A DNA stretch of 55,203 nt from Gemmatimonadota bacterium (lineage in GTDB: Bacteria; Gemmatimonadota; Gemmatimonadetes; Gemmatimonadales; GWC2-71-9), in contig QHUY01000047.1 in NCBI GenBank assembly GCA_003223415.1, forward strand, positions 1 to 55,203. The letters are read 5' to 3'. Below the pieces are notes generated by a model that was given only the letters and a program-made list of their open reading frames with translations, ran no database searches and was not told the origin of the DNA. The translations under genes were made by a program, and so were the position numbers. Shown here in pieces: positions 1 through 55,203 of the stretch. Every line of letters starts with the position of its first letter. Position 1 is the stretch's first letter.

Positions 1-2196
1 AAACTCTCGCCGGTCGTGGAAGTCTGCCAGTTGAAGGCCAATCCGTTGTTGGTCCCGAGCACCGACTGCCTACTCGATGGCCTGGGTCATGCGGTGCTGA
101 TATTCGGGCCCGCCACGATGGCTCTGGACTTGACGAACGAGCAGTACACTCGCAACTGGGATACGAAGTCCCCGCTGCTCGACGCAGCAATGTTCTATCG
201 CATCACCGTCCGCGGGGCGCCTAGAGGCAAGGCGCTCGGCTTCCTCGATGTCGATCCGGTCGATCAGGGCGTGAAGAACCTGAGGACGGGCGACGTCGTG
301 CAGTTCCAAGACGGCCGCACGTTGCCGATCAAGGTGCGGATCCAGGAGGGAGCCTTCGGGTCGCGAAACCCGGATCACGTCGAGCAGGTGGTTCCGACCC
401 ACATCACAACCCCCACCGGGACGCTGGACGTCACCACGACCACGTTCTTCGCCGGCGCGCGCTTCTCCGACGGCTGGTTGCCGCAGGGCGCCGTGGAGGC
501 CGGCATCGACCAGGTCGTGGTCACGATCGAGCGCGTCCCCGTGCACGACGCGACGCCGGCAACGACCTGCCTCCAGAGCGGCCTTCTCGAGCTCGAGGGC
601 TGCTATCGCTTCCGGACCGACCCTGATCTGCACCAGTTCGGCCCGTTCCGCGTCAATGTGATCGAGGGCGTGTGTTTCGAGCTGCCGATTCACACGCAGG
701 CGCCCTTCCAGCTGCACCGGCGGGCGGAGGATGCGGAAGGCAATCCGACGGGGCCGACGGTCGCCCTCGAGGACGCGGACGCGCCGTTTCTGCGGTGCGA
801 CCGGTTCGCGGTGACCCCGCCGCTGTTGACGCTGCGGGACCTCAGCTCAGGCCGCCTCCAGGAGTTTGCGAGCGCCGGCTGGCACGCGGTGCTGCGTGGC
901 ATCGGGCGCCTCGTCACGCCGCAGGCGCTGCACGCGGTGGACCTGGGCGCCGGCGGCAGCACCGATGGGTTCAGCCGCACTGGCTATGCCCGGGGCGTGA
1001 CCATGGTGAAGACGGCGGCCACCGACAACCAGAGTGCGACGGCGGGTATGAGCGCATTGCAAGATCTGGAAGTCTGCCTGACCACATCGCATCCGACCAC
1101 CGCGCCGCTCGTGGGGGCGCCGGTGACGTTCACCGTCGGGGCCGGTGGTGGGAGGGTCGGCGGAGCCAGCAGCGTGCAGATGTCCACGGGAGCGACGGGC
1201 TGCGCGCAGGCACCCTGGACCCTGGGTTCGAGCGCGGGCGTCAATACGCTTCAGGCCACCGCACTCGCGTTCGGGAGTCCTCAGACGTTCACGGCGACAG
1301 GGGTGCCAGTGTGCGACTGTTGGACCACCAAAGCATCGATGCCCACCGCGCGCAACGCCTTGGCTGTGGGCGTGATCGACGGAGTTCTCTATGCCGTCGG
1401 TGGCATCGGCGCCGGCGGCGCCGTGGCGACGGTCGAAGCGTATGATCCAGCCAGCAATACCTGGACCACGAAAGCGCCGCTGCCCACCGCGCGCCATCGC
1501 CTGGCTGTCGGCGTGGTCAACGGAATTCTCTACGCCGTCGGCGGCTCCGGCAACCTTGGTAATCCGCCCGCCGTGCTGGCGACGGTCGAAGAGTACGATC
1601 CAGCGACCAACTCGTGGACGACCAGAGCATCGATGCCCACGGCACGACTTGACCTGGCGGTCGGTGTGGTCAACGGGATTCTCTACGCTGTCGGCGGCGT
1701 CGGCTCTCTTATCCCAGGGCTGCCCACGGTTGAAGCCTATGATCCCGCGACCGACACCTGGACGACAAAAGCGCCGATGCCCACCGCGCGCTTTGGGCTG
1801 GGTGTCGCGGCGATCAACGGGAAACTCTATGCCGTGGGGGGGGCTTCGAATGCTCCGAATGGGGGGCAATATGCAACGGTCGAAGTGTATGACCCAGCTA
1901 CGGACACATGGACAACCAAAGCGTCGATGTCCGCCACGCGGCATCTTCTTGGCCTGGGCGCAATCAACCGAACGCTTTATGCTGTTGGGGGGGAAGGTAG
2001 TATTCCCACTCTCAATACCATTGTGGGAAGCGTCGAAGCATACGATCCAGTCACCGACTTGTGGACTACTAAGGCAGTGATGCCCACCGCACGCGCCTTT
2101 CTAGGTGTCGGCGTGGTAAGCGGGATGCTGTACGCCGTTGGCGGAGCTGGACCCGGCTTCACCGTCTTGAGGTCGGTGGAAGCCTATCAACCGTAG
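1..2196 (+). CDS. Secreted kelch-repeat protein, 5' end outside the window
   Basis: The track starts at GTG 16, but the frame is open to base 1. The residues before it (KLSPVVEVCQL) match KLSPTVEICQL inside the neighbouring paralogue, so this is an internal part of a longer gene and GTG 16 is not its start. The first ~380 visible residues are the module shared with the gene at 2478 (for example QFQDGRTLPIKVRI and TPTGTLDVTTTT). From about residue 441 come six kelch repeats with the pattern WTTKA.MPTAR...GVV.G.LYAVGG, spaced about 48-50 residues, enough for a six-bladed beta-propeller. By analogy with the paralogue, whose lipoprotein signal is visible, it is probably exported. Its ligand is unknown. 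The closely similar blades suggest recent amplification or ongoing homogenisation. Confident as a gene and as a kelch protein; the function is not known. Confidence 0.88.
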   Translation, partial: KLSPVVEVCQLKANPLLVPSTDCLLDGLGHAVLIFGPATMALDLTNEQYTRNWDTKSPLLDAAMFYRITVRGAPRGKALGFLDVDPVDQGVKNLRTGDVVQFQDGRTLPIKVRIQEGAFGSRNPDHVEQVVPTHITTPTGTLDVTTTTFFAGARFSDGWLPQGAVEAGIDQVVVTIERVPVHDATPATTCLQSGLLELEGCYRFRTDPDLHQFGPFRVNVIEGVCFELPIHTQAPFQLHRRAEDAEGNPTGPTVALEDADAPFLRCDRFAVTPPLLTLRDLSSGRLQEFASAGWHAVLRGIGRLVTPQALHAVDLGAGGSTDGFSRTGYARGVTMVKTAATDNQSATAGMSALQDLEVCLTTSHPTTAPLVGAPVTFTVGAGGGRVGGASSVQMSTGATGCAQAPWTLGSSAGVNTLQATALAFGSPQTFTATGVPVCDCWTTKASMPTARNALAVGVIDGVLYAVGGIGAGGAVATVEAYDPASNTWTTKAPLPTARHRLAVGVVNGILYAVGGSGNLGNPPAVLATVEEYDPATNSWTTRASMPTARLDLAVGVVNGILYAVGGVGSLIPGLPTVEAYDPATDTWTTKAPMPTARFGLGVAAINGKLYAVGGASNAPNGGQYATVEVYDPATDTWTTKASMSATRHLLGLGAINRTLYAVGGEGSIPTLNTIVGSVEAYDPVTDLWTTKAVMPTARAFLGVGVVSGMLYAVGGAGPGFTVLRSVEAYQP

Positions 2197-2224
2197 CGTG
2201 GCGCTGGTCGCGCGAATTGACGGA

Positions 2225-2259
2225 GGGCGGCTCCAACTGGAGCCGCCCCTCGCGTTTAC
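2225..2259 (+). terminator. Hairpin after the kelch gene
   Basis: A perfect 10-bp stem GGGCGGCTCC / GGAGCCGCCC with loop AACT lies 28 bases after the kelch stop codon. It is followed by CTCGCGTTTACGG, a poor T-tract. A nearly identical hairpin and tail (CTCGTTTACGG) follows the paralogue at 5445, so the 3' element was probably copied along with the gene. Confidence 0.6.
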
Positions 2260-2319
2260 GGACCTGGGAAGCTCAGTGGTGGTGGAGCGGCCTGCGGGGA
2301 CGCGAAGGTCGCGGCGCCG

Positions 2320-2340
2320 AATGTGATTTAGATCACCTTT
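2320..2340. promoter_or_regulatory. CRP/FNR-family-like operator
   Basis: AATGTGATTTAGATCACCTTT contains TGTGA-N6-TCAC, almost the textbook CRP palindrome, in the 281-base gap upstream of the lipoprotein gene. Its centre is about 148 bases before ATG 2478. No convincing -35/-10 pair was found next to it. In this GC-rich DNA an AT-rich palindrome stands out. The binding protein (CRP, FNR or another family member) is inference. Confidence 0.5.
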
Positions 2341-2477
2341 CAACTCGGTGTGGGGTCTAGCGGTGTCGTTCGAGAAGTGAACCTTATCCGTGTTGCCGTT
2401 CGAAGCCCGTAGTTGCGGCGCTGCCACACCCATCGCTGCGTCTCTCCCGGGCCCACTTTGTGCTCCAGGAGCCTGTC

Positions 2478-5408
2478 ATGAGACGCCTCGGACTCGTTGT
2501 CGCCGTCACCACCGTCTTCTCCGTGGGATGTACGAAGGATCAGCCGGTGCAGCCCCCGACCACCGGAGGCCCGGCGTTTCTGATTTCGGATGGCACGCAC
2601 AGCAGCGGGAACGCGAACTTCTTTTTCCTCCCACCGCTCGTCCCGGACCCCAGCGGCAGCTCTAACTTCGACGTGGGCACGTTCAACTCCAAGCTCTCGC
2701 CCACGGTGGAAATCTGCCAACTCCACGACGACCCCCGGCAGTTCCCGACCACGGCCTGCGTCGACGGCGCGCCCGTGTTCGGACCCATGCCCATGCCCTT
2801 GGACGGTGAGCAGTACCACCTCAATTGGGATACGAAGGCTTCACCTCTCCAGGACAATCTGTTCTATCGCCTGATTGTGCGTGGCACGCGCCAGAGCAAG
2901 CCGCTCGGCTTCCTGGACCTCGATCCGGTATCGGGGGGGATGAAGAACCTGAAGACCGGGGAAGTCGTGATGTTCCAGGACGGCCGCACGCTGCCGATCA
3001 AGGTGCGCATCGAGGAGGGGGCGTTCGGCTCGACCAACCCGGATCACGTCGAGCAGGTGGTTCCGAGCCACATTACCACGCCGACGGGGACGCTGGACGT
3101 CACCACGACCACGGGCTTCGCCGGCGCGCGGTTCAGCGACGGGTGGCTGCCGAGCGGCATCGACCAGGTAGTGGTCATTATCGAGCGGGTTCCTGTGAAC
3201 GACGGGTCGCAGGGGACCAGTTGCCTCCGGAGCGGCCTCAGCGAACTCGAGGGCTGCTATCGGTTCCGGACTGATCCCGACCTGCACGGCCTTGGCCCCG
3301 ACAACACAGACCTGACATTTCGGGTGAACGTGATCGCTGGAGTGTGCTTCGAGATGTCGATACACACCGACGCACCATTCCAGCTGCACCGGCGGGAGGA
3401 GGATTCGGAGGGCACGCCGACAGGGGAGACGGTCGCCCTCCCGGACGTGGAAGCCCCCTTCCTTACGTGCGACAGGTTCGCGGCGACGGGGCCGGTGTTG
3501 ACACTGCGAGACCTGAGGTCAGGCCGCGTCCGGGAGTTTGCACGTGCCGGCTGGCATACGCTCGTGCGCGGCATCGGACGCCTCGTCACGCCGCAAGCGT
3601 TGCACGCCGTCGACCTCGGGGCCGGCGGCAGCACGGACGGCTTCAGCCGCTTCGGCTACGCCCGGGCGGGGACGATGACCAAGACCGCGGGGGACAATCA
3701 GATCGCCAGCAGCGGGACGAGAGCGCCCGTGGATCCCACGGTCTGCTTGACGACCTCACATCCTTCTCCCGCAAACCTCGTGGGCGAGCCGGTGACGTTC
3801 ACCGTTACAGCCGGGGGTGGGGCCCTGGACAGCGCTGTCGTCCATACGCATGCGGATGGGTGCGCACACGACGGATGGGTGCTCGGGTCGAGCACGACCC
3901 CTGGCGGGCAGTCGCTGAGCGCGAGCGCCGCTGTCAGCAACAGTCCCGCAACGTTCACCGCAACCGGAACACCCGTCGTGGCGGTCTTCACGGGGCGGCC
4001 GACCACTACGACGGCTGGCCAAGGCGTGCCGGTCCAGGTCACGGTGGAGAACGCCAACGGTGACACGATTAAGAACTTCCTCGGCAGCGTGACCGTCACC
4101 ATCGGCAGCAACCCGAGCGGGGGCACCCTCTCCGGCACCACCACGGTGAGCCTGGTTTCGGGAACGGCGACATTTGGCGACCTGGGCATCGCCCAGGTGG
4201 GCAATGGGTACACTCTCGTGGCCACCGCCACGAGTGCCAACGGCGTGACGCCGACTCTCGCCACGAGCGCGCCGTTCGACATCAATGCGCAGCCGGTCCA
4301 CATCGGCGTCAACAGCTTCGTCATCGACCTACGCGCCGGTATGATCGCGAACGCGTCGGTCGTTAACGGGGGCGGGTTCTACAAGGGCACGCAGGTGATG
4401 TTCGCCTCCGGCTTCGCCTACGGCACGAGAGGGAGCGATGTCCTCGTGGGCTACAACACGAGCACCGGCGCCTCCCGCTTCGACCTCAGCACGCCGCCCA
4501 CGGTCGTGGGCGCGGATCCGTTGCATACCACGGTTCCGCTGACGCCAAGGTTTGCGGGCACCGGCATCCCTGGGGTGGGTGTTACGCAGGAGTCCTTCGC
4601 CTTCTCCAGCGCTCCCGACGCGGATTACGTGTTGCTCAAGTACACGCTGAGGAACCCAGGTGGGGCTGCGGTGAATGGCGTCTTCGCCGGTTTCGTCGCC
4701 GACATGGATCTGCTGTACTCGGGAAGCGCTGGCGATGACAACGCGTCCTTCAATGCGGACCTGGGGGTGACCGTAGCCACCGAGACGAACCTGGCGTCCT
4801 TCCCGCAGGTCACTGGAATCGTGCCGATCACGAGCGCGGACGCGGCGCTCGACTACATCGGCTACATCAACGTCGGGTCGCGCCCGAGGATTGGGCCCAC
4901 CGACCCGCCGACCCTCGCGGGGTACTTCGGGTTCTTGAGCAGTGGCATCGTGAACCCCTTGCCCCTCGGCCCGAGCGATATCCGGCAGGTCATCGGGTTC
5001 GGTCCCTTCTCGATTCCCGCCGGCGGCTCGCAGGTCGTCTGGTTCGCGCTGGTTGGTGGAGACAACAGCAGCGCCTTCGGGGCGAATGTCACGGCCGCTC
5101 GTGCCAAGGCAGCGGCGCTCAGCTCCTCTTTGCTACAGTTCGCGTGTAGCCTTGAGCCGACCTTGCACTCGATCACCGGCCTGGTGTCGACCTCCATCCA
5201 GTTCGTGAACCAGACGACAGGGCCTGTGACTGTGTACTGGCTCGACTACCAGGGACAGCGAGTATTCTACAATACCCTCGCGGCCGGACAGTCCTATGAC
5301 CAGCAGACGTTCCTCACTCATCCCTGGGTGGTGACTGACGCAAGCGGCGCGTGTCTGGGAATCTGGTTGCCCTCTACAGCGCCAGGCACAGCCTTGATCG
5401 GCGGGTGA
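2478..5408 (+). CDS. Large lipoprotein with Ig-like domain and C-terminal pVHL-like beta domain
   Basis: ATG 2478 is preferred to the track's GTG 2460. It has AGGAG six bases upstream and gives a lipoprotein signal, MRRLGLVVAVTTVFSVGC, with lipobox SVGC, so a lipid-anchored exported protein of 976 residues is predicted. Residues ~75-445 are the module shared with the upstream kelch gene. Residues ~500-602 form an Ig-like domain (ENANGDTIKNFLGSVTVTI). Residues ~605-880 are an unrecognised region without repeats. Residues ~890-976 align without gaps over the central part to the human pVHL beta domain: WLDYQGQRVFYNTL against WLNFDGEPQPYPTL, and TFLTHPW against SYRGHLW. Most of the hydroxyproline-pocket residues are kept (see findings). 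The ligand in bacteria is unknown. Domain calls are from memory of the families, not a search. Confidence 0.88.
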   Translation: MRRLGLVVAVTTVFSVGCTKDQPVQPPTTGGPAFLISDGTHSSGNANFFFLPPLVPDPSGSSNFDVGTFNSKLSPTVEICQLHDDPRQFPTTACVDGAPVFGPMPMPLDGEQYHLNWDTKASPLQDNLFYRLIVRGTRQSKPLGFLDLDPVSGGMKNLKTGEVVMFQDGRTLPIKVRIEEGAFGSTNPDHVEQVVPSHITTPTGTLDVTTTTGFAGARFSDGWLPSGIDQVVVIIERVPVNDGSQGTSCLRSGLSELEGCYRFRTDPDLHGLGPDNTDLTFRVNVIAGVCFEMSIHTDAPFQLHRREEDSEGTPTGETVALPDVEAPFLTCDRFAATGPVLTLRDLRSGRVREFARAGWHTLVRGIGRLVTPQALHAVDLGAGGSTDGFSRFGYARAGTMTKTAGDNQIASSGTRAPVDPTVCLTTSHPSPANLVGEPVTFTVTAGGGALDSAVVHTHADGCAHDGWVLGSSTTPGGQSLSASAAVSNSPATFTATGTPVVAVFTGRPTTTTAGQGVPVQVTVENANGDTIKNFLGSVTVTIGSNPSGGTLSGTTTVSLVSGTATFGDLGIAQVGNGYTLVATATSANGVTPTLATSAPFDINAQPVHIGVNSFVIDLRAGMIANASVVNGGGFYKGTQVMFASGFAYGTRGSDVLVGYNTSTGASRFDLSTPPTVVGADPLHTTVPLTPRFAGTGIPGVGVTQESFAFSSAPDADYVLLKYTLRNPGGAAVNGVFAGFVADMDLLYSGSAGDDNASFNADLGVTVATETNLASFPQVTGIVPITSADAALDYIGYINVGSRPRIGPTDPPTLAGYFGFLSSGIVNPLPLGPSDIRQVIGFGPFSIPAGGSQVVWFALVGGDNSSAFGANVTAARAKAAALSSSLLQFACSLEPTLHSITGLVSTSIQFVNQTTGPVTVYWLDYQGQRVFYNTLAAGQSYDQQTFLTHPWVVTDASGACLGIWLPSTAPGTALIGG

Positions 5409-5444
5409 CGCGTTTTCGGAGGACGCTCGTCTGGTGCGAGCGCA

Positions 5445-5480
5445 GGAGGGCGGCTCTGCGGAGCCGCCCTTCTCGTTTAC
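5445..5480 (+). terminator. Hairpin terminator after the lipoprotein gene
   Basis: GGAGGGCGGCTC-TGCG-GAGCCGCCCTTC forms a ~12-bp stem (one G-U pair) with a four-base loop, followed by TCGTTTAC. The T-tract is weak but the stem is strong. It matches the hairpin after the upstream paralogue. Confidence 0.65.
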
Positions 5481-5511
5481 GGGTCCCGCACGAGCGGCTA
5501 GCTTCCTCCCC

Positions 5512-6354
5512 GTGCGTCCCACCACCCTCGGCATCATCGGCCTCGGCGCCATCGGCGGCTCGCTCGCGCGACGCGCCAAGCTGGCCGGCATCGCCACGGT
5601 CATCGGCTGGTCGCCCGAGCGGAGCGAGCGGGTCGCCGCCGCCCAGCAAGGGGCGCTCGATGACGCGCCCCACCATCCGCAGGACGTGGCGCGCGCGGCG
5701 GAGCTGCTGGTGCTCGCCGCGCCCCCTGCCGCCAACCTGCAGCTGCTGGAAACGCTCGCGCCGCACCTCGCGCCCGGCGCGCTCGTCACCGACGTCGGCT
5801 CGGTCAAGCGCGCCATCGTGGCACGGGCCGAGGCGCTGGGCCTGGGCACCCGGTACGCGGGCAGCCATCCGCTCGCGGGCACGCACCACCGGGGTTTCGA
5901 GGGCTCGCGGGCGGACCTGTTTCGGGGGGCCGTGGTGTACGTGACGCCTGCGGCCGGGGGCGAGGGCCCGGCACGGGAGGTGGCGCACTTCTGGAAGAAC
6001 GTGTGTGAGGCGCACCCCGTCATGGTCGACGCCGCCCGGCACGACGCCCAGGTGGCCACCTCGAGCCACGTCCCGCAGGTGGTCGCCTCGCTGCTCGCCT
6101 GCTTCCTGGCGAAGCGCCTCCCGCCCGGGGCCACGCTCGGCCCCGGCGCGCGGGACACGACGCGCCTCGCGGCCAGCGATCCCGTGCTCTGGACCGAGAT
6201 CCTCCTGATGAACCGGGATGAGCTGCTCCCCGCGCTCCGCTCCCTCGAAGAGCCGCTCGGGGAGATCGAGCGGGCGCTCGAGGCGGGGGATGCCGGCGCG
6301 CTGACCGCTTGGCTCGCTCGGGCCGCCGAGTGGCGGCGAGGAATCGACGCGTGA
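5512..6354 (+). CDS. tyrA: Prephenate/arogenate dehydrogenase
   Basis: NAD(P)-dependent oxidative decarboxylation of prephenate (or arogenate) in tyrosine synthesis, in the cytoplasm. The track ORF begins at 5434 inside the terminator of the preceding gene. The homologous protein begins at GTG 5512 (VRPTTLGIIGLGAIGGSLARR), giving 280 residues, usual for a stand-alone TyrA. The Rossmann glycine motif GLGAIGGSLA is at the N-terminus, TDVGSVKR follows, and GSHPLAGTHHRG holds the conserved histidine. No ACT or chorismate mutase domain is seen. The stop overlaps the start of aroA as GTGA, so the two aromatic-pathway genes are probably translated in a coupled way. Confidence 0.9.
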   Translation: MRPTTLGIIGLGAIGGSLARRAKLAGIATVIGWSPERSERVAAAQQGALDDAPHHPQDVARAAELLVLAAPPAANLQLLETLAPHLAPGALVTDVGSVKRAIVARAEALGLGTRYAGSHPLAGTHHRGFEGSRADLFRGAVVYVTPAAGGEGPAREVAHFWKNVCEAHPVMVDAARHDAQVATSSHVPQVVASLLACFLAKRLPPGATLGPGARDTTRLAASDPVLWTEILLMNRDELLPALRSLEEPLGEIERALEAGDAGALTAWLARAAEWRRGIDA

Positions 6355-7640
6355 GGGTCGCGGGCACCGTGCGCGTGCCGGGCGACAAGAGCATCTCCCA
6401 TCGGGCCCTGATGCTCGCCGCGCTGGCCCGCGGCCGCAGTGAGCTCACCGGCCTGCTCACGGGGGAGGACGTAAAGAGCACGGCGCGCGTGTTGCGGCAG
6501 CTCGGCGCCGACATCTCGCCGCTCCGGGAGGACGGCCGGGTCACGGTGCACGCCTCCCGCATCACGCATCCCGCATCCCTGCTGTACTGCGGCAACTCGG
6601 GTACGACGGCCCGCCTCACCCTGGGCGTGCTGGCGGGGCAGCGCTTCGCCGCGCGGCTCACCGGCGACACGTCGCTACGGCGGCGACCGATGCGTCGGGT
6701 GACCGAGCCGCTGCGGGCGATGGGCGCCCATATAGAGGAGGAGCGTGGGGGAGGTGATTGCCTCCCTCTCACGATCCACGGCGGGAGGCTGCGGCCGCTC
6801 ACCTACACCACGCCGGTGGCGAGCGCGCAGATCAAGAGCGCGCTCCTGCTGGCGGCGCTGACCGGGCGCGTGCCGGTGACGGTCCGCGAGCCGCACCAGT
6901 CGCGCGATCACACGGAACGGCTGTTCGTGCACCTGGGGCTCGACCTGCACTTCCACGATGGAGCCATCAGCTATCAGCCGTCGGCCGCCAGAGTCCCATC
7001 GTTTCGGCTCACCGTGCCCGGGGACGCCTCCAGCGCCGCTTTTCTCGTCGCGGCGGCCGTGCTCGCGGAGGGCGGCGAGCTCTTGATCGAGAACGTCGGC
7101 GTGAACCCGACCCGCACCGGGTTCCTGGTCGTCCTGGAGCGGATGGGCGCCCACGTGAAGCGGGTGAACCTCGGCGAGCAAGGCGGCGAGCCGGTGGCCG
7201 ACCTGCTGGTGCGACCGGCCACGTTGCGCGCGACCAGTGTTGGAGCCGAGGAAGTGCCGACGCTGGTGGACGAAATCCCGGTGCTCGCCGTGCTGGCGAG
7301 CCGCGCCACTGGCGGCGGGGAGACGGTCTTTCGAGAGGTCGGAGAGCTGCGGGTGAAGGAGAGCAACCGGCTGGAGCTCGTCGCGGCGAACCTGCGGGCC
7401 GTGGGGATCGAGGCCGAGGCCCGCGGGAACGACCTGCGCGTCCGCGGCACGGATCGCCCGCCGCGGGGCCGGGTGGACACGGCGCGTGATCACCGGCTCG
7501 CCATGGCGTTCGCGGTGCTCGGCACCCTCCCGGGCGCGGCTGTGCGGCTCTCTGAGCGGCGCTCGGTGGCGATTAGCTACCCCCGGTTATTCGCGGACCT
7601 GAAACGGATTACGCCGCGTGGTGCGCGTCATCGCGATTGA
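6351..7640 (+). CDS. aroA: 3-phosphoshikimate 1-carboxyvinyltransferase (EPSP synthase)
   Basis: Joins phosphoenolpyruvate and shikimate-3-phosphate to form EPSP, step six of the shikimate pathway. The start is GTG 6351, overlapping the tyrA stop and placing VRVAGTVRVPGDKSISHRALM at the N-terminus, as expected. Other marks are LYCGNSGTTARL (PEP and shikimate-phosphate site), RRRPMRR, and the C-terminal ESNRLE..A.NL region. At 429 residues the length is normal. The segment HASRITHPAS just before CGNSG is encoded by a 7-nt tandem repeat (CCGCATC ACGCATC CCGCATC). The stop lies inside the beginning of cmk (23-base overlap). Confidence 0.95.
   Translation: MRVAGTVRVPGDKSISHRALMLAALARGRSELTGLLTGEDVKSTARVLRQLGADISPLREDGRVTVHASRITHPASLLYCGNSGTTARLTLGVLAGQRFAARLTGDTSLRRRPMRRVTEPLRAMGAHIEEERGGGDCLPLTIHGGRLRPLTYTTPVASAQIKSALLLAALTGRVPVTVREPHQSRDHTERLFVHLGLDLHFHDGAISYQPSAARVPSFRLTVPGDASSAAFLVAAAVLAEGGELLIENVGVNPTRTGFLVVLERMGAHVKRVNLGEQGGEPVADLLVRPATLRATSVGAEEVPTLVDEIPVLAVLASRATGGGETVFREVGELRVKESNRLELVAANLRAVGIEAEARGNDLRVRGTDRPPRGRVDTARDHRLAMAFAVLGTLPGAAVRLSERRSVAISYPRLFADLKRITPRGARHRD
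6557..6577 (+). repeat. Heptamer repeat inside aroA (3 units)
   Basis: CCGCATC-ACGCATC-CCGCATC: three units of seven bases (21 bases, so in frame), encoding RITHPAS between the strand end and the conserved CGNSG motif. It belongs to the dispersed heptamer family described in the findings. Confidence 0.7.
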
Positions 7641-8323
7641 CGGGCCGGCGGCCTCCGGGGGGGGGGGGGGGTGGGGGGGGGGGGGGGGAATGGGCGCATC
7701 TCGATTCCGGGGCTCTGTATCGAGCCGTGACGCTCGCCGCGCTCGACAACATCGGGGAAGGGGGACAGGGGAAATGGGAAGCGCAGAAGATCGTCAATCT
7801 CGGCCAGACCCTCCCCGTGCAATTGGTGCTGGCGGAGGGCGCATTCATTCCGACGGTCGCCGGCGTGGACGTCGAGGAGGCCATCCGCTCGGAGCGGGTC
7901 ACCCGGCAGGTGTCGGCGGTGGCGGCGCTCCCCGAGGTCCGGGCCTGGGTCAACGCGCAGCAACGCCGGGCGGCGCAGGCGTATCCGGCCGGCGTCGTGG
8001 TGGACGGGCGGGACATCGGTACCGTGGTCTTCCCCGAGGCGCCGCTCAAAGTCTTCCTCACCGCCCTCGCGGATGAGCGAGCCCGGCGCCGCATTACCCA
8101 ACGCAAGGGGGGAGGGGGGGGAGGGGTGGGACAGACGCCCGACGAGGCCACGCTGCGCCGCGAGAGCGAGGTGCTGGCCGCTCGTGACGCGGCCGACGCG
8201 AGCCGGGCGGTGGCGCCGCTGCGACCGGCGGCAGACGCCGTCCTGCTCGACACGACACATCTGTCGTTCGAAGACCAGGTCGCGAGGATCGTAGCGCTGG
8301 CGCGGGAACGGTTCCCAGGGTAG
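7618..8323 (+). CDS. cmk: Cytidylate kinase, frame broken and P-loop replaced by poly-G
   Basis: CMP/dCMP kinase. The N-terminus VRVIAIDGPAASG reads from GTG 7618 (or 7621). The rest, from WAHLDSGALYRAVTLAALDN through VVVDGRDIGTVVFPEAPLKVFLTA to the C-terminus, reads in the +1 frame (track ORF 7637-8323). Between them the Walker A residues GKST and the following helix are missing. In their place is a tract of 15 G, one T and 16 G. The canonical distance from the ASG serine codon to WAHLDSG is about 42 bases; here it is 34, which explains the shift. As written no active kinase can be made. Two more G-rich repeats lie downstream (7754-7781 and 8107-8130), both in frame. Since Cmk is normally needed, an assembly or sequencing fault is likely, but slippage cannot be excluded. 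Confidence 0.85.
7657..7688 (+). repeat. Poly-G tract (15 G, T, 16 G) in the cmk P-loop
   Basis: 32 bases with a single non-G base, exactly where the Walker A lysine codon should be. It can form G-quadruplexes and is prone to slippage and to sequencing error. Confidence 0.9.
7754..7781 (+). repeat. Heptamer repeat inside cmk (4 units)
   Basis: GGGGAAG-GGGGACA-GGGGAAA-TGGGAAG, four seven-base units, encoding a Gly/Glu-rich stretch (GEGGQGKWE) soon after the conserved LDSGALYRAVT region, at a variable loop. Confidence 0.7.
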
Positions 8324-8402
8324 GTTCCGCGGTCCCCAAAGCGACCCTGGGCGCCTGCCTGGGCATCGCTCGTGCCCAAACTCACTACTGAACCGGTACC
8401 GA

Positions 8403-10118
8403 ATGCTTGTAGAAGCGCAGGACCTCGAGGATTCCGCCCCCGAGCGCCCCCCCAAGAAGACCACCCACTCGCAGCTGCGCAGGATGTCCGGTGTCGAGGA
8501 GGAGTACTCCCCGGACGAAATCGCCAAGATGACGGAGCTGTACGAGGGAACGCTCTCGAACATCGAGGAAGGCGAGATCGTGAAGTCGAAGGTGCTGCGC
8601 GTGACCGATACCGCCGTCATTCTCGACGTCGGCTTCAAGTCGGAAGGCGCGGTGCCGATCGACGAGTTCAAGGACCCCAAGAGCCTCAAGGAAGGGGACG
8701 AGGTCGAGGTCTACCTCGAGCATCTCGAGGACCAGGAAGGCGCGGTGGTCCTCTCGAAGAAGAAGGCCGACTTCATGCGGGTCTGGGAGAAGATCCGCGA
8801 GGCGCACGAAAAGGACGAAGCGGTCGCCGGGACGCTGGTGAAGAAGATCAAAGGCGGCGTGGTGGTGGACCTGATGGGGGTGGACGCCTTCCTGCCGGGC
8901 AGTCAGATCGCGCTGCGGCGCGTGCCGAACATCGATGAGCTGTTGGGGCAGCGCTTCGAGTTCAAGATCATCAAGCTCAACAAGCGGCGCCGCAACATCG
9001 TCGTGTCGCGCCGCGTGCTGCTCGAGGCGGAGCGCAAGACCAAGCGCGACGTGCTGATGAAGGAGCTGTCGGTTGGTCAGGTCCGCAAGGGCGTGGTCAA
9101 GAACATCACCGACTTCGGCGCGTTCATCGATCTGGGCGGCGTGGACGGCCTGCTGCACATCACCGACATGAGCTACGGACGCGTGTCGCACCCCTCGGAG
9201 ATGGTGCATATCGGCCAGGAGCTCGAGGTGAAGGTCCTCGACATCGACTGGGAGCGCGAGCGCATCAGCCTGGGGTTGAAGCAGCTGCTGGCCTACCCGT
9301 GGCAGAACGTCGCCGCCAAGTACCCGGTCGGCACGCGCGTGCAGGGGAAAGTGGTCTCGATCACCAACTACGGCGCGTTCGTCGAGCTCGAGCCGGGCAT
9401 CGAGGGCCTGGTGCACATCTCCGAGATGAGCTGGACCCGCAACGTCCGGCATCCGTCGAAAATCGTCTCCATCGGCGAGACCATCGAGGCGGTCGTCCTC
9501 AAGGTGGATGAGACGGAGGAAAAGGTCTCCCTCGGCATGAAGCAGACCGAGGAAGATCCGTGGATGGCGCTGCCGCAGAAGTATCCGGTCGGCACCCGCC
9601 TCAAGGGCAAGGTCCGCAACCTCACCTCCTTCGGCGCGTTCGTCGAGATCGAGCCGGGTATCGACGGCCTGATCCACATCTCCGACATGTCCTGGACCAA
9701 GCGGGTGCAGCACCCCTCGGAGGTCGTCAAGAAGGGCGACGAAGTCGAGGTGCTAATTCTCAACGTGGACGCCGAGAACAAGCGGATCTCGCTGGGCCTG
9801 AAGCAGGCGCAGGAGGATCCGTGGCTCCGCATCGGCGAGACCTACCCGGTGGGCACCGAGCTGCGGGGTCGCGTGCTGCGCCTGATGGACAAAGGCGTGG
9901 TCGTCGACCTCGGCCATGACATCGAGGGCTTCGTGCCGATGTCGCAGCTGGGCATCCCCGACATCCAGAACCCCGCCGACGCGGTGAAGGAAGGCCAGGC
10001 GGTGGAGCTGAAGGTGCTGGAAGTAGACCCCATACACCATCGGATCGTGCTGGCCGCCACCGGCTTCCCCAAAGAGGACAGCATACCGGAGCCAGGGAAA
10101 CAGGACGTTCAAAGCTAG
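8403..10118 (+). CDS. rpsA: Ribosomal protein S1
   Basis: Small-subunit protein that binds mRNA and helps initiation. 571 residues with an acidic N-terminal tail and six S1 (OB-fold) domains, at about residues 57-128, 140-212, 222-296, 309-382, 396-468 and 482-556. The middle domains carry the typical FGAF(I/V)(D/E)L and G(L/I)(L/V)HI(S/T)(D/E)MS motifs. Six domains is the full-length form. ATG 8403 has no clear Shine-Dalgarno sequence; Met28 (8484) is an alternative, but the first domain starts later in either case. rpsA directly follows cmk, a very common pairing in bacteria. The stop codon lies in the left arm of a long composite hairpin (10115-10208). Confidence 0.95.
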   Translation: MLVEAQDLEDSAPERPPKKTTHSQLRRMSGVEEEYSPDEIAKMTELYEGTLSNIEEGEIVKSKVLRVTDTAVILDVGFKSEGAVPIDEFKDPKSLKEGDEVEVYLEHLEDQEGAVVLSKKKADFMRVWEKIREAHEKDEAVAGTLVKKIKGGVVVDLMGVDAFLPGSQIALRRVPNIDELLGQRFEFKIIKLNKRRRNIVVSRRVLLEAERKTKRDVLMKELSVGQVRKGVVKNITDFGAFIDLGGVDGLLHITDMSYGRVSHPSEMVHIGQELEVKVLDIDWERERISLGLKQLLAYPWQNVAAKYPVGTRVQGKVVSITNYGAFVELEPGIEGLVHISEMSWTRNVRHPSKIVSIGETIEAVVLKVDETEEKVSLGMKQTEEDPWMALPQKYPVGTRLKGKVRNLTSFGAFVEIEPGIDGLIHISDMSWTKRVQHPSEVVKKGDEVEVLILNVDAENKRISLGLKQAQEDPWLRIGETYPVGTELRGRVLRLMDKGVVVDLGHDIEGFVPMSQLGIPDIQNPADAVKEGQAVELKVLEVDPIHHRIVLAATGFPKEDSIPEPGKQDVQS

Positions 10119-10208
10119 ACGTACAGACGCACAGGGGGTGAACAGCAGCCGGGGACAGGGTATTCCTGTCCCTGTTTGCTGTTTGCCGCTGTGCGTCTGT
10201 GCGTCTAG
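10115..10208 (+). repeat. Composite hairpin of short tandem repeats after rpsA
   Basis: CTAGACG (10115) pairs with CGTCTAG (10202), ACAGACGCACAG (10123) with CTGTGCGTCTGT (10189), AACAGCA (10141) with TGCTGTT (10177), and GGGACAGG (10152) with CCTGTCCC (10165). The result is a long, nearly continuous stem of about 34 pairs with a five-base loop. The arms are made of short tandem units (CTGTTTG-CTGTTTG; TGTGCGTC-TGTGCGTC). It begins at the rpsA stop and could act as a terminator or mRNA-end protector. There is no T-tract. Two further CCTGTTC units follow at 10234-10247. Confidence 0.7.
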
Positions 10209-10263
10209 CCTTTGCCTCTCCTCCCTCCTAACACCTGTTCCCTGTTCACTCTAGATTCTCCGC

Positions 10264-11767
<1,504 letters not shown>

Positions 11768-11787
<20 letters not shown>

Positions 11788-12748
11788 CGTCGCCTTTGTG
11801 GCAACGCTGCTCCAGGGGCGGGGGGGGGGGCCGGTGGCGGACGCCCTGACCCCGCTGCGGTCCCGGGTGGCGCAGGACTCGGGTGACGCGGAGGCTTGGT
11901 TCCAGCTGGGCCAGGGATACCTGCGATGGCCGGTCACCTACCACCTGCATCGCGCGCCCGCTGCCGCCGGAGCCGGGGGGGGGCGGCGGGGGGGGGACGA
12001 CACAGCTTGGGCGCGCGCCATCCTCGACACCGCCGACGAGGCGTTTGCGCGGGTCGCGACGCTGCGGGCCGGGACCGCGGCAGGGGACTCGGCGCGGGTG
12101 CTGCGCGTTTTCGCTTGGGGGGAGCGGGCCTTCCTCGCCTGGGAGCTGGAGGGCAGTGCAGCCGCCGCGCGGACTTGGAGCCTGTCGCCTACCGACGCCA
12201 AACTACCCCCGGTCCTTCAGGAGCTGGGCGAGAACCTGCTCCGCGCCTGCCCGCGCCAGGCCGTGCTGCTGACGGCGGAGCCGGCCAGTACGCACGCCGC
12301 GTGGTTCATGCGGTTCGCGCGCGTGCTGCGCCAAGACGTCGTCGTATTTCCCCTCGCCGTGTGGGCGACCGACAGCGTGTTCCGGCGTGCCGTGCTCCAC
12401 GAGCTGAAACTGTCGCGGCCCGGCCGCGCACCGGACGCATCCTTTGGACCCGTCAGCGCTCGTCGGCCGCTATGCGCCAGCATGGGATTCGACCGGCCGC
12501 CGGAGCTCCGGCCGCGCGTCAGCTGGAAGACGCGGCCGCTCGTCTGGGCAGGCGGCCCCGGCGCCGCGAACAACCCGGTGCCGCCGCAGGATTTCGTGTT
12601 CGCCGCCCTGAAGCTCGCCCTGGATGCGAACGACACCTGGGCCCGTCCGGCGATCGTCCTCTACCGGCGCGCTGCGGCGCTCACCCCCGCGCTGTGCCGG
12701 ACCATAACGGGGTACCAGGTGCCGAAGGAAAAGGTGGGGTGCCGGTAG
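11768..12748 (+). CDS. Secreted protein of unknown function inside the carboxylase operon
   Basis: 326 residues starting at ATG 11768 inside the pccB end (20-base overlap), with no clear ribosome binding site. The hydrophobic N-terminus ([15 protein letters not shown]) looks like a signal peptide. A TPR-like patch ([15 protein letters not shown]) follows, then an alanine- and arginine-rich body and a C-terminal [26 protein letters not shown]. Two G-rich tracts are read through in frame (GRGGGP near residue 17 and [12 protein letters not shown] near residue 70). It is not a family I recognise. Its position between pccB and accC may be chance; nothing shows a carboxylase role. Confidence 0.65.
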
Positions 12749-12753
12749 CGGTC

Positions 12754-14283
12754 ATGATCAAACGCGTCCTGGTCGCCAACCGCGGCGAGATCGCCCTCCG
12801 CATCATCCGCGCCTGCCACGAAGAGGGCCTCGAGGCCGTCGCCGTGTACTCCGAAGCCGACCGTCTCGCCCCACACGTTCGCGCGGCGGAGACGGCCGTA
12901 CTGGTCGGCCCCCCGCCTGCCGCCGAGTCCTATCTCGACATCTCCAAGCTGATCGCCGCTGCCAAGGCGACCGGGTGTCAGGCGATTCATCCCGGCTACG
13001 GCTTCCTCTCCGAGCGGGCGGCGTTCGCGCAGGCCGTGGGGGGCGCCGGGCTCGTCTTCGTAGGACCGCCCGCCTCAGCCATCAAGACGATGGGGGACAA
13101 GACCGAGGCCCGCCGCCGCATGAAAGCGGCGGGCGTGCCCATCGTCCCGGGGATCACGACGCCGTTGCGCGACGCGGCTGAGGCGCAACGAGAGGCGGCC
13201 CGGCTCGGCTATCCGGTCCTGCTGAAAGCCATCGCCGGAGGTGGCGGCAAGGGGATGCGGTTGGTCGAGGCCGCAGGAGAGATCGAATCAGGGTTCCAAG
13301 CCGCGCAGAGCGAGGCGCAGAAGGCGTTCGGCGACGGCCGCCTGTACGTGGAGAAGTACGCGGTGCGGCCGCGGCACGTCGAGATCCAGGTGCTCGCCGA
13401 CACTCATGGCCGGGTGGTCGCGCTGGGGGAGCGTGAGTGCAGCATCCAGCGCCGCCACCAGAAGCTGGTCGAGGAGGCCCCCTCCACCGCGGTCACGCCC
13501 GCCCTGCGGCGCCGAATGGGCGAGGTGGCTACCGCGGCGGCGGGCGCCGTGGGGTACGTCGGGGCTGGAACGATCGAGTTCCTGCTCGCGCCCACCGGGG
13601 AGTTCCACTTCCTCGAGATGAACACGCGCATCCAGGTCGAGCACCCCGTGACGGAGCTGGTGTACGGGGTGGACCTGGTGCGCGAGCAGCTGCGCATCGC
13701 GGCGGGAGAGCCGATGCGCGTCCGGGGCGGAGGAGGGGGAGGGACGCTGGAGCCGCGGGGGCACGCCATCGAGTGCCGCATCACCGCCGAAGATCCCTGG
13801 AACGATTTTCTGCCGGCCACGGGCGTGGTGCAGTACCTCCGCGTGCCGGGCGGACCGGGCGTGCGGTGGGACGGCGGGGTGGAGGCCGGCAACGAGGTCA
13901 CGCTGTTCTACGATCCGCTGCTCGCCAAGCTCATCGTGTGGGGGGAGACGCGCGAGGCGGCCATCCGCCGCATGCGCCAGGCGCTGCGTGAGCTCGTCAT
14001 CGTCGGGCTGCCGACCTCGCAGGCCTTTCACCTGCGCGTGATGGACGACGCCGATTTCCGACGCGGCGCGCTCGACATCACCTACCTCGAGCGCGTGGGC
14101 CCACGATTGCTCGGCGCCGAAGCGGCCCCTCCACCGGCGGTGATGCGGGCGGTGGCCGTTACGGCCGCGCTGCTCGCCGACGACCGGCGATCGGCCGGGC
14201 GCGTGCGCCCGGTCGAGGACGGCCGCGCGGGCGTCCTGTCGCCGTGGGAGCAGATGGCGCGACGCGAGGGGCTCCGCGAATGA
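12754..14283 (+). CDS. accC: Biotin carboxylase (acetyl/propionyl-CoA carboxylase alpha chain)
   Basis: ATP-dependent carboxylation of biotin on the carrier protein. The track ORF begins upstream in the unknown gene's shadow. ATG 12754 gives the canonical MIKRVLVANRGEIALRIIRAC start and 509 residues. It has a preATP-grasp domain, the glycine-rich loop AGGGGKGMRLV, ERECSIQRRHQKLVEE, EFHFLEMNTRIQVEHPVTE (metal and biotin site) and a C-terminal biotin carboxylase domain (AIECRITAEDPWNDFLPATG). No biotinyl domain is attached; the carrier is encoded at 15603. A G-rich insertion (RVRGGGGGGTLEPRG) lies in a loop, in frame. The stop overlaps the next start as ATGA. Confidence 0.95.
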   Translation: MIKRVLVANRGEIALRIIRACHEEGLEAVAVYSEADRLAPHVRAAETAVLVGPPPAAESYLDISKLIAAAKATGCQAIHPGYGFLSERAAFAQAVGGAGLVFVGPPASAIKTMGDKTEARRRMKAAGVPIVPGITTPLRDAAEAQREAARLGYPVLLKAIAGGGGKGMRLVEAAGEIESGFQAAQSEAQKAFGDGRLYVEKYAVRPRHVEIQVLADTHGRVVALGERECSIQRRHQKLVEEAPSTAVTPALRRRMGEVATAAAGAVGYVGAGTIEFLLAPTGEFHFLEMNTRIQVEHPVTELVYGVDLVREQLRIAAGEPMRVRGGGGGGTLEPRGHAIECRITAEDPWNDFLPATGVVQYLRVPGGPGVRWDGGVEAGNEVTLFYDPLLAKLIVWGETREAAIRRMRQALRELVIVGLPTSQAFHLRVMDDADFRRGALDITYLERVGPRLLGAEAAPPPAVMRAVAVTAALLADDRRSAGRVRPVEDGRAGVLSPWEQMARREGLRE

Positions 14284-15508
14284 GCGACACGGTAACCATC
14301 ACCGGGATCGCCGCGGGCGGCGACGGGGTGGGGCGGCTCGCCGACGGTCGCGCTGTGTTTGTTCCACGCACCGTGCCGGGGGAGCGCGTCCGCCTGCGCA
14401 CCGGGGAGGGGGACGGGAGGGGGGCGGCCAGCTCTCTCAGGGGACGGCACGCGTCACGCCGCCGTGCCCGCACTACGGGCAGGACCGGTGCGGCCACTGC
14501 CAGCTCCAGCACCTGGCGTACGACGCCCAGCTCGCGGCCAAGCAAGCCATCGTGGGCGACGCGCTCCGGCGCATCGGCAAGCTCGACGTGGAGGACCCCG
14601 AGATCGTTGAGGCCGTGGAGGAATGGCGATATCGGGCGAAAATAAGGCTGGCGGTCAGGGGGGCAGGCGGGCGGGCGGGCGGAGTGCTCACGGTCGGGCT
14701 CCATCCCTACGACCGTCCGGGCCATGTGTTCGCCCTTACCGACTGCCACATTGCGGATTTCCGGCTGATGGCGGTGTGGCGCGAGGTGCGGGCGCACCTG
14801 GAATTGCTGCCGCCGCGCCTGACCCGACTCACGCTGCGGCTCGACCGCGACGGACGCCGGCATGTCATTGCCGAGTCGCCGGGAGAGTCATGGCAGACGG
14901 CCGAGCGCCTGCGGGCCCTGCTCCCCGACGGCGCCCAGGTGGTCTGCTGGTGGCAACCGGCCAAGGGCGCGCCCCGCGTGGTGGCCGGCCCGAGCTCCGG
15001 CGCGCCAGCGCCTGCCTTCGAGCCTGTGAACCCGGGAATGCGCATGCTGGCGTGCCGGTGGGCGGTGGAGCAGCTGGGCGAGTTGCGCCGCCAGGTGACC
15101 TGGGACCTGTACGGCGGCATTGGGGATACGGCGGCGCTGCTCGCCGAACGGGGGGCGGAGGTGGTGAGTGTGGACGCGAACGAGCAGGCGATCGCCTGGG
15201 CAGACCGGCGCGGGCTGCCGGAATCAGTGCGGTTCATCGCGGGCCGGGCGGAGGACGTGCTCCCCAGCCTGCCGCCGCCGCACGCGGTGGTGGTGACCCC
15301 GCCGCGGGCGGGACTGCACTGGGACGTCATCCTCCGGTTCACCGGCGAGCCGGTAGCGCGGCTGGTCTACATCTCCCGCGATCCGGCGACGCTGGCGCGC
15401 GACCTGCGCCGGCTGAGCGTCAACTACCGGGTGGCGGCTGTCAAAGCGTTCGATCTGTACCCCCAGACCGCGCACGTGGCGACGGTGGTGGCCCTGGAGG
15501 CGGCGTGA
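14280..15508 (+). CDS. TrmA/RumA-family RNA (uracil-5-)methyltransferase, frameshifted
   Basis: SAM-dependent m5U methyltransferase of tRNA or 23S rRNA. From ATG 14280 (overlapping accC) the TRAM domain reads MSDTVTITGIAAGGDGVGRLADGRAVFVPR. About 40 codons in, the frame is lost within a G-rich tract (14403-14427). The remainder reads in another frame: PCPHYGQDRCGHCQLQHLAY (iron-sulfur cysteines), GDALRRIGKL, then WDLYGGIGDTAALLAERGAEVVSVD (SAM site) and VVTPPRAGLH, up to 15508 (track ORF 14552-15508). Motif X normally ends with the catalytic cysteine in an SCDP-like sequence; here it reads YISRDPATLARDL, so the nucleophilic cysteine appears to be arginine. Both the frame break and the missing cysteine question its activity. 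tRNA versus rRNA specificity cannot be told. Confidence 0.82.
14403..14427 (+). repeat. G-rich heptamer-like tract at the methyltransferase frameshift
   Basis: GGGGAGG-GGGACGG-GAGGGGG-GCGG: the TRAM frame enters and the iron-sulfur-domain frame leaves. It lies between the TRAM domain and the cysteine cluster, a variable linker. Confidence 0.65.
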
Positions 15509-15602
15509 AGGGCGCGCCTCCAGTCGCGGCTCGGCGCCAGCGGCCGATGCCGCTTCAGCGGCTGCCGAGTCGCGGCTTGAGCTGCGAATTCAGGGGGGCC
15601 GC

Positions 15603-16127
15603 GTGCGGTACTACGTGACCATCCGCGGAGCGACGTATGCCGTCGACGTCGAGGGCGGTCGCGTTGTCGCCGACGGCACGCCGCTCGAGGCACATTTGGC
15701 GGCCGTGCCCGGCACGCCGCTGCAGCACCTGTTGCTGGCCGGCGACTCTTGGACCGTGGCCGCGCAGCCGCGGGAAGGCGCGGTGCCGTTTCGCCTGGCG
15801 CTGGGGGTGGTGGGGGAGCGGTTCGAGGTGGAGGTGGTCGACGAGCGCACCCGGCAGATCCAGGCCTTGACCGGAGCGCCCCGCGGTTCGGCGGGCGGCG
15901 GCACGATCCGCGCGCCGATGCCCGGGTTGGTCGTGCGGGTCGAGGTCGAGGCGGGCCAGCGAGTGGATGCCGGGGCGGGGCTGGTGGTGGTGGAGGCGAT
16001 GAAAATGGAGAATGAGCTGCGGGCTCACCGGGCCGGCGTCGTGGCCGCCGTGCACGTGGCGGTGGGGCAGGCGGTCGACAAGGGGGCGCCGCTCGTGACG
16101 GTGGAGAGCCCGGAACCCTCGGGTTGA
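15603..16127 (+). CDS. Biotin carboxyl carrier protein (biotinyl-domain subunit)
   Basis: Carries CO2 on biotin between the biotin carboxylase (12754) and a carboxyltransferase (probably 10264). 174 residues from GTG 15603. The last ~75 are a biotinyl/lipoyl domain (GTIRAPMPGLVVRVEVEAGQRV) with the biotin attachment site EAMKMENEL, the second K being the modified lysine. The first ~95 residues form a beta-rich domain like the BT/linker region of propionyl-CoA carboxylase alpha chains, which supports partnership with the pccB-type subunit. A 94-base gap with a small GC hairpin separates it from the methyltransferase gene. Its last codons overlap the rplM promoter. Confidence 0.9.
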   Translation: MRYYVTIRGATYAVDVEGGRVVADGTPLEAHLAAVPGTPLQHLLLAGDSWTVAAQPREGAVPFRLALGVVGERFEVEVVDERTRQIQALTGAPRGSAGGGTIRAPMPGLVVRVEVEAGQRVDAGAGLVVVEAMKMENELRAHRAGVVAAVHVAVGQAVDKGAPLVTVESPEPSG

Positions 16128-16152
16128 CAGGCCCTTACGGCCCTGGTAAGAT
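16124..16152 (+). promoter_or_regulatory. Sigma-70 promoter for rplM-rpsI
   Basis: TTGACA (16124-16129), a 17-base spacer, then TAAGAT (16147-16152): a perfect -35 and a good -10. The predicted start near 16159 leaves about 24 bases of leader before ATG 16183. It overlaps the stop codon of the biotin carrier gene, separating ribosomal from carboxylase transcription. Confidence 0.85.
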
Positions 16153-16182
16153 TGCGGATTGCCAACTTCCGGGCCGCGAGGG

Positions 16183-16626
16183 ATGAAGACGTATACGCTG
16201 AAACCGCAGGAGGTGGAGCGCCGCTGGTTCGTGGTCGACGCGGCCGGGCTGCCGCTCGGCCGGCTGGCGAGCCGGGTGGCGCAGATCCTGCGCGGCAAGC
16301 ACAAGCCGACCTTCACGCCGCACGTCAACGGCGGCGACTGCGTCATCGTGGTGAACGCGGAGCGCGTCAAGCTGTCGGGTAAGAAGCTCGAGCAGAAGCG
16401 CTACTTTCGCCACACCGGCTACATGGGACACGAGCGGTTCACCCCCGTGAAGTCGCTGCTCGCGAAGCATCCCGAGCGCGTGATCGAGAAGGCGGTGTGG
16501 GGGATGCTGCCGAAGACCACGCTCTCCCGACAGAAGGTGAAGCAGATGCTGAAGGTCTACGCCGGGCCCGTCCATCCGCACGCGGCCCAGCAGCCGCAGC
16601 CGCTCGCGCTGGCGGCGGCCGAATGA
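16183..16626 (+). CDS. rplM: Ribosomal protein L13
   Basis: Large-subunit protein, an early assembly component. ATG 16183 gives MKTYTLKPQEVERRWFVVDAAGLPLGRLASRVA, the normal L13 start; the track's 16159 would put eight extra residues in the predicted leader. 147 residues, with GKHKPTFTPHVNGGDCVIVVNA, KRYFRHTGYMG and GMLPK in order. The last ~10 residues (QQPQPLALAAAE) are a variable tail. The stop overlaps the rpsI start as ATGA, the usual L13-S9 pairing. Confidence 0.96.
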   Translation: MKTYTLKPQEVERRWFVVDAAGLPLGRLASRVAQILRGKHKPTFTPHVNGGDCVIVVNAERVKLSGKKLEQKRYFRHTGYMGHERFTPVKSLLAKHPERVIEKAVWGMLPKTTLSRQKVKQMLKVYAGPVHPHAAQQPQPLALAAAE

Positions 16627-17027
16627 CCGCTGCGACGCCGGAGCTGCGCTGGCATGCGATCGGGCGGCGCAAGGTGAGCGTGGCGCGGGTATACCTCACG
16701 CCGGGCTCGGGCAAGTGGAACATCAATGGGCGCAATCTGGGGGACTACTTCCCGCGGCCGTCCCTCGTGTCGCACATCCAGCAACCGTTCACCGCGACGG
16801 ACACGCTGGGCGCCTTCGACGTGCGCGCGCGGGTCGCCGGCGGCGGAGTCACTGGGCAGGCGGGTGCGGTGCGCATGGGCATCGCGCGGGCGCTGTGCCT
16901 GGCCGACGAACGGCACCGCAAGAAGCTGCGTGAGCAGGGTTTGCTGACGCGCGATCCACGCGCCGTGGAGCGGAAGAAGCCGGGGCGCGCGGGTGCGCGC
17001 AAGCGGTTCCAGTTCAGTAAGAGATAA
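16623..17027 (+). CDS. rpsI: Ribosomal protein S9
   Basis: Small-subunit protein whose C-terminal tail reaches the P-site tRNA. ATG 16623 overlaps the rplM stop. 134 residues: IGRRKVSVARVYLTPGSGKWNING, FTATDTLGAFDVRARVAGGGVTGQAGAVRMGIARAL, and the basic tail KKPGRAGARKRFQFSKR ending in the conserved SKR. The operon probably ends here, with a heptamer-repeat hairpin just downstream. Confidence 0.96.
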   Translation: MTAATPELRWHAIGRRKVSVARVYLTPGSGKWNINGRNLGDYFPRPSLVSHIQQPFTATDTLGAFDVRARVAGGGVTGQAGAVRMGIARALCLADERHRKKLREQGLLTRDPRAVERKKPGRAGARKRFQFSKR

Positions 17028-17030
17028 AGA

Positions 17031-17093
17031 CGTGGTCCGTCGTCCCTTATCCGGTTTCCGTAACGGATGACGGACAACGGAAAACGGACCACG
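17031..17093 (+). repeat. Heptamer-repeat hairpin between rpsI and rpsB
   Basis: CGTGGTCCGT (17031-17040) pairs with ACGGACCACG (17084-17093). The right arm is four seven-base units, ACGGATG-ACGGACA-ACGGAAA-ACGGACC, and the left arm is a degenerate complement (GTCC..TCC..TTCCG). It begins four bases after the rpsI stop and may end or protect that mRNA. No T-tract is seen. Confidence 0.75.
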
Positions 17094-17199
17094 CAGTCAG
17101 CAGTCATCACACACGTCGCTTGATCCCGTCGGGGTCTCCGCGAGGCGGAGCAGAGCGGGAGACGAGAGCGGCGGCGGAACAACCCCGGAAAGGAAGTGC

Positions 17200-18081
17200 A
17201 TGGCGCAGCCTCAACTGCAGGACCTGCTCGAAGCGGGTGTCCACTTCGGGCATCAGACGCGTCGGTGGAACCCGAAGATGCGCCGTTTCATCTTCGCGGA
17301 ACGCTCCGGCATCTACATCATCGACCTTCAGAAGACGCTGCGGCAGCTCGAGCAGGCCGAGGAGCTGCTGCGGGCGGTCGTGCTGAAGGGCGAGGGTGTG
17401 CTCTTCGTATGCACCAAGAAGCAGTTGAAGCTGATCCTGCAGGCGGAGGCGGAGCGGTGCGGCGCCTTCTACGTGACCGAGCGCTGGCTGGGGGGGACGT
17501 TGACCAACTTCCAGACCATCAAGCGGCAGATCAAGCGGCTGAAGGAGCTGGAGCAGGGGTCGGTCGAGGGCGACTTCGAGAACTACACCAAGAAGGAGCA
17601 GTTGCTCTTCGACCGCGAGCGCGTCAAGCTGGAGAAGAACCTGTCGGGTATCAAGAACATGGCACGCCTGCCCGGGGCCCTGTTCGTCGTGGACGCGAAG
17701 AAGGAGCGCATCGCGGTGGCCGAAGCCAACAAGCTCGGCATCCCCGTGGTCGCCATCGTGGACACCAACGCGGATCCCGACCTGATCACCGTACCGGTGC
17801 CGGGCAACGACGACGCGATCCGCGCCGTATCGCTGATCACGGCGGCGCTGTCGGACGTCATCGCGGAGGCCCGGCGCCAGCAGCCGCTGCGCGAGCACGG
17901 TGAGGAAGGCGAGGGCGTGACCTACTCGACCGAGACCGGGGTCGAGGCGGAGGTGGCGGGCGAGCGGAAGAAGAAGCCGGCCCGGCGCAAGCGGCGGCCC
18001 AAGCCGGAAGCGATCGCCGCGCGGCTCAAGACCGAGGACGCGCCGGCGGCGGGCGAGGCCCCCGCGGGGACCGAGGGCTGA
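17200..18081 (+). CDS. rpsB: Ribosomal protein S2
   Basis: Small-subunit protein needed to bind S1. ATG 17200 has AAGGAAG a few bases upstream. 293 residues: LLEAGVHFGHQTRRWNPKM, IYIIDLQKTLRQL, ERWLGGTLTNF, NMARLPGALFVVDAKKERIAVAEANKLGIPVVAIVDTN. The last ~65 residues form a charged extension (GERKKKPARRKRRPKPEA) beyond the usual ~230-residue core. A ~100-base leader with a small GC hairpin precedes it; no clear promoter was seen. tsf follows after a strong hairpin, the classic rpsB-tsf arrangement. Confidence 0.96.
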   Translation: MAQPQLQDLLEAGVHFGHQTRRWNPKMRRFIFAERSGIYIIDLQKTLRQLEQAEELLRAVVLKGEGVLFVCTKKQLKLILQAEAERCGAFYVTERWLGGTLTNFQTIKRQIKRLKELEQGSVEGDFENYTKKEQLLFDRERVKLEKNLSGIKNMARLPGALFVVDAKKERIAVAEANKLGIPVVAIVDTNADPDLITVPVPGNDDAIRAVSLITAALSDVIAEARRQQPLREHGEEGEGVTYSTETGVEAEVAGERKKKPARRKRRPKPEAIAARLKTEDAPAAGEAPAGTEG

Positions 18082-18121
18082 CCCGGTCCGCCTGCCCCCC
18101 GGACGCGCGTGACGACCTGAC

Positions 18122-18161
18122 CGCCGCCCTCCCGGCCCCACGGCGTGAGGGCGGCGTTTTT
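18122..18161 (+). terminator. Intrinsic terminator/attenuator between rpsB and tsf
   Basis: CGCCGCCCTC (18122-18131) and GAGGGCGGCG (18147-18156) form a 10-bp GC stem with a 15-base loop, followed directly by TTTTT. Because tsf begins 17 bases later with no visible promoter, it probably works as a partial attenuator that lowers tsf relative to rpsB. Confidence 0.85.
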
Positions 18162-18178
18162 ACGAGGAGTAACCCGAG

Positions 18179-18787
18179 GTGGCGACTGTGAAAGAGATTC
18201 CCGCGAAGCTGGTGGCGGAGCTCCGCGCCCGGACGGGCGCCGGCATGATGGACTGCAAGAAGGCACTCGAGGAAGCGGGCGGTGACATCGAGAAGGCCGT
18301 CGACCTGCTGCGCAAAAAGGGCGCCGCCAAGGCCGACAAGCGGGCCGGCCGCGAGGCGTCGCAGGGCCTCATCGCCGCGTATGTGCATCACAACGGGAAG
18401 GTCGGGGTCCTGGTGGAACTGAACTGCGAGACCGACTTCGTGGCCAACACGGAGGAGTTCAAGCAGCTTGCCAAGGACCTAACGCATCAGATCGCGTCCA
18501 CCGCGCCGATCGCCGTGCGGCGCGAGGACATTCCCGCGGACGTGATCGCCAAGGAGCAGGAGATCTATCGCGCGCAGGTCGCGGAGCAGAAGAAGCCCGA
18601 CCACGTCAAGGAGAAGATCGTCGAGGGGCAACTCAACAGCTTCTACGAGGAGCGTGCCCTCCTGGAACAGAAGTTCGTGCGCGATGGGAGCAAGACGATC
18701 GGCGATATGGTCAAAGAGGTCGCGGCCAAGACCGGCGAGAACGTCCGGGTGCGGCGGTTCGTGCGCTTCCAGCTAGGCGGGGCCTGA
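18179..18787 (+). CDS. tsf: Elongation factor Ts
   Basis: Nucleotide-exchange factor for EF-Tu. GTG 18179, preceded by GAGGAG. 202 residues, the short EF-Ts form with a single core subdomain: the UBA-like N-terminus [39 protein letters not shown] with the EF-Tu-contacting motif, then [17 protein letters not shown], and [16 protein letters not shown] near the end. pyrH starts at the base after the stop codon. Confidence 0.96.
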
Positions 18788-19504
18788 GTGGGGGCGCCGC
18801 TCGCCTACCCGCGCGCCCTGCTCAAGATCTCTGGCGAAGCGTTCGCCGGGGGCCGGGACTCCGGGATCGACTTCGGCGTGCTCGACCGCCTCACCGAGGA
18901 GCTCAAGAGCGTGGCGGCCGGCGGGGTACAGTTGGGCCTCGTCGTGGGGGGCGGGAACATCCTGCGCGGGGCCACCGCCAGCGAACAGGGGATGGACCGC
19001 GTCTCGGCCGACTACATGGGCATGCTGGCCACGGTGATCAACGCCCTGGCGCTCCAGGATATCCTGGAGAAGAAGGGGCTCGACACCCGCGTCATGACGG
19101 CGATCCGCATGGAGGAGCTGGCCGAGCCCTACATTCGGCGCCGCGCGGTGCGGCACCTGGAGAAGGGCCGGATCGTCATCTTCGCGGGCGGCACCGGAAA
19201 CCCGTACTTTTCCACTGATACGGCTGCGGTGCTGCGGGCCCTGGAGATCGAGGCCAAGGTCCTGATGAAGGCGACCAACGTGGACGGCATCTACACCGCC
19301 GATCCCAAGAAGCACCCGAAGGCGCGATTCATCCCCGAGCTGTCCTTCCAGGACGCCCTCGTGAAGGGGTACGCCGTGATGGATGCGAACGCGTTCGGGC
19401 TGTGCAAGGAGAACCGGCTGCCAATCGTGGTGTTCAACATCAACCAGCCCGGCGCGACGGCCAAAGTGCTGGCGGGCGAGCGCGTCGGCACGATCGTGCG
19501 ATGA
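18788..19504 (+). CDS. pyrH: UMP kinase
   Basis: Phosphorylates UMP to UDP in pyrimidine synthesis; a hexameric amino-acid-kinase-family enzyme typical of bacteria. GTG 18788 directly follows the tsf stop. 238 residues with [51 protein letters not shown] and [15 protein letters not shown]. The stop overlaps the frr start. The order tsf-pyrH-frr is conserved across bacteria. Confidence 0.96.
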
Positions 19505-20055
19505 CCACGCTCGCGGATCACCTCAAGCAGGCGAAGCAGGCGATGGACAAGGCGGTGGAGGCGGTGAAGCGCGAGTTCGCCACCGTCCGCACCGGGAAGG
19601 CCACTACCTCGCTGCTGGACCTCGTGCGCGTCGAAGCCTACGGGAACGAGATGCCCCTCAACCAGGTGGCGAGCGTGGCCGCGCCGGAGCCTAAGCTCCT
19701 GACCATCCAGCCGTGGGACAAGAGCCTCGTCAAGGCTGTCGAGAAGGCGATCCTGGCCTCCGATCTCGGGCTCACCCCGTCGAACGACGGCAACATCATC
19801 CGCATTCCGCTGCCGCCACTCACGGAGGAGCGCCGCAAGGAGCTGGTGAAGGTCGTGCACAAGTTCGCCGAGGAAGGGCGCGTCGGCGTGCGCCGCGCCC
19901 GCACCGAAGCGATCAACCGGATCAAGAAGACCGAGCACGTCCCCGAGGACGACCAGAAGCACGCCGAGAAAGACGCGCAGAAGCTCCACGACGACCATAT
20001 GAAGCTCGTGGAAGAGCTGGTCAAAGCCAAAGAGGCGGAGATCATGGAGGTCTGA
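19501..20055 (+). CDS. frr: Ribosome recycling factor
   Basis: Splits post-termination ribosomes together with EF-G. ATG 19501 overlaps the pyrH stop as ATGA; the track start at 19402 is a shadow extension. 184 residues, the normal length. [79 protein letters not shown] and [14 protein letters not shown] are the expected core motifs. uppS begins one base after the stop. Confidence 0.97.
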
Positions 20056-20056
20056 C

Positions 20057-20797
20057 ATGGGCGACGACCTCCTCGCACAGATCCGACTGGGGGGCGCGGT
20101 GCCGCGCCACGTCGCCATCATCATGGACGGTAACGGACGCTGGGCGCTCGACCGGCACCTGCCGCGCCCCCTGGGGCACCGCGCCGGCATGAACGCGGTG
20201 CGCGAGGTCGTGGAGGGGGCGATCGAGGCCGGCGTCGAGGTGCTCACGCTGTTCGCGTTTTCGGAGGAGAACTGGCAGCGACCCCCGACCGAGATTTCCG
20301 CCCTGATGGACCTGCTGGAGGAGTACATCGCGCGGGAGGTGGACGAGCTGCGCGAGCAAGGGGTGCGCGTGCACGTGCTCGGCGACCGCACGCGCCTCGT
20401 GCCCGGCGCGCGCGCCGCCGTCGAGCGCGTCGAGCACGACACGCGCGACGGTACGCGCCTCTCGCTCAACCTGTGCATCTCCTACTCGTCGCGGGCGGAG
20501 ATCGCGCGCGCGGCGCGGCTGCTCGCCGAACAGGTCCTCGCGGGGGCCACGAAGCTCGAGGATATCGACGAGGCGGCCGTGCAGGAGCAGCTGTATACGG
20601 CCCCGTGGCGCGACCCCGACCTCCTGATCCGTACCTCTGGCGAGCAGCGTCTTTCCAATTTCCTCCTGTGGCAGCTGGCGTACACCGAGCTCCTCATTAC
20701 GCCGGTGCTGTGGCCCGACTTCAGCCGCCGCCAACTGTTCGAGGCCATTCTCGACTACCAGCGGCGCGAGCGGCGCTTCGGCAAAGTCACGGCGTAA
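20057..20797 (+). CDS. uppS: Undecaprenyl diphosphate synthase (cis-prenyltransferase)
   Basis: Makes C55 undecaprenyl diphosphate, the lipid carrier for peptidoglycan, from FPP and IPP. 246 residues. Motifs are HVAIIMDGNGRWA (catalytic aspartate), GHRAGMNAVREVVEGA, LTLFAFSEENWQRP, ISYSSRAEI and DLLIRTSGEQRLSNFLLWQLAYTEL. ISYSSRAEI has Ser where many homologues have Gly (NYGGR), a mild variation. The operon continues into cdsA and dxr, joining isoprenoid and phospholipid precursor supply. Confidence 0.95.
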   Translation: MGDDLLAQIRLGGAVPRHVAIIMDGNGRWALDRHLPRPLGHRAGMNAVREVVEGAIEAGVEVLTLFAFSEENWQRPPTEISALMDLLEEYIAREVDELREQGVRVHVLGDRTRLVPGARAAVERVEHDTRDGTRLSLNLCISYSSRAEIARAARLLAEQVLAGATKLEDIDEAAVQEQLYTAPWRDPDLLIRTSGEQRLSNFLLWQLAYTELLITPVLWPDFSRRQLFEAILDYQRRERRFGKVTA

Positions 20798-21678
20798 TGA
20801 CCAGCAACCTGGCACAGCGCATCGCCGTCTCGGCGATTGCCATTCCGTTGGCGGTGGCCTTGATCCGCCTGGGCGGCTGGCCGCTCGCGGCGGCCATCGC
20901 CGTCCTGGGTGTGCTCGGCACGCGGGAGGTCTACGACCTCGCGCGGCGCCAGGGCATCGAGGCCGTGCCGCTGGTGGGCTACGCCGCGGCCGCAGCCATC
21001 CCGCTCGCCGCCTTCTGGGCCAAGGGCTCGGGGCGGCATTGGGCGGAACCCGCGCTGTACACGGGCGCCGTGTGGCTGATGGCGGTGCTGGTCACCGCCA
21101 TGGGGCGGGGCCCGGGCGCGCGTCCCCTCAGCGCCGTCGCCGTCACGGTCTTCGGGGCGCTGTACGCCTCGGGGCTGCTGTCGTTCCTCATCGTGATTCG
21201 GCACGGGAGGGAGGGAGCGGGGGGAGTCGGGAGCGACGGCGCCGACGCCGCGTGGCCCGCCACGTGGCTGGTGCTGCTGCCGCTCGCCCTCACCTGGATC
21301 GGCGACACGTGCGCGATGGCCACGGGGACCCTCCTCGGCGGCCCGAAGCTCGCGCCCGTGCTCTCGCCCCAGAAGACATGGGCCGGGGCCATCGGGGGCG
21401 CCGTCGGCGGGCTGGCGGCGGCATTGCTGATCGGACGCTTAATTCTGCCGCGGGTCGGCGTGCACTTGGGTGGTTGGCAGCTGGCCACGGTGGGAGGAGT
21501 GTTAGCGGTCGCAGGGCAGGTGGGAGACGTCGCCGAGTCGTTGCTCAAGCGCGAGGCAGGCGTGAAAGACTCGTCGACTCTGATCCCCGGCCATGGGGGC
21601 GTCCTGGACCGGCTGGACTCCCTCTACTTCGTGATCCCCTCGGCGGCCGGCTTGTACAGACTGTTCGGGATCGTATGA
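20797..21678 (+). CDS. cdsA: Phosphatidate cytidylyltransferase
   Basis: Integral membrane enzyme making CDP-diacylglycerol from phosphatidate and CTP. ATG 20797 overlaps the uppS stop (TAATG); the track start at 20473 lies within uppS and is rejected. 293 residues with about eight hydrophobic segments and the C-terminal signature SPQKTWAGAIGGAVGGL ... GDVAESLLKREAGVKDSSTLIPGHGGVLDRLDSL. A G-rich tract is read in frame as HGREGAGGVGSDGADAAW in a loop. The stop overlaps the dxr start as ATGA. Confidence 0.95.
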   Translation: MTSNLAQRIAVSAIAIPLAVALIRLGGWPLAAAIAVLGVLGTREVYDLARRQGIEAVPLVGYAAAAAIPLAAFWAKGSGRHWAEPALYTGAVWLMAVLVTAMGRGPGARPLSAVAVTVFGALYASGLLSFLIVIRHGREGAGGVGSDGADAAWPATWLVLLPLALTWIGDTCAMATGTLLGGPKLAPVLSPQKTWAGAIGGAVGGLAAALLIGRLILPRVGVHLGGWQLATVGGVLAVAGQVGDVAESLLKREAGVKDSSTLIPGHGGVLDRLDSLYFVIPSAAGLYRLFGIV

Positions 21679-22750
21679 GTGTCGGCGTCGCCATCCTCGG
21701 CTCTACCGGCTCCATCGGTTCCGCGTCGTCGCGCTCACGGCGCACTCGAACCAGGACCTGCTCGCCCGGCAGGCCGACGAATGGCGGCCGGCCTACGTCG
21801 GGCTCGTCAACGGCGGGACTGGGGGCTCGGGCGCCGGCTGCCTCGTGGAGGCTGCGACCCATCCCGACGCCCGCATCGTGGTGAACGGGATCGTCGGCGC
21901 GGCGGGGCTGGAGGCGACCCTCGCGGCGCTGCGGGCCGGCAAGCGCGTGGCGCTCGCCAACAAAGAAACCCTCGTCATGGCTGGTGAACTGGTGACACGT
22001 GCCGCACGCGACGGGGGCGGGGAAATCGTCCCCGTGGACTCCGAGCACAGCGCCGTGCTGCAGTGCCTCACCGGCCGGCGGCCTGCCGAGCTGGCCCGCC
22101 TCATTCTCACCGCGTCCGGCGGGCCGTTCCGCACGTGGACGCCTGAGCGTGTGGCGGGCGCCACCGTGGAGGAGGCGTTGCGCCACCCCACCTGGAAGAT
22201 GGGAAAGAAGATCACCGTGGATTCGGCGACGCTCGTCAACAAGGCCCTCGAGGTGATCGAGGCACACTTCTTCTTCGGCGTCGGGTACGATCAGGTCGAG
22301 GTTGTGGTTCATCCCCAGTCCATCGTGCACGCGTTCTGCGAATTCGTGGACGGCTCCGTGCTGGCGCAGGTGGGTTTCCCGACCATGGAGCTCCCCATCC
22401 TGTATGCCCTGACGCACCCCGAGCGGGTCCCCGACGCCGGGACACGGCGCTTCGATCCCGTGGCGGCGGGCAGCCTCACGTTCGAGACGGTCTCCCCGGA
22501 GTTGTTCCCCGCATACGCTCTGGGTCGGGCAGCGGCGCGCACGGGGGGCACGGCCCCGGCCGTCTTCAACGCCGCGAACGAGGTGGCCGTGCAGCTCTTC
22601 CTGGAGGGCAAGATCCGGTTCGGGCAGGTCGCTGACATCATCGGTAGTGTGCTCGGAACGTCCCGGACCAGCGATGCGGGCACGCTGGCCGGCGTGCTGG
22701 CGGCGGACGCCGAGGCGCGGCGGCTGGCGCAGGAGGCCGCGTGCTCCTGA
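21675..22750 (+). CDS. dxr: 1-deoxy-D-xylulose 5-phosphate reductoisomerase, frame broken by a short deletion
   Basis: Second enzyme of the MEP isoprenoid pathway. From ATG 21675 the start MSVGVAILGSTGSIGS is the expected NADPH-binding N-terminus. The frame is then lost. In the other frame RFRVVALTAHSNQDLLARQADEWRPAYVGLV follows and continues to 22750 (ANKETLVMAGEL, PVDSEHSAVLQCL, LTASGGPFR, HPTWKMGKKITVDSATLVNKALEVIEAHFFF). About 12 residues between GSIGS and the RFRVVAL strand (the alpha1 helix) are missing. The junction ATCGGTTCCGCG fits a deletion between two GGTTCC copies. The track ORF 21845-22750 covers only the intact part. As written the protein would be inactive; an assembly or replication deletion is likely. 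Confidence 0.88.
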
Positions 22751-24111
22751 CCCTCGCGGCGTTCATCGTCGTCATCGGCGTGCTGATCTTCGTGCACGAG
22801 GCGGGGCACTTCCTCGCCGCCAAAGCCGTCGGCGTTCAGGTGCTGCGGTTCTCACTCGGCTTCGGGCGCCCGCTCCTGGCCTGGCGCCGCGGCGAAACGG
22901 AGTACTGGGTCTCCTGGCTGCCGATCGGCGGATACGTGAAAATGGCCGGGTTGGAGGACGAGGGGATGGCGGGGGACCTGGAAGGCGGCCGGTCGGGCGT
23001 ACCGATTGATCCGGCCCGGGCGTTCGACCGCCGGCCGGTGTGGGCGCGGGCGCTCGTCCTCGTGGCAGGCGTGGGGATGAACGTGATCCTTGCCTTCGTG
23101 GTGTACGCGACGCTCGCCGGCACGGTGGGGGTGAGCCGAACGAACACGACCCAGGTGGACACCGTCTGGTCCTCGGTGCTGCCCCCAGGCGCCGGTGCGC
23201 TGGGCACGCTGCGCCGCAGGGAGCGCATCGTGGCCATCAACGGAGACTCCGTGCGGACCTGGGAGGCCGTCGAGGCGAGGCTCGCCACCGCGCCGGGGCC
23301 GCTCCGGATCAGCGTCGCGGGGCGATCGACGCCCATCGTGGTGGACGTGCCACGCGAACAGGAAGCCCGGGGGGCCTTGATCCGCGCAATCGACTACTAC
23401 TTCCCGCCGCGAATCGAGAGCGTGCAACCGGGCCTCCCCGGTGATCGGGCCCGCCTCAAGCCCGGCGACCTCGTCGTGCGCGCGAACGGGGACACGGTCG
23501 AGTCGTGGCTGCAGTTTACCCGCATCATCCGGGGGAGCGTCCACCGTCCCGTGGAGGTGAGGGTGGTGCGCGATGGTCACCCCCTGACCGTCGTGATCGT
23601 GCCGGAGCGCCGCTACGGGCTGGATCCGCACACCGAGCAGGACGTCGCCTACGGCTTCGCCGGCATCGGCGTGGTGACGCCGGTGAGCCATCAGCGCTTC
23701 GGCCTGCTCGGTGCGGTCGCCGTCGGGGCACGAACGACCGCCAGCTCCGCGGGCCTGATCGTGTCGATCTTGAAGGGCCTCGTCAGCGGCGAGCTGTCGG
23801 TCCGTCAACTGGGTGGCCCGATCGCCATCGGCCAGCAGTCGGGGCAGGCGGCGCGCCAGGGGTGGGACGTGTTCCTGTCCTTCCTGGCGCTGATCTCGGT
23901 CAACTTGGCGGTGCTCAACCTGCTTCCCGTACCGATTCTGGACGGCGGCCAGCTGGTGTTTCTCGCCGCCGAGGCGATTCGCCGCCGACCGCTGTCACTG
24001 ACCCTGCGTCTGCGCTTGACCCAGGTCGGGTTCGTCCTGATCGTCGCGCTGATGCTCCTGGCGACCTCCAACGACCTGATCCGCTTGTTCGACAGTGTTT
24101 TCGGCCGTTAA
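22741..24111 (+). CDS. rseP: RseP-type site-2 zinc metalloprotease
   Basis: Intramembrane protease that cleaves anti-sigma factors and similar membrane substrates. GTG 22741 overlaps the dxr end by 10 bases. 456 residues. The zinc motif HEAGH is at residues 19-23 in the first membrane helix, two PDZ-like domains lie in the middle (GTLRRRERIVAINGDSVRTWEAVEARL and DRARLKPGDLVVRANGDTVESW), and NLLPVPILDGGQLVFL provides the third zinc ligand near the end. The dxr-rseP order is widespread. The 3' end overlaps the next small gene. Confidence 0.94.
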   Translation: MLLTLAAFIVVIGVLIFVHEAGHFLAAKAVGVQVLRFSLGFGRPLLAWRRGETEYWVSWLPIGGYVKMAGLEDEGMAGDLEGGRSGVPIDPARAFDRRPVWARALVLVAGVGMNVILAFVVYATLAGTVGVSRTNTTQVDTVWSSVLPPGAGALGTLRRRERIVAINGDSVRTWEAVEARLATAPGPLRISVAGRSTPIVVDVPREQEARGALIRAIDYYFPPRIESVQPGLPGDRARLKPGDLVVRANGDTVESWLQFTRIIRGSVHRPVEVRVVRDGHPLTVVIVPERRYGLDPHTEQDVAYGFAGIGVVTPVSHQRFGLLGAVAVGARTTASSAGLIVSILKGLVSGELSVRQLGGPIAIGQQSGQAARQGWDVFLSFLALISVNLAVLNLLPVPILDGGQLVFLAAEAIRRRPLSLTLRLRLTQVGFVLIVALMLLATSNDLIRLFDSVFGR

Positions 24112-24481
24112 AGCGACCCTCGAGTCCTATGTGGCGGGGCGCGTCCCGCCCGAGCGTGTCGTCGCCGTGGTCGCGGAGGTCTACTACCGGGAAACGGGAA
24201 GCGGGAAACGGGAAACGTGGCAGCCGCTGATGGACGTCATTGAGCGGGCCCACCCGGGTGTCATCCGGCTGGCTGGAATCGCCGCCCCACCCGGATTCGC
24301 CGTCGAGCTCACCGAGCGGCCGTTTCCGAAGCAGTACGAGGCCGACTTGAAGCGGGCGGCCGAAGCGATCCTGCTGACGCTCGGGGAGTCCGGACGCGAG
24401 ATGGGAGACGGGAGGCGTCGGCCGGGCCTCGTCGGTCGTCTCACGGACGCCGTGCGCCGACTCTTCAGCGCATCAACTTGA
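24095..24481 (+). CDS. Small protein of unknown function after rseP
   Basis: 128 residues from GTG 24095, overlapping rseP by 17 bases and, tail to tail, the minus-strand kinase by 17 bases. No signal peptide or membrane helix. The sequence FPKQYEADLKRAAEAILLTLGE looks helical, and HPGVIRLAGIAAPPGFAVELTERPF is the most family-like part. Two stretches come from heptamer repeats: YRETGSGKRET (24188-24215) and REMGDGRRR (24401-24414). I do not recognise the family. Position and overlap suggest translational coupling to rseP. Confidence 0.65.
   Translation: MFSAVKATLESYVAGRVPPERVVAVVAEVYYRETGSGKRETWQPLMDVIERAHPGVIRLAGIAAPPGFAVELTERPFPKQYEADLKRAAEAILLTLGESGREMGDGRRRPGLVGRLTDAVRRLFSAST
24188..24215 (+). 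repeat. Heptamer repeat (4 units)
   Basis: CGGGAAA-CGGGAAG-CGGGAAA-CGGGAAA inside the small gene after rseP, encoding a charged RETGSGKRET stretch. A second, two-unit array of a different heptamer (ATGGGAG-ACGGGAG) lies at 24401-24414 in the same gene. Confidence 0.8.
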
Positions 24482-25460
24482 CCACCAGCGCGATCAGGAG
24501 CAACAGGCCCACCCCCACCCCGGCGATCAGCATCCACGCCGTCCGCGATCGCTGGCGCCGCTGCCCCGTGATCGCCAGCAGTTGCCCGCTGCCGATCGGT
24601 GCCGCGCCCACGTCGGTCGTCGCCCGGCGCTTATCCGACACCTCGTGTAGGTCGGCCAGGAGCTCCGCGGCGCTCCTGTAGCGATCGTCGGGGTGCTTGG
24701 CCAGACACTTGAGCACCACCCGCTCGAAGCGCTTGGACAGGTCTGCCCGCTTCTTGCGCAGCGGGGGCGGCGAATCCTCCACGTGCATCCGGGCCAGCTC
24801 GAACCAATCGGTCGACGTGAACGGCACCTCGCCGGTCGCGGCCTTGTAGAGCGTCACCCCGAGGGCGTAGAAGTCGACGCGCTGGTCGAGGGGGCGGCCC
24901 TGGGCTTGCTCCGGGGACAGGTAGTGCGGCGTGCCGATCGTCATGTTGACGCCGGTCGAAGCCACATAGCCCGAGACGGCGCGGGCGATGCCGAAGTCGG
25001 TGATCACGGCGCTGCCATCGGAGCGGATCAGGACGTTGTCGGTCTTCAGGTCGCGGTGGATGACGCCCTGCGTGTGGGCGAAGCCAAGCGCCTGCGCGAG
25101 GTCGAGGGCCAGGCGGACGATGTCGGCCTCGGGCAGTGGCCCTTCGCGGGCGATCCGCGCGCCCAGGCTGTCGGCGCAGAGGTCCATCGCGAAGTAGACG
25201 TTGCGGCCGCTCTTGCCGACGGAGCGGATGTGGATGATGTTCGGATGCTGCAGGTGAGCCGCGGTCTCCGCCTCGTTACGGAACCGCGACTCGAACTGGG
25301 GATCGCCCGCGTAGCGGGGCTTCAAGACTTTGACCGCGACCGGCGTGCCGTCGGCCTCGCGACCCGCGAACACCCAGGCAAAGCCGCCCTGGCCGAGCAG
25401 CCGTTCCAACTGGTAGGGGCCGAGCGAGTGGCCGACGAGATCCGTGGGCGCGTGGGTCAC
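24465..25460 (-). CDS. Membrane-anchored Ser/Thr protein kinase
   Basis: Hanks-type (PknB-like) kinase of 331 residues, start GTG 25460. Kinase domain residues ~16-275: glycine loop LLGQGGFAWVF, VAVKVLK with the catalytic lysine at about residue 44, HRDLKTDN catalytic loop, DFGIA, GTPHYLSPEQAQG activation-loop end, and DDRYRSAAELLADL. A single C-terminal membrane helix (WMLIAGVGVGLLLLIALVV) ends the protein with only a few residues outside, so it has no external sensor domain. It is alone on the minus strand, divergent from rpsO and convergent with the small gene. Substrates cannot be deduced. Confidence 0.93.
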   Translation of the reverse strand: MTHAPTDLVGHSLGPYQLERLLGQGGFAWVFAGREADGTPVAVKVLKPRYAGDPQFESRFRNEAETAAHLQHPNIIHIRSVGKSGRNVYFAMDLCADSLGARIAREGPLPEADIVRLALDLAQALGFAHTQGVIHRDLKTDNVLIRSDGSAVITDFGIARAVSGYVASTGVNMTIGTPHYLSPEQAQGRPLDQRVDFYALGVTLYKAATGEVPFTSTDWFELARMHVEDSPPPLRKKRADLSKRFERVVLKCLAKHPDDRYRSAAELLADLHEVSDKRRATTDVGAAPIGSGQLLAITGQRRQRSRTAWMLIAGVGVGLLLLIALVVKLMR

Positions 25461-25469
25461 GGAATGGGC

Positions 25470-25498
25470 TTTACAAAGGGTTGGGGTGCCTCTAACTT
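25470..25498 (+). promoter_or_regulatory. Sigma-70 promoter for rpsO-pnp
   Basis: TTTACA (25470-25475), a 17-base spacer, then TAACTT (25493-25498), in the 71-base divergent gap between the kinase and rpsO. A start near 25505 would leave a ~27-base leader before ATG 25532. Confidence 0.7.
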
Positions 25499-25531
25499 AC
25501 GCCGCTACCAACGATTAGGGAACTCTGGGTC

Positions 25532-25789
25532 ATGTACGACAAGACGACGCCGGTTCGGAAGTACGGGCAGCACGACAAGGACACTGGGTCCACGCCGGTG
25601 CAGGTCGCGCTGCTCACCGAGCGGATCAACAGTCTCACCGATCACTTCCGGGTGCACGCGAAAGACTACCACGGGCAGCGCGGCTTGCTGAAGATGGTGA
25701 GTCAGCGGCGCCGCCTGCTGGAGTATCTGAAGCGGACCGACCTGGCACGGTATCGGCAGCTCCTCGACGAGCTGGGACTCCGCCACTAG
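25532..25789 (+). CDS. rpsO: Ribosomal protein S15
   Basis: Small-subunit protein that binds helix 22 of 16S rRNA. 85 residues, slightly short of the usual 88-89. [76 protein letters not shown] covers the full conserved core, including the HxxDxHxxRGL-like segment. pnp follows after an 83-base gap with a hairpin, the common rpsO-pnp operon. Confidence 0.97.
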
Positions 25790-25810
25790 ATGATCAAGGC
25801 GTCGCGCGGG

Positions 25811-25845
25811 GCGCCCCGGGAAGAGCACCGGGGCGCTCGGCGTGT
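25811..25845 (+). terminator. Hairpin between rpsO and pnp
   Basis: GCGCCCCGG (25811) and CCGGGGCGC (25828) form a 9-bp stem with an eight-base loop; TCGGCG and then TGTTTT follow. It may be a partial terminator or, as known for E. coli rpsO-pnp, an mRNA processing site used in PNPase autoregulation. The sequence alone does not decide. Confidence 0.55.
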
Positions 25846-25872
25846 TTTCCTGTGCTCTAGACAGGCCCAACG

Positions 25873-27951
25873 GTGAAGCACGTCGAACGTAGTTTCGCCG
25901 GCCGGACCCTCAAGCTCGAGGCGGGCCGGCTCGCCAAGCAGGCTGCCGGGGCCTGCCTCCTCCAGTACGCCGACACCGTGGTGCTGGCGACGGTGACGGT
26001 GTCCGACACCCTCAGCACCCTGCCGTTCTTCCCCCTGACCGTCGAATACCGCGAGAAGAGCTACGCCGCCGGGAAGATCCCCGGCGGCTTTCTCAAGCGA
26101 GAGGGTCGCCCCTCCGACGAAGAGGTCCTCTCGGCGCGGGTGACGGACCGCTCCATCCGCCCGCTCTTCCCCGAGGGGTTCAAGAACGAGGTTCAGGTGT
26201 TCGTCTACGTCCTCTCCGCCGACCAGGAGAACGACGCCGATGTGCTCGGCGTGACGGCGGCTTCCGCGGCGCTTTCCATGTCGAAAGTGCCCTGGACCGG
26301 GCCGATCGCCGCGGTGCGCGTGGGCCGGGTCGAAGGGGCGTGGATCCTCAACCCCACCTTCCAGCAACTCGAGTTCAGCGACGTGGACATGGTGGTGTCC
26401 GGTTCGCGCGACTCGATCGTCATGGTGGAGGGCGGGGCGCTCGAGCTGACCGAGGCGGAGATCGTCCACGGGCTCGAGGTGGCCCAGAAGGGCATCCGCG
26501 AGCTGCTCGACGCCGAGGAAGAGCTGGTGGCCGAGATGCGGCAGCCGAAGATGGAGTGGACCAAGGCCGAGGCGCCGGCCGAGCTGGTGGCGCGCGTGAA
26601 GGCCCTCGCCGAGCCGCGGGTGGCCGAGGCACTGAACCTGCCGGAAAAGTCGGAGCGGGCCCAGGCGCTGGCGGCCCTCAAGGCGACGATCCAGGAACAG
26701 CTCGCGGCCGAGTTCCCGGACAACGTGAAGGCCGTCGCGAGCGCCATCGAGGAAATCGAGTACCGCACGATGCGTGATCAAGTCCTGACGCACGGCGAGC
26801 GGGTGGACGGGCGCGACCTCGATACGGTGCGGCCGATCAGCAGCGAAGTCGGCGTGCTGCCGCGCACCCACGGCTCGGCGCTGTTCACGCGCGGCCAGAC
26901 GCAGGCGCTCGTGTCGGTGACCCTGGGGACGGTAAGCGACGAGCAGCGGATCGACTCGATCGACGTGGCGCAGGAGGTCACCAAGTCCTTCATGCTGCAC
27001 TACAACTTCCCGCCGTTCTCGACCGGCGAGGTCAAGCCGATCCGCGGCACCTCGCGGCGCGAAGTGGGACACGGGGCGCTGGCCGAGCGGGCGCTGCAGG
27101 CCCTGCTCCCTCCCTATGAGCAGTTCCCCTACACCATCCGCATCGTGTCGGACATCCTCGAGTCGAATGGCTCGTCGTCGATGGCGACCGTTTGCGGCGG
27201 CTCGCTCGCGCTGTTCGACGCCGGCGTACCGATGACGGCCGCCTGCGCCGGCGTGGCCATGGGCCTGATCAAGGAGGGCGACCGCGTGGCGGTGCTCACC
27301 GACATCCTGGGCACCGAGGATCATCTGGGCGACATGGACTTCAAGGTCGCCGGCACGCGGGCCGGGGTGACCTCGATCCAGATGGACATCAAGATCGAGG
27401 GGCTCGGCTCTCAGATCATCGGGGAGGCGCTGGAGAAGGCCAAGAAAGCCCGGCTGCACATCCTCGACATCATGGACAAGGCGATCCCGCAGCCGCGGTC
27501 GCAGCTGTCCAAATACGCGCCGCGCATCATCACGATCCAGATCCCCGTGGCCAAGATCGGCGATCTCATCGGGCCCAAGGGGAAGACGATCCGCAGTATC
27601 CAGGAGCAGACCGGCGCCGAAATCAACGTGGACGACAGCGGCCTCGTGACGATCTCCGCGGTGGGCGAGGGCGGCGAGCGGGCGCGCGATATCATCGCCG
27701 GGATGATCCAGACGCCCGAAGTTGGCAAAGTATACGAAGGGCTCGTGAAGAGCACGACGGCGTTCGGCGCCTTCATCGAGATCCTGCCGGGCGTGGAAGG
27801 GCTCCTCCACATCTCCGAGCTGCAACACGGCCGCACCGAGCGCACCGAGGACGTGGTCAAGAAGGGAGATCACGTGCAGGTGAAGCTCCTGGAGGTCGAC
27901 GAGCGCGGCCGGATGCGGCTGTCCCGGAAGGCGCTGCTCGAGAAGCGGTAG
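25873..27951 (+). CDS. pnp: Polyribonucleotide nucleotidyltransferase (PNPase)
   Basis: 3'-5' phosphorolytic exoribonuclease of the mRNA-decay machinery. Start GTG 25873. 692 residues: the first RNase PH domain (FPLTVEYREKSYAAGKIPGGFLKREGRPS), a helical linker, the second RNase PH domain (GHGALAERALQALLP, ILESNGSSSMATVCGGSLALFDAGVP, KVAGTRAGVTSIQMDIKIEGL), a KH domain (IGDLIGPKGKTIRSIQEQTGAEI) and a C-terminal S1 domain (GKVYEGLVKSTTAFGAFIEILPGVEGLLHISEL). All domains are present. The large minus-strand ORF over the same bases is a codon-bias shadow. Confidence 0.97.
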   Translation: MKHVERSFAGRTLKLEAGRLAKQAAGACLLQYADTVVLATVTVSDTLSTLPFFPLTVEYREKSYAAGKIPGGFLKREGRPSDEEVLSARVTDRSIRPLFPEGFKNEVQVFVYVLSADQENDADVLGVTAASAALSMSKVPWTGPIAAVRVGRVEGAWILNPTFQQLEFSDVDMVVSGSRDSIVMVEGGALELTEAEIVHGLEVAQKGIRELLDAEEELVAEMRQPKMEWTKAEAPAELVARVKALAEPRVAEALNLPEKSERAQALAALKATIQEQLAAEFPDNVKAVASAIEEIEYRTMRDQVLTHGERVDGRDLDTVRPISSEVGVLPRTHGSALFTRGQTQALVSVTLGTVSDEQRIDSIDVAQEVTKSFMLHYNFPPFSTGEVKPIRGTSRREVGHGALAERALQALLPPYEQFPYTIRIVSDILESNGSSSMATVCGGSLALFDAGVPMTAACAGVAMGLIKEGDRVAVLTDILGTEDHLGDMDFKVAGTRAGVTSIQMDIKIEGLGSQIIGEALEKAKKARLHILDIMDKAIPQPRSQLSKYAPRIITIQIPVAKIGDLIGPKGKTIRSIQEQTGAEINVDDSGLVTISAVGEGGERARDIIAGMIQTPEVGKVYEGLVKSTTAFGAFIEILPGVEGLLHISELQHGRTERTEDVVKKGDHVQVKLLEVDERGRMRLSRKALLEKR

Positions 27952-27958
27952 CCGGACG

Positions 27959-29275
27959 ATGGACACCGTCCCGCTCGACCAGAACACCGCCCAGACCACT
28001 GCCCCGAACGGCGTCACCGTGCTGACCGAGCGCGTCGCTCACGTCCGCTCGGCGGCGTTGGGCATCTGGGTCCGCACGGCGAGCGCGCACGAGCCCCGCC
28101 TCAAAATGGGCGTCTCGCACTTGCTCGAGCACATGGTCTTCAAGGGGACCGAGCGACGCACCGCCCAGCAGATCGCGCTCGAGCTGGAAGCGCGCGGCGG
28201 CTCGCTCGATGCCTATACCTCCCGCGACACCACCGCCTTCCAGGCGCGGGTCCTGGACGCCGACCTGCCGCGCGCGGTCGACGTGCTCACCGACATCGTG
28301 CGCCACCCCGTCCTGCGCGAGGCCGACCTGCGGCTCGAGCGCAACGTGGTGCTCGAGGAGATCAGCACGGTCGAAGACACGCCCGACGACTTGGTGTTCG
28401 AGCTCTCCGCGCAGGCGCTGTGGCCCGAGCACCCGTACGGCTTCTCCATCCTCGGCACGCGGGAAACGGTGAGCGCCCTCTCCACCGACGACCTGCGTCG
28501 GCTGCATGGGCGGGCCTACTTTCCCGGCAACTGCGTAATCGCGGCGGCCGGAAATCTGGAGCACGAGCTGCTGCTCGAGCTTCTGGCGGCGCAAGGGTGG
28601 TTCGACGACGGGGACCGGGGCCGAGGGGGGGGCGGGGGCAGGGGGACGGCAGAGGGGCCCCCCCCCAGCCCGACCGCGACTCCCGCCGAGCGCGGGCGAG
28701 AGGCGCGGTTCGGCAAGGATACGGCCCAGACGCACGTCGTCCTCGCCACCGACGCCGTGCCGTTCGCGGACCGCCGCAAGTACCCGCTGATGGTGCTGTC
28801 CAACCTGCTGGGCGGCGGCATGTCGAGCCGGTTGTTCCAGCGCATCCGCGAGGAGCTGGGGCTCGCCTACGCGATCTATTCCTTCTCGTCCTTCTTTCGG
28901 CAGGTGGGCGTCGTCGGCACGTACGTGGGGACGCAGCCCGCGACGGCCGCACAGGCGGTCGCGGCCATTCACGACGAGTACGCGACGCTCGCTCGGGACG
29001 GCCTGCAGGGGGCGGCGCTGGACGACGCGAAGCAGCAAACGGCCGGGCAGCTGATGCTGTCCCTGGAGAGCCCCACCGCCCGGATGTATCGTTTGGCGAG
29101 CCTCGCCGTGCACGGCGAGCCCTACCACACCCTGGACGAGATGGTGGCGACGGTCACGTCGCTCACCGCAGACGACATCGCGGCAGTCGCCGCGGAGTTC
29201 TTGGCCCCCGAGCGCCAGACGACGGTCTGGCTCGGGCCCACGACGGCGACACGCGAGGCCGGGGAGCGGGCATGA
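27959..29275 (+). CDS. M16-family zinc peptidase
   Basis: Mitochondrial-processing-peptidase-like protease, often encoded after pnp. ATG 27959, seven bases after the pnp stop. 438 residues. The inverted zinc motif reads HLLEHMVFKGT (HxxEH) near residue 58, with the downstream glutamate in NVVLEEISTVEDTPDD about 70-80 residues later. The second M16 domain is inactive as usual (GGGMSSRLFQRIREELGLAYAIYS). A G-rich heptamer insertion gives a low-complexity loop DRGRGGGGGRGTAEGPPPSPTATPAERGRE between the domains. The stop overlaps the ald start. No signal peptide, so probably cytoplasmic. Confidence 0.93.
   Translation: MDTVPLDQNTAQTTAPNGVTVLTERVAHVRSAALGIWVRTASAHEPRLKMGVSHLLEHMVFKGTERRTAQQIALELEARGGSLDAYTSRDTTAFQARVLDADLPRAVDVLTDIVRHPVLREADLRLERNVVLEEISTVEDTPDDLVFELSAQALWPEHPYGFSILGTRETVSALSTDDLRRLHGRAYFPGNCVIAAAGNLEHELLLELLAAQGWFDDGDRGRGGGGGRGTAEGPPPSPTATPAERGREARFGKDTAQTHVVLATDAVPFADRRKYPLMVLSNLLGGGMSSRLFQRIREELGLAYAIYSFSSFFRQVGVVGTYVGTQPATAAQAVAAIHDEYATLARDGLQGAALDDAKQQTAGQLMLSLESPTARMYRLASLAVHGEPYHTLDEMVATVTSLTADDIAAVAAEFLAPERQTTVWLGPTTATREAGERA
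28627..28654 (+). repeat. G-rich heptamer repeat in the M16 peptidase gene
   Basis: GGGGGGC-GGGGGCA-GGGGGAC-GGCAGAG, three to four seven-base units, followed by GGGGCCCCCCCCC. It encodes a Gly/Pro-rich linker, in frame. Confidence 0.6.
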
Positions 29276-30384
29276 TCGTCGGCGTCCCGAAAGAGATCAA
29301 GACCAACGAGAACCGGGTGGCGCTGGTGCCGGCCGGTGCGGAGTCGCTCGCGGGCGACGGCCACACCGTGCTGGTGGAGCGGGGGGCGGGCCTCGGCAGC
29401 GGCTTCGCCGACGCCGCCTACGAGGCGGCCGGGGCGAGCATTGTGCCGCAAGCCGACGCCGTCTGGGCCAAGGCCGAGATGATCCTGAAGGTGAAGGAGC
29501 CGATCGAATCCGAATGGCCGTGCTTGCGCCGGGGCCAGGTGATCTTCACCTACTTCCACTTCGCCGCCTCTGAGCCGCTCACCCGGGCGGTGATCAAGTC
29601 GGGCGCGATCGCCATCGCCTACGAGACCGTGCAACTGGCGAGCGGCGAGCTGCCCCTGCTCACGCCGATGAGCGAAGTCGCCGGCCGCATGGCGGTGCAG
29701 GAGGGGGCCAAATACTTGGAGAAGGTGTTCGGCGGCAGCGGCATCCTGCTGGGCGGCGTGCCGGGCGTGCTGCCGGCCGAGGTCCTCATCATCGGCGGTG
29801 GGGTGGTCGGTACCAATGCCGCCAAGATGGCCGCCGGGCTGGGTGCCCACGTGACCCTGCTCGATATCTCCCTCGACCGCCTGCGCTACCTCTCCGATGT
29901 CCTGCCCCCCAATGTGGATCTGCTCTACTCGAATCGCCACAACATTCTCGACCAGCTGCGGAAGGCCGACCTCGTGATCGGTGCGGTCCTCCTACCGGGC
30001 GCCAAGGCGCCCAACCTGGTCAAGCGCGCCGACTTGAAGCTCATGAAGCCTGGCTCGGTGATCGTGGATGTGGCGGTGGACCAGGGCGGGTGCATCGAGA
30101 CCATCAAGCCCACGACCCATGAGAGCCCGACCTACGTCGTGGACGGCATCATCCACTACGCCGTCGCCAACATGCCGGGCGGCCTGCCGCGGACGTCGAC
30201 CCTGGCGCTCACCAACGCCACCTTTCCCTACGCCAAGCGGTTGGGGAAGCTGGGTTGGAAACGCGCCTGCAAGGACGAAGCCGCGCTGTTCCTCGGCCTG
30301 AACGTGATCGAGGGGAAGGTCGTCTACCCCGGCGTCGCCGAGGCCTTTGGCCTGCCGCTGGTCGACCCCAAGACGCTGGTCTAG
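29272..30384 (+). CDS. ald: Alanine dehydrogenase
   Basis: NAD-dependent reversible deamination of L-alanine to pyruvate. ATG 29272 overlaps the M16 stop as ATGA; the long upstream track extension is a shadow. 370 residues, the normal size. [52 protein letters not shown], the Rossmann motif [30 protein letters not shown] and [46 protein letters not shown] are all typical. The gene end is followed at once by the TGGGGAA/TGGGGAC repeat that begins the deacetylase. Confidence 0.96.
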
Positions 30385-30389
30385 ACCAA

Positions 30390-31220
30390 ATGGGGAATGG
30401 GGACTGGGGAATGGGGACTGGGCGCGCAGTCCCACCAATTCTTTGCTACCACCGAGTCGGCGGTTCACTTGAGCTCGGTGTGACCCGCATCGCAAGGTCG
30501 GTGTTCGAGCGCCAGATGACCGCGCTTGCTACAGCCGGTTGGAAGACGCTGACTCTGGCGCAGTTCAGCGATTGCCTCCGCACGGGTAATTCCGCATTCC
30601 GCATTCCCCATTCCGAATTCCTGCTGACCTTCGACGACGGCTACGCCGAGCTGGCCGCGCACGCCTATCCGGTGCTCGCGGAGCTCGGCTTCACGGCTAC
30701 GACGTTTCTGGTGACGGATTTCATCGGCCGAGACAACACTTGGGACGTGCGGTACACATGGCGCCGGCTGCGGCACCTGGATTGGGACGCTATCGAGCGA
30801 TGGCAGGCGCGCGGGTTCGGCTTCGCGTCCCATGGGGCGACCCACGCACGGCTCACGTGGCTCTCGGACGCCGCGGTGGCGGAGGACCTTAGTCGCTCGC
30901 GGCAGACGCTGAGGACCCGGCTGGGGAGAGGCGCCGCTCGCGCGGTCGCCTATCCGTTCGGCGCGGCAGATGCCCGGATCATCCGGCTCGCCAAGGAGGC
31001 GGGCTACGAGATGGGGTTCGGCGGTGTCTGGGAGGGGGGTGGGCACGGCGACCCGCTCCGCCTAGGGCGGGTACCGGCGTACCTGTGGGACGCGTGGGAC
31101 GTGCCGTTCGGGCTGCGGGACGACGCCCTCGGCGCCCTGGGGCGCTTCGTCGCCGGGGTCACGAATCGCTGCGCGTTGGCGTCGAGCGTGATGAAGAGAC
31201 TGGTCAGCGGTGAGCGGTGA
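30390..31220 (+). CDS. Polysaccharide deacetylase (NodB/CE4 domain)
   Basis: Metal-dependent N- or O-deacetylase acting on a cell-wall or surface polysaccharide. ATG 30390 is chosen since the track start (30255) lies inside ald. It gives MGNGDWGMGTGRAVPPILCYHRVGG, in which the first ~11 residues are encoded by a heptamer repeat; a later non-ATG start is possible. 276 residues. The motifs are TFDDGY (metal aspartate), SHGATHARL (histidine pair) and YPFGAAD. Another heptamer array encodes NSAFRIPHSEF just before TFDDGY, and the last codons fall in a repeat-made terminator. No signal peptide, so its site of action is unclear. Catalytic family is firm; the substrate is unknown. Confidence 0.88.
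   Translation: MGNGDWGMGTGRAVPPILCYHRVGGSLELGVTRIARSVFERQMTALATAGWKTLTLAQFSDCLRTGNSAFRIPHSEFLLTFDDGYAELAAHAYPVLAELGFTATTFLVTDFIGRDNTWDVRYTWRRLRHLDWDAIERWQARGFGFASHGATHARLTWLSDAAVAEDLSRSRQTLRTRLGRGAARAVAYPFGAADARIIRLAKEAGYEMGFGGVWEGGGHGDPLRLGRVPAYLWDAWDVPFGLRDDALGALGRFVAGVTNRCALASSVMKRLVSGER
30391..30418 (+). repeat. Heptamer repeat at the deacetylase start (4 units)
   Basis: TGGGGAA-TGGGGAC-TGGGGAA-TGGGGAC, then TGGG. GGGACTG (30414) can pair with CAGTCCC (30427). The unit resembles the CCCCAGT/CCCCATT-type short tandem repeats known from filamentous cyanobacteria. Confidence 0.85.
30589..30616 (+). repeat. Heptamer repeat inside the deacetylase (4 units)
   Basis: ATTCCGC-ATTCCGC-ATTCCCC-ATTCCGA, then ATTCC. 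It encodes the segment directly before the catalytic TFDDGY motif, in frame. Confidence 0.85.
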
Positions 31221-31261
31221 GTGGTGCGCGGTATTGCCTTCCCGCTCACCGCGCACCACTC
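31207..31261. terminator. Repeat-made bidirectional hairpin between convergent genes
   Basis: GAGTGGTGCGCGGT (31219-31232) and ACCGCGCACCACTC (31248-31261) form a perfect 14-bp stem with a 15-base loop, placed between the stops of the deacetylase (plus) and fabI (minus). The left side continues a heptamer array, GCGGTGA-GCGGTGA-GTGGTGC. It sits where a two-way terminator belongs but has no T-tract on either side. Confidence 0.7.
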
Positions 31262-32168
31262 ACTCTCCCAGCCCCGCTCCCCCTCCTACCGCCATCCCCA
31301 TGGTGTGGTAGCCCTTGTCCACGTAGATCGTCGAGCCCGTGATGCCGCTCGCCAGCGGACTGAGTAGAAAGGCCGCCGCCATCGCGACTTCATCGGCGCC
31401 GAGCTCCTGGGGCAGCGGCGCGTTCGCGGTGTAGTACTTCACCATCTTGTCGATGCCGCCGATGGCGCTCGCGGCCCGGGAGGCGAGGGGCCCTGCCGAG
31501 ATCGTATTGACACGTAGACCGTACTTCCGCCCCGCCTCGTAGGCGAGGGTCCGCGTGTCGCTCTCCAGCGCCGCCTTGGCCGACGACATCCCGCCTCCGT
31601 AACCCGGGACCACCCGCTCGCTCGCCATGTAGGTGAGCGAGATGAAGGCCCCGCCGGGGCGCATCAGGGGACCGAGCCGGGCCACCATCGACACGAGGGA
31701 GTAGGCGCTCACGCTCACGGCGGCGAGGTAGCCGGGGCGGCTCGTCTCGAGCAGCGGTTTCTTCACTTCCGGGCCGTTGGCCAGCGAGTGCACGACGATG
31801 TCGAGCGGCTTGTCCCCGAGATCCTGGACCAAGCGCTGGCGCAAGCCCTCGACGGAGAAATCGCCCACGTCCTTGTAACGCTTGTTGGTGCGGATGTCCT
31901 CGGGCGCGTCGGCAAGCGTGTCGTAGGCGGCGTCGAGCGGGTAGATCTTCTCGAACTCGAGCAGAGACCCGTCGGACAGCTTGCGGGCAGCGTTGATTTT
32001 CCCGCGCTCGAGCAGGTTCAGGAAAATGTTCAGCGCCGGCGGCCAGGTGCCCGTGCATACCGTCGCCTCGGCCTGCGCCAGCGCCTTGGCGATGGCGAAC
32101 CCGTAGCCGGCGTCGTCCGCCACGCCCGCCACGAGCGCCCTCTTGCCGCGTAGGTCAATACTCAGCAT
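31260..32168 (-). CDS. fabI: Enoyl-[ACP] reductase (NADH), plant/chlamydial-type FabI
   Basis: Last reduction step of each fatty-acid elongation cycle. 302 residues, longer than the ~260 of E. coli FabI. The extra sequence is the segment [17 protein letters not shown]...[33 protein letters not shown], typical of chloroplast and Chlamydia enzymes. The active-site pattern Y-x6-K is seen in [27 protein letters not shown], and [12 protein letters not shown] ends the fold. Start ATG 32168. It is followed on the same strand by the reductase gene at 32246; a heptamer hairpin lies in the gap. Confidence 0.95.
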
Positions 32169-32191
32169 TGCGCTCTACTCCCCGGTCCTGA

Positions 32192-32227
32192 GCCGTCAGC
32201 CATCAGCCGTCAGTGACTGATGGCTGA
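32192..32227. repeat. Heptamer-repeat hairpin between the reductase and fabI genes
   Basis: GCCGTCA-GCCATCA-GCCGTCA (32192-32212). TCAGCCATCAG (32196-32206) pairs perfectly with CTGATGGCTGA (32217-32227) around a 10-base loop. On the minus strand it follows the reductase stop and precedes fabI, so it may end the upstream transcript. Confidence 0.8.
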
Positions 32228-32245
32228 ACGCTGATGGCAAATGGC

Positions 32246-33421
32246 TCACAGGAAAAACCGCGCCGCCACCGGAATCAGCTGCGGGTGCTTGACCAACGCG
32301 TGCGCGAAGATCCGCCCCAGCGTGCGCTTCTCCTGGGGAATCTTGTTCACCGTACGCGCGAGCCCATTGAAGAAGTCGTCGCTCAGGGCCTCCAGGGCCT
32401 GCTTGATGCGATAGTACTTGAGGTGATCGTCGCCCAGGAGCTTCATCCACGTGCTGTGGTAGGACGCGAGGCGGCGCTCACTGGTGTCTCGCTCGCGGAT
32501 GGCGGCGGCGGCGGTGCACCCGGCCAGCCGTCCCGCTTTCATGGCGTTGACGATCCCGCCGCCCGACAGCGGGTTGATCATGTGCGCGGCGTCTCCCGCG
32601 AGGAGCACGCCGTCGGCATACGTCTTCCGGATCGTCGTGTGGACGATGACGCCGCCCACCGTATAGCCGGTACGCGCCGCGCGGGGGTAGCGCCGGGCGA
32701 TCCATTCGTTCAGGTACTGCCGCGCGTTGCGGCCGTCGCTCTTCAGCGCCACCAGGCCGAGCCCGACGTTCGCCACGCCCACGCCCTTGGGGAACACCCA
32801 CGCGTAGCCGCCGGGGGCCACGCGGTCGCCCCACTGGATGTAGATCGCGTCGGGGTCCACGTCGATGCCCTGGACTAGGTACTGGGCGCAGGACTCCATG
32901 TCGCGGGCCGGCACGCGGGTGTCGAGCCCCGCCCACCGGCCCACCATCGCCTCCACCCCATCGGCGCCGATCACGACCCGTGCCCCGACTGTCTCTTCGG
33001 CACCGGCCCCGCGCAGCCGCACGTGCCAGCGGCCCCCGGGACCCCGCTGCATGCCGGTCGCCTCGACGCCGACCTGCAGGTCAACGCCTTCGGCCACCGC
33101 CAGCGCGGCGAGATAGGCGTCGAACCGGGTGCGGTCGAGGATCCAGCCCACGTCACGCTGGGCAACTCTCACTTCGGTGTCATCGGGGGCGATGAAGATG
33201 ACCTGCGTGATCTTTCGGGCGACCCAAGGCGCTCCCCCCGGGTCGGCGAACTCCCGCAATCCCGCGTCGCCCACCCCCTCCGCGCAACGCACCGGGGCGC
33301 CGACGGCCCGGTCCCGCTCGATCAGCAAGACATCGAGCTCGGGGGACGCGTGCTTGGCCTCCCACGCCGCGACCGACCCGGCGGGGCCGGCACCGACCAC
33401 GAGGACGTCGAGATCCCTCAC
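32246..33421 (-). CDS. Geranylgeranyl reductase family flavoprotein
   Basis: FAD enzyme that saturates isoprenoid chains (known members act on geranylgeranyl lipids, chlorophyll side chains or menaquinone). GTG 33421 overlaps the ferredoxin stop as GTGA and gives VRDLDVLVVGAGPAGSVAAWEAK; the track start at 33469 lies inside the ferredoxin gene. 391 residues. Marks are the GxGxxG motif, PVRCAEGVG typical of the family, GADGVEAMVGRW, and GDAAHMINPLSGGGIVNAMKAGRLA (FAD site). Coupling to a ferredoxin suggests ferredoxin-driven reduction, as reported for archaeal members. The substrate here is unknown; menaquinone or a membrane lipid are possible. Confidence 0.9.
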   Translation of the reverse strand: MRDLDVLVVGAGPAGSVAAWEAKHASPELDVLLIERDRAVGAPVRCAEGVGDAGLREFADPGGAPWVARKITQVIFIAPDDTEVRVAQRDVGWILDRTRFDAYLAALAVAEGVDLQVGVEATGMQRGPGGRWHVRLRGAGAEETVGARVVIGADGVEAMVGRWAGLDTRVPARDMESCAQYLVQGIDVDPDAIYIQWGDRVAPGGYAWVFPKGVGVANVGLGLVALKSDGRNARQYLNEWIARRYPRAARTGYTVGGVIVHTTIRKTYADGVLLAGDAAHMINPLSGGGIVNAMKAGRLAGCTAAAAIRERDTSERRLASYHSTWMKLLGDDHLKYYRIKQALEALSDDFFNGLARTVNKIPQEKRTLGRIFAHALVKHPQLIPVAARFFL

Positions 33422-33621
33422 GCGGCGGGCACCATGGCGAGGGCGCCGACCGGACAGGGGGCGATGCACTTGCGACAGCCGGTGCAGGTCTCCGCCTCGA
33501 CCACCAGGTCGCTCAAGTCCAGGTGAATCGCCTCTGGGGGGCAGAGCGGAAGGCAGAGGCCGCAGCGGTCGCAGTTGGTGAGGTCGACGACAGCCACTGC
33601 GGTGGCCCGGGTTCGCGGCAT
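33418..33621 (-). CDS. Small 2[4Fe-4S] ferredoxin
   Basis: 67-residue electron carrier with two CxxCxxCxxxCP clusters: CDRCGLCLPLCP and CTGCRKCIAPCP. ATG 33621 is chosen because it follows a good promoter by seven bases; the track's TTG at 33657 is itself the -35 box. It is translationally coupled to the geranylgeranyl reductase gene, so it is probably that enzyme's electron donor. No extra domain. Confidence 0.92.
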   Translation of the reverse strand: MPRTRATAVAVVDLTNCDRCGLCLPLCPPEAIHLDLSDLVVEAETCTGCRKCIAPCPVGALAMVPAA

Positions 33622-33628
33622 GGGCGGA

Positions 33629-33657
33629 AGCCTAGTGTCCGCCCGGAATGCCGTCAA
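33629..33657 (-). promoter_or_regulatory. Promoter giving a leaderless ferredoxin-reductase mRNA
   Basis: On the minus strand TTGACG (33657-33652), a 17-base spacer and TAGGCT (33634-33629), followed by seven bases and ATG 33621. Transcription should begin at or next to the start codon, so the mRNA is predicted to be leaderless. Confidence 0.75.
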
Positions 33658-33740
33658 GCTTCGAGCTTGTTTGCAGTTACGTGGTCCGATAGGTTACGGG
33701 CTCCTGCCGTCGTTGGCCCTCCGCCCGCGGAGCTACCGGT

Positions 33741-35402
33741 ATGCGCAGAGCATCGCTCCTCATCCTCAGTCTCTCTCTTGCAGGCGCCTCGACGCGGGGG
33801 CAGTCCGCACTGAACCCCGAATCGCTGCGCGTGCGGCTCTTTGCGCTCGCGGCCGATTCGATGGGCGGCCGTCAGACCGGGGAGGTGGGGGACTGGAAGG
33901 CGCAGGAGTGGGTCGCCGCCGAGTTCCGAGCCGCCGGGCTCAAGCCCGCCGGGGAGGACGGAACGTACTTCCAGGTCATTCCATTTCAGCGGGTCTTTGC
34001 GGACAGCGCGACTCACATCCGCGTGGGGACGGTGGCGTTCCGGCTCGGCCGGGACGTGCTGCCACTCGGCCAACCGGTGTCGTGGTCACTGGAGGGCGTC
34101 CGCGCCGTCTTCGCGGGTTGGCTCGATCGCCCCGAGTCTTGGATCGATTCGCTCACCGCGGCCGGCCGCCTGCTCGTATTCGCTACCGGGGATTCGTTGC
34201 GGGACTTTCGCAGCCTCGGACCGCTGCTGGCCGGTCTGAGGCGGGCTCCGACCTATCGGGCAGGCGCGGGCGTCGCGATCGTGGCGCTGGACCGGCTCGC
34301 GCCCGACCTCATCCCGCAGGTGCTGGCCGGACGGATCATCACCGACACGGTGATTCCCACGCCGCCCGGATTCCGGCCTTTGATCTTCGCGACAGTGGCC
34401 GCGGCGCGCGCGATCCTGGGGGTGGATCCTGCCGCCGCTACCGGGGGCGTGCTCGGGAGTCCGCTCGCCGGTGGGGTGCGCTATGCACGCGCAGCGCTCG
34501 CGTTTCCCGCCCGCAACGTGATCGCCGTCCTGACCGGGGACGATCCGGCCCTGCGTGGAGAGTACGTCGCGATCAGTGCGCACCACGACCACGTCGGCTT
34601 CACCGGTCGGCCGGTCGACCACGATTCGACGTACGCGTACAACCGGGTGGTGCGTCCGATGGGGGCGGACTCGCCGATGCGCCTGGCGGCGCCGGCGGAG
34701 GCTGCGCGCATCGCCGCGATCCGCGACAGCCTGCGACGCGCGCGACCGTCGCGACCGGATTCCATTTTCAACGGGGCGGACGACGACGGATCGGGGACGG
34801 TCGGACTCATCGCGATCGCTCAGGCGCTATCGGCCGGGGAGGGATGGGGGGGGGCGCGCCCGCGCCGTTCCATTCTTTTCGTCTCTCACGCGGCGGAGGA
34901 GCGCGGCCTGCTGGGGTCCGCGTGGTTCACCGACCATCCGACCGTCGCGCGGGACTCGATCGTGGCGGAAGTGGACATGGACATGATCGGGCGGGGGGGT
35001 GCGACCGACCTCCCTAAGGGCGGGCCCGGCTACCTCGAGGTGGTCGGCGTGCGGCGACTCTCCCGCGAGCTCGGCGATCTGCTGGAGCGGGTGAACGCGG
35101 GGGAGCGGGCCCCCTTCACCTTCAACTACGAGTACGACGCGCCGGGGCACCCGTTGCAGTATTACTGTCGCGCGGACCATTACAGTTATGCTCGCTACGG
35201 CATTCCGTCGGTCTCGCTGTCGCGAGGGGAGCACGCCGACTATCACCAGGTGACGGACGAGCCCCAATACATCGATTACCGGGACCTAGGTCGGGTGGCC
35301 ACGCTGGTGCGGGACTTTGCCCGGGTGGTGGCCGATCTCGACCACCGGCCGGCGCTCGACGGCCCCCGGCCCGCCGATCCCCACGTGCCGTGCCGCCAGT
35401 AA
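33741..35402 (+). CDS. Secreted M28-family metallopeptidase
   Basis: Zinc aminopeptidase-type protease, exported. 553 residues beginning MRRASLLILSLSLAGASTRG, a Sec signal peptide. Residues ~40-250 include a PA-like inserted region. The M28 metal ligands are seen in order: SAHHDHVG, NGADDDGSGTVGLI (bridging aspartate), HAAEERGLLGSAWF (catalytic and metal glutamates), EVDMDMIGRG, and GEHADYHQVTDEP (final histidine). Two G-rich stretches (GEGWGGARPRR and GRGGATDLPKGG) are read in frame. It is transcribed divergently from the ferredoxin gene and not linked to mreB, which has its own promoter. Confidence 0.92.
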   Translation: MRRASLLILSLSLAGASTRGQSALNPESLRVRLFALAADSMGGRQTGEVGDWKAQEWVAAEFRAAGLKPAGEDGTYFQVIPFQRVFADSATHIRVGTVAFRLGRDVLPLGQPVSWSLEGVRAVFAGWLDRPESWIDSLTAAGRLLVFATGDSLRDFRSLGPLLAGLRRAPTYRAGAGVAIVALDRLAPDLIPQVLAGRIITDTVIPTPPGFRPLIFATVAAARAILGVDPAAATGGVLGSPLAGGVRYARAALAFPARNVIAVLTGDDPALRGEYVAISAHHDHVGFTGRPVDHDSTYAYNRVVRPMGADSPMRLAAPAEAARIAAIRDSLRRARPSRPDSIFNGADDDGSGTVGLIAIAQALSAGEGWGGARPRRSILFVSHAAEERGLLGSAWFTDHPTVARDSIVAEVDMDMIGRGGATDLPKGGPGYLEVVGVRRLSRELGDLLERVNAGERAPFTFNYEYDAPGHPLQYYCRADHYSYARYGIPSVSLSRGEHADYHQVTDEPQYIDYRDLGRVATLVRDFARVVADLDHRPALDGPRPADPHVPCRQ

Positions 35403-35422
35403 GGCCGGCGTCAACCATCCGC

Positions 35423-35451
35423 TTGTTCGGGGTTCCGCTTTTCATTAGGTT
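35423..35451 (+). promoter_or_regulatory. Promoter for the mre-rod operon
   Basis: TTGTTC (35423-35428), a 17-base spacer and TAGGTT (35446-35451). The -10 resembles the TAGGCT of the ferredoxin promoter. A start near 35458 gives a leader of about 30-40 bases. Confidence 0.6.
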
Positions 35452-35496
35452 GAGTCGCCCGTGCTGCGCCCGCCCACTCCTTCACCATGACGACAC

Positions 35497-36540
35497 GTGC
35501 GATTACGCTGGCCGAATTGGCGAATCGGTTCCTGGAGTCCTGCGAACGAGATCGCCGTGGATCTCGGCACGGCCAACACGCTCATCTACGTTCGTGGCGA
35601 GGGCATCGTGCTGAACGAGCCCTCCGTGGTCGCGATCGAGAAGGCCACCGGCAAGATCAAAGGCATCGGGCTCGAGGCCAAGCGCATGCTGGGCCGGACG
35701 CCCGACGGCATTCTCGCGGTGCGGCCGCTGAAGGACGGCGTCATCGCCGACTTCGACGTGACCGAAAAGATGCTGCGCTTCTTCCTCAAGACGATCATCG
35801 ACCGGCACCTGTTCCGAGTGAAGCCGAAGGTCATCGTGTGCGTGCCGAGCGGCATCACCGAAGTGGAGAAGCGGGCGGTACGCGACTCGGCGCAGTCGGC
35901 CGGCGCGAAAGAGGTCTACATGGTGGCCGAGCCGATGGCGGCCGCCATCGGCGTGGGGCTGCCCGTCGAGACGCCGACCGGGAACATGGTGATCGACATC
36001 GGCGGCGGCACGACGGAGATCGCGGTGATCGCGCTCTCGGGGATCGTGTCCGACACCTCGATCCGCACGGGCGGCGACGAGCTCGACCAGGCGATCGTGC
36101 AGTTCATGCGCAAGAACTACAACCTCCTCATCGGCGAGCCGACCGCCGAGCAGATCAAGATCCAGATCGGCTCGGCGGCGCCGGTAGGCGAGGAGCGGGA
36201 GATGGAGGTGAAGGGGCGCGACCTCGTCTCGGGGATTCCGAAGATCGTGCGTGTGCACTCGAGCGAGATCCGGGAGGCGGTCCAGGAGCCGATCCAGCAG
36301 ATCGTGGATGCCGTGCGGCGCGCCCTGGAGATCACCCCGCCCGAGCTCGCGAGCGACATCGTCGACCGCGGCATCGTGATGACCGGCGGCGGCGCCCTGA
36401 TCCGTGGGCTCGACGTGCTCTTGCAGCAGGAGACCGGCTTGCCGATCCATCTCGATGAGGACCCGATGACCTGCGTGGTCCGGGGCACCGGCCGGATCCT
36501 CGATGATCCGGAGAAATACCGCAACGTCCTGACGACCTAG
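35497..36540 (+). CDS. mreB: Rod-shape-determining actin homologue MreB
   Basis: Forms membrane-bound filaments that guide side-wall synthesis. 347 residues. NEIAVDLGTANTLIYVRGEGIVLNEPSVVAI (phosphate 1), VCVPSGITEVEKRAVRDSA, AEPMAAAIGVGLPV, MVIDIGGGTTEIAVIALSG (phosphate 2) and GIVMTGGGALIRGLD (adenosine site) are all present. The start is uncertain. GTG 35497 is in frame but has no ribosome binding site and gives an unusual MRLRWPNWRIGSWSPA prefix. ATG 35487, in another frame, gives MTTRAITLAELANRFLES, which would be a plausible amphipathic N-terminus if one base were missing near 35545. Rod-shaped cells are suggested by the full operon. Confidence 0.94.
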   Translation: MRLRWPNWRIGSWSPANEIAVDLGTANTLIYVRGEGIVLNEPSVVAIEKATGKIKGIGLEAKRMLGRTPDGILAVRPLKDGVIADFDVTEKMLRFFLKTIIDRHLFRVKPKVIVCVPSGITEVEKRAVRDSAQSAGAKEVYMVAEPMAAAIGVGLPVETPTGNMVIDIGGGTTEIAVIALSGIVSDTSIRTGGDELDQAIVQFMRKNYNLLIGEPTAEQIKIQIGSAAPVGEEREMEVKGRDLVSGIPKIVRVHSSEIREAVQEPIQQIVDAVRRALEITPPELASDIVDRGIVMTGGGALIRGLDVLLQQETGLPIHLDEDPMTCVVRGTGRILDDPEKYRNVLTT

Positions 36541-36544
36541 CGGG

Positions 36545-37396
36545 ATGGCGCTCCGAGCGGATCGCTACGCGTCGCGGGCGGGCACCTTGCTCTTTCTGGG
36601 GTGCGTCGGCCTATCGCTCGCGGCGATGAGCCTGCCGCCCGCCTGGCGCGACCCGGTCGCTGCCGCGCTGCGCCAGACGATCCTCGCGCCCTTCCTCGAG
36701 CTGCAGCAGCAGTCGGAGTTACTGCGGACCTCTCACAGCCGGTTCGAGCGAGTCGTCGCCCAGCGCGACTCCGCCGCCCTCGCGGCCACGTTCCTGCCCG
36801 AGCTCCGCAACGAGAACACGCGCCTGCGGGTCCTTTTGGGCCTGGGCCAGCGACTCGGCACCGGTTACACCCCCGCGGAGGTCCTCCATCAAGCCGCCCC
36901 CACCGACCCGCTCACGCTCGAGGTGTCCGCCGGCCGCCGGCAAGGCGTGCGCCCGCTGGCCCCTGTTGTGAGTCCTGAGGGCCTGGTCGGGGTCGTCTTT
37001 GCGGTGGACGCGCAGACGAGTGTCGTCGTCACCTGGGCCCACCCCGAGTTCCGCGCCAGCGCCATGGCGGCCGACGGCGGGGTCTACGGCATCGCGGCGC
37101 CCCATGGCACGGAAGGCCCGGGGGTGTGGCTGCTGGAGCTGCGCGGCGTGCCCTACCTCCAGGCCGTCCCCGTTGGAACGGTGATCCTCACCTCCGGGCT
37201 GGGCGGCGTGTTGCCGCGGGGCATCCCGCTCGGCACCGTGCTCGGCGTCGTGGGCGAGACGGAGGGATGGGAGCGCACCTATCTCGTGCGCCCCGCCGTC
37301 CAGCCGGCCGGCGTCACGCACGTGATGATCCTGGGGGCCGCCCGCAACGGCGCGGATCTGCACAACGCCTTCCCGCCCGTCCAGGAGACACCGTGA
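36545..37396 (+). CDS. mreC: Rod-shape-determining protein MreC
   Basis: Bitopic periplasmic scaffold linking MreB, RodA and PBP2. 283 residues. One N-terminal membrane helix (AGTLLFLGCVGLSLAAMSL), then a coiled-coil region (LELQQQSELLRTSHSRFERVVAQRDSAAL.ATFLPELRNENTRLRVLLGL) and a beta-barrel domain (VSAGRRQGVRPLAPVVSPEGLVGVV...TVILTSGLGGVLPRGIPLGTVLGV). It starts four bases after mreB and its stop overlaps mreD as GTGA. Confidence 0.94.
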   Translation: MALRADRYASRAGTLLFLGCVGLSLAAMSLPPAWRDPVAAALRQTILAPFLELQQQSELLRTSHSRFERVVAQRDSAALAATFLPELRNENTRLRVLLGLGQRLGTGYTPAEVLHQAAPTDPLTLEVSAGRRQGVRPLAPVVSPEGLVGVVFAVDAQTSVVVTWAHPEFRASAMAADGGVYGIAAPHGTEGPGVWLLELRGVPYLQAVPVGTVILTSGLGGVLPRGIPLGTVLGVVGETEGWERTYLVRPAVQPAGVTHVMILGAARNGADLHNAFPPVQETP

Positions 37397-37890
37397 GGCG
37401 CAGCGACAAGTACCGAGTCTGGGTGATCCTGGCGGTCTTGGTGGCGCTGCAATTCTCGGTGCGTAACCGTTTGGGGAACGAGCGCACCGCGCCTGACTTC
37501 CTGCTGCTGGCCCTGCTCATCTATACGATCCGCTCTCAGCCCGGCCGGAGCGCCGCCGCGGGGTTCGTGGTCGGCCTGCTGCGCGACGCCCTCACACCGG
37601 CCAGTTTCGGCGCGGGAGCCCTTGCCCACACCCTCGTCGGCTACCTCTCCGCCTGGGGCAAGGCCGTCTTCTTCGCCGAGAACCTGTTTGTCAACGGGTG
37701 CCTGTTCTTCGCCGGGACGTGGTGCCGCAACGTTGTCGTGGCGCTGGCGTCGGGCAAGCTGAAGGGTGGGCAGTTGGGCTGGGAGCTGCTCGTGTGGTCG
37801 CCGTTGCAGAGCCTCACGACGGCGGTGGCGGGTGTCGCCGTGCTGTGGCTGTTCGGCCGCTGGCTGGCGATTCGGCTGAGCGAATCATGA
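37393..37890 (+). CDS. mreD: Rod-shape-determining protein MreD
   Basis: Small polytopic inner-membrane protein of the elongasome, 165 residues from GTG 37393 (the track extends it wrongly into mreC). About five hydrophobic segments (VWVILAVLVALQF, PDFLLLALLIYTI, GFVVGLLRDAL, NLFVNGCLFFAGTW, SLTTAVAGVAVLWLFGRW). GFVVGLLRDALTPASFGAGALAHTLVGYL matches the MreD hallmark. It overlaps mrdA as ATGA. Identity is supported more by context than by sequence. Confidence 0.88.
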   Translation: MRRSDKYRVWVILAVLVALQFSVRNRLGNERTAPDFLLLALLIYTIRSQPGRSAAAGFVVGLLRDALTPASFGAGALAHTLVGYLSAWGKAVFFAENLFVNGCLFFAGTWCRNVVVALASGKLKGGQLGWELLVWSPLQSLTTAVAGVAVLWLFGRWLAIRLSES

Positions 37891-39791
37891 CCACGTTCCA
37901 CCCTTTCCGGATGGACCGCCGCCTCCGCGTCGCGCGGGGGATCGTGTGGGGCACGATGGGCGTCATCGTGCTGGGGTTCTTTCGCGCCCAGATTCTTGAG
38001 CACGGTCGCTACGAACTGAAGTCGCGCACCAACCGGCTCAAGGCGATCACCCTGCCGGCGCCGCGCGGGGTGATCACTGACCGGCGCGGCGCCGTCCTGG
38101 CCGAAAACGTGCCCGGCTACACGGTCTCGTTGCTGCCGGCTGACACCGCGGCGATGCGGGCCACGCTGTGGCGCATCGCCCCGATCGTGAAGCTCGATAG
38201 CGCGGCCATCGGGCGCGTCCTGGCCCGCTACCTGCGGGTGCCGTACCAGCCGGCGGTCGTGCTCGCCGACGCGCCGTTTCCCGTCGTGTCCACCCTGGAG
38301 GAGCGGCGGCTGCTCATCCCGGGGCTCGTGATTCAGACGGAGCCCAAGCGGCACTACCCGGACAGCGGGGACATTGCGCACCTGATCGGCTACGTCGGCG
38401 AGGTCACCGAGCAGGAACTCGCGCAGCGGCGCAATGCGGCGCTGGGGCTCGGCGCGCTCGTCGGGCAGGACGGCCTCGAGCGGGAATACGACGACTCGCT
38501 GCGCGGCGCCGACGGCCTCCGCTTCGTGGAGGTGACCGCGCTGGGCCACGTCGTGCGCGACCACGGCGCCTCCCCCACCCTGCGCCCCGTCTCCGGCGCG
38601 CCGCTGCGCACGACGATCGACCTGGACCTGCAACGCTTCGTGGCGCGGATCTTCCCCGCCGGGCAACGCGGCGCGGTCGTGGCGATGGACCCGAACACCG
38701 GCGAGGTCCTCGCGCTCTACAGCGCGCCCGGCTACGACCCCAACCGCTTCGTGGGCGGCGTGACCCCGGACTACTGGCGCACGCTGAGCGAGAACGAGGC
38801 CCACCCGTTCTTCGACCGCGCCATCCAGGCGCGCTATCCGCCAGGGTCGACGTGGAAGCTGGCCCTCGCGGCGATGGCGCTGAAGCGCGGCCTCGTGACG
38901 ATGCACAGTCACATGCCGATCCCGTGCCGCGGCGGCCTGCAGTACGGCAACCGGTTCTTCCGCTGCTGGCAAGCCAAGGGACACGGCGACCTCACGCTCC
39001 AGGAGGCGATCGCCCAGAGCTGCGACGTGTACTTCTATCAGCTCGGCCTCAAACTCGGTCTCTCCTCGGTGCTCGAGGACGCCAACGCCTGGGGCTTCCG
39101 GGGCCGGACCGGAGTCGACCTGCCGGGCGAGATTCCGCCGGAGTTCCCGACCGGCACCGACTACTATGATCGCATCTACGGGTCCCGGCATTGGACCTCC
39201 GCCGTCACTCTCAACCTCGCCATCGGCCAGGGGGAGAACGCGCAGACGCTGATCAGCATGGTGCGACTCTACCAGATGCTCGCGAGCGATGGGCGAGAGC
39301 ACACGCCCTACCTCGTGCACCCGAACATCCCCTCCGACGTCAGCCTCGAGCTCTCGGCCGAGCAGCTCGCCGGGCTACGCCAGGCGATGATTGCCGTGGT
39401 GGAGCGGGGCACGGCCCGCGGCGCGCGCAGGGAAGCGATCAGCATCGCGGGCAAGACGGGCACCGCACAGAACCCCCACGGCCCGAACCACGGCTGGTTC
39501 ATCGGGTTCGCGCCGGCCGACAAGCCCCGGATCGTGGTGGGCGCGATCATCGAGTTCGCCCGCGAGGGTCCGTATGTGGCGCCCCTCGTCGCCCGGGTGA
39601 TCGCGCGTTACCTGGGCGTCGATACTTCAGCCGCCTCCGTCGTGCGGATGGTGCTGCCGTCCGACACCGCCCCAGCCACGGTGCAGGTGCTTCCCAGCGC
39701 ACTGCCGGACACCGTCCGGCATGACACGGTCCCCCCGGACACCACGCGCAAGGACACGACCCATGTTCTCGCGGCTCCGCGAGATCGATAA
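37887..39791 (+). CDS. mrdA: Peptidoglycan transpeptidase PBP2
   Basis: Class B penicillin-binding protein of the elongasome. ATG 37887 overlaps the mreD stop; the track start at 37698 is a shadow. 634 residues: short cytoplasmic tail, one membrane helix (IVWGTMGVIVLGFF), pedestal domain (APRGVITDRRGAVLAENVPGY, GLVGQDGLEREYD-like region) and transpeptidase domain with STWK (active-site serine), SCD in QSCDVYFYQLG and KTGT in SIAGKTGTAQ. The C-terminal ~40 residues are a Pro/Thr-rich tail that overlaps the rodA start. Confidence 0.95.
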   Translation: MTTFHPFRMDRRLRVARGIVWGTMGVIVLGFFRAQILEHGRYELKSRTNRLKAITLPAPRGVITDRRGAVLAENVPGYTVSLLPADTAAMRATLWRIAPIVKLDSAAIGRVLARYLRVPYQPAVVLADAPFPVVSTLEERRLLIPGLVIQTEPKRHYPDSGDIAHLIGYVGEVTEQELAQRRNAALGLGALVGQDGLEREYDDSLRGADGLRFVEVTALGHVVRDHGASPTLRPVSGAPLRTTIDLDLQRFVARIFPAGQRGAVVAMDPNTGEVLALYSAPGYDPNRFVGGVTPDYWRTLSENEAHPFFDRAIQARYPPGSTWKLALAAMALKRGLVTMHSHMPIPCRGGLQYGNRFFRCWQAKGHGDLTLQEAIAQSCDVYFYQLGLKLGLSSVLEDANAWGFRGRTGVDLPGEIPPEFPTGTDYYDRIYGSRHWTSAVTLNLAIGQGENAQTLISMVRLYQMLASDGREHTPYLVHPNIPSDVSLELSAEQLAGLRQAMIAVVERGTARGARREAISIAGKTGTAQNPHGPNHGWFIGFAPADKPRIVVGAIIEFAREGPYVAPLVARVIARYLGVDTSAASVVRMVLPSDTAPATVQVLPSALPDTVRHDTVPPDTTRKDTTHVLAAPRDR

Positions 39792-41010
39792 GCCGCTCAT
39801 CAGCGTCGCGCTGGCGCTCGCGGCGTACGGCCTCGCCACGCTGTATTCGGCGGGACAGACCGACGTCCCCACCGCCGTCGCGACGATCTGGGTGCGGCAG
39901 CTCGTTTGGCTCGCGCTCGGCGCAGTCGCCGCCGCGCTGGTGTTCCGGACGTCGCCGCGGCTGCTCGAATGGGCGTCCCCCTACGCTTATGGGGCGATCG
40001 TACTGCTGCTCATGATCACCCTGGTGATCGGCACGGGGGCGGGAACGGCCGCGGGCAGCAAATCCTGGATCGCCATCGGCGGCCACCGCTTGGGCCAGCC
40101 CGCCGAACTGGGCAAGCTGGCCGTGATACTGATGCTGGCGCGCTGGATCGCCGACCGCCGCGAGCCGCCCGCCACGCTGCGGGAGCTCGTCTATCCCGGG
40201 GTCATCATGGGAATCCCGTTCGTGCTGGTCATGCTGCAGCCTGATCTGGGGAGCGCCATCGTCTTCGTGACGATCCTGTTCGCGATGCTGTTCTGGGCGG
40301 GCACTAAGCCCCAGCTGCTGATCCTCCTCGCCTCTCCCGCCATCGGGCTGATCTTGGCGTTCTCGACGATCGCCTGGGGGGCCTGGATCGTCTTGCTGTT
40401 CGGCCTGCTGCTGTGGTGGCGCTCCTACGTGTGGGAAGGCCTGGCGGTCATGATGGCCAATGTGCTGATGGGGGTCGTGGCCTTCCCGTTCTGGCGGCAC
40501 CTCGCTCCGTATCAGCAGAATCGGCTGCTCGCGTTTCTGAACCCGGAAGTCGACCCTCGGGCCACGGGATGGCACGTGATCCAATCCAAGGTGGCCGTCG
40601 GGTCGGGGGGCTTCTTGGGGGAGGGGTTCACCCTCGGCAGCCAGAAACGGCTCGCCTTTCTGCCGGCCCAACACACCGACTTCATCTTTTCGGTGGTGGG
40701 GGAGGAGCTGGGATTCGTGGGCGTGGTGGTCGCCCTGACCCTATTCCTGGCGCTGCTGCTCGTCCTGCTGCGCATCGCCCGCCGCGCCACCGATTCTTAC
40801 TCGAGCCTGTGCGTCTTCGGCATCGCGGGCCTGCTGTTCACCCATATCGTCGAAAACGTCGGGATGACGGTCAATCTCCTCCCGATCACTGGTATCCCGC
40901 TGCCGTTCTTCTCCTACGGGGGATCGTTCCTGCTGGCGTGCTCCCTGGCGATGGGGATCGCGCTGCGGGTCGCCTGGGAGTCCCGCCAGTCAGGGTACGC
41001 TGAGCTGTGA
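39763..41010 (+). CDS. rodA: Peptidoglycan glycosyltransferase RodA
   Basis: SEDS-family polymerase that works with PBP2. ATG 39763 has AAGGA eight bases upstream; the track's 39721 start would add 14 polar residues. 415 residues with about ten membrane segments. SKSWIAIGGHRLGQPAELGKLAVILMLARW, VMLQPDLGSAIVF, PEVDPRATGWHVIQSKVAVGSGGFLGEGFTLGSQKRLAFLPAQHTDFIFSVVGEELGFVG (catalytic-loop region) and GIPLPFFSYGGSFLLA are SEDS hallmarks. It overlaps the mrdA end by 29 bases. Confidence 0.95.
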   Translation: MFSRLREIDKPLISVALALAAYGLATLYSAGQTDVPTAVATIWVRQLVWLALGAVAAALVFRTSPRLLEWASPYAYGAIVLLLMITLVIGTGAGTAAGSKSWIAIGGHRLGQPAELGKLAVILMLARWIADRREPPATLRELVYPGVIMGIPFVLVMLQPDLGSAIVFVTILFAMLFWAGTKPQLLILLASPAIGLILAFSTIAWGAWIVLLFGLLLWWRSYVWEGLAVMMANVLMGVVAFPFWRHLAPYQQNRLLAFLNPEVDPRATGWHVIQSKVAVGSGGFLGEGFTLGSQKRLAFLPAQHTDFIFSVVGEELGFVGVVVALTLFLALLLVLLRIARRATDSYSSLCVFGIAGLLFTHIVENVGMTVNLLPITGIPLPFFSYGGSFLLACSLAMGIALRVAWESRQSGYAEL

Positions 41011-41091
41011 CAAGGAGTTACCAGCTCGGGGCTGGCGTATCCTCCAGGCCGCTCCCAAATTGTGCCCTTCCCAATCCCCTCCATGGCACGC

Positions 41092-41949
41092 ATGGCCTGG
41101 TTCAAGAAAGAACGCAAGCCGCGCACGTCCGAACGAGTCAAGCTGGAGATCCCAGCGGATGCCTGGGAGAAGTGCGACGAGTGCGGGCACATCGATATCA
41201 AGGAGCGGTTCGTTCGCGCGCTCAATGTCTGCCCCAACTGCGGTCACCACCGGCGCATCTCGGCCCAAGAGTACATCGACTTCTTGGTGGATGAGGGCTC
41301 CTGGCATGAGTTGGACGCCGGCCTCAAGTCGGTGGACCCGCTCAAGTTCGAGAGCTACCCCGAGCGCCTCAAGCTCGCGGTAAAGAAAGCCGGCCCGCTG
41401 GAGGCCATCCGCACCGGCTACGCCCGGCTCCACGGCATGCCGGTGGACCTGGGGGTCATGGATTTCAATTTCATGGGCGGCTCGATGGGGTCGGTGGTGG
41501 GTGAGAAGATCGCCCGGCTGGCGCGCCGCTCGATCGACAAGCGCATCCCCCTGATCATCGTCTCGGCCTCGGGCGGGGCGCGGATGCAGGAAGGGGTCCT
41601 CTCCCTGATGCAGATGGCCAAGACCTCCGGCGTCCTGGCCGAGCAGGCATTCTGGGGAATCCCCTTCGTCTCGATCCTGACCAACCCGACCACCGGGGGC
41701 GTGTCCGCCTCCTACGCTATGCAGGGAGACGTGATCCTGGCCGAGCCGGGGGCGGTGATCGGCTTCGCGGGGCCGCGGGTGATCAAACAGACCATCGGCC
41801 AGGATCTGCCGGCGGGGTTCCAGACCGCCGAGTTCCTGCTCGAGCACGGCATGGTGGACGCGGTCGTGCCCCGCAGTGAGCTCCGGGACACGACGGCCCA
41901 GCTGCTGCGTCACATGGCCGGCCGCCGGCCGGCGGAGGCCGCCGACTGA
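41092..41949 (+). CDS. accD: Acetyl-CoA carboxylase carboxyltransferase beta subunit
   Basis: Zinc-containing half of the heteromeric carboxyltransferase that makes malonyl-CoA. Start ATG 41092 (MAWFKKERKPR) fits family N-termini; ATG 41083 and GTG 41062 are in-frame alternatives and none has a Shine-Dalgarno sequence. 285 residues. The zinc ribbon is CDECG...NVCPNCG, and the crotonase-like core holds SASGGARMQEGVLSLMQMAKTS and NPTTGGVSASYAMQGDVILAEPGAVIGFAGPRVIKQT. accA is not next to it. It lies just ahead of folC, a common arrangement. Confidence 0.94.
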   Translation: MAWFKKERKPRTSERVKLEIPADAWEKCDECGHIDIKERFVRALNVCPNCGHHRRISAQEYIDFLVDEGSWHELDAGLKSVDPLKFESYPERLKLAVKKAGPLEAIRTGYARLHGMPVDLGVMDFNFMGGSMGSVVGEKIARLARRSIDKRIPLIIVSASGGARMQEGVLSLMQMAKTSGVLAEQAFWGIPFVSILTNPTTGGVSASYAMQGDVILAEPGAVIGFAGPRVIKQTIGQDLPAGFQTAEFLLEHGMVDAVVPRSELRDTTAQLLRHMAGRRPAEAAD

Positions 41950-41954
41950 ACCGG

Positions 41955-43184
41955 TTGTCCTTCGCGGACGCCTGCCGTTTTCTCTTCTCCCGACAAGCCG
42001 GCCGCATCAAATGGAGCCTCGGACCCACCGCGGCACTGCTCGACGCACTTCACCATCCGGAGCGCCACTTTCCATCCGTCCACGTCGGCGGGACCAACGG
42101 CAAGGGATCTACCTGCGCCTTCATCGCCGCGGAGCTCCAGGGCCGGGGGTTGCGTGTCGGGGTCTATACCTCCCCGCATCTGGTGTCGGTGTGTGAACGG
42201 ATGACGGTGGACGGACGACCGATTTCCCAAGATGCCTTCGCCGAGTGGACCAGCCTGCTCATGCCGCACATCGAACGGACGGAGGCGAGCTTCTTCGAGG
42301 CGACCACCGCGATCGCCTTTGCCGACCTGGCGGCGCGCGGGGTGGACATCGCGGTGATCGAGGTGGGGCTGGGTGGGCGGCTGGACAGCACCAACGTCGT
42401 CACGCCGCTTGCGAGCGCGGTGACCAAGATCGCCCTGGAGCACACGGACTACCTGGGGCACGACCTCCAGGGCATCGCCCGGGAGAAGGCCGGTATCGCC
42501 AAACCAGGGGTGCCGTTCATCACGGGAGAGGGTGACCCAGAGATCCGCGACGTCTTGAGGCACGAAGCGCAGGCGCGGGGAGCGGACCCGATTGTGCTGG
42601 TGGATGTCACCCGAGCCCCGGTACCCGGCACCCTATTGGGGCTCCGGGGACCCCACCAGTGGGCCAACGCCTGGGTGGCGCTGGCCGTCCTCAACGCCCT
42701 GCCGGCCCCGTTCGGGCCCGTCGGCGACGCCATTCCCCCGAGCTTCGCCGCCGCGGACCTCGCCGGGAGGTTCGACGTCCGTGGTGGCGGCCGGTGGATT
42801 TTCGACGTGGCCCACAATCCCGACGGCATCCAGGTTCTGGTCGCGGCGTTGCAGGAGCACCGCCCCCGGCGCCCGCTCCATGCCTTGGTCGGCATCCGCA
42901 ACGACAAGGAGTGGCGCCCCATGCTGGCGCGCCTGCTCCCCGAGGTGGACCGAGTGGTGCTCACCGTGGCACCGACGGTGCCGGGGCACCAGCGCTGGAT
43001 CGAGGAGGAGCTCGGCGGCTGGACCAACGACCGCGTGATCGGTCAACCGGTCGTGTTCGAGCCCGATTTTCTCCGGGCGCTCGAGCTGGTGCAGGAGGGC
43101 GCGGCGACGACGCTGGTGACCGGCTCGTTTCACACTGTCGGCGACGCGCTCGCCGCCTTGCCCGGGTTCGCGCCGGTCGGCTAA
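41955..43184 (+). CDS. folC: Folylpolyglutamate synthase / dihydrofolate synthase
   Basis: Adds glutamate to (dihydro)folate; a Mur-ligase-family ATP enzyme. Start TTG 41955, five bases after accD. 409 residues. RIKWSLGPTAALLDALHHPERHFPSVHVGGTNGKGSTCAF (P-loop GTNGKGS), YTSPHLVSVCERM, IEVGLGGRLDSTNVV, ALEHTDYLG, FDVAHNPDGIQVLV and TGSFHTVGD are typical. Whether it has both activities cannot be told. A promoter-like sequence at its 3' end may serve hisS. Confidence 0.94.
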   Translation: MSFADACRFLFSRQAGRIKWSLGPTAALLDALHHPERHFPSVHVGGTNGKGSTCAFIAAELQGRGLRVGVYTSPHLVSVCERMTVDGRPISQDAFAEWTSLLMPHIERTEASFFEATTAIAFADLAARGVDIAVIEVGLGGRLDSTNVVTPLASAVTKIALEHTDYLGHDLQGIAREKAGIAKPGVPFITGEGDPEIRDVLRHEAQARGADPIVLVDVTRAPVPGTLLGLRGPHQWANAWVALAVLNALPAPFGPVGDAIPPSFAAADLAGRFDVRGGGRWIFDVAHNPDGIQVLVAALQEHRPRRPLHALVGIRNDKEWRPMLARLLPEVDRVVLTVAPTVPGHQRWIEEELGGWTNDRVIGQPVVFEPDFLRALELVQEGAATTLVTGSFHTVGDALAALPGFAPVG

Positions 43185-43187
43185 ATT
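43158..43187 (+). promoter_or_regulatory. Possible promoter for hisS
   Basis: TTGCCC (43158), an 18-base spacer and TAAATT (43182), followed by six bases and ATG 43194. If used, the hisS mRNA would be leaderless, like the ferredoxin mRNA. The -10 includes the folC stop codon. Weaker than the other promoters listed. Confidence 0.45.
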
Positions 43188-43193
43188 GTTGCG

Positions 43194-44462
43194 ATGCAAG
43201 GACAAGCCTTACCCGGTTTTCGCGATTCCTATCCTGAAGAACTCGCTCTCCGCAACTACATCTTCACCACCTGGCGCGACGTGGCGCGGCGCTACGGCTT
43301 TCAGGAGTACGACGGCCCCCCGCTCGAGCCCCTGGAGCTGTACGTGGAGAAGAGCGGCGAGGAGCTCGTGCAGCAGTTGTACACCTTCGAGGACAGGGGC
43401 GGGCGTAAGGTCGCGCTGCGGCCCGAGATGACGCCCACCCTGGCCCGGATGGTAGGGGCGCGGGCCCAGGCGCTCAAGAAGCCTATTCGCTGGTTCTCCA
43501 TCCCGCAGCTGTTCCGTTACGAGCGGCAACAACGGGGCCGGCTGAAGGAGCATTTCCAGCTCAACATGGACATCATCGGGGAGCCTGGCCCGGCCGCCGA
43601 CGCTGAAGTCATGGCGGCCGCCCTGGACACCCTGCGGGCCTTCGACTTGGGGCCGAGCGACGTACGGCTGCGGGTGTCGGATCGGAGGATCGTGGCCGCA
43701 CATCTGGCCGCGAGGTACCAGGTGAGTGGGACCGAGCTGCCGGGCGTGCTGGCAGGACTCGACAAATGGGACCGGAATCCGGCGGAGACCGACGCGATTC
43801 TGCGGAAGGTGCTCGGGAACGACACGCGCGTGGGACCGATTCTCGGGTTCATGTCTGGCCTTCGGGAGCAGGCGGACGCTCTCCAGAGACTTCCGGTCGC
43901 CGAGCCGTTGAATGAGTGTTGCTCGCGGCTCGAAGCCATGGGTCTGAGGCAGTTCGTGGAAGTTGACTTCCGCATCGTCCGCGGCCTGGCTTATTACACG
44001 GGCGTCGTGTTCGAATTGTTTGACGCAGGAAACTCGCTGCGGGCGATCTGCGGGGGGGGACGCTACGACGATCTCCTCAAAGAGATCTCCGGCATCGATC
44101 TCCCCTGCGTCGGCTTCGGAATGGGAGACGTCGTCCTCGGCGAGCTCCTTAGGGAGCACGGGAAGCAGCCCGAGGCGCCGACGCAGCTCGACGCCTTTTT
44201 AGTAGCCGTCGGCGGAGAGGACGTCGATCCGGTGTTGAAGCTCGCCTCGCAGCTGCGGGGCGGTGGGCTGGCGGTGGAGTATGCGCTGCGGAACCAGCCG
44301 ATCCGCAAGCAGCTCGAGCTGGCCGCGGCCCGCGGGGCGCCGCGGGCCGTCATCATCGGCCCTGACGAGCGCAAGGCGAAGGTCGCGATCGTCCGCGACC
44401 TGAAGACGGGGCGGCAGCGCAAGGTGTCACTGGCGAAGGTGCGGAAGGGAATCTTCAGGTAA
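43194..44462 (+). CDS. hisS: Histidyl-tRNA synthetase
   Basis: Class II synthetase. 422 residues. Motif 1 region PGFRDSYPEELALRNYIFTTWRDVARRYGFQEYDGPPLEPLELY, motif 2 FRYERQQRGRLKEHFQLNMDIIG, the histidine-specific VRGLAYYTGVVFELFD, motif 3 GGGRYDDLLKEISGIDLPCVGFGMGDVVL, and a C-terminal anticodon domain (LDAFLVAVGGEDVDPVLKLASQLRGGGLAVEYAL). The C-terminal domain argues against HisZ. The stop TAA shares its last A with the proS ATG. Confidence 0.93.
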   Translation: MQGQALPGFRDSYPEELALRNYIFTTWRDVARRYGFQEYDGPPLEPLELYVEKSGEELVQQLYTFEDRGGRKVALRPEMTPTLARMVGARAQALKKPIRWFSIPQLFRYERQQRGRLKEHFQLNMDIIGEPGPAADAEVMAAALDTLRAFDLGPSDVRLRVSDRRIVAAHLAARYQVSGTELPGVLAGLDKWDRNPAETDAILRKVLGNDTRVGPILGFMSGLREQADALQRLPVAEPLNECCSRLEAMGLRQFVEVDFRIVRGLAYYTGVVFELFDAGNSLRAICGGGRYDDLLKEISGIDLPCVGFGMGDVVLGELLREHGKQPEAPTQLDAFLVAVGGEDVDPVLKLASQLRGGGLAVEYALRNQPIRKQLELAAARGAPRAVIIGPDERKAKVAIVRDLKTGRQRKVSLAKVRKGIFR

Positions 44463-45955
44463 TGGCGCAAGCACAACGGATCACCCCACGCGCACAGGAC
44501 TTCAGCGAGTGGTACAACGACGTGATCATGCAGGCCGAGCTGGCCGATTACTCGCCGGTGCGGGGCTGCATGGTCATCCGGCCGCTTGGCTACCGCATCT
44601 GGGAGCTGATGCAGCGCGCGCTGGACGACATGTTCGCGGCGACGGGGCACCGGAACGCCTATTTCCCCGTGTTCATCCCCATGAGCTTCCTGGCCAAGGA
44701 GGCCGAGCACGTCGAGGGGTTCGCGAAGGAAGTCGCGCTGGTGACCCACACGCGGCTCAAGGCCACGGGCAAGACGGGCGCCGGGGCGGTCGCGGTCGAT
44801 CCGTCGTCCGCGTTGGACGAGCCGCTCGTGGTGCGGCCCACGTCCGAGACGATCATCTACGCGATGTTCGCCAAGTGGATCCAGAGCTATCGGGACCTGC
44901 CGCTGCTCCTCAACCAGTGGTGCAACGTGGTCCGCTGGGAGCTGCGCACCCGGCTATTCCTGCGCACGACCGAGTTCCTCTGGCAGGAAGGCCACACCGC
45001 CCATGCCACCGAGGGCGAGGCGGAGGCGGAGGCACGCCTGATCCTCGGCATCTACCGGAATTTCGCCGAAGAGTGGATGGCCATGCCGGTCCTCACCGGC
45101 GTGAAGACCGACAGCGAGAAATTCGCGGGCGCGCTCCGGACCTATGCGATGGAAGCCTTGATGCAGGACAACAAGGGGCTCCAGGCCGGGACGACGCACA
45201 ACCTCGGCCAGAACTTCGCCAAGGCGTTCGAGGTGAAGTACCAGACGGCGGCCGGCGCACTCGAGCATGTGTGGAACACGTCGTGGGGCGTCTCCACTCG
45301 CCTCGTCGGCGGCTTGATCATGACGCACTCGGACGACAACGGGCTGATTGCGCCGCCGAAGCTCGCGCCGGTGCAGGCGGTGATCGTGCCGATCTGGAAG
45401 ACGGATCAAGAAAGGTCCCAGGTGTCAGGTGTCGGGGATCAGGTGAAGGCGGCCCTGAGCAAGGCCGGCATCAGGGTCGAGCTCGATCTGCGCGACAACT
45501 TGAAGCCCGGGGCCAAGTACTTCGAGTGGGAGGCCAAGGGTGTCCCCCTGCGGCTCGAGATCGGGCCGCGCGACGTGGCGGCCGGGCAGGTCGTGGCCGC
45601 CCGGCGCACCGGCGGCAAGAGCCCGATGCGGCTGGAGGGGATCGTCGCGGCGGCACCGGCAGCACTGCAGGAGATCCAAGCGGGCCTGTTCGCAACGGCC
45701 AAGCAGCGCCGTGAGGAGCACTCGCTGCGTGGGGCGACGAAGCAGCAATTCCTCGAATTCATGAAGGGGAGCGGCGGCTTCGCCTACGCGGGCTTCTGCG
45801 GCGGGGGCGAGTGCGAGGCGGCCATCAAGGCCGCGACCGGCGCGACGATCCGCGTGCTGCCCGACCCCGAGTTCCGTTCCCCGGAGGCGCCGAAGACGTG
45901 CCTGTGGTGCGACGAGCCCAGCGTCGCGGAGGCGGTGTGGGCGCAGGCGTACTAG
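44462..45955 (+). CDS. proS: Prolyl-tRNA synthetase, archaeal/eukaryotic type
   Basis: Class II synthetase of 497 residues without the bacterial editing insertion. RAQDFSEWYNDVIMQAELADYSPVRGCMVIRPLGYRIWELMQRALDDMF, VVRPTSETIIYAMFAKWIQSYRDLPLLLNQWCNVVRWE, FLRTTEFLWQEGHTAHAT and TSWGVSTRLVGGLIMTHSDDNGLIAPPKLAPVQAVIVPI define the type. The C-terminal domain has cysteine pairs (FCGGGECEAAI and TCLWCDEPS) for zinc. A heptamer repeat encodes RSQVSGVGDQ at the start of the anticodon domain, in frame. The stop lies in the left arm of an inverted repeat around the lysA start. Confidence 0.96.
   Translation: MAQAQRITPRAQDFSEWYNDVIMQAELADYSPVRGCMVIRPLGYRIWELMQRALDDMFAATGHRNAYFPVFIPMSFLAKEAEHVEGFAKEVALVTHTRLKATGKTGAGAVAVDPSSALDEPLVVRPTSETIIYAMFAKWIQSYRDLPLLLNQWCNVVRWELRTRLFLRTTEFLWQEGHTAHATEGEAEAEARLILGIYRNFAEEWMAMPVLTGVKTDSEKFAGALRTYAMEALMQDNKGLQAGTTHNLGQNFAKAFEVKYQTAAGALEHVWNTSWGVSTRLVGGLIMTHSDDNGLIAPPKLAPVQAVIVPIWKTDQERSQVSGVGDQVKAALSKAGIRVELDLRDNLKPGAKYFEWEAKGVPLRLEIGPRDVAAGQVVAARRTGGKSPMRLEGIVAAAPAALQEIQAGLFATAKQRREEHSLRGATKQQFLEFMKGSGGFAYAGFCGGGECEAAIKAATGATIRVLPDPEFRSPEAPKTCLWCDEPSVAEAVWAQAY
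45419..45446 (+). repeat. Heptamer repeat inside proS (4 units)
   Basis: CAGGTGT-CAGGTGT-CGGGGAT-CAGGTGA, encoding QVSGVGDQV between the catalytic and anticodon-binding domains. The sequence is in frame and the flanking domains are intact. Confidence 0.75.
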
Positions 45956-46019
45956 GGCCGTTCCAACGGTAGGAGGCTACGAGGTGATAGCAACGTGCAA
46001 CAGGTTGGAACGGCCCTAG
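45952..46019 (+). promoter_or_regulatory. 16-bp perfect inverted repeat enclosing the lysA start
   Basis: CTAGGGCCGTTCCAAC (45952-45967) and GTTGGAACGGCCCTAG (46004-46019) are exact complements around 36 bases. That loop holds AGGAGG, GAGGTG and the lysA GTG start (45995); the left arm holds the proS stop. In RNA the stem would place the initiation site in a closed loop. There is no T-tract. It could be a translational switch or a remnant of a small mobile repeat. Confidence 0.6.
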
Positions 46020-47266
46020 GGTTCGACCCGGCGCTGCTGCGGGCGATCGCCGAGCGCGTCGGAACCCCGGCCTACGTCTACAGTGTCAACCTGATCCGGG
46101 CCCAGTACCACGCGCTCGACGACGCCCTACAGGGCAGCCGCCATCGCATCTGCTACTCCGTCAAGGCGAACGGGAACCTGGGCGTGCTGCGCGTGCTGCA
46201 GGGGCTGGGCGCGGGCGCAGATATCGTGTCGGTAGGCGAGCTGCGCCGCGTGCTCGCCGCCGATTTCGATCCAGATGCGATCGTCTTCTCGGGCGTCGGC
46301 AAGACGCCCGCGGAGCTGGAAGAAGCTATCCGCGCCCGGGTCGGGTTTCTCAACATTGAATCGACCAGCGAGCTGGATGTAGTGATCGCGGTGGCGCGCG
46401 CGGTGGGAAGGCCCGTGACGGTCGGCATCCGGGTGAACCCCGATGTGGCGACCGAGACGCATCCGTACACCAAGACGGGCGAAAAGACCGCCAAATTCGG
46501 CATCCCGTTCGACGAGGTCGTTCCCGTCGCCGCGCGCATCGCCGCGGAGCCGCTGCTGCGGCTGCGCGCGCTGGCCATGCACCTCGGCTCCCAGATCACG
46601 GACGTGCAGCCCTACCATCGTGGCACAGTGAAGCTGCTTGAGCTCGTGACCGCGATCCGCGCCTCGGGGATCGACACGCTCGAGGCGCTCGACGTGGGCG
46701 GCGGGCTCGGGGTACGCTACCACAACGAGAAGGCCCCGAGTCCCGCGGCCTTCGCCGCCGCGGTGATGCCGGCGGTGAACGCGGCGGGGCTCGGGTTGCT
46801 GTGCGAGCCGGGCCGCTACCTCGTCGCCAACGCGGGGGTGCTGCTCACTCGGGTGCTCTACCGCAAGCACGCCGGGGGCAAGGAATTCGTGATCGTGGAT
46901 GCCGGCATGACGGATTTCGTGCGCCCGAGTCATTACAACGCGCACCACGAGATCATTCCCCTCACCGACGGCGGAAGAGGAGGCGACCGGCCCGAAGAGG
47001 TCGTGAGCGTGGTGGGCCCGATCTGCGAATCGGGAGATTTCCTCGCGCTCGATCGGAAACTGCCCGAGGTGCGACCGGGCGAATACCTGGCCGTCATGGG
47101 CACGGGGGCCTACGGCTTCGTTATGAGCTCGACCTACAACGCCCGGCCCCGCCCCCCGGAGGTGGTGGTAGAGGGGGACCGCTACTACGTGGCGCGTCAG
47201 CGCGAGACCCTGGACGATCTGCTGCGCGGCGAAATCGCCGCGCCCACGACCTGGTACCGGGCATGA
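45995..47266 (+). CDS. lysA: Diaminopimelate decarboxylase
   Basis: PLP enzyme that decarboxylates meso-diaminopimelate to lysine. Start GTG 45995 with GAGGTG eight bases upstream. 423 residues. [16 protein letters not shown] (PLP lysine), [62 protein letters not shown] and [14 protein letters not shown]...[22 protein letters not shown] are all standard. Codons 5-9 lie in the right arm of the inverted repeat. The stop overlaps guaA as ATGA. Confidence 0.95.
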
Positions 47267-48810
47267 ACCGGGTCCTGATCCTGGATTACGGCTCCCAATT
47301 CACCCAGCTCATCGCGCGGCGGGTGCGTGAGGCGCACGTCTACTGCGAGATCCATCCGCCCAGCCGGGACCTGGCCTGGATCGAGCAATTCGCCGCCAAG
47401 GGCATCATCCTCTCGGGGGGGCCGAGCTCGGTGTTCGATCCGGGCGCGCCGACCGCCGACCCGAAACTGCTCGACCTCGGCGTCCCGGTGCTCGGGATCT
47501 GCTACGGCATGCAGCTCATCGCCCATCTGTCGGGCGCCACGGTCCGCCCCTCCAGCGAACGGGAGTACGGGCGGGCCGAGATCGCGGTGCGCGAGGGCAC
47601 CGGGCTGTTCGCCGGCTTCGAGCCGCAGGGGAGCATGACGGTGTGGGCGAGCCACAGCGACAGGCTGGACTCGCCCCCGCCGGGGTTCCGCGTCACCGCG
47701 TCGAGCGTCAACGCCCCGATCGCGGCGATGCAGCATGAGGCAAAGCCCATCTTCGGCGTGCTGTTCCACCCCGAAGTGGCCCATACGCCGCGGGGCGGGG
47801 AGATCATCCATAACTTCCTGTTCGAGATCTGCGGCTGCACGCCCGATTGGACGCCGGGCCACTACATCGCACAGGAAGTGAAGAAGATCCGCGAGCTCGT
47901 CGGCCCGACGCGACGCGCGATCTGCGGCCTGTCGGGCGGCGTGGACAGCACCGTGGCGGCGGTCCTGGTGCACCGTGCCATCGACGAGCGGCTGAGCTGC
48001 ATCTTCGTGGACCACGGCCTGTTGCGGCGCAATGAACGGGAGCAGGTGGAGCACACGTTCCGCGCCCACCTCGGCATCGACCTGCGTGCCGTGGACGCGG
48101 GCGCGCGGTTCCTGCGCGACCTGGAGGGCGTCGCCGACCCGGAAGAGAAGCGGCGCCGCATCGGACACGCGTTCATCGACGTGTTCGAGGAAGCGGCCCG
48201 CCACGTGACCGGGGACGTGGGTTTTCTAGTGCAGGGAACGCTGTACCCCGACGTCATCGAGTCGACATCGGTCAAGGGCGGTCCCTCGGTGACGATCAAG
48301 ACGCACCACAACGTCGGCGGCCTGCCGCCGAACCTGCCGTGGAGGCTGATCGAGCCGCTGCGCGAGCTGTTCAAGGACGAGGTGCGCCAAGTGGGCCGCG
48401 AGCTCGGGCTCCCCGAGGAGATCGTGGGCCGGCACCCGTTCCCGGGACCGGGCCTGGCAATCCGGGTCATCGGGGCCGTGAACGAGGAGCGACTGGACGT
48501 GCTGCGGCGCGTGGATGCGATCTACCTCGAGGAGATCCGCGCGGCGGGGTTGTACGATCGGATCTGGCAGGCGTTCGCGGTGCTGCTCCCCATCAAGTCC
48601 GTCGGCGTGATGGGGGACGGTCGCACCTACGACCACGTGGTGGCATTGCGCGCCGTGACCAGCCGGGACGGGATGACCGCCGACTGGTTCCCCTTCCCGG
48701 CCGAGGTGCTGGCTCGGATCAGCAACCGCATCATCAACGAGGTGCGCGGCGTCAACCGGGTGACCTACGACGTCAGCTCGAAGCCGCCGGCCACCATCGA
48801 GTGGGAGTAA
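47263..48810 (+). CDS. guaA: GMP synthase (glutamine-hydrolysing)
   Basis: Converts XMP to GMP. ATG 47263 overlaps the lysA stop; the track start at 46801 is a shadow. 515 residues. The class I amidotransferase domain has [26 protein letters not shown] with the nucleophilic cysteine and [12 protein letters not shown] with the histidine and glutamate. The PP-loop is [14 protein letters not shown], and the C-terminal dimerisation domain ([41 protein letters not shown]) is complete. Last gene of the accD-to-guaA run; a 200-base gap follows. Confidence 0.97.
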
Positions 48811-48936
48811 CCGGGTCCGAAGCCGGTGCTGCGTCCGGCGAGCGGATTGCACAATGCGAGACTGGCGGGGCGGCGGAGTGTGCCCATGATGGAGCTAAGT
48901 GTCTGCAGCACAAGATATAAGCGAAAGTTACTGAGG

Positions 48937-48952
48937 CGGCATAGCGCTTGCT
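48937..48952 (+). promoter_or_regulatory. Sigma-54 (RpoN) promoter of the pilin gene
   Basis: CGGCATA-GCGC-TTGCT matches the -24/-12 consensus TGGCAcg-N4-TTGCw, with the invariant GG and GC exactly 10 bases apart. It lies 59 bases before ATG 49011, giving a leader of about 47 bases. Sigma-54 control through a PilS/PilR-type system is known for pilA in other phyla. An activator site was not identified. Confidence 0.72.
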
Positions 48953-49010
48953 GTTGAAGGGCGTGGGAAGGTCTCCGCCACAACGTGTTCCTTTTTATGG
49001 AGAGTGACTG

Positions 49011-49379
49011 ATGAACCGCAAGGGCTTTACGCTGATCGAGCTGTTGATCGTGGTGGTGATCATCGGCATTCTCGCCGCCATCGCGATCCCGAAGTTCGCC
49101 AACACGAAGGAAAAGGCCTACCTGGCGTCGATGAAGGCCGACCTCCGGAACCTGGTGACGGCCGAAGAGGCCTACTTCGCCGATTCGGTGAAGTACACCA
49201 CGGCGCTGGGCACGGCGTACAACACGACCCAGGGCGTGGTTGGGCCGACGATCGCCACGACGGCCGACGGCTGGACGGCGTGGGTGGGTCACAACGTGAC
49301 GACCAAGACCTGCGCGATTTACGTCGGGTCAACCGCCAAGGCTCCCGCGACCAAGGAAGGCGCGCCAGCCTGTCAGTAA
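49011..49379 (+). CDS. Type IV pilin (first copy)
   Basis: 122-residue prepilin with the class III signal MNRKG|FTLIELLIVVVIIGILAAIAIPKF, cut after the glycine, Glu5 of the mature chain present. The small C-terminal head has two cysteines (TKTCAIYV and PACQ) for the usual disulfide. GGAGAG lies six bases before ATG. No assembly genes are nearby. It is nearly identical to the next gene, differing mainly at AYN/MYN, GHN/SHN and near TAKAPAT/TALLPAS. A major pilin is more likely than a minor one, given its own sigma-54-type promoter. Confidence 0.93.
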   Translation: MNRKGFTLIELLIVVVIIGILAAIAIPKFANTKEKAYLASMKADLRNLVTAEEAYFADSVKYTTALGTAYNTTQGVVGPTIATTADGWTAWVGHNVTTKTCAIYVGSTAKAPATKEGAPACQ

Positions 49380-49396
49380 ACACCGGCCTGTAGGTC

Positions 49397-49434
49397 AACC
49401 GAGGCGGCAGGAGCGATCCTGCCGCTCTCGGTTT
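49397..49434 (+). terminator. Strong hairpin between the two pilin genes
   Basis: AACCGAG-GCGGCAGGA-GCGA-TCCTGCCGC-T-CTCGGTT forms a 16-bp stem with one bulged base and a tetraloop, followed by TTGACAG. It lies 18 bases after the first stop. It could terminate most transcripts or protect the first cistron, lowering expression of the second copy. Confidence 0.75.
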
Positions 49435-49480
49435 GACAGTCTCAGTATGGGAGCTTGATGACCCGTTCGCTGGAGGTTTC

Positions 49481-49849
49481 ATGAACCGCAAGGGCTTTAC
49501 ACTGATCGAGCTCTTGATCGTGGTGGTGATCATCGGCATTCTCGCCGCCATCGCGATCCCGAAGTTCGCCAACACGAAGGAAAAGGCCTACCTGGCGTCG
49601 ATGAAGGCCGACCTCCGGAACCTGGTGACGGCCGAAGAGGCCTACTTCGCCGACTCGGTGAAGTACACTACCGCGCTGGGCACGATGTACAACACGACCC
49701 AGGGCGTGGTTGGGCCGACGATCGCCACGACGGCCGATGGCTGGACGGCGTGGGTGAGTCACAACGTGACGACCAAGACCTGCGCTATCTATGTCGGGTC
49801 GACGGCGCTGCTGCCGGCCAGCAAGGAAGGCGCGCCAGCCTGCCAATGA
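49481..49849 (+). CDS. Type IV pilin (second copy)
   Basis: 122 residues, near-identical to the first pilin in protein and DNA. ATG 49481, preceded by GGAGGT four bases upstream, is chosen over the track's 49433, which would put sequence before the prepilin signal MNRKGFTLIELL. It has its own upstream sequence, unlike the first copy, and no sigma-54 site was seen there. Probably the product of a recent tandem duplication or kept alike by gene conversion. Confidence 0.93.
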   Translation: MNRKGFTLIELLIVVVIIGILAAIAIPKFANTKEKAYLASMKADLRNLVTAEEAYFADSVKYTTALGTMYNTTQGVVGPTIATTADGWTAWVSHNVTTKTCAIYVGSTALLPASKEGAPACQ

Positions 49850-49939
49850 TCGGCTAGACGCACGGACGCACAGACACAAAAGCTTTGGTTTTGCAGGAAA
49901 CGACGAGACGGCGTGTTGTTTCGCATCGAAACGTCGAGG

Positions 49940-49973
49940 GAGCGGCGAGGGAGACCCCGCCGCTCTATTTTTT
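49940..49973 (+). terminator. Intrinsic terminator after the pilin genes
   Basis: GAGCGGCG (49940) and CGCCGCTC (49958) form an 8-bp stem with a 10-base loop, followed by TATTTTTT: the clearest rho-independent terminator in the window. Upstream (49856-49882) lies an imperfect GACGCACG-like tandem repeat. Confidence 0.88.
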
Positions 49974-50005
49974 GGCGGCAGGCTCCGTGCCCAGGAGGAT
50001 GCAGG

Positions 50006-50464
50006 ATGACGGTGCAGCGCCGTCGTGCCGGGACTGTGTCGAAAGAGGTGTACGAAACCCAAGCAGCGTTTCGGTACGCGCTGCGACAGTTTCTGCGCTT
50101 CAGCGAGACGGCGGCGCGTGGCGTCGGACTCACCCCCCAGCAGTACCAGGGGCTCCTCGCCATCCAGGGCTTCCCGGGGCGCGATCGGGTGCGGGTGGGG
50201 GAGCTGGCGGAGCGCCTCCAGATTCACCCCCACAGCGCGGTGGGGCTCGCCGATCGGGGGCTGGCAGTACGGGCGCGGTCCAACGCGGATCGGCGCCACG
50301 TTTTCATCCGCCTCACGGCGCGGGGGATCCGCGTCCTCGAACGGGTGAGCGCTGCGAACCGCCGCGAGCTGCGCCGCCTGCGGCCCCAGTTGACGGGGCT
50401 GCTCGGTCGGATGATGCGGCTGGAGGGCCGCGGTTCGCCTACAGCGTCTTCAAGAACGCGATGA
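50006..50464 (+). CDS. MarR-family transcriptional regulator
   Basis: ATG 50006 has AGGAGG seven bases upstream, so the track start at 49913 (inside the terminator) is rejected. 152 residues. Helical N-terminus FRYALRQFLRFSETAARGVGLTPQQYQGLLAIQGF, then a winged helix VGELAERLQIHPHSAVGLADRGLAVRARSNADRRHVFIRLTARG with the DRR wing motif. Between LADR and GLAVR about four residues usual for the family (as in VDRLEARGLV) are missing, just after the recognition helix. The end overlaps the minus-strand di-haem gene tail to tail by 26 bases. The ligand is unknown; targets may include the neighbouring genes. Confidence 0.88.
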   Translation: MTVQRRRAGTVSKEVYETQAAFRYALRQFLRFSETAARGVGLTPQQYQGLLAIQGFPGRDRVRVGELAERLQIHPHSAVGLADRGLAVRARSNADRRHVFIRLTARGIRVLERVSAANRRELRRLRPQLTGLLGRMMRLEGRGSPTASSRTR

Positions 50465-51593
50465 GGGCTGCGCGCTCCCCGGCTGCGAGCCCGCGGAATC
50501 GGTCGCGGGCGGCGGCCCCCTCGCCCGCATGCAGGTCGATCGCCTGCTCCAGCGTCGTCGCCCGGCCGTCGTGCAGGAACTTGGACCGCAGCCGCACGCC
50601 CATCAGCGGCTCGGTGCGGAACTCCGAGGGAGTCGCCAGCCCGAGGCAAATGTCCGCAAGCTCCGGGCCCATGTCGTGGAGCAAGAGATCGGTGTAGGCC
50701 GCGACCTCCCGGTGCCGCAGCGCCGGGACGGGACTGTCGCCGGTGCGGAGCGCCGGCACGTGGCAACGGGCGCAGCCGGTTCGCTCGAACACTTCACGCC
50801 CCTGCCGGGCCTCGCGCGTGAGCTTCTGCTCGGGCGGCGCCAGCAGCCGCACGAACGCGTCCAGCAGGTCGGTGGCCTCGCGGGGCAACTCCGGGTCGGG
50901 GGCGGGATCCGTGCCGGCCGGAAGCGGCTGGCCGGCGACGGTCTCCTCGGTGGGGATCGCTGGGCTCGTCACGCCCATCTCGGCGATGAGCGCGCCTTCG
51001 TTGAACTCCCGTAGCGTGGGCACGAGCGCCTTCCGCCCGAACCGGCCGAGGCGGCCGTCGAAGAATCGGTTGGGCCGACCGGAGATGCCGTCGTGGTCGC
51101 GGTCGTCGGGGTCGGCATAAGAAAGGATCACGGAGTCGGGTACGGCGTCGAGCAACCCGAACCCGAAGATGGCCGGGGTGGTGCGTCTGGCGATCGCGGT
51201 TGCCTCGGGCGGCACCGGCTCGCTGTCGATCCCCAGCGCCGCGTGCAGCAGCGGGGTCACGTGCAGCTGGAAGACTGGCCCGCCCTTGGCGGCTAGCTCG
51301 TCGCAGGCACGACCGGCCGCCGCCGGGTGGAAGGCGGTCGCGTGCCGCTCGACTTCGTCCCCGGTGCCCCCGGCCTTAGGGTCTTCGTGACACTCTCCAC
51401 ACCCCACGGCGTTGAACAACGGGCCGAGCCCGGTGGCGGGCGTGAACGCGCTGTCGAACACCACGCGCCCGTGCACGAAGCGATCGCGCTCTTGTGCCGT
51501 CAGACCCGCCAGCGGATCGCCCGGTTGGGGCGGTTTCCGGCATGCCGCCACGGTGAGGGATAGCGCCAGGGCGCAGAGACCGAGTCGGGTCAC
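50439..51593 (-). CDS. Di-haem c-type lipoprotein (DUF1111 / di-haem oxidoreductase family)
   Basis: Start GTG 51593, overlapping the upstream stop as GTGA; the track's 689-residue ORF reaches wrongly into the MFS gene. 384 residues. VTRLGLCALALSLTVAACRK is a lipoprotein signal (lipobox VAAC). Two haem-binding motifs are present: CGECH near residue 70 and CARCH near residue 276. PAIFGFGLLDAVPDSVILSYADPDDRDHDGISGRPNRF and GVRLRSKFLHDGRATTLEQAIDLHAGEG are family marks. It is likely a periplasmic electron-transfer or peroxidase-like enzyme; the partner is unknown. Confidence 0.9.
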   Translation of the reverse strand: MTRLGLCALALSLTVAACRKPPQPGDPLAGLTAQERDRFVHGRVVFDSAFTPATGLGPLFNAVGCGECHEDPKAGGTGDEVERHATAFHPAAAGRACDELAAKGGPVFQLHVTPLLHAALGIDSEPVPPEATAIARRTTPAIFGFGLLDAVPDSVILSYADPDDRDHDGISGRPNRFFDGRLGRFGRKALVPTLREFNEGALIAEMGVTSPAIPTEETVAGQPLPAGTDPAPDPELPREATDLLDAFVRLLAPPEQKLTREARQGREVFERTGCARCHVPALRTGDSPVPALRHREVAAYTDLLLHDMGPELADICLGLATPSEFRTEPLMGVRLRSKFLHDGRATTLEQAIDLHAGEGAAARDRFRGLAAGERAALIAFLKTL

Positions 51594-51955
51594 GGCGTGC
51601 CCCCTCCCCCCCCCCCCTTGGTGGTGGTCATGCGCCCCACGCGCTCGATCGTGTAGGCGACGAAGCCTCCCGGCCGCGTGCCGAACGACGCACGCACGAT
51701 GTCGCCGCGCTGGAGTTGGGCGAGGGGCAAGGCGGCCCCGGCGGCGGTGAGCCGCGTCTCGGCGGCGATCCGGAGGCGCACGACCCGCAGCGCCATGCCG
51801 ACCCCGGTCGTGATCTCGAGGGCGCGGGCGCGGAGGTCCACCACGCGCACGGCGCCCTGGAGGGAGTCGTGGGGGGGGGCCGCTTGCTGGGCGGCGGTGG
51901 GGACGGGGCGGATTTGAGCACTCAGACAAAGGATCAGGAACGTGAGGCGATTCAC
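51590..51955 (-). CDS. Small secreted protein, DUF5666-like
   Basis: 121 residues, GTG 51955 with AAGGAGG five bases upstream (strong site). The N-terminus MNRLTFLILCLSAQIRPVPTAAQ is a signal peptide. The body GAVRVVDLRARALEIT...VRLRIAAETRLTAAGAALPLAQLQRGDIVRASFG...VAYTIERV is OB-like beta sequence resembling DUF5666 proteins. A minus-strand G-run (51606-51616) encodes the C-terminal TTTKGGGGGGTP; slippage there would change the coupling to the di-haem gene. Family assignment is tentative. Confidence 0.72.
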   Translation of the reverse strand: MNRLTFLILCLSAQIRPVPTAAQQAAPPHDSLQGAVRVVDLRARALEITTGVGMALRVVRLRIAAETRLTAAGAALPLAQLQRGDIVRASFGTRPGGFVAYTIERVGRMTTTKGGGGGGTP

Positions 51956-52018
51956 AGAAACCTCCTTGAAGAGCTCGGGAAGCTACCCCGCGGACGGCTA
52001 CGGGTTCGAGGAGACTGA

Positions 52019-53275
52019 CTACCTTGCCTCCTCGGGTGGTCGGATAGCGACGAATCCGTTGTAGAGCAACAGGTCGTAAATGACCTTCAGCGTTCCAGCG
52101 ATGAAGAAGGGCACGCTGATCAGCGCGGGTCGAGCGAACATGAATCCGGCAAAGAAGGGAGCAATAGCGGCACCGGTCGTCCGTGCCACGCCCGTTATTC
52201 CGGCCGCCGCAGATCGTTCTTCCGGACCAACCATGGCCATGGTGTAGGACTGCCTGGTCGGCACATCCATTTGGCTGATGCTGAAGCGCACCAGCAGCAC
52301 TAGGATGGCCAGGGACAGGTTCGGCATCAGCGGTACCAGGATGAGCAAAATGTTCGACGGCAGGTGCGTGAACACCATGGTCTTGACGAGGCCGAAGCGC
52401 GCGGCCAGTCGGGACGCCAGGAGGGCAGAGACTCCCGCGAGCACATTCGCCCCAAAGAAGATCACGCCAAGCGTTCCCGGGTTCACACCAAACCGCAGAT
52501 AGAACCAATAAGCAGCGAAGCTCTGCACCACGAAGCCGCCGGCAAAGGAGTCGAGCGCAAAGAGGCCCGACAGCTTGAGCACAACATCCCAGGAGCGGCC
52601 GATGCCAAAGAACGTCTTCAGGGCTGCCGGACCGGCGGATCCTGCTCCCACGCTCACTTCAGCCGCCGGCGAGAGACGGGTGAAGAAGACGGCTAACAGA
52701 ACGCCGAGAGCGGCGTAGAGCAAGACGACAACACGGTAGCTCCCGACCGGCGTCAGCGCGGCCCTCTGCAGCACCTGTGAAAGTATCCCTCCAGAGAGTG
52801 AGCCGGTTGCGGTCGCGAGCGAGCCGGCGAGCGTGTACCAGGCAAATGCCGTTGTCCTGGAGTGACTGGGAACGACCTGGGACAGCGCCGCCTGCTCGAT
52901 CGGCAGGAATGGCCCCACTTCGTTGCCACTGGGGCTGATGACGCCGATCGTCCCGGCGACAATCAGGAACACCAGGTTGCGAGTGGTGGCGAAGGCCAGA
53001 CCGGCGGCGGCCATGAGCACGGCGCCGATGATGAGCATCCGCCGCCGCCCGATGCGATCCGCTCGGGTCGTGAGGTAGAGGGAGACGACCGTATCCCCGG
53101 CCAGCGTGAGGGTCAGCAGCATGCCGGTTTGGGATGCGCTCAGGCCGAGGCCGGTCAGATAGAACACCAGGACCACGGACAACGAGCCGTAGGCGAACAG
53201 GCGCGTGATCCGCGTCAGGAATAACAGCCGCCCATCACGCGTTAGCACTCGCAGGCCCCCCCCTCGGCGATCCAC
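52019..53275 (-). CDS. Major facilitator superfamily transporter
   Basis: 418 residues, start GTG 53275, with about 12 hydrophobic segments. The MFS loop motif between helices 2 and 3 reads DTVVSLYLTTRADRIGRRRMLIIGAVLM, typical of the superfamily (RxGRRR). Mid-loop residues ~200-215 are hydrophilic. Substrate unknown; a drug or sugar exporter is possible. It lies three bases from the end of the DUF5916 gene, so the two are probably co-transcribed. Codon use is less extreme in GC than that of the neighbours (many AAG/GAT/CTG mixes), which may indicate a more recent arrival. Confidence 0.88.
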   Translation of the reverse strand: MDRRGGGLRVLTRDGRLLFLTRITRLFAYGSLSVVLVFYLTGLGLSASQTGMLLTLTLAGDTVVSLYLTTRADRIGRRRMLIIGAVLMAAAGLAFATTRNLVFLIVAGTIGVISPSGNEVGPFLPIEQAALSQVVPSHSRTTAFAWYTLAGSLATATGSLSGGILSQVLQRAALTPVGSYRVVVLLYAALGVLLAVFFTRLSPAAEVSVGAGSAGPAALKTFFGIGRSWDVVLKLSGLFALDSFAGGFVVQSFAAYWFYLRFGVNPGTLGVIFFGANVLAGVSALLASRLAARFGLVKTMVFTHLPSNILLILVPLMPNLSLAILVLLVRFSISQMDVPTRQSYTMAMVGPEERSAAAGITGVARTTGAAIAPFFAGFMFARPALISVPFFIAGTLKVIYDLLLYNGFVAIRPPEEAR

Positions 53276-53278
53276 TCC

Positions 53279-55203
53279 CTACGGCGTGAGACGATGCACC
53301 ACCTTGATGACGAAGGCCCCGTTGAGCGGGCGGGACAGGGCCTTGGTGTCCGGGAAACGAAACCGAGCGAGCGGATCGGTCGTGTACCCCGAGTTCCAGA
53401 CCAGGAAGACGTCGTCGCCGATCACCGGGATCCAGTGGAACCGCACGTTGAAGTCGAGGCGCTCGTTCTCGTTGTCGTACTGGACGAACGCGAGCGCGCT
53501 CGTGCGGGTGTTGAAGTCGTACTCCAACCGGCTCGCCGACAGCACGGCCGTGAACGCCCCCCCCCCGGGCAACTGGGCTGTCGTCCGAATCAGATCGGTG
53601 CTCACGATGAAGTGGCCACCTCCGCGCCACACCGCCGTGATCTCGAGGTCCGTGCTGTGACCGCCGTAGAACCGACCCCAGTTCACGAACGCCCCGAGGC
53701 TCAGAGGACGGCCCGGGTTCATGAAGTATTGGAGCTCGGAGCGGGACCACCAGTAGCGGCCGGGCGGGATCACGACGGCGCGGAAGATGTCGAAGGTGTC
53801 GGTGGGCGCGTCCAGCAGGCGCTGGACGTTGACTTCGAAGTGATCGCCGTTCTGCCGGTCGCCCCCGAAGACGCGCCACTCGAACCACGCCGTCTGCCAA
53901 TCCGCGCTCCGCACGAGCGATCCCGTCTCGTTCGCGATGATGTCCCAGCTCGGGATGGGGAACGTGAAATCGAGCTGCCGGATCCCCAGCACTCCCGGCC
54001 GCGGCATGAAGTCCACGTGCCCCGTCGTCTCCCAGATCCCCGTGCGGCGGACGAACCCGAGCGGTGGGGCGAAACCGCTGTCGATGCGGTAGAGCGAGAC
54101 GAAGTTGTCGAAGAGGTCGTTGGGGTTGTCGGTGGAGAGGCGCCAGGCGAGCGGGGTCCCAGGCACCCCCGGCGTCTGGCTGCCCGCGATCCAGACCTTG
54201 GGCTCGAGGTTGGCCCCATGTACGACGAGCGGCAGGTCGAGGTCCACGCCGCCCGCCCGGGCGACGCCTTGGCCGCCGGGTCCGGCGTGGAGCGTCCCGA
54301 TCGCGCCCACGTAAGACCGGTCGAAGAGGTCGTGGTGGACGCGCACGACGGCGTCGTTGGCCTGGTCTCCACCGCCGGTGCGCGCGCCGAGGAGGCCGAC
54401 CCTCCACGGCCCGAGCCGCCCGTAGACCCGGCCGCCTGCAACGATCGGCACCGGTGCACCGCTGGTGTCGAGCCCGATGCGGCGCGAGTAAAACACCTGC
54501 ACCTTGCCTGGCGTCCCGAGGTCGAGCAGCCGGCTCGACTCGAGAAAGAACTCGCGTTTCTCCGGGAAGAAGAAGGGGAATCGGGTGAGGTTGATGACCT
54601 GCTGGTCCGCCTCCACCTGCGCGAAGTCGGTGTTGACGGTCAGGTCCGCGGTCAGCGTCGGGGTCAGGCCGAGCTTGGCATCGACCCCTGTCTTCCCGCT
54701 GAAGTAGCCGCCTCGCGTCTCCCCGCCGACGCTGTCGTGCTCGGTCTCCACCGCCCGGCCGAGCGCATAGGGGTACACCTCGAGATCATGGGAACGGTGC
54801 AGATCGCCGAGATCGGTGATCGCTCCTTCATTATTCAGGTGGTAGAGCCCCTGGGCCCGGCCGTAGGAGCGCCACAGGTCTTCCTCGTTCTTCCGTCGGA
54901 TGAAGCGTCGGATATTGAACCCGAACTCCGTGTTCGTCCCGGCCTGAAACCGCAGGGCCAGAAACGGGATGCGGAACTCGGCCGTCCATCCGGTACGATC
55001 ACCCAATACGGCGACTTGCCAGATGCCGTTCCAGTTCTCGTTCAGGTCGTCGACGCCCGAAAACTGCGCGTCCCACATGGCGCCGTTCGGGTTCGTCCCG
55101 AACACGAAGGCGCCGCGTCAGTCGTCGAAGCTGTCGATGAGCAGCCGGACGTTGTCGTCACTGGAGAGATCGGCATCGCGGCGCAGTTGGCTGGCGCGCA
55201 CGC
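53279..55203 (-). CDS. DUF5916-family outer-membrane protein, 5' end outside the window, in-frame TGA
   Basis: The track shows 608 residues from GTG 55105, but the same frame continues upstream to the window edge as VRASQLRRDADLSSDDNVRLLIDSFDD, then TGA (55120-55118), then RGAFVFGTNPNGAMWDAQFSG. This is the usual CBM9-like domain of DUF5916 proteins, so the gene runs off the right end and is split by one stop codon (CGA to TGA would explain it). The rest is the C-terminal part with INLTRFPFFFPEKREFFLESS and many beta strands, probably a barrel in the outer membrane. Function unknown. Without the TGA the gene appears normal. Confidence 0.85.

Follow-up and report, generated by a model that had tools for sequence, protein, structure and literature searches.

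A VHL beta domain that keeps the hydroxyproline-pocket residues at the C-terminus of a predicted bacterial lipoprotein

Introduction

VHL is known almost only as a subunit of the animal oxygen-sensing ligase. In human pVHL, five pocket residues (W88, Y98, S111, H115, and W117) bury hydroxyproline; S111 and H115 bond to the hydroxyl group and Y98 to the carbonyl (PMC6105673). Human pVHL also binds hydroxyproline in capped form (PDB 4awj). Drosophila VHL, which acts in the same pathway, carries a threonine (T64) at the S111 position (PMC4195687). The published core of the pVHL beta domain is an aromatic tetrahedron of F76, W117, F119, and F136, and thus includes W117 alone of the five pocket residues (PMC3688787).

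Bacterial VHL domains are present in Pfam, where PF01847 already covers bacterial proteins, but they are barely described. One secreted protein with a VHL beta domain, Litorilituus sediminis EMK97_00595, is discussed as a tumor suppressor in a published report (PMC9002001). In our search of the open-access literature, no paper dealt with bacterial VHL proteins as a family, with their pocket, or with their ligand, and NCBIfam holds no model covering these proteins. Here, we describe a VHL beta domain encoded in a 55,203-nucleotide stretch of DNA from a Gemmatimonadota bacterium (contig QHUY01000047.1), referred to below as the window, together with its bacterial relatives.

Results

A predicted lipoprotein with an Ig-like stalk and an exchanged C-terminal module

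The domain resides in a protein of 976 residues encoded on the forward strand (2478–5408), with an ATG start codon at 2478. From N- to C-terminus, the translation comprises a lipoprotein-type signal peptide, an N-terminal module, an Ig-like stalk, a middle region, and the VHL beta domain; a Pfam scan of the entire protein detected no family other than VHL (PF01847). Read by eye, the signal peptide MRRLGLVVAVTTVFSVGC (2478–2531, +), with a lipobox-like SVGC motif ending at Cys18, fits the type II class, but the serine at position −3 renders the lipobox only approximate. The lipoprotein context put forward in the first-pass annotation of the window holds as a prediction.

The gene lies downstream of a tandem paralogue on the same strand (16–2196), which is cut by the start of the contig. 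BLASTP alignment with this neighbor spans the N-terminal module and first Ig-like domain (2706–3992, +) at 64% identity (294 of 461 residues). Beyond this common portion, the paralogue has neither the middle region nor the VHL tip, and ends in a Kelch beta-propeller instead. This arrangement suggests domain exchange between neighboring lipoprotein genes, in which the stalk is common and the tip is swapped.

The C-terminal residues form a genuine VHL beta domain

Residues 888–976 of the protein (5139–5405, +) had been proposed to contain a pVHL-like beta domain aligning without gaps through the core. Profile searches confirm both points. PF01847 matched the whole protein with an E value of 5.8e-6 (26.7 bits) and its last 99 residues alone with an E value of 1.8e-7 (31.5 bits), scores that exceed the Pfam gathering score of 21; the match covers residues 898–956 (5169–5345, +), and the domain as a whole extends to about the stop codon. 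When the window domain was searched singly against the PDB with phmmer, only pVHL chains rose above noise (best E 0.012), in an alignment of 64 residues with zero gaps. Because one sequence alone constitutes weak evidence, we turned to a profile made exclusively of bacterial sequences (11 relatives). This profile retrieved human pVHL at an E value of 2.3e-10, again without gaps.

Structure prediction, which the first-pass annotation had proposed as a check, agrees with these searches. An AlphaFold model of the window domain reached a pLDDT of 75 and a pTM of 0.68, and in a structure search with this model all 50 PDB matches listed were pVHL, with TM scores of about 0.80 by query length and rmsd values from 1.8 Å. 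We treat the predicted fold as supporting evidence only, since it was computed from three sequences (the window domain plus a pair of relatives), pLDDT was 55–59 in four of five models, and AlphaFold2 has seen pVHL. Taken together, the last ~85 residues are a VHL beta domain homologous to that of pVHL. The VHL alpha domain with its elongin C (BC) box is absent: the protein ends about 20 residues past the PF01847 match, and no other Pfam family was detected there.

The hydroxyproline pocket is the most conserved part of the bacterial family

The first-pass annotation had further held that the pVHL residues contacting hydroxyproline correspond to W, Y, T, H, and W at identical spacing, and both the phmmer and the bacterial-only profile alignments bear this out. 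The equivalents on the forward strand are W921 for W88 (5238–5240; W in 26 of 28 aligned relatives), Y931 for Y98 (5268–5270; Y in 23 of 28), T944 for S111 (5307–5309; T in 25 and S in 2 of 28), H948 for H115 (5319–5321; H in 27 of 28, the top-conserved column), and W950 for W117, which serves pVHL in both pocket and core (5325–5327; W in 26 of 28). This is exactly the set found in the fly protein and, given that Drosophila VHL acts in the same pathway with threonine at this position, the Ser-to-Thr change can be regarded as harmless.

Ranking the columns of the 28-row alignment by information placed the equivalents of H115, W117, and W88 as the top three, followed by Y98 in 10th place, the Phe/Tyr column equivalent to Y112 in 12th, and S111 in 15th. 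A complete pocket (W, Y, S/T, H, W) is kept in 22 of 27 bacterial relatives, a count made on the same alignment minus one near-duplicate, and is lost in part or wholly in the other five. Random sets of five columns rarely reached this level of conservation (permutation p = 3e-5). With pocket columns so much more conserved than random column sets, a chance origin of the correspondence is excluded.

Conservation does not extend to all functional or structural positions of pVHL. At the position of core residue F119, 24 of 28 relatives have I, L, or V; with F119 replaced while the pocket is kept, conservation tracks the pocket more closely than it tracks the core. Contacts to the HIF backbone (N67, R69, and H110), along with I109, are likewise not conserved among the bacterial relatives in this alignment, so that any reading of hydroxyproline by the pocket would involve a different peptide context. 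One relative (L011:1495–2397) has none of the five pocket residues and retains both of the cysteines described below, and thus represents a natural negative control.

A cysteine pair accompanies export

Two cysteines without counterpart in pVHL, C890 (5145–5147, +) and C959 (5352–5354, +; C in 25 of 28 relatives), occupy the fourth and fifth most conserved columns. They probably form a disulfide that would tie the first strand to the strand following the HPW motif. Nearly all bacterial relatives possess an N-terminal export signal, and several consist of a signal peptide and a VHL domain only. The sole member without an export signal, from cyanobacterium LEGE 07170 (L006), is apparently cytosolic, and both cysteines are missing from it.

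Distribution and domain partners of bacterial VHL domains

The bacterial relatives gathered here, 27 distinct members from at least three groups, come from the window's own order, the phylum that includes a filamentous cyanobacterium, the class to which Hyphomicrobium belongs, and plasmids of cyanobacteria and Jannaschia. Within our three main samples the domain is rare and patchy, occurring in 5 of 250 genomes of the window's order, 10 of 292 of the cyanobacterial phylum, and 8 of 337 of the Hyphomicrobium class. The viral contigs and phage genomes that we searched contained no relative of the window protein.

The same assembly encodes a second VHL lipoprotein (L002, on contig C241 of 4,580 bases) that, like the one in the window, adjoins tyrA-aroA. 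Identity between the two loci amounts to 76% for the VHL domain, 73% for TyrA, and 78% for AroA; outside the VHL domain, the two lipoproteins are about 30% identical or unrelated. Contig C241 probably derives from a related species within the bin and not from a duplication. A third PF01847 match in this genome (E 0.24) falls in a glycogen-phosphorylase-like protein and was set aside as chance.

Elsewhere the domain is joined to varied partners. Four exported alphaproteobacterial proteins (L030, L031, L032, and L037) combine it with the mannan-binding MVL motif (PF12151), and others pair it with a CAP domain, RCC1 repeats, or Big_1 Ig domains. Such fusion contexts are those of surface binding or sensing. 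In a further locus (L004:43–1734), a CHAT (caspase-like) domain scoring below the Pfam cut-off, a transmembrane helix, and a VHL domain lie in one frame, and the N-terminal half looks frame-shifted; from its sequence, this protein is possibly a transmembrane sensor-protease.

Potential sources of hydroxyproline

The first-pass annotation had also suggested looking for prolyl hydroxylases in the genome. In the window's own assembly, which is 97.5% complete, we detected no match to the prolyl 4-hydroxylase-type oxygenase families PF13640 and PF13661, and no collagen-like protein match. Any hydroxyproline would therefore come from outside, and an internal PHD-VHL circuit is unlikely. Across the family, 7 of 22 VHL genomes encode collagen-like proteins, a count made without matched controls that supports no link.

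In the cyanobacterial phylum, PF13640 oxygenases occur in 9 of 10 VHL-positive genomes versus 125 of 282 others (one-sided p = 0.005), and at least four copies are found in 5 of 10 versus 15 of 282 (p = 2e-4). This co-occurrence is confounded by lineage: the five multi-copy genomes have one VHL protein type in common and are close to a single lineage. VHL genomes of the Hyphomicrobium class and the window's order show no excess of such oxygenases. Moreover, no obvious export signal is present on the oxygenases seen in VHL-carrying genomes of the cyanobacterial phylum, in contrast to the exported VHL proteins. Two of this phylum's genomes (G436 and G422) contain non-exported oxygenases of this type in tandem clusters of two or three (L045, L052, L053, and L054), and also carry VHL lipoproteins and collagen-like proteins.

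Discussion

We propose that the window protein is a binding device in which the Ig-like stalk of an exported lipoprotein would hold a VHL-type beta domain off the cell. Its aromatic pocket and Thr/His hydroxyl-binding pair, presumably arranged as in pVHL, would be preserved for binding an extracellular ligand. The likeliest such ligand is a residue resembling 4-hydroxyproline that is carried by a foreign protein or glycoprotein, with the hydroxyproline-rich glycoproteins of plant or algal cell walls and animal collagen as candidates. The domain would then serve as a binding, adhesion, or sensing tip, and not in an oxygen-sensing or degradation circuit. A hydroxylated proline is a plausible ligand given that conservation among the bacterial relatives peaks at the pocket, and the MVL fusions fit with recognition of glycoproteins. 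For the window protein, an external ligand is the better reading, since its genome has no oxygenase of its own, the cyanobacterial association comes from near one lineage, and no excess is seen elsewhere. We place the probability that the window domain binds hydroxyproline in an adhesion-like role at roughly 45%. A wider proposal, which we advance more tentatively, is that dispersed, exported, disulfide-stabilized VHL-type domains read hydroxyproline on extracellular eukaryotic proteins, or on collagen-like proteins made by the bacteria themselves. Such a role in adhesion or sensing would be independent of animal oxygen sensing and might predate it.

The evidence also bears on other explanations. 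Conceivably, the VHL fold and its conserved pocket accommodate some other extracellular ligand, for example a sugar, a glycan-linked residue, or another small ring compound, and hydroxyproline binding is a later eukaryotic use. The changes at the peptide-backbone contacts and I109 beside a conserved pocket, the fusions to mannan-binding motifs, and the lack of prolyl-hydroxylase-type enzymes in the window's genome would all be consistent with such a ligand. Nevertheless, the exact Trp-Tyr-Thr/Ser-His-Trp set, including the pair that bonds the hydroxyl, has been kept over a great distance, for which the same chemistry is the simplest account, and we consider a different ligand less likely. It is more doubtful still that the residues are kept for folding alone, with the domain serving structurally to cap or space the tip of an Ig-like stalk. 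The length of the stalk in the window protein and the place of W117 in the core tetrahedron lend this idea some credence, but W88, Y98, S111, and H115 lie outside the published core set (PMC3688787), core F119 is lost while the pocket persists, and several members comprise only a signal peptide and the domain. The same paper presents a Y98H model virtually identical to wild type, although it also reports that Y98H impairs stability (PMC3688787).

A bacterial counterpart of the PHD-VHL system, devoted to oxygen sensing or protein turnover, strikes us as highly improbable. The oxygenase excess in the cyanobacterial phylum, in both presence and copy number, is what such a system might produce; however, those multi-copy genomes look like one lineage, no comparable excess occurs in the alphaproteobacterial class or the window's order, the enzymes and the VHL proteins differ in their export signals, and the elongin-binding alpha domain is absent.

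An exported bacterial branch in which the hydroxyproline site is the best-conserved feature would supply a set of candidate hydroxyproline-binding domains and bears on where the VHL domain originated. It could also yield small hydroxyproline binders, stabilized by a disulfide, for the study of collagen and plant cell walls.

Comparison with known systems places the window protein within this branch. The Litorilituus report, in its accessible part, concerns a single secreted protein and does not treat pocket conservation, the cysteine pair, or a bacterial family (PMC9002001). Plasmid-encoded relatives from Calothrix sp. NIES-4101 and Nostoc sp. C057 resemble the window domain more directly, with 47–53% identity over the domain, a full pocket, and the cysteine pair; unlike the window protein, they consist of a signal-peptide-like N-terminus and the domain only, and are annotated as hypothetical. 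The Nostoc strain has a hornwort as its host. Drosophila dVHL has five identical pocket residues, with Thr where human pVHL has Ser111 (PMC4195687), but is an intracellular ubiquitin-ligase subunit with an alpha domain. With human pVHL, the bacterial domain has in common its fold, an ungapped register from W88 to W117, and the pocket set W/Y/(S or T)/H/W; it differs in being exported to an extracytoplasmic location, in its extra cysteine pair, in having no alpha domain, and in the replacement of the residues with which pVHL contacts the HIF backbone.
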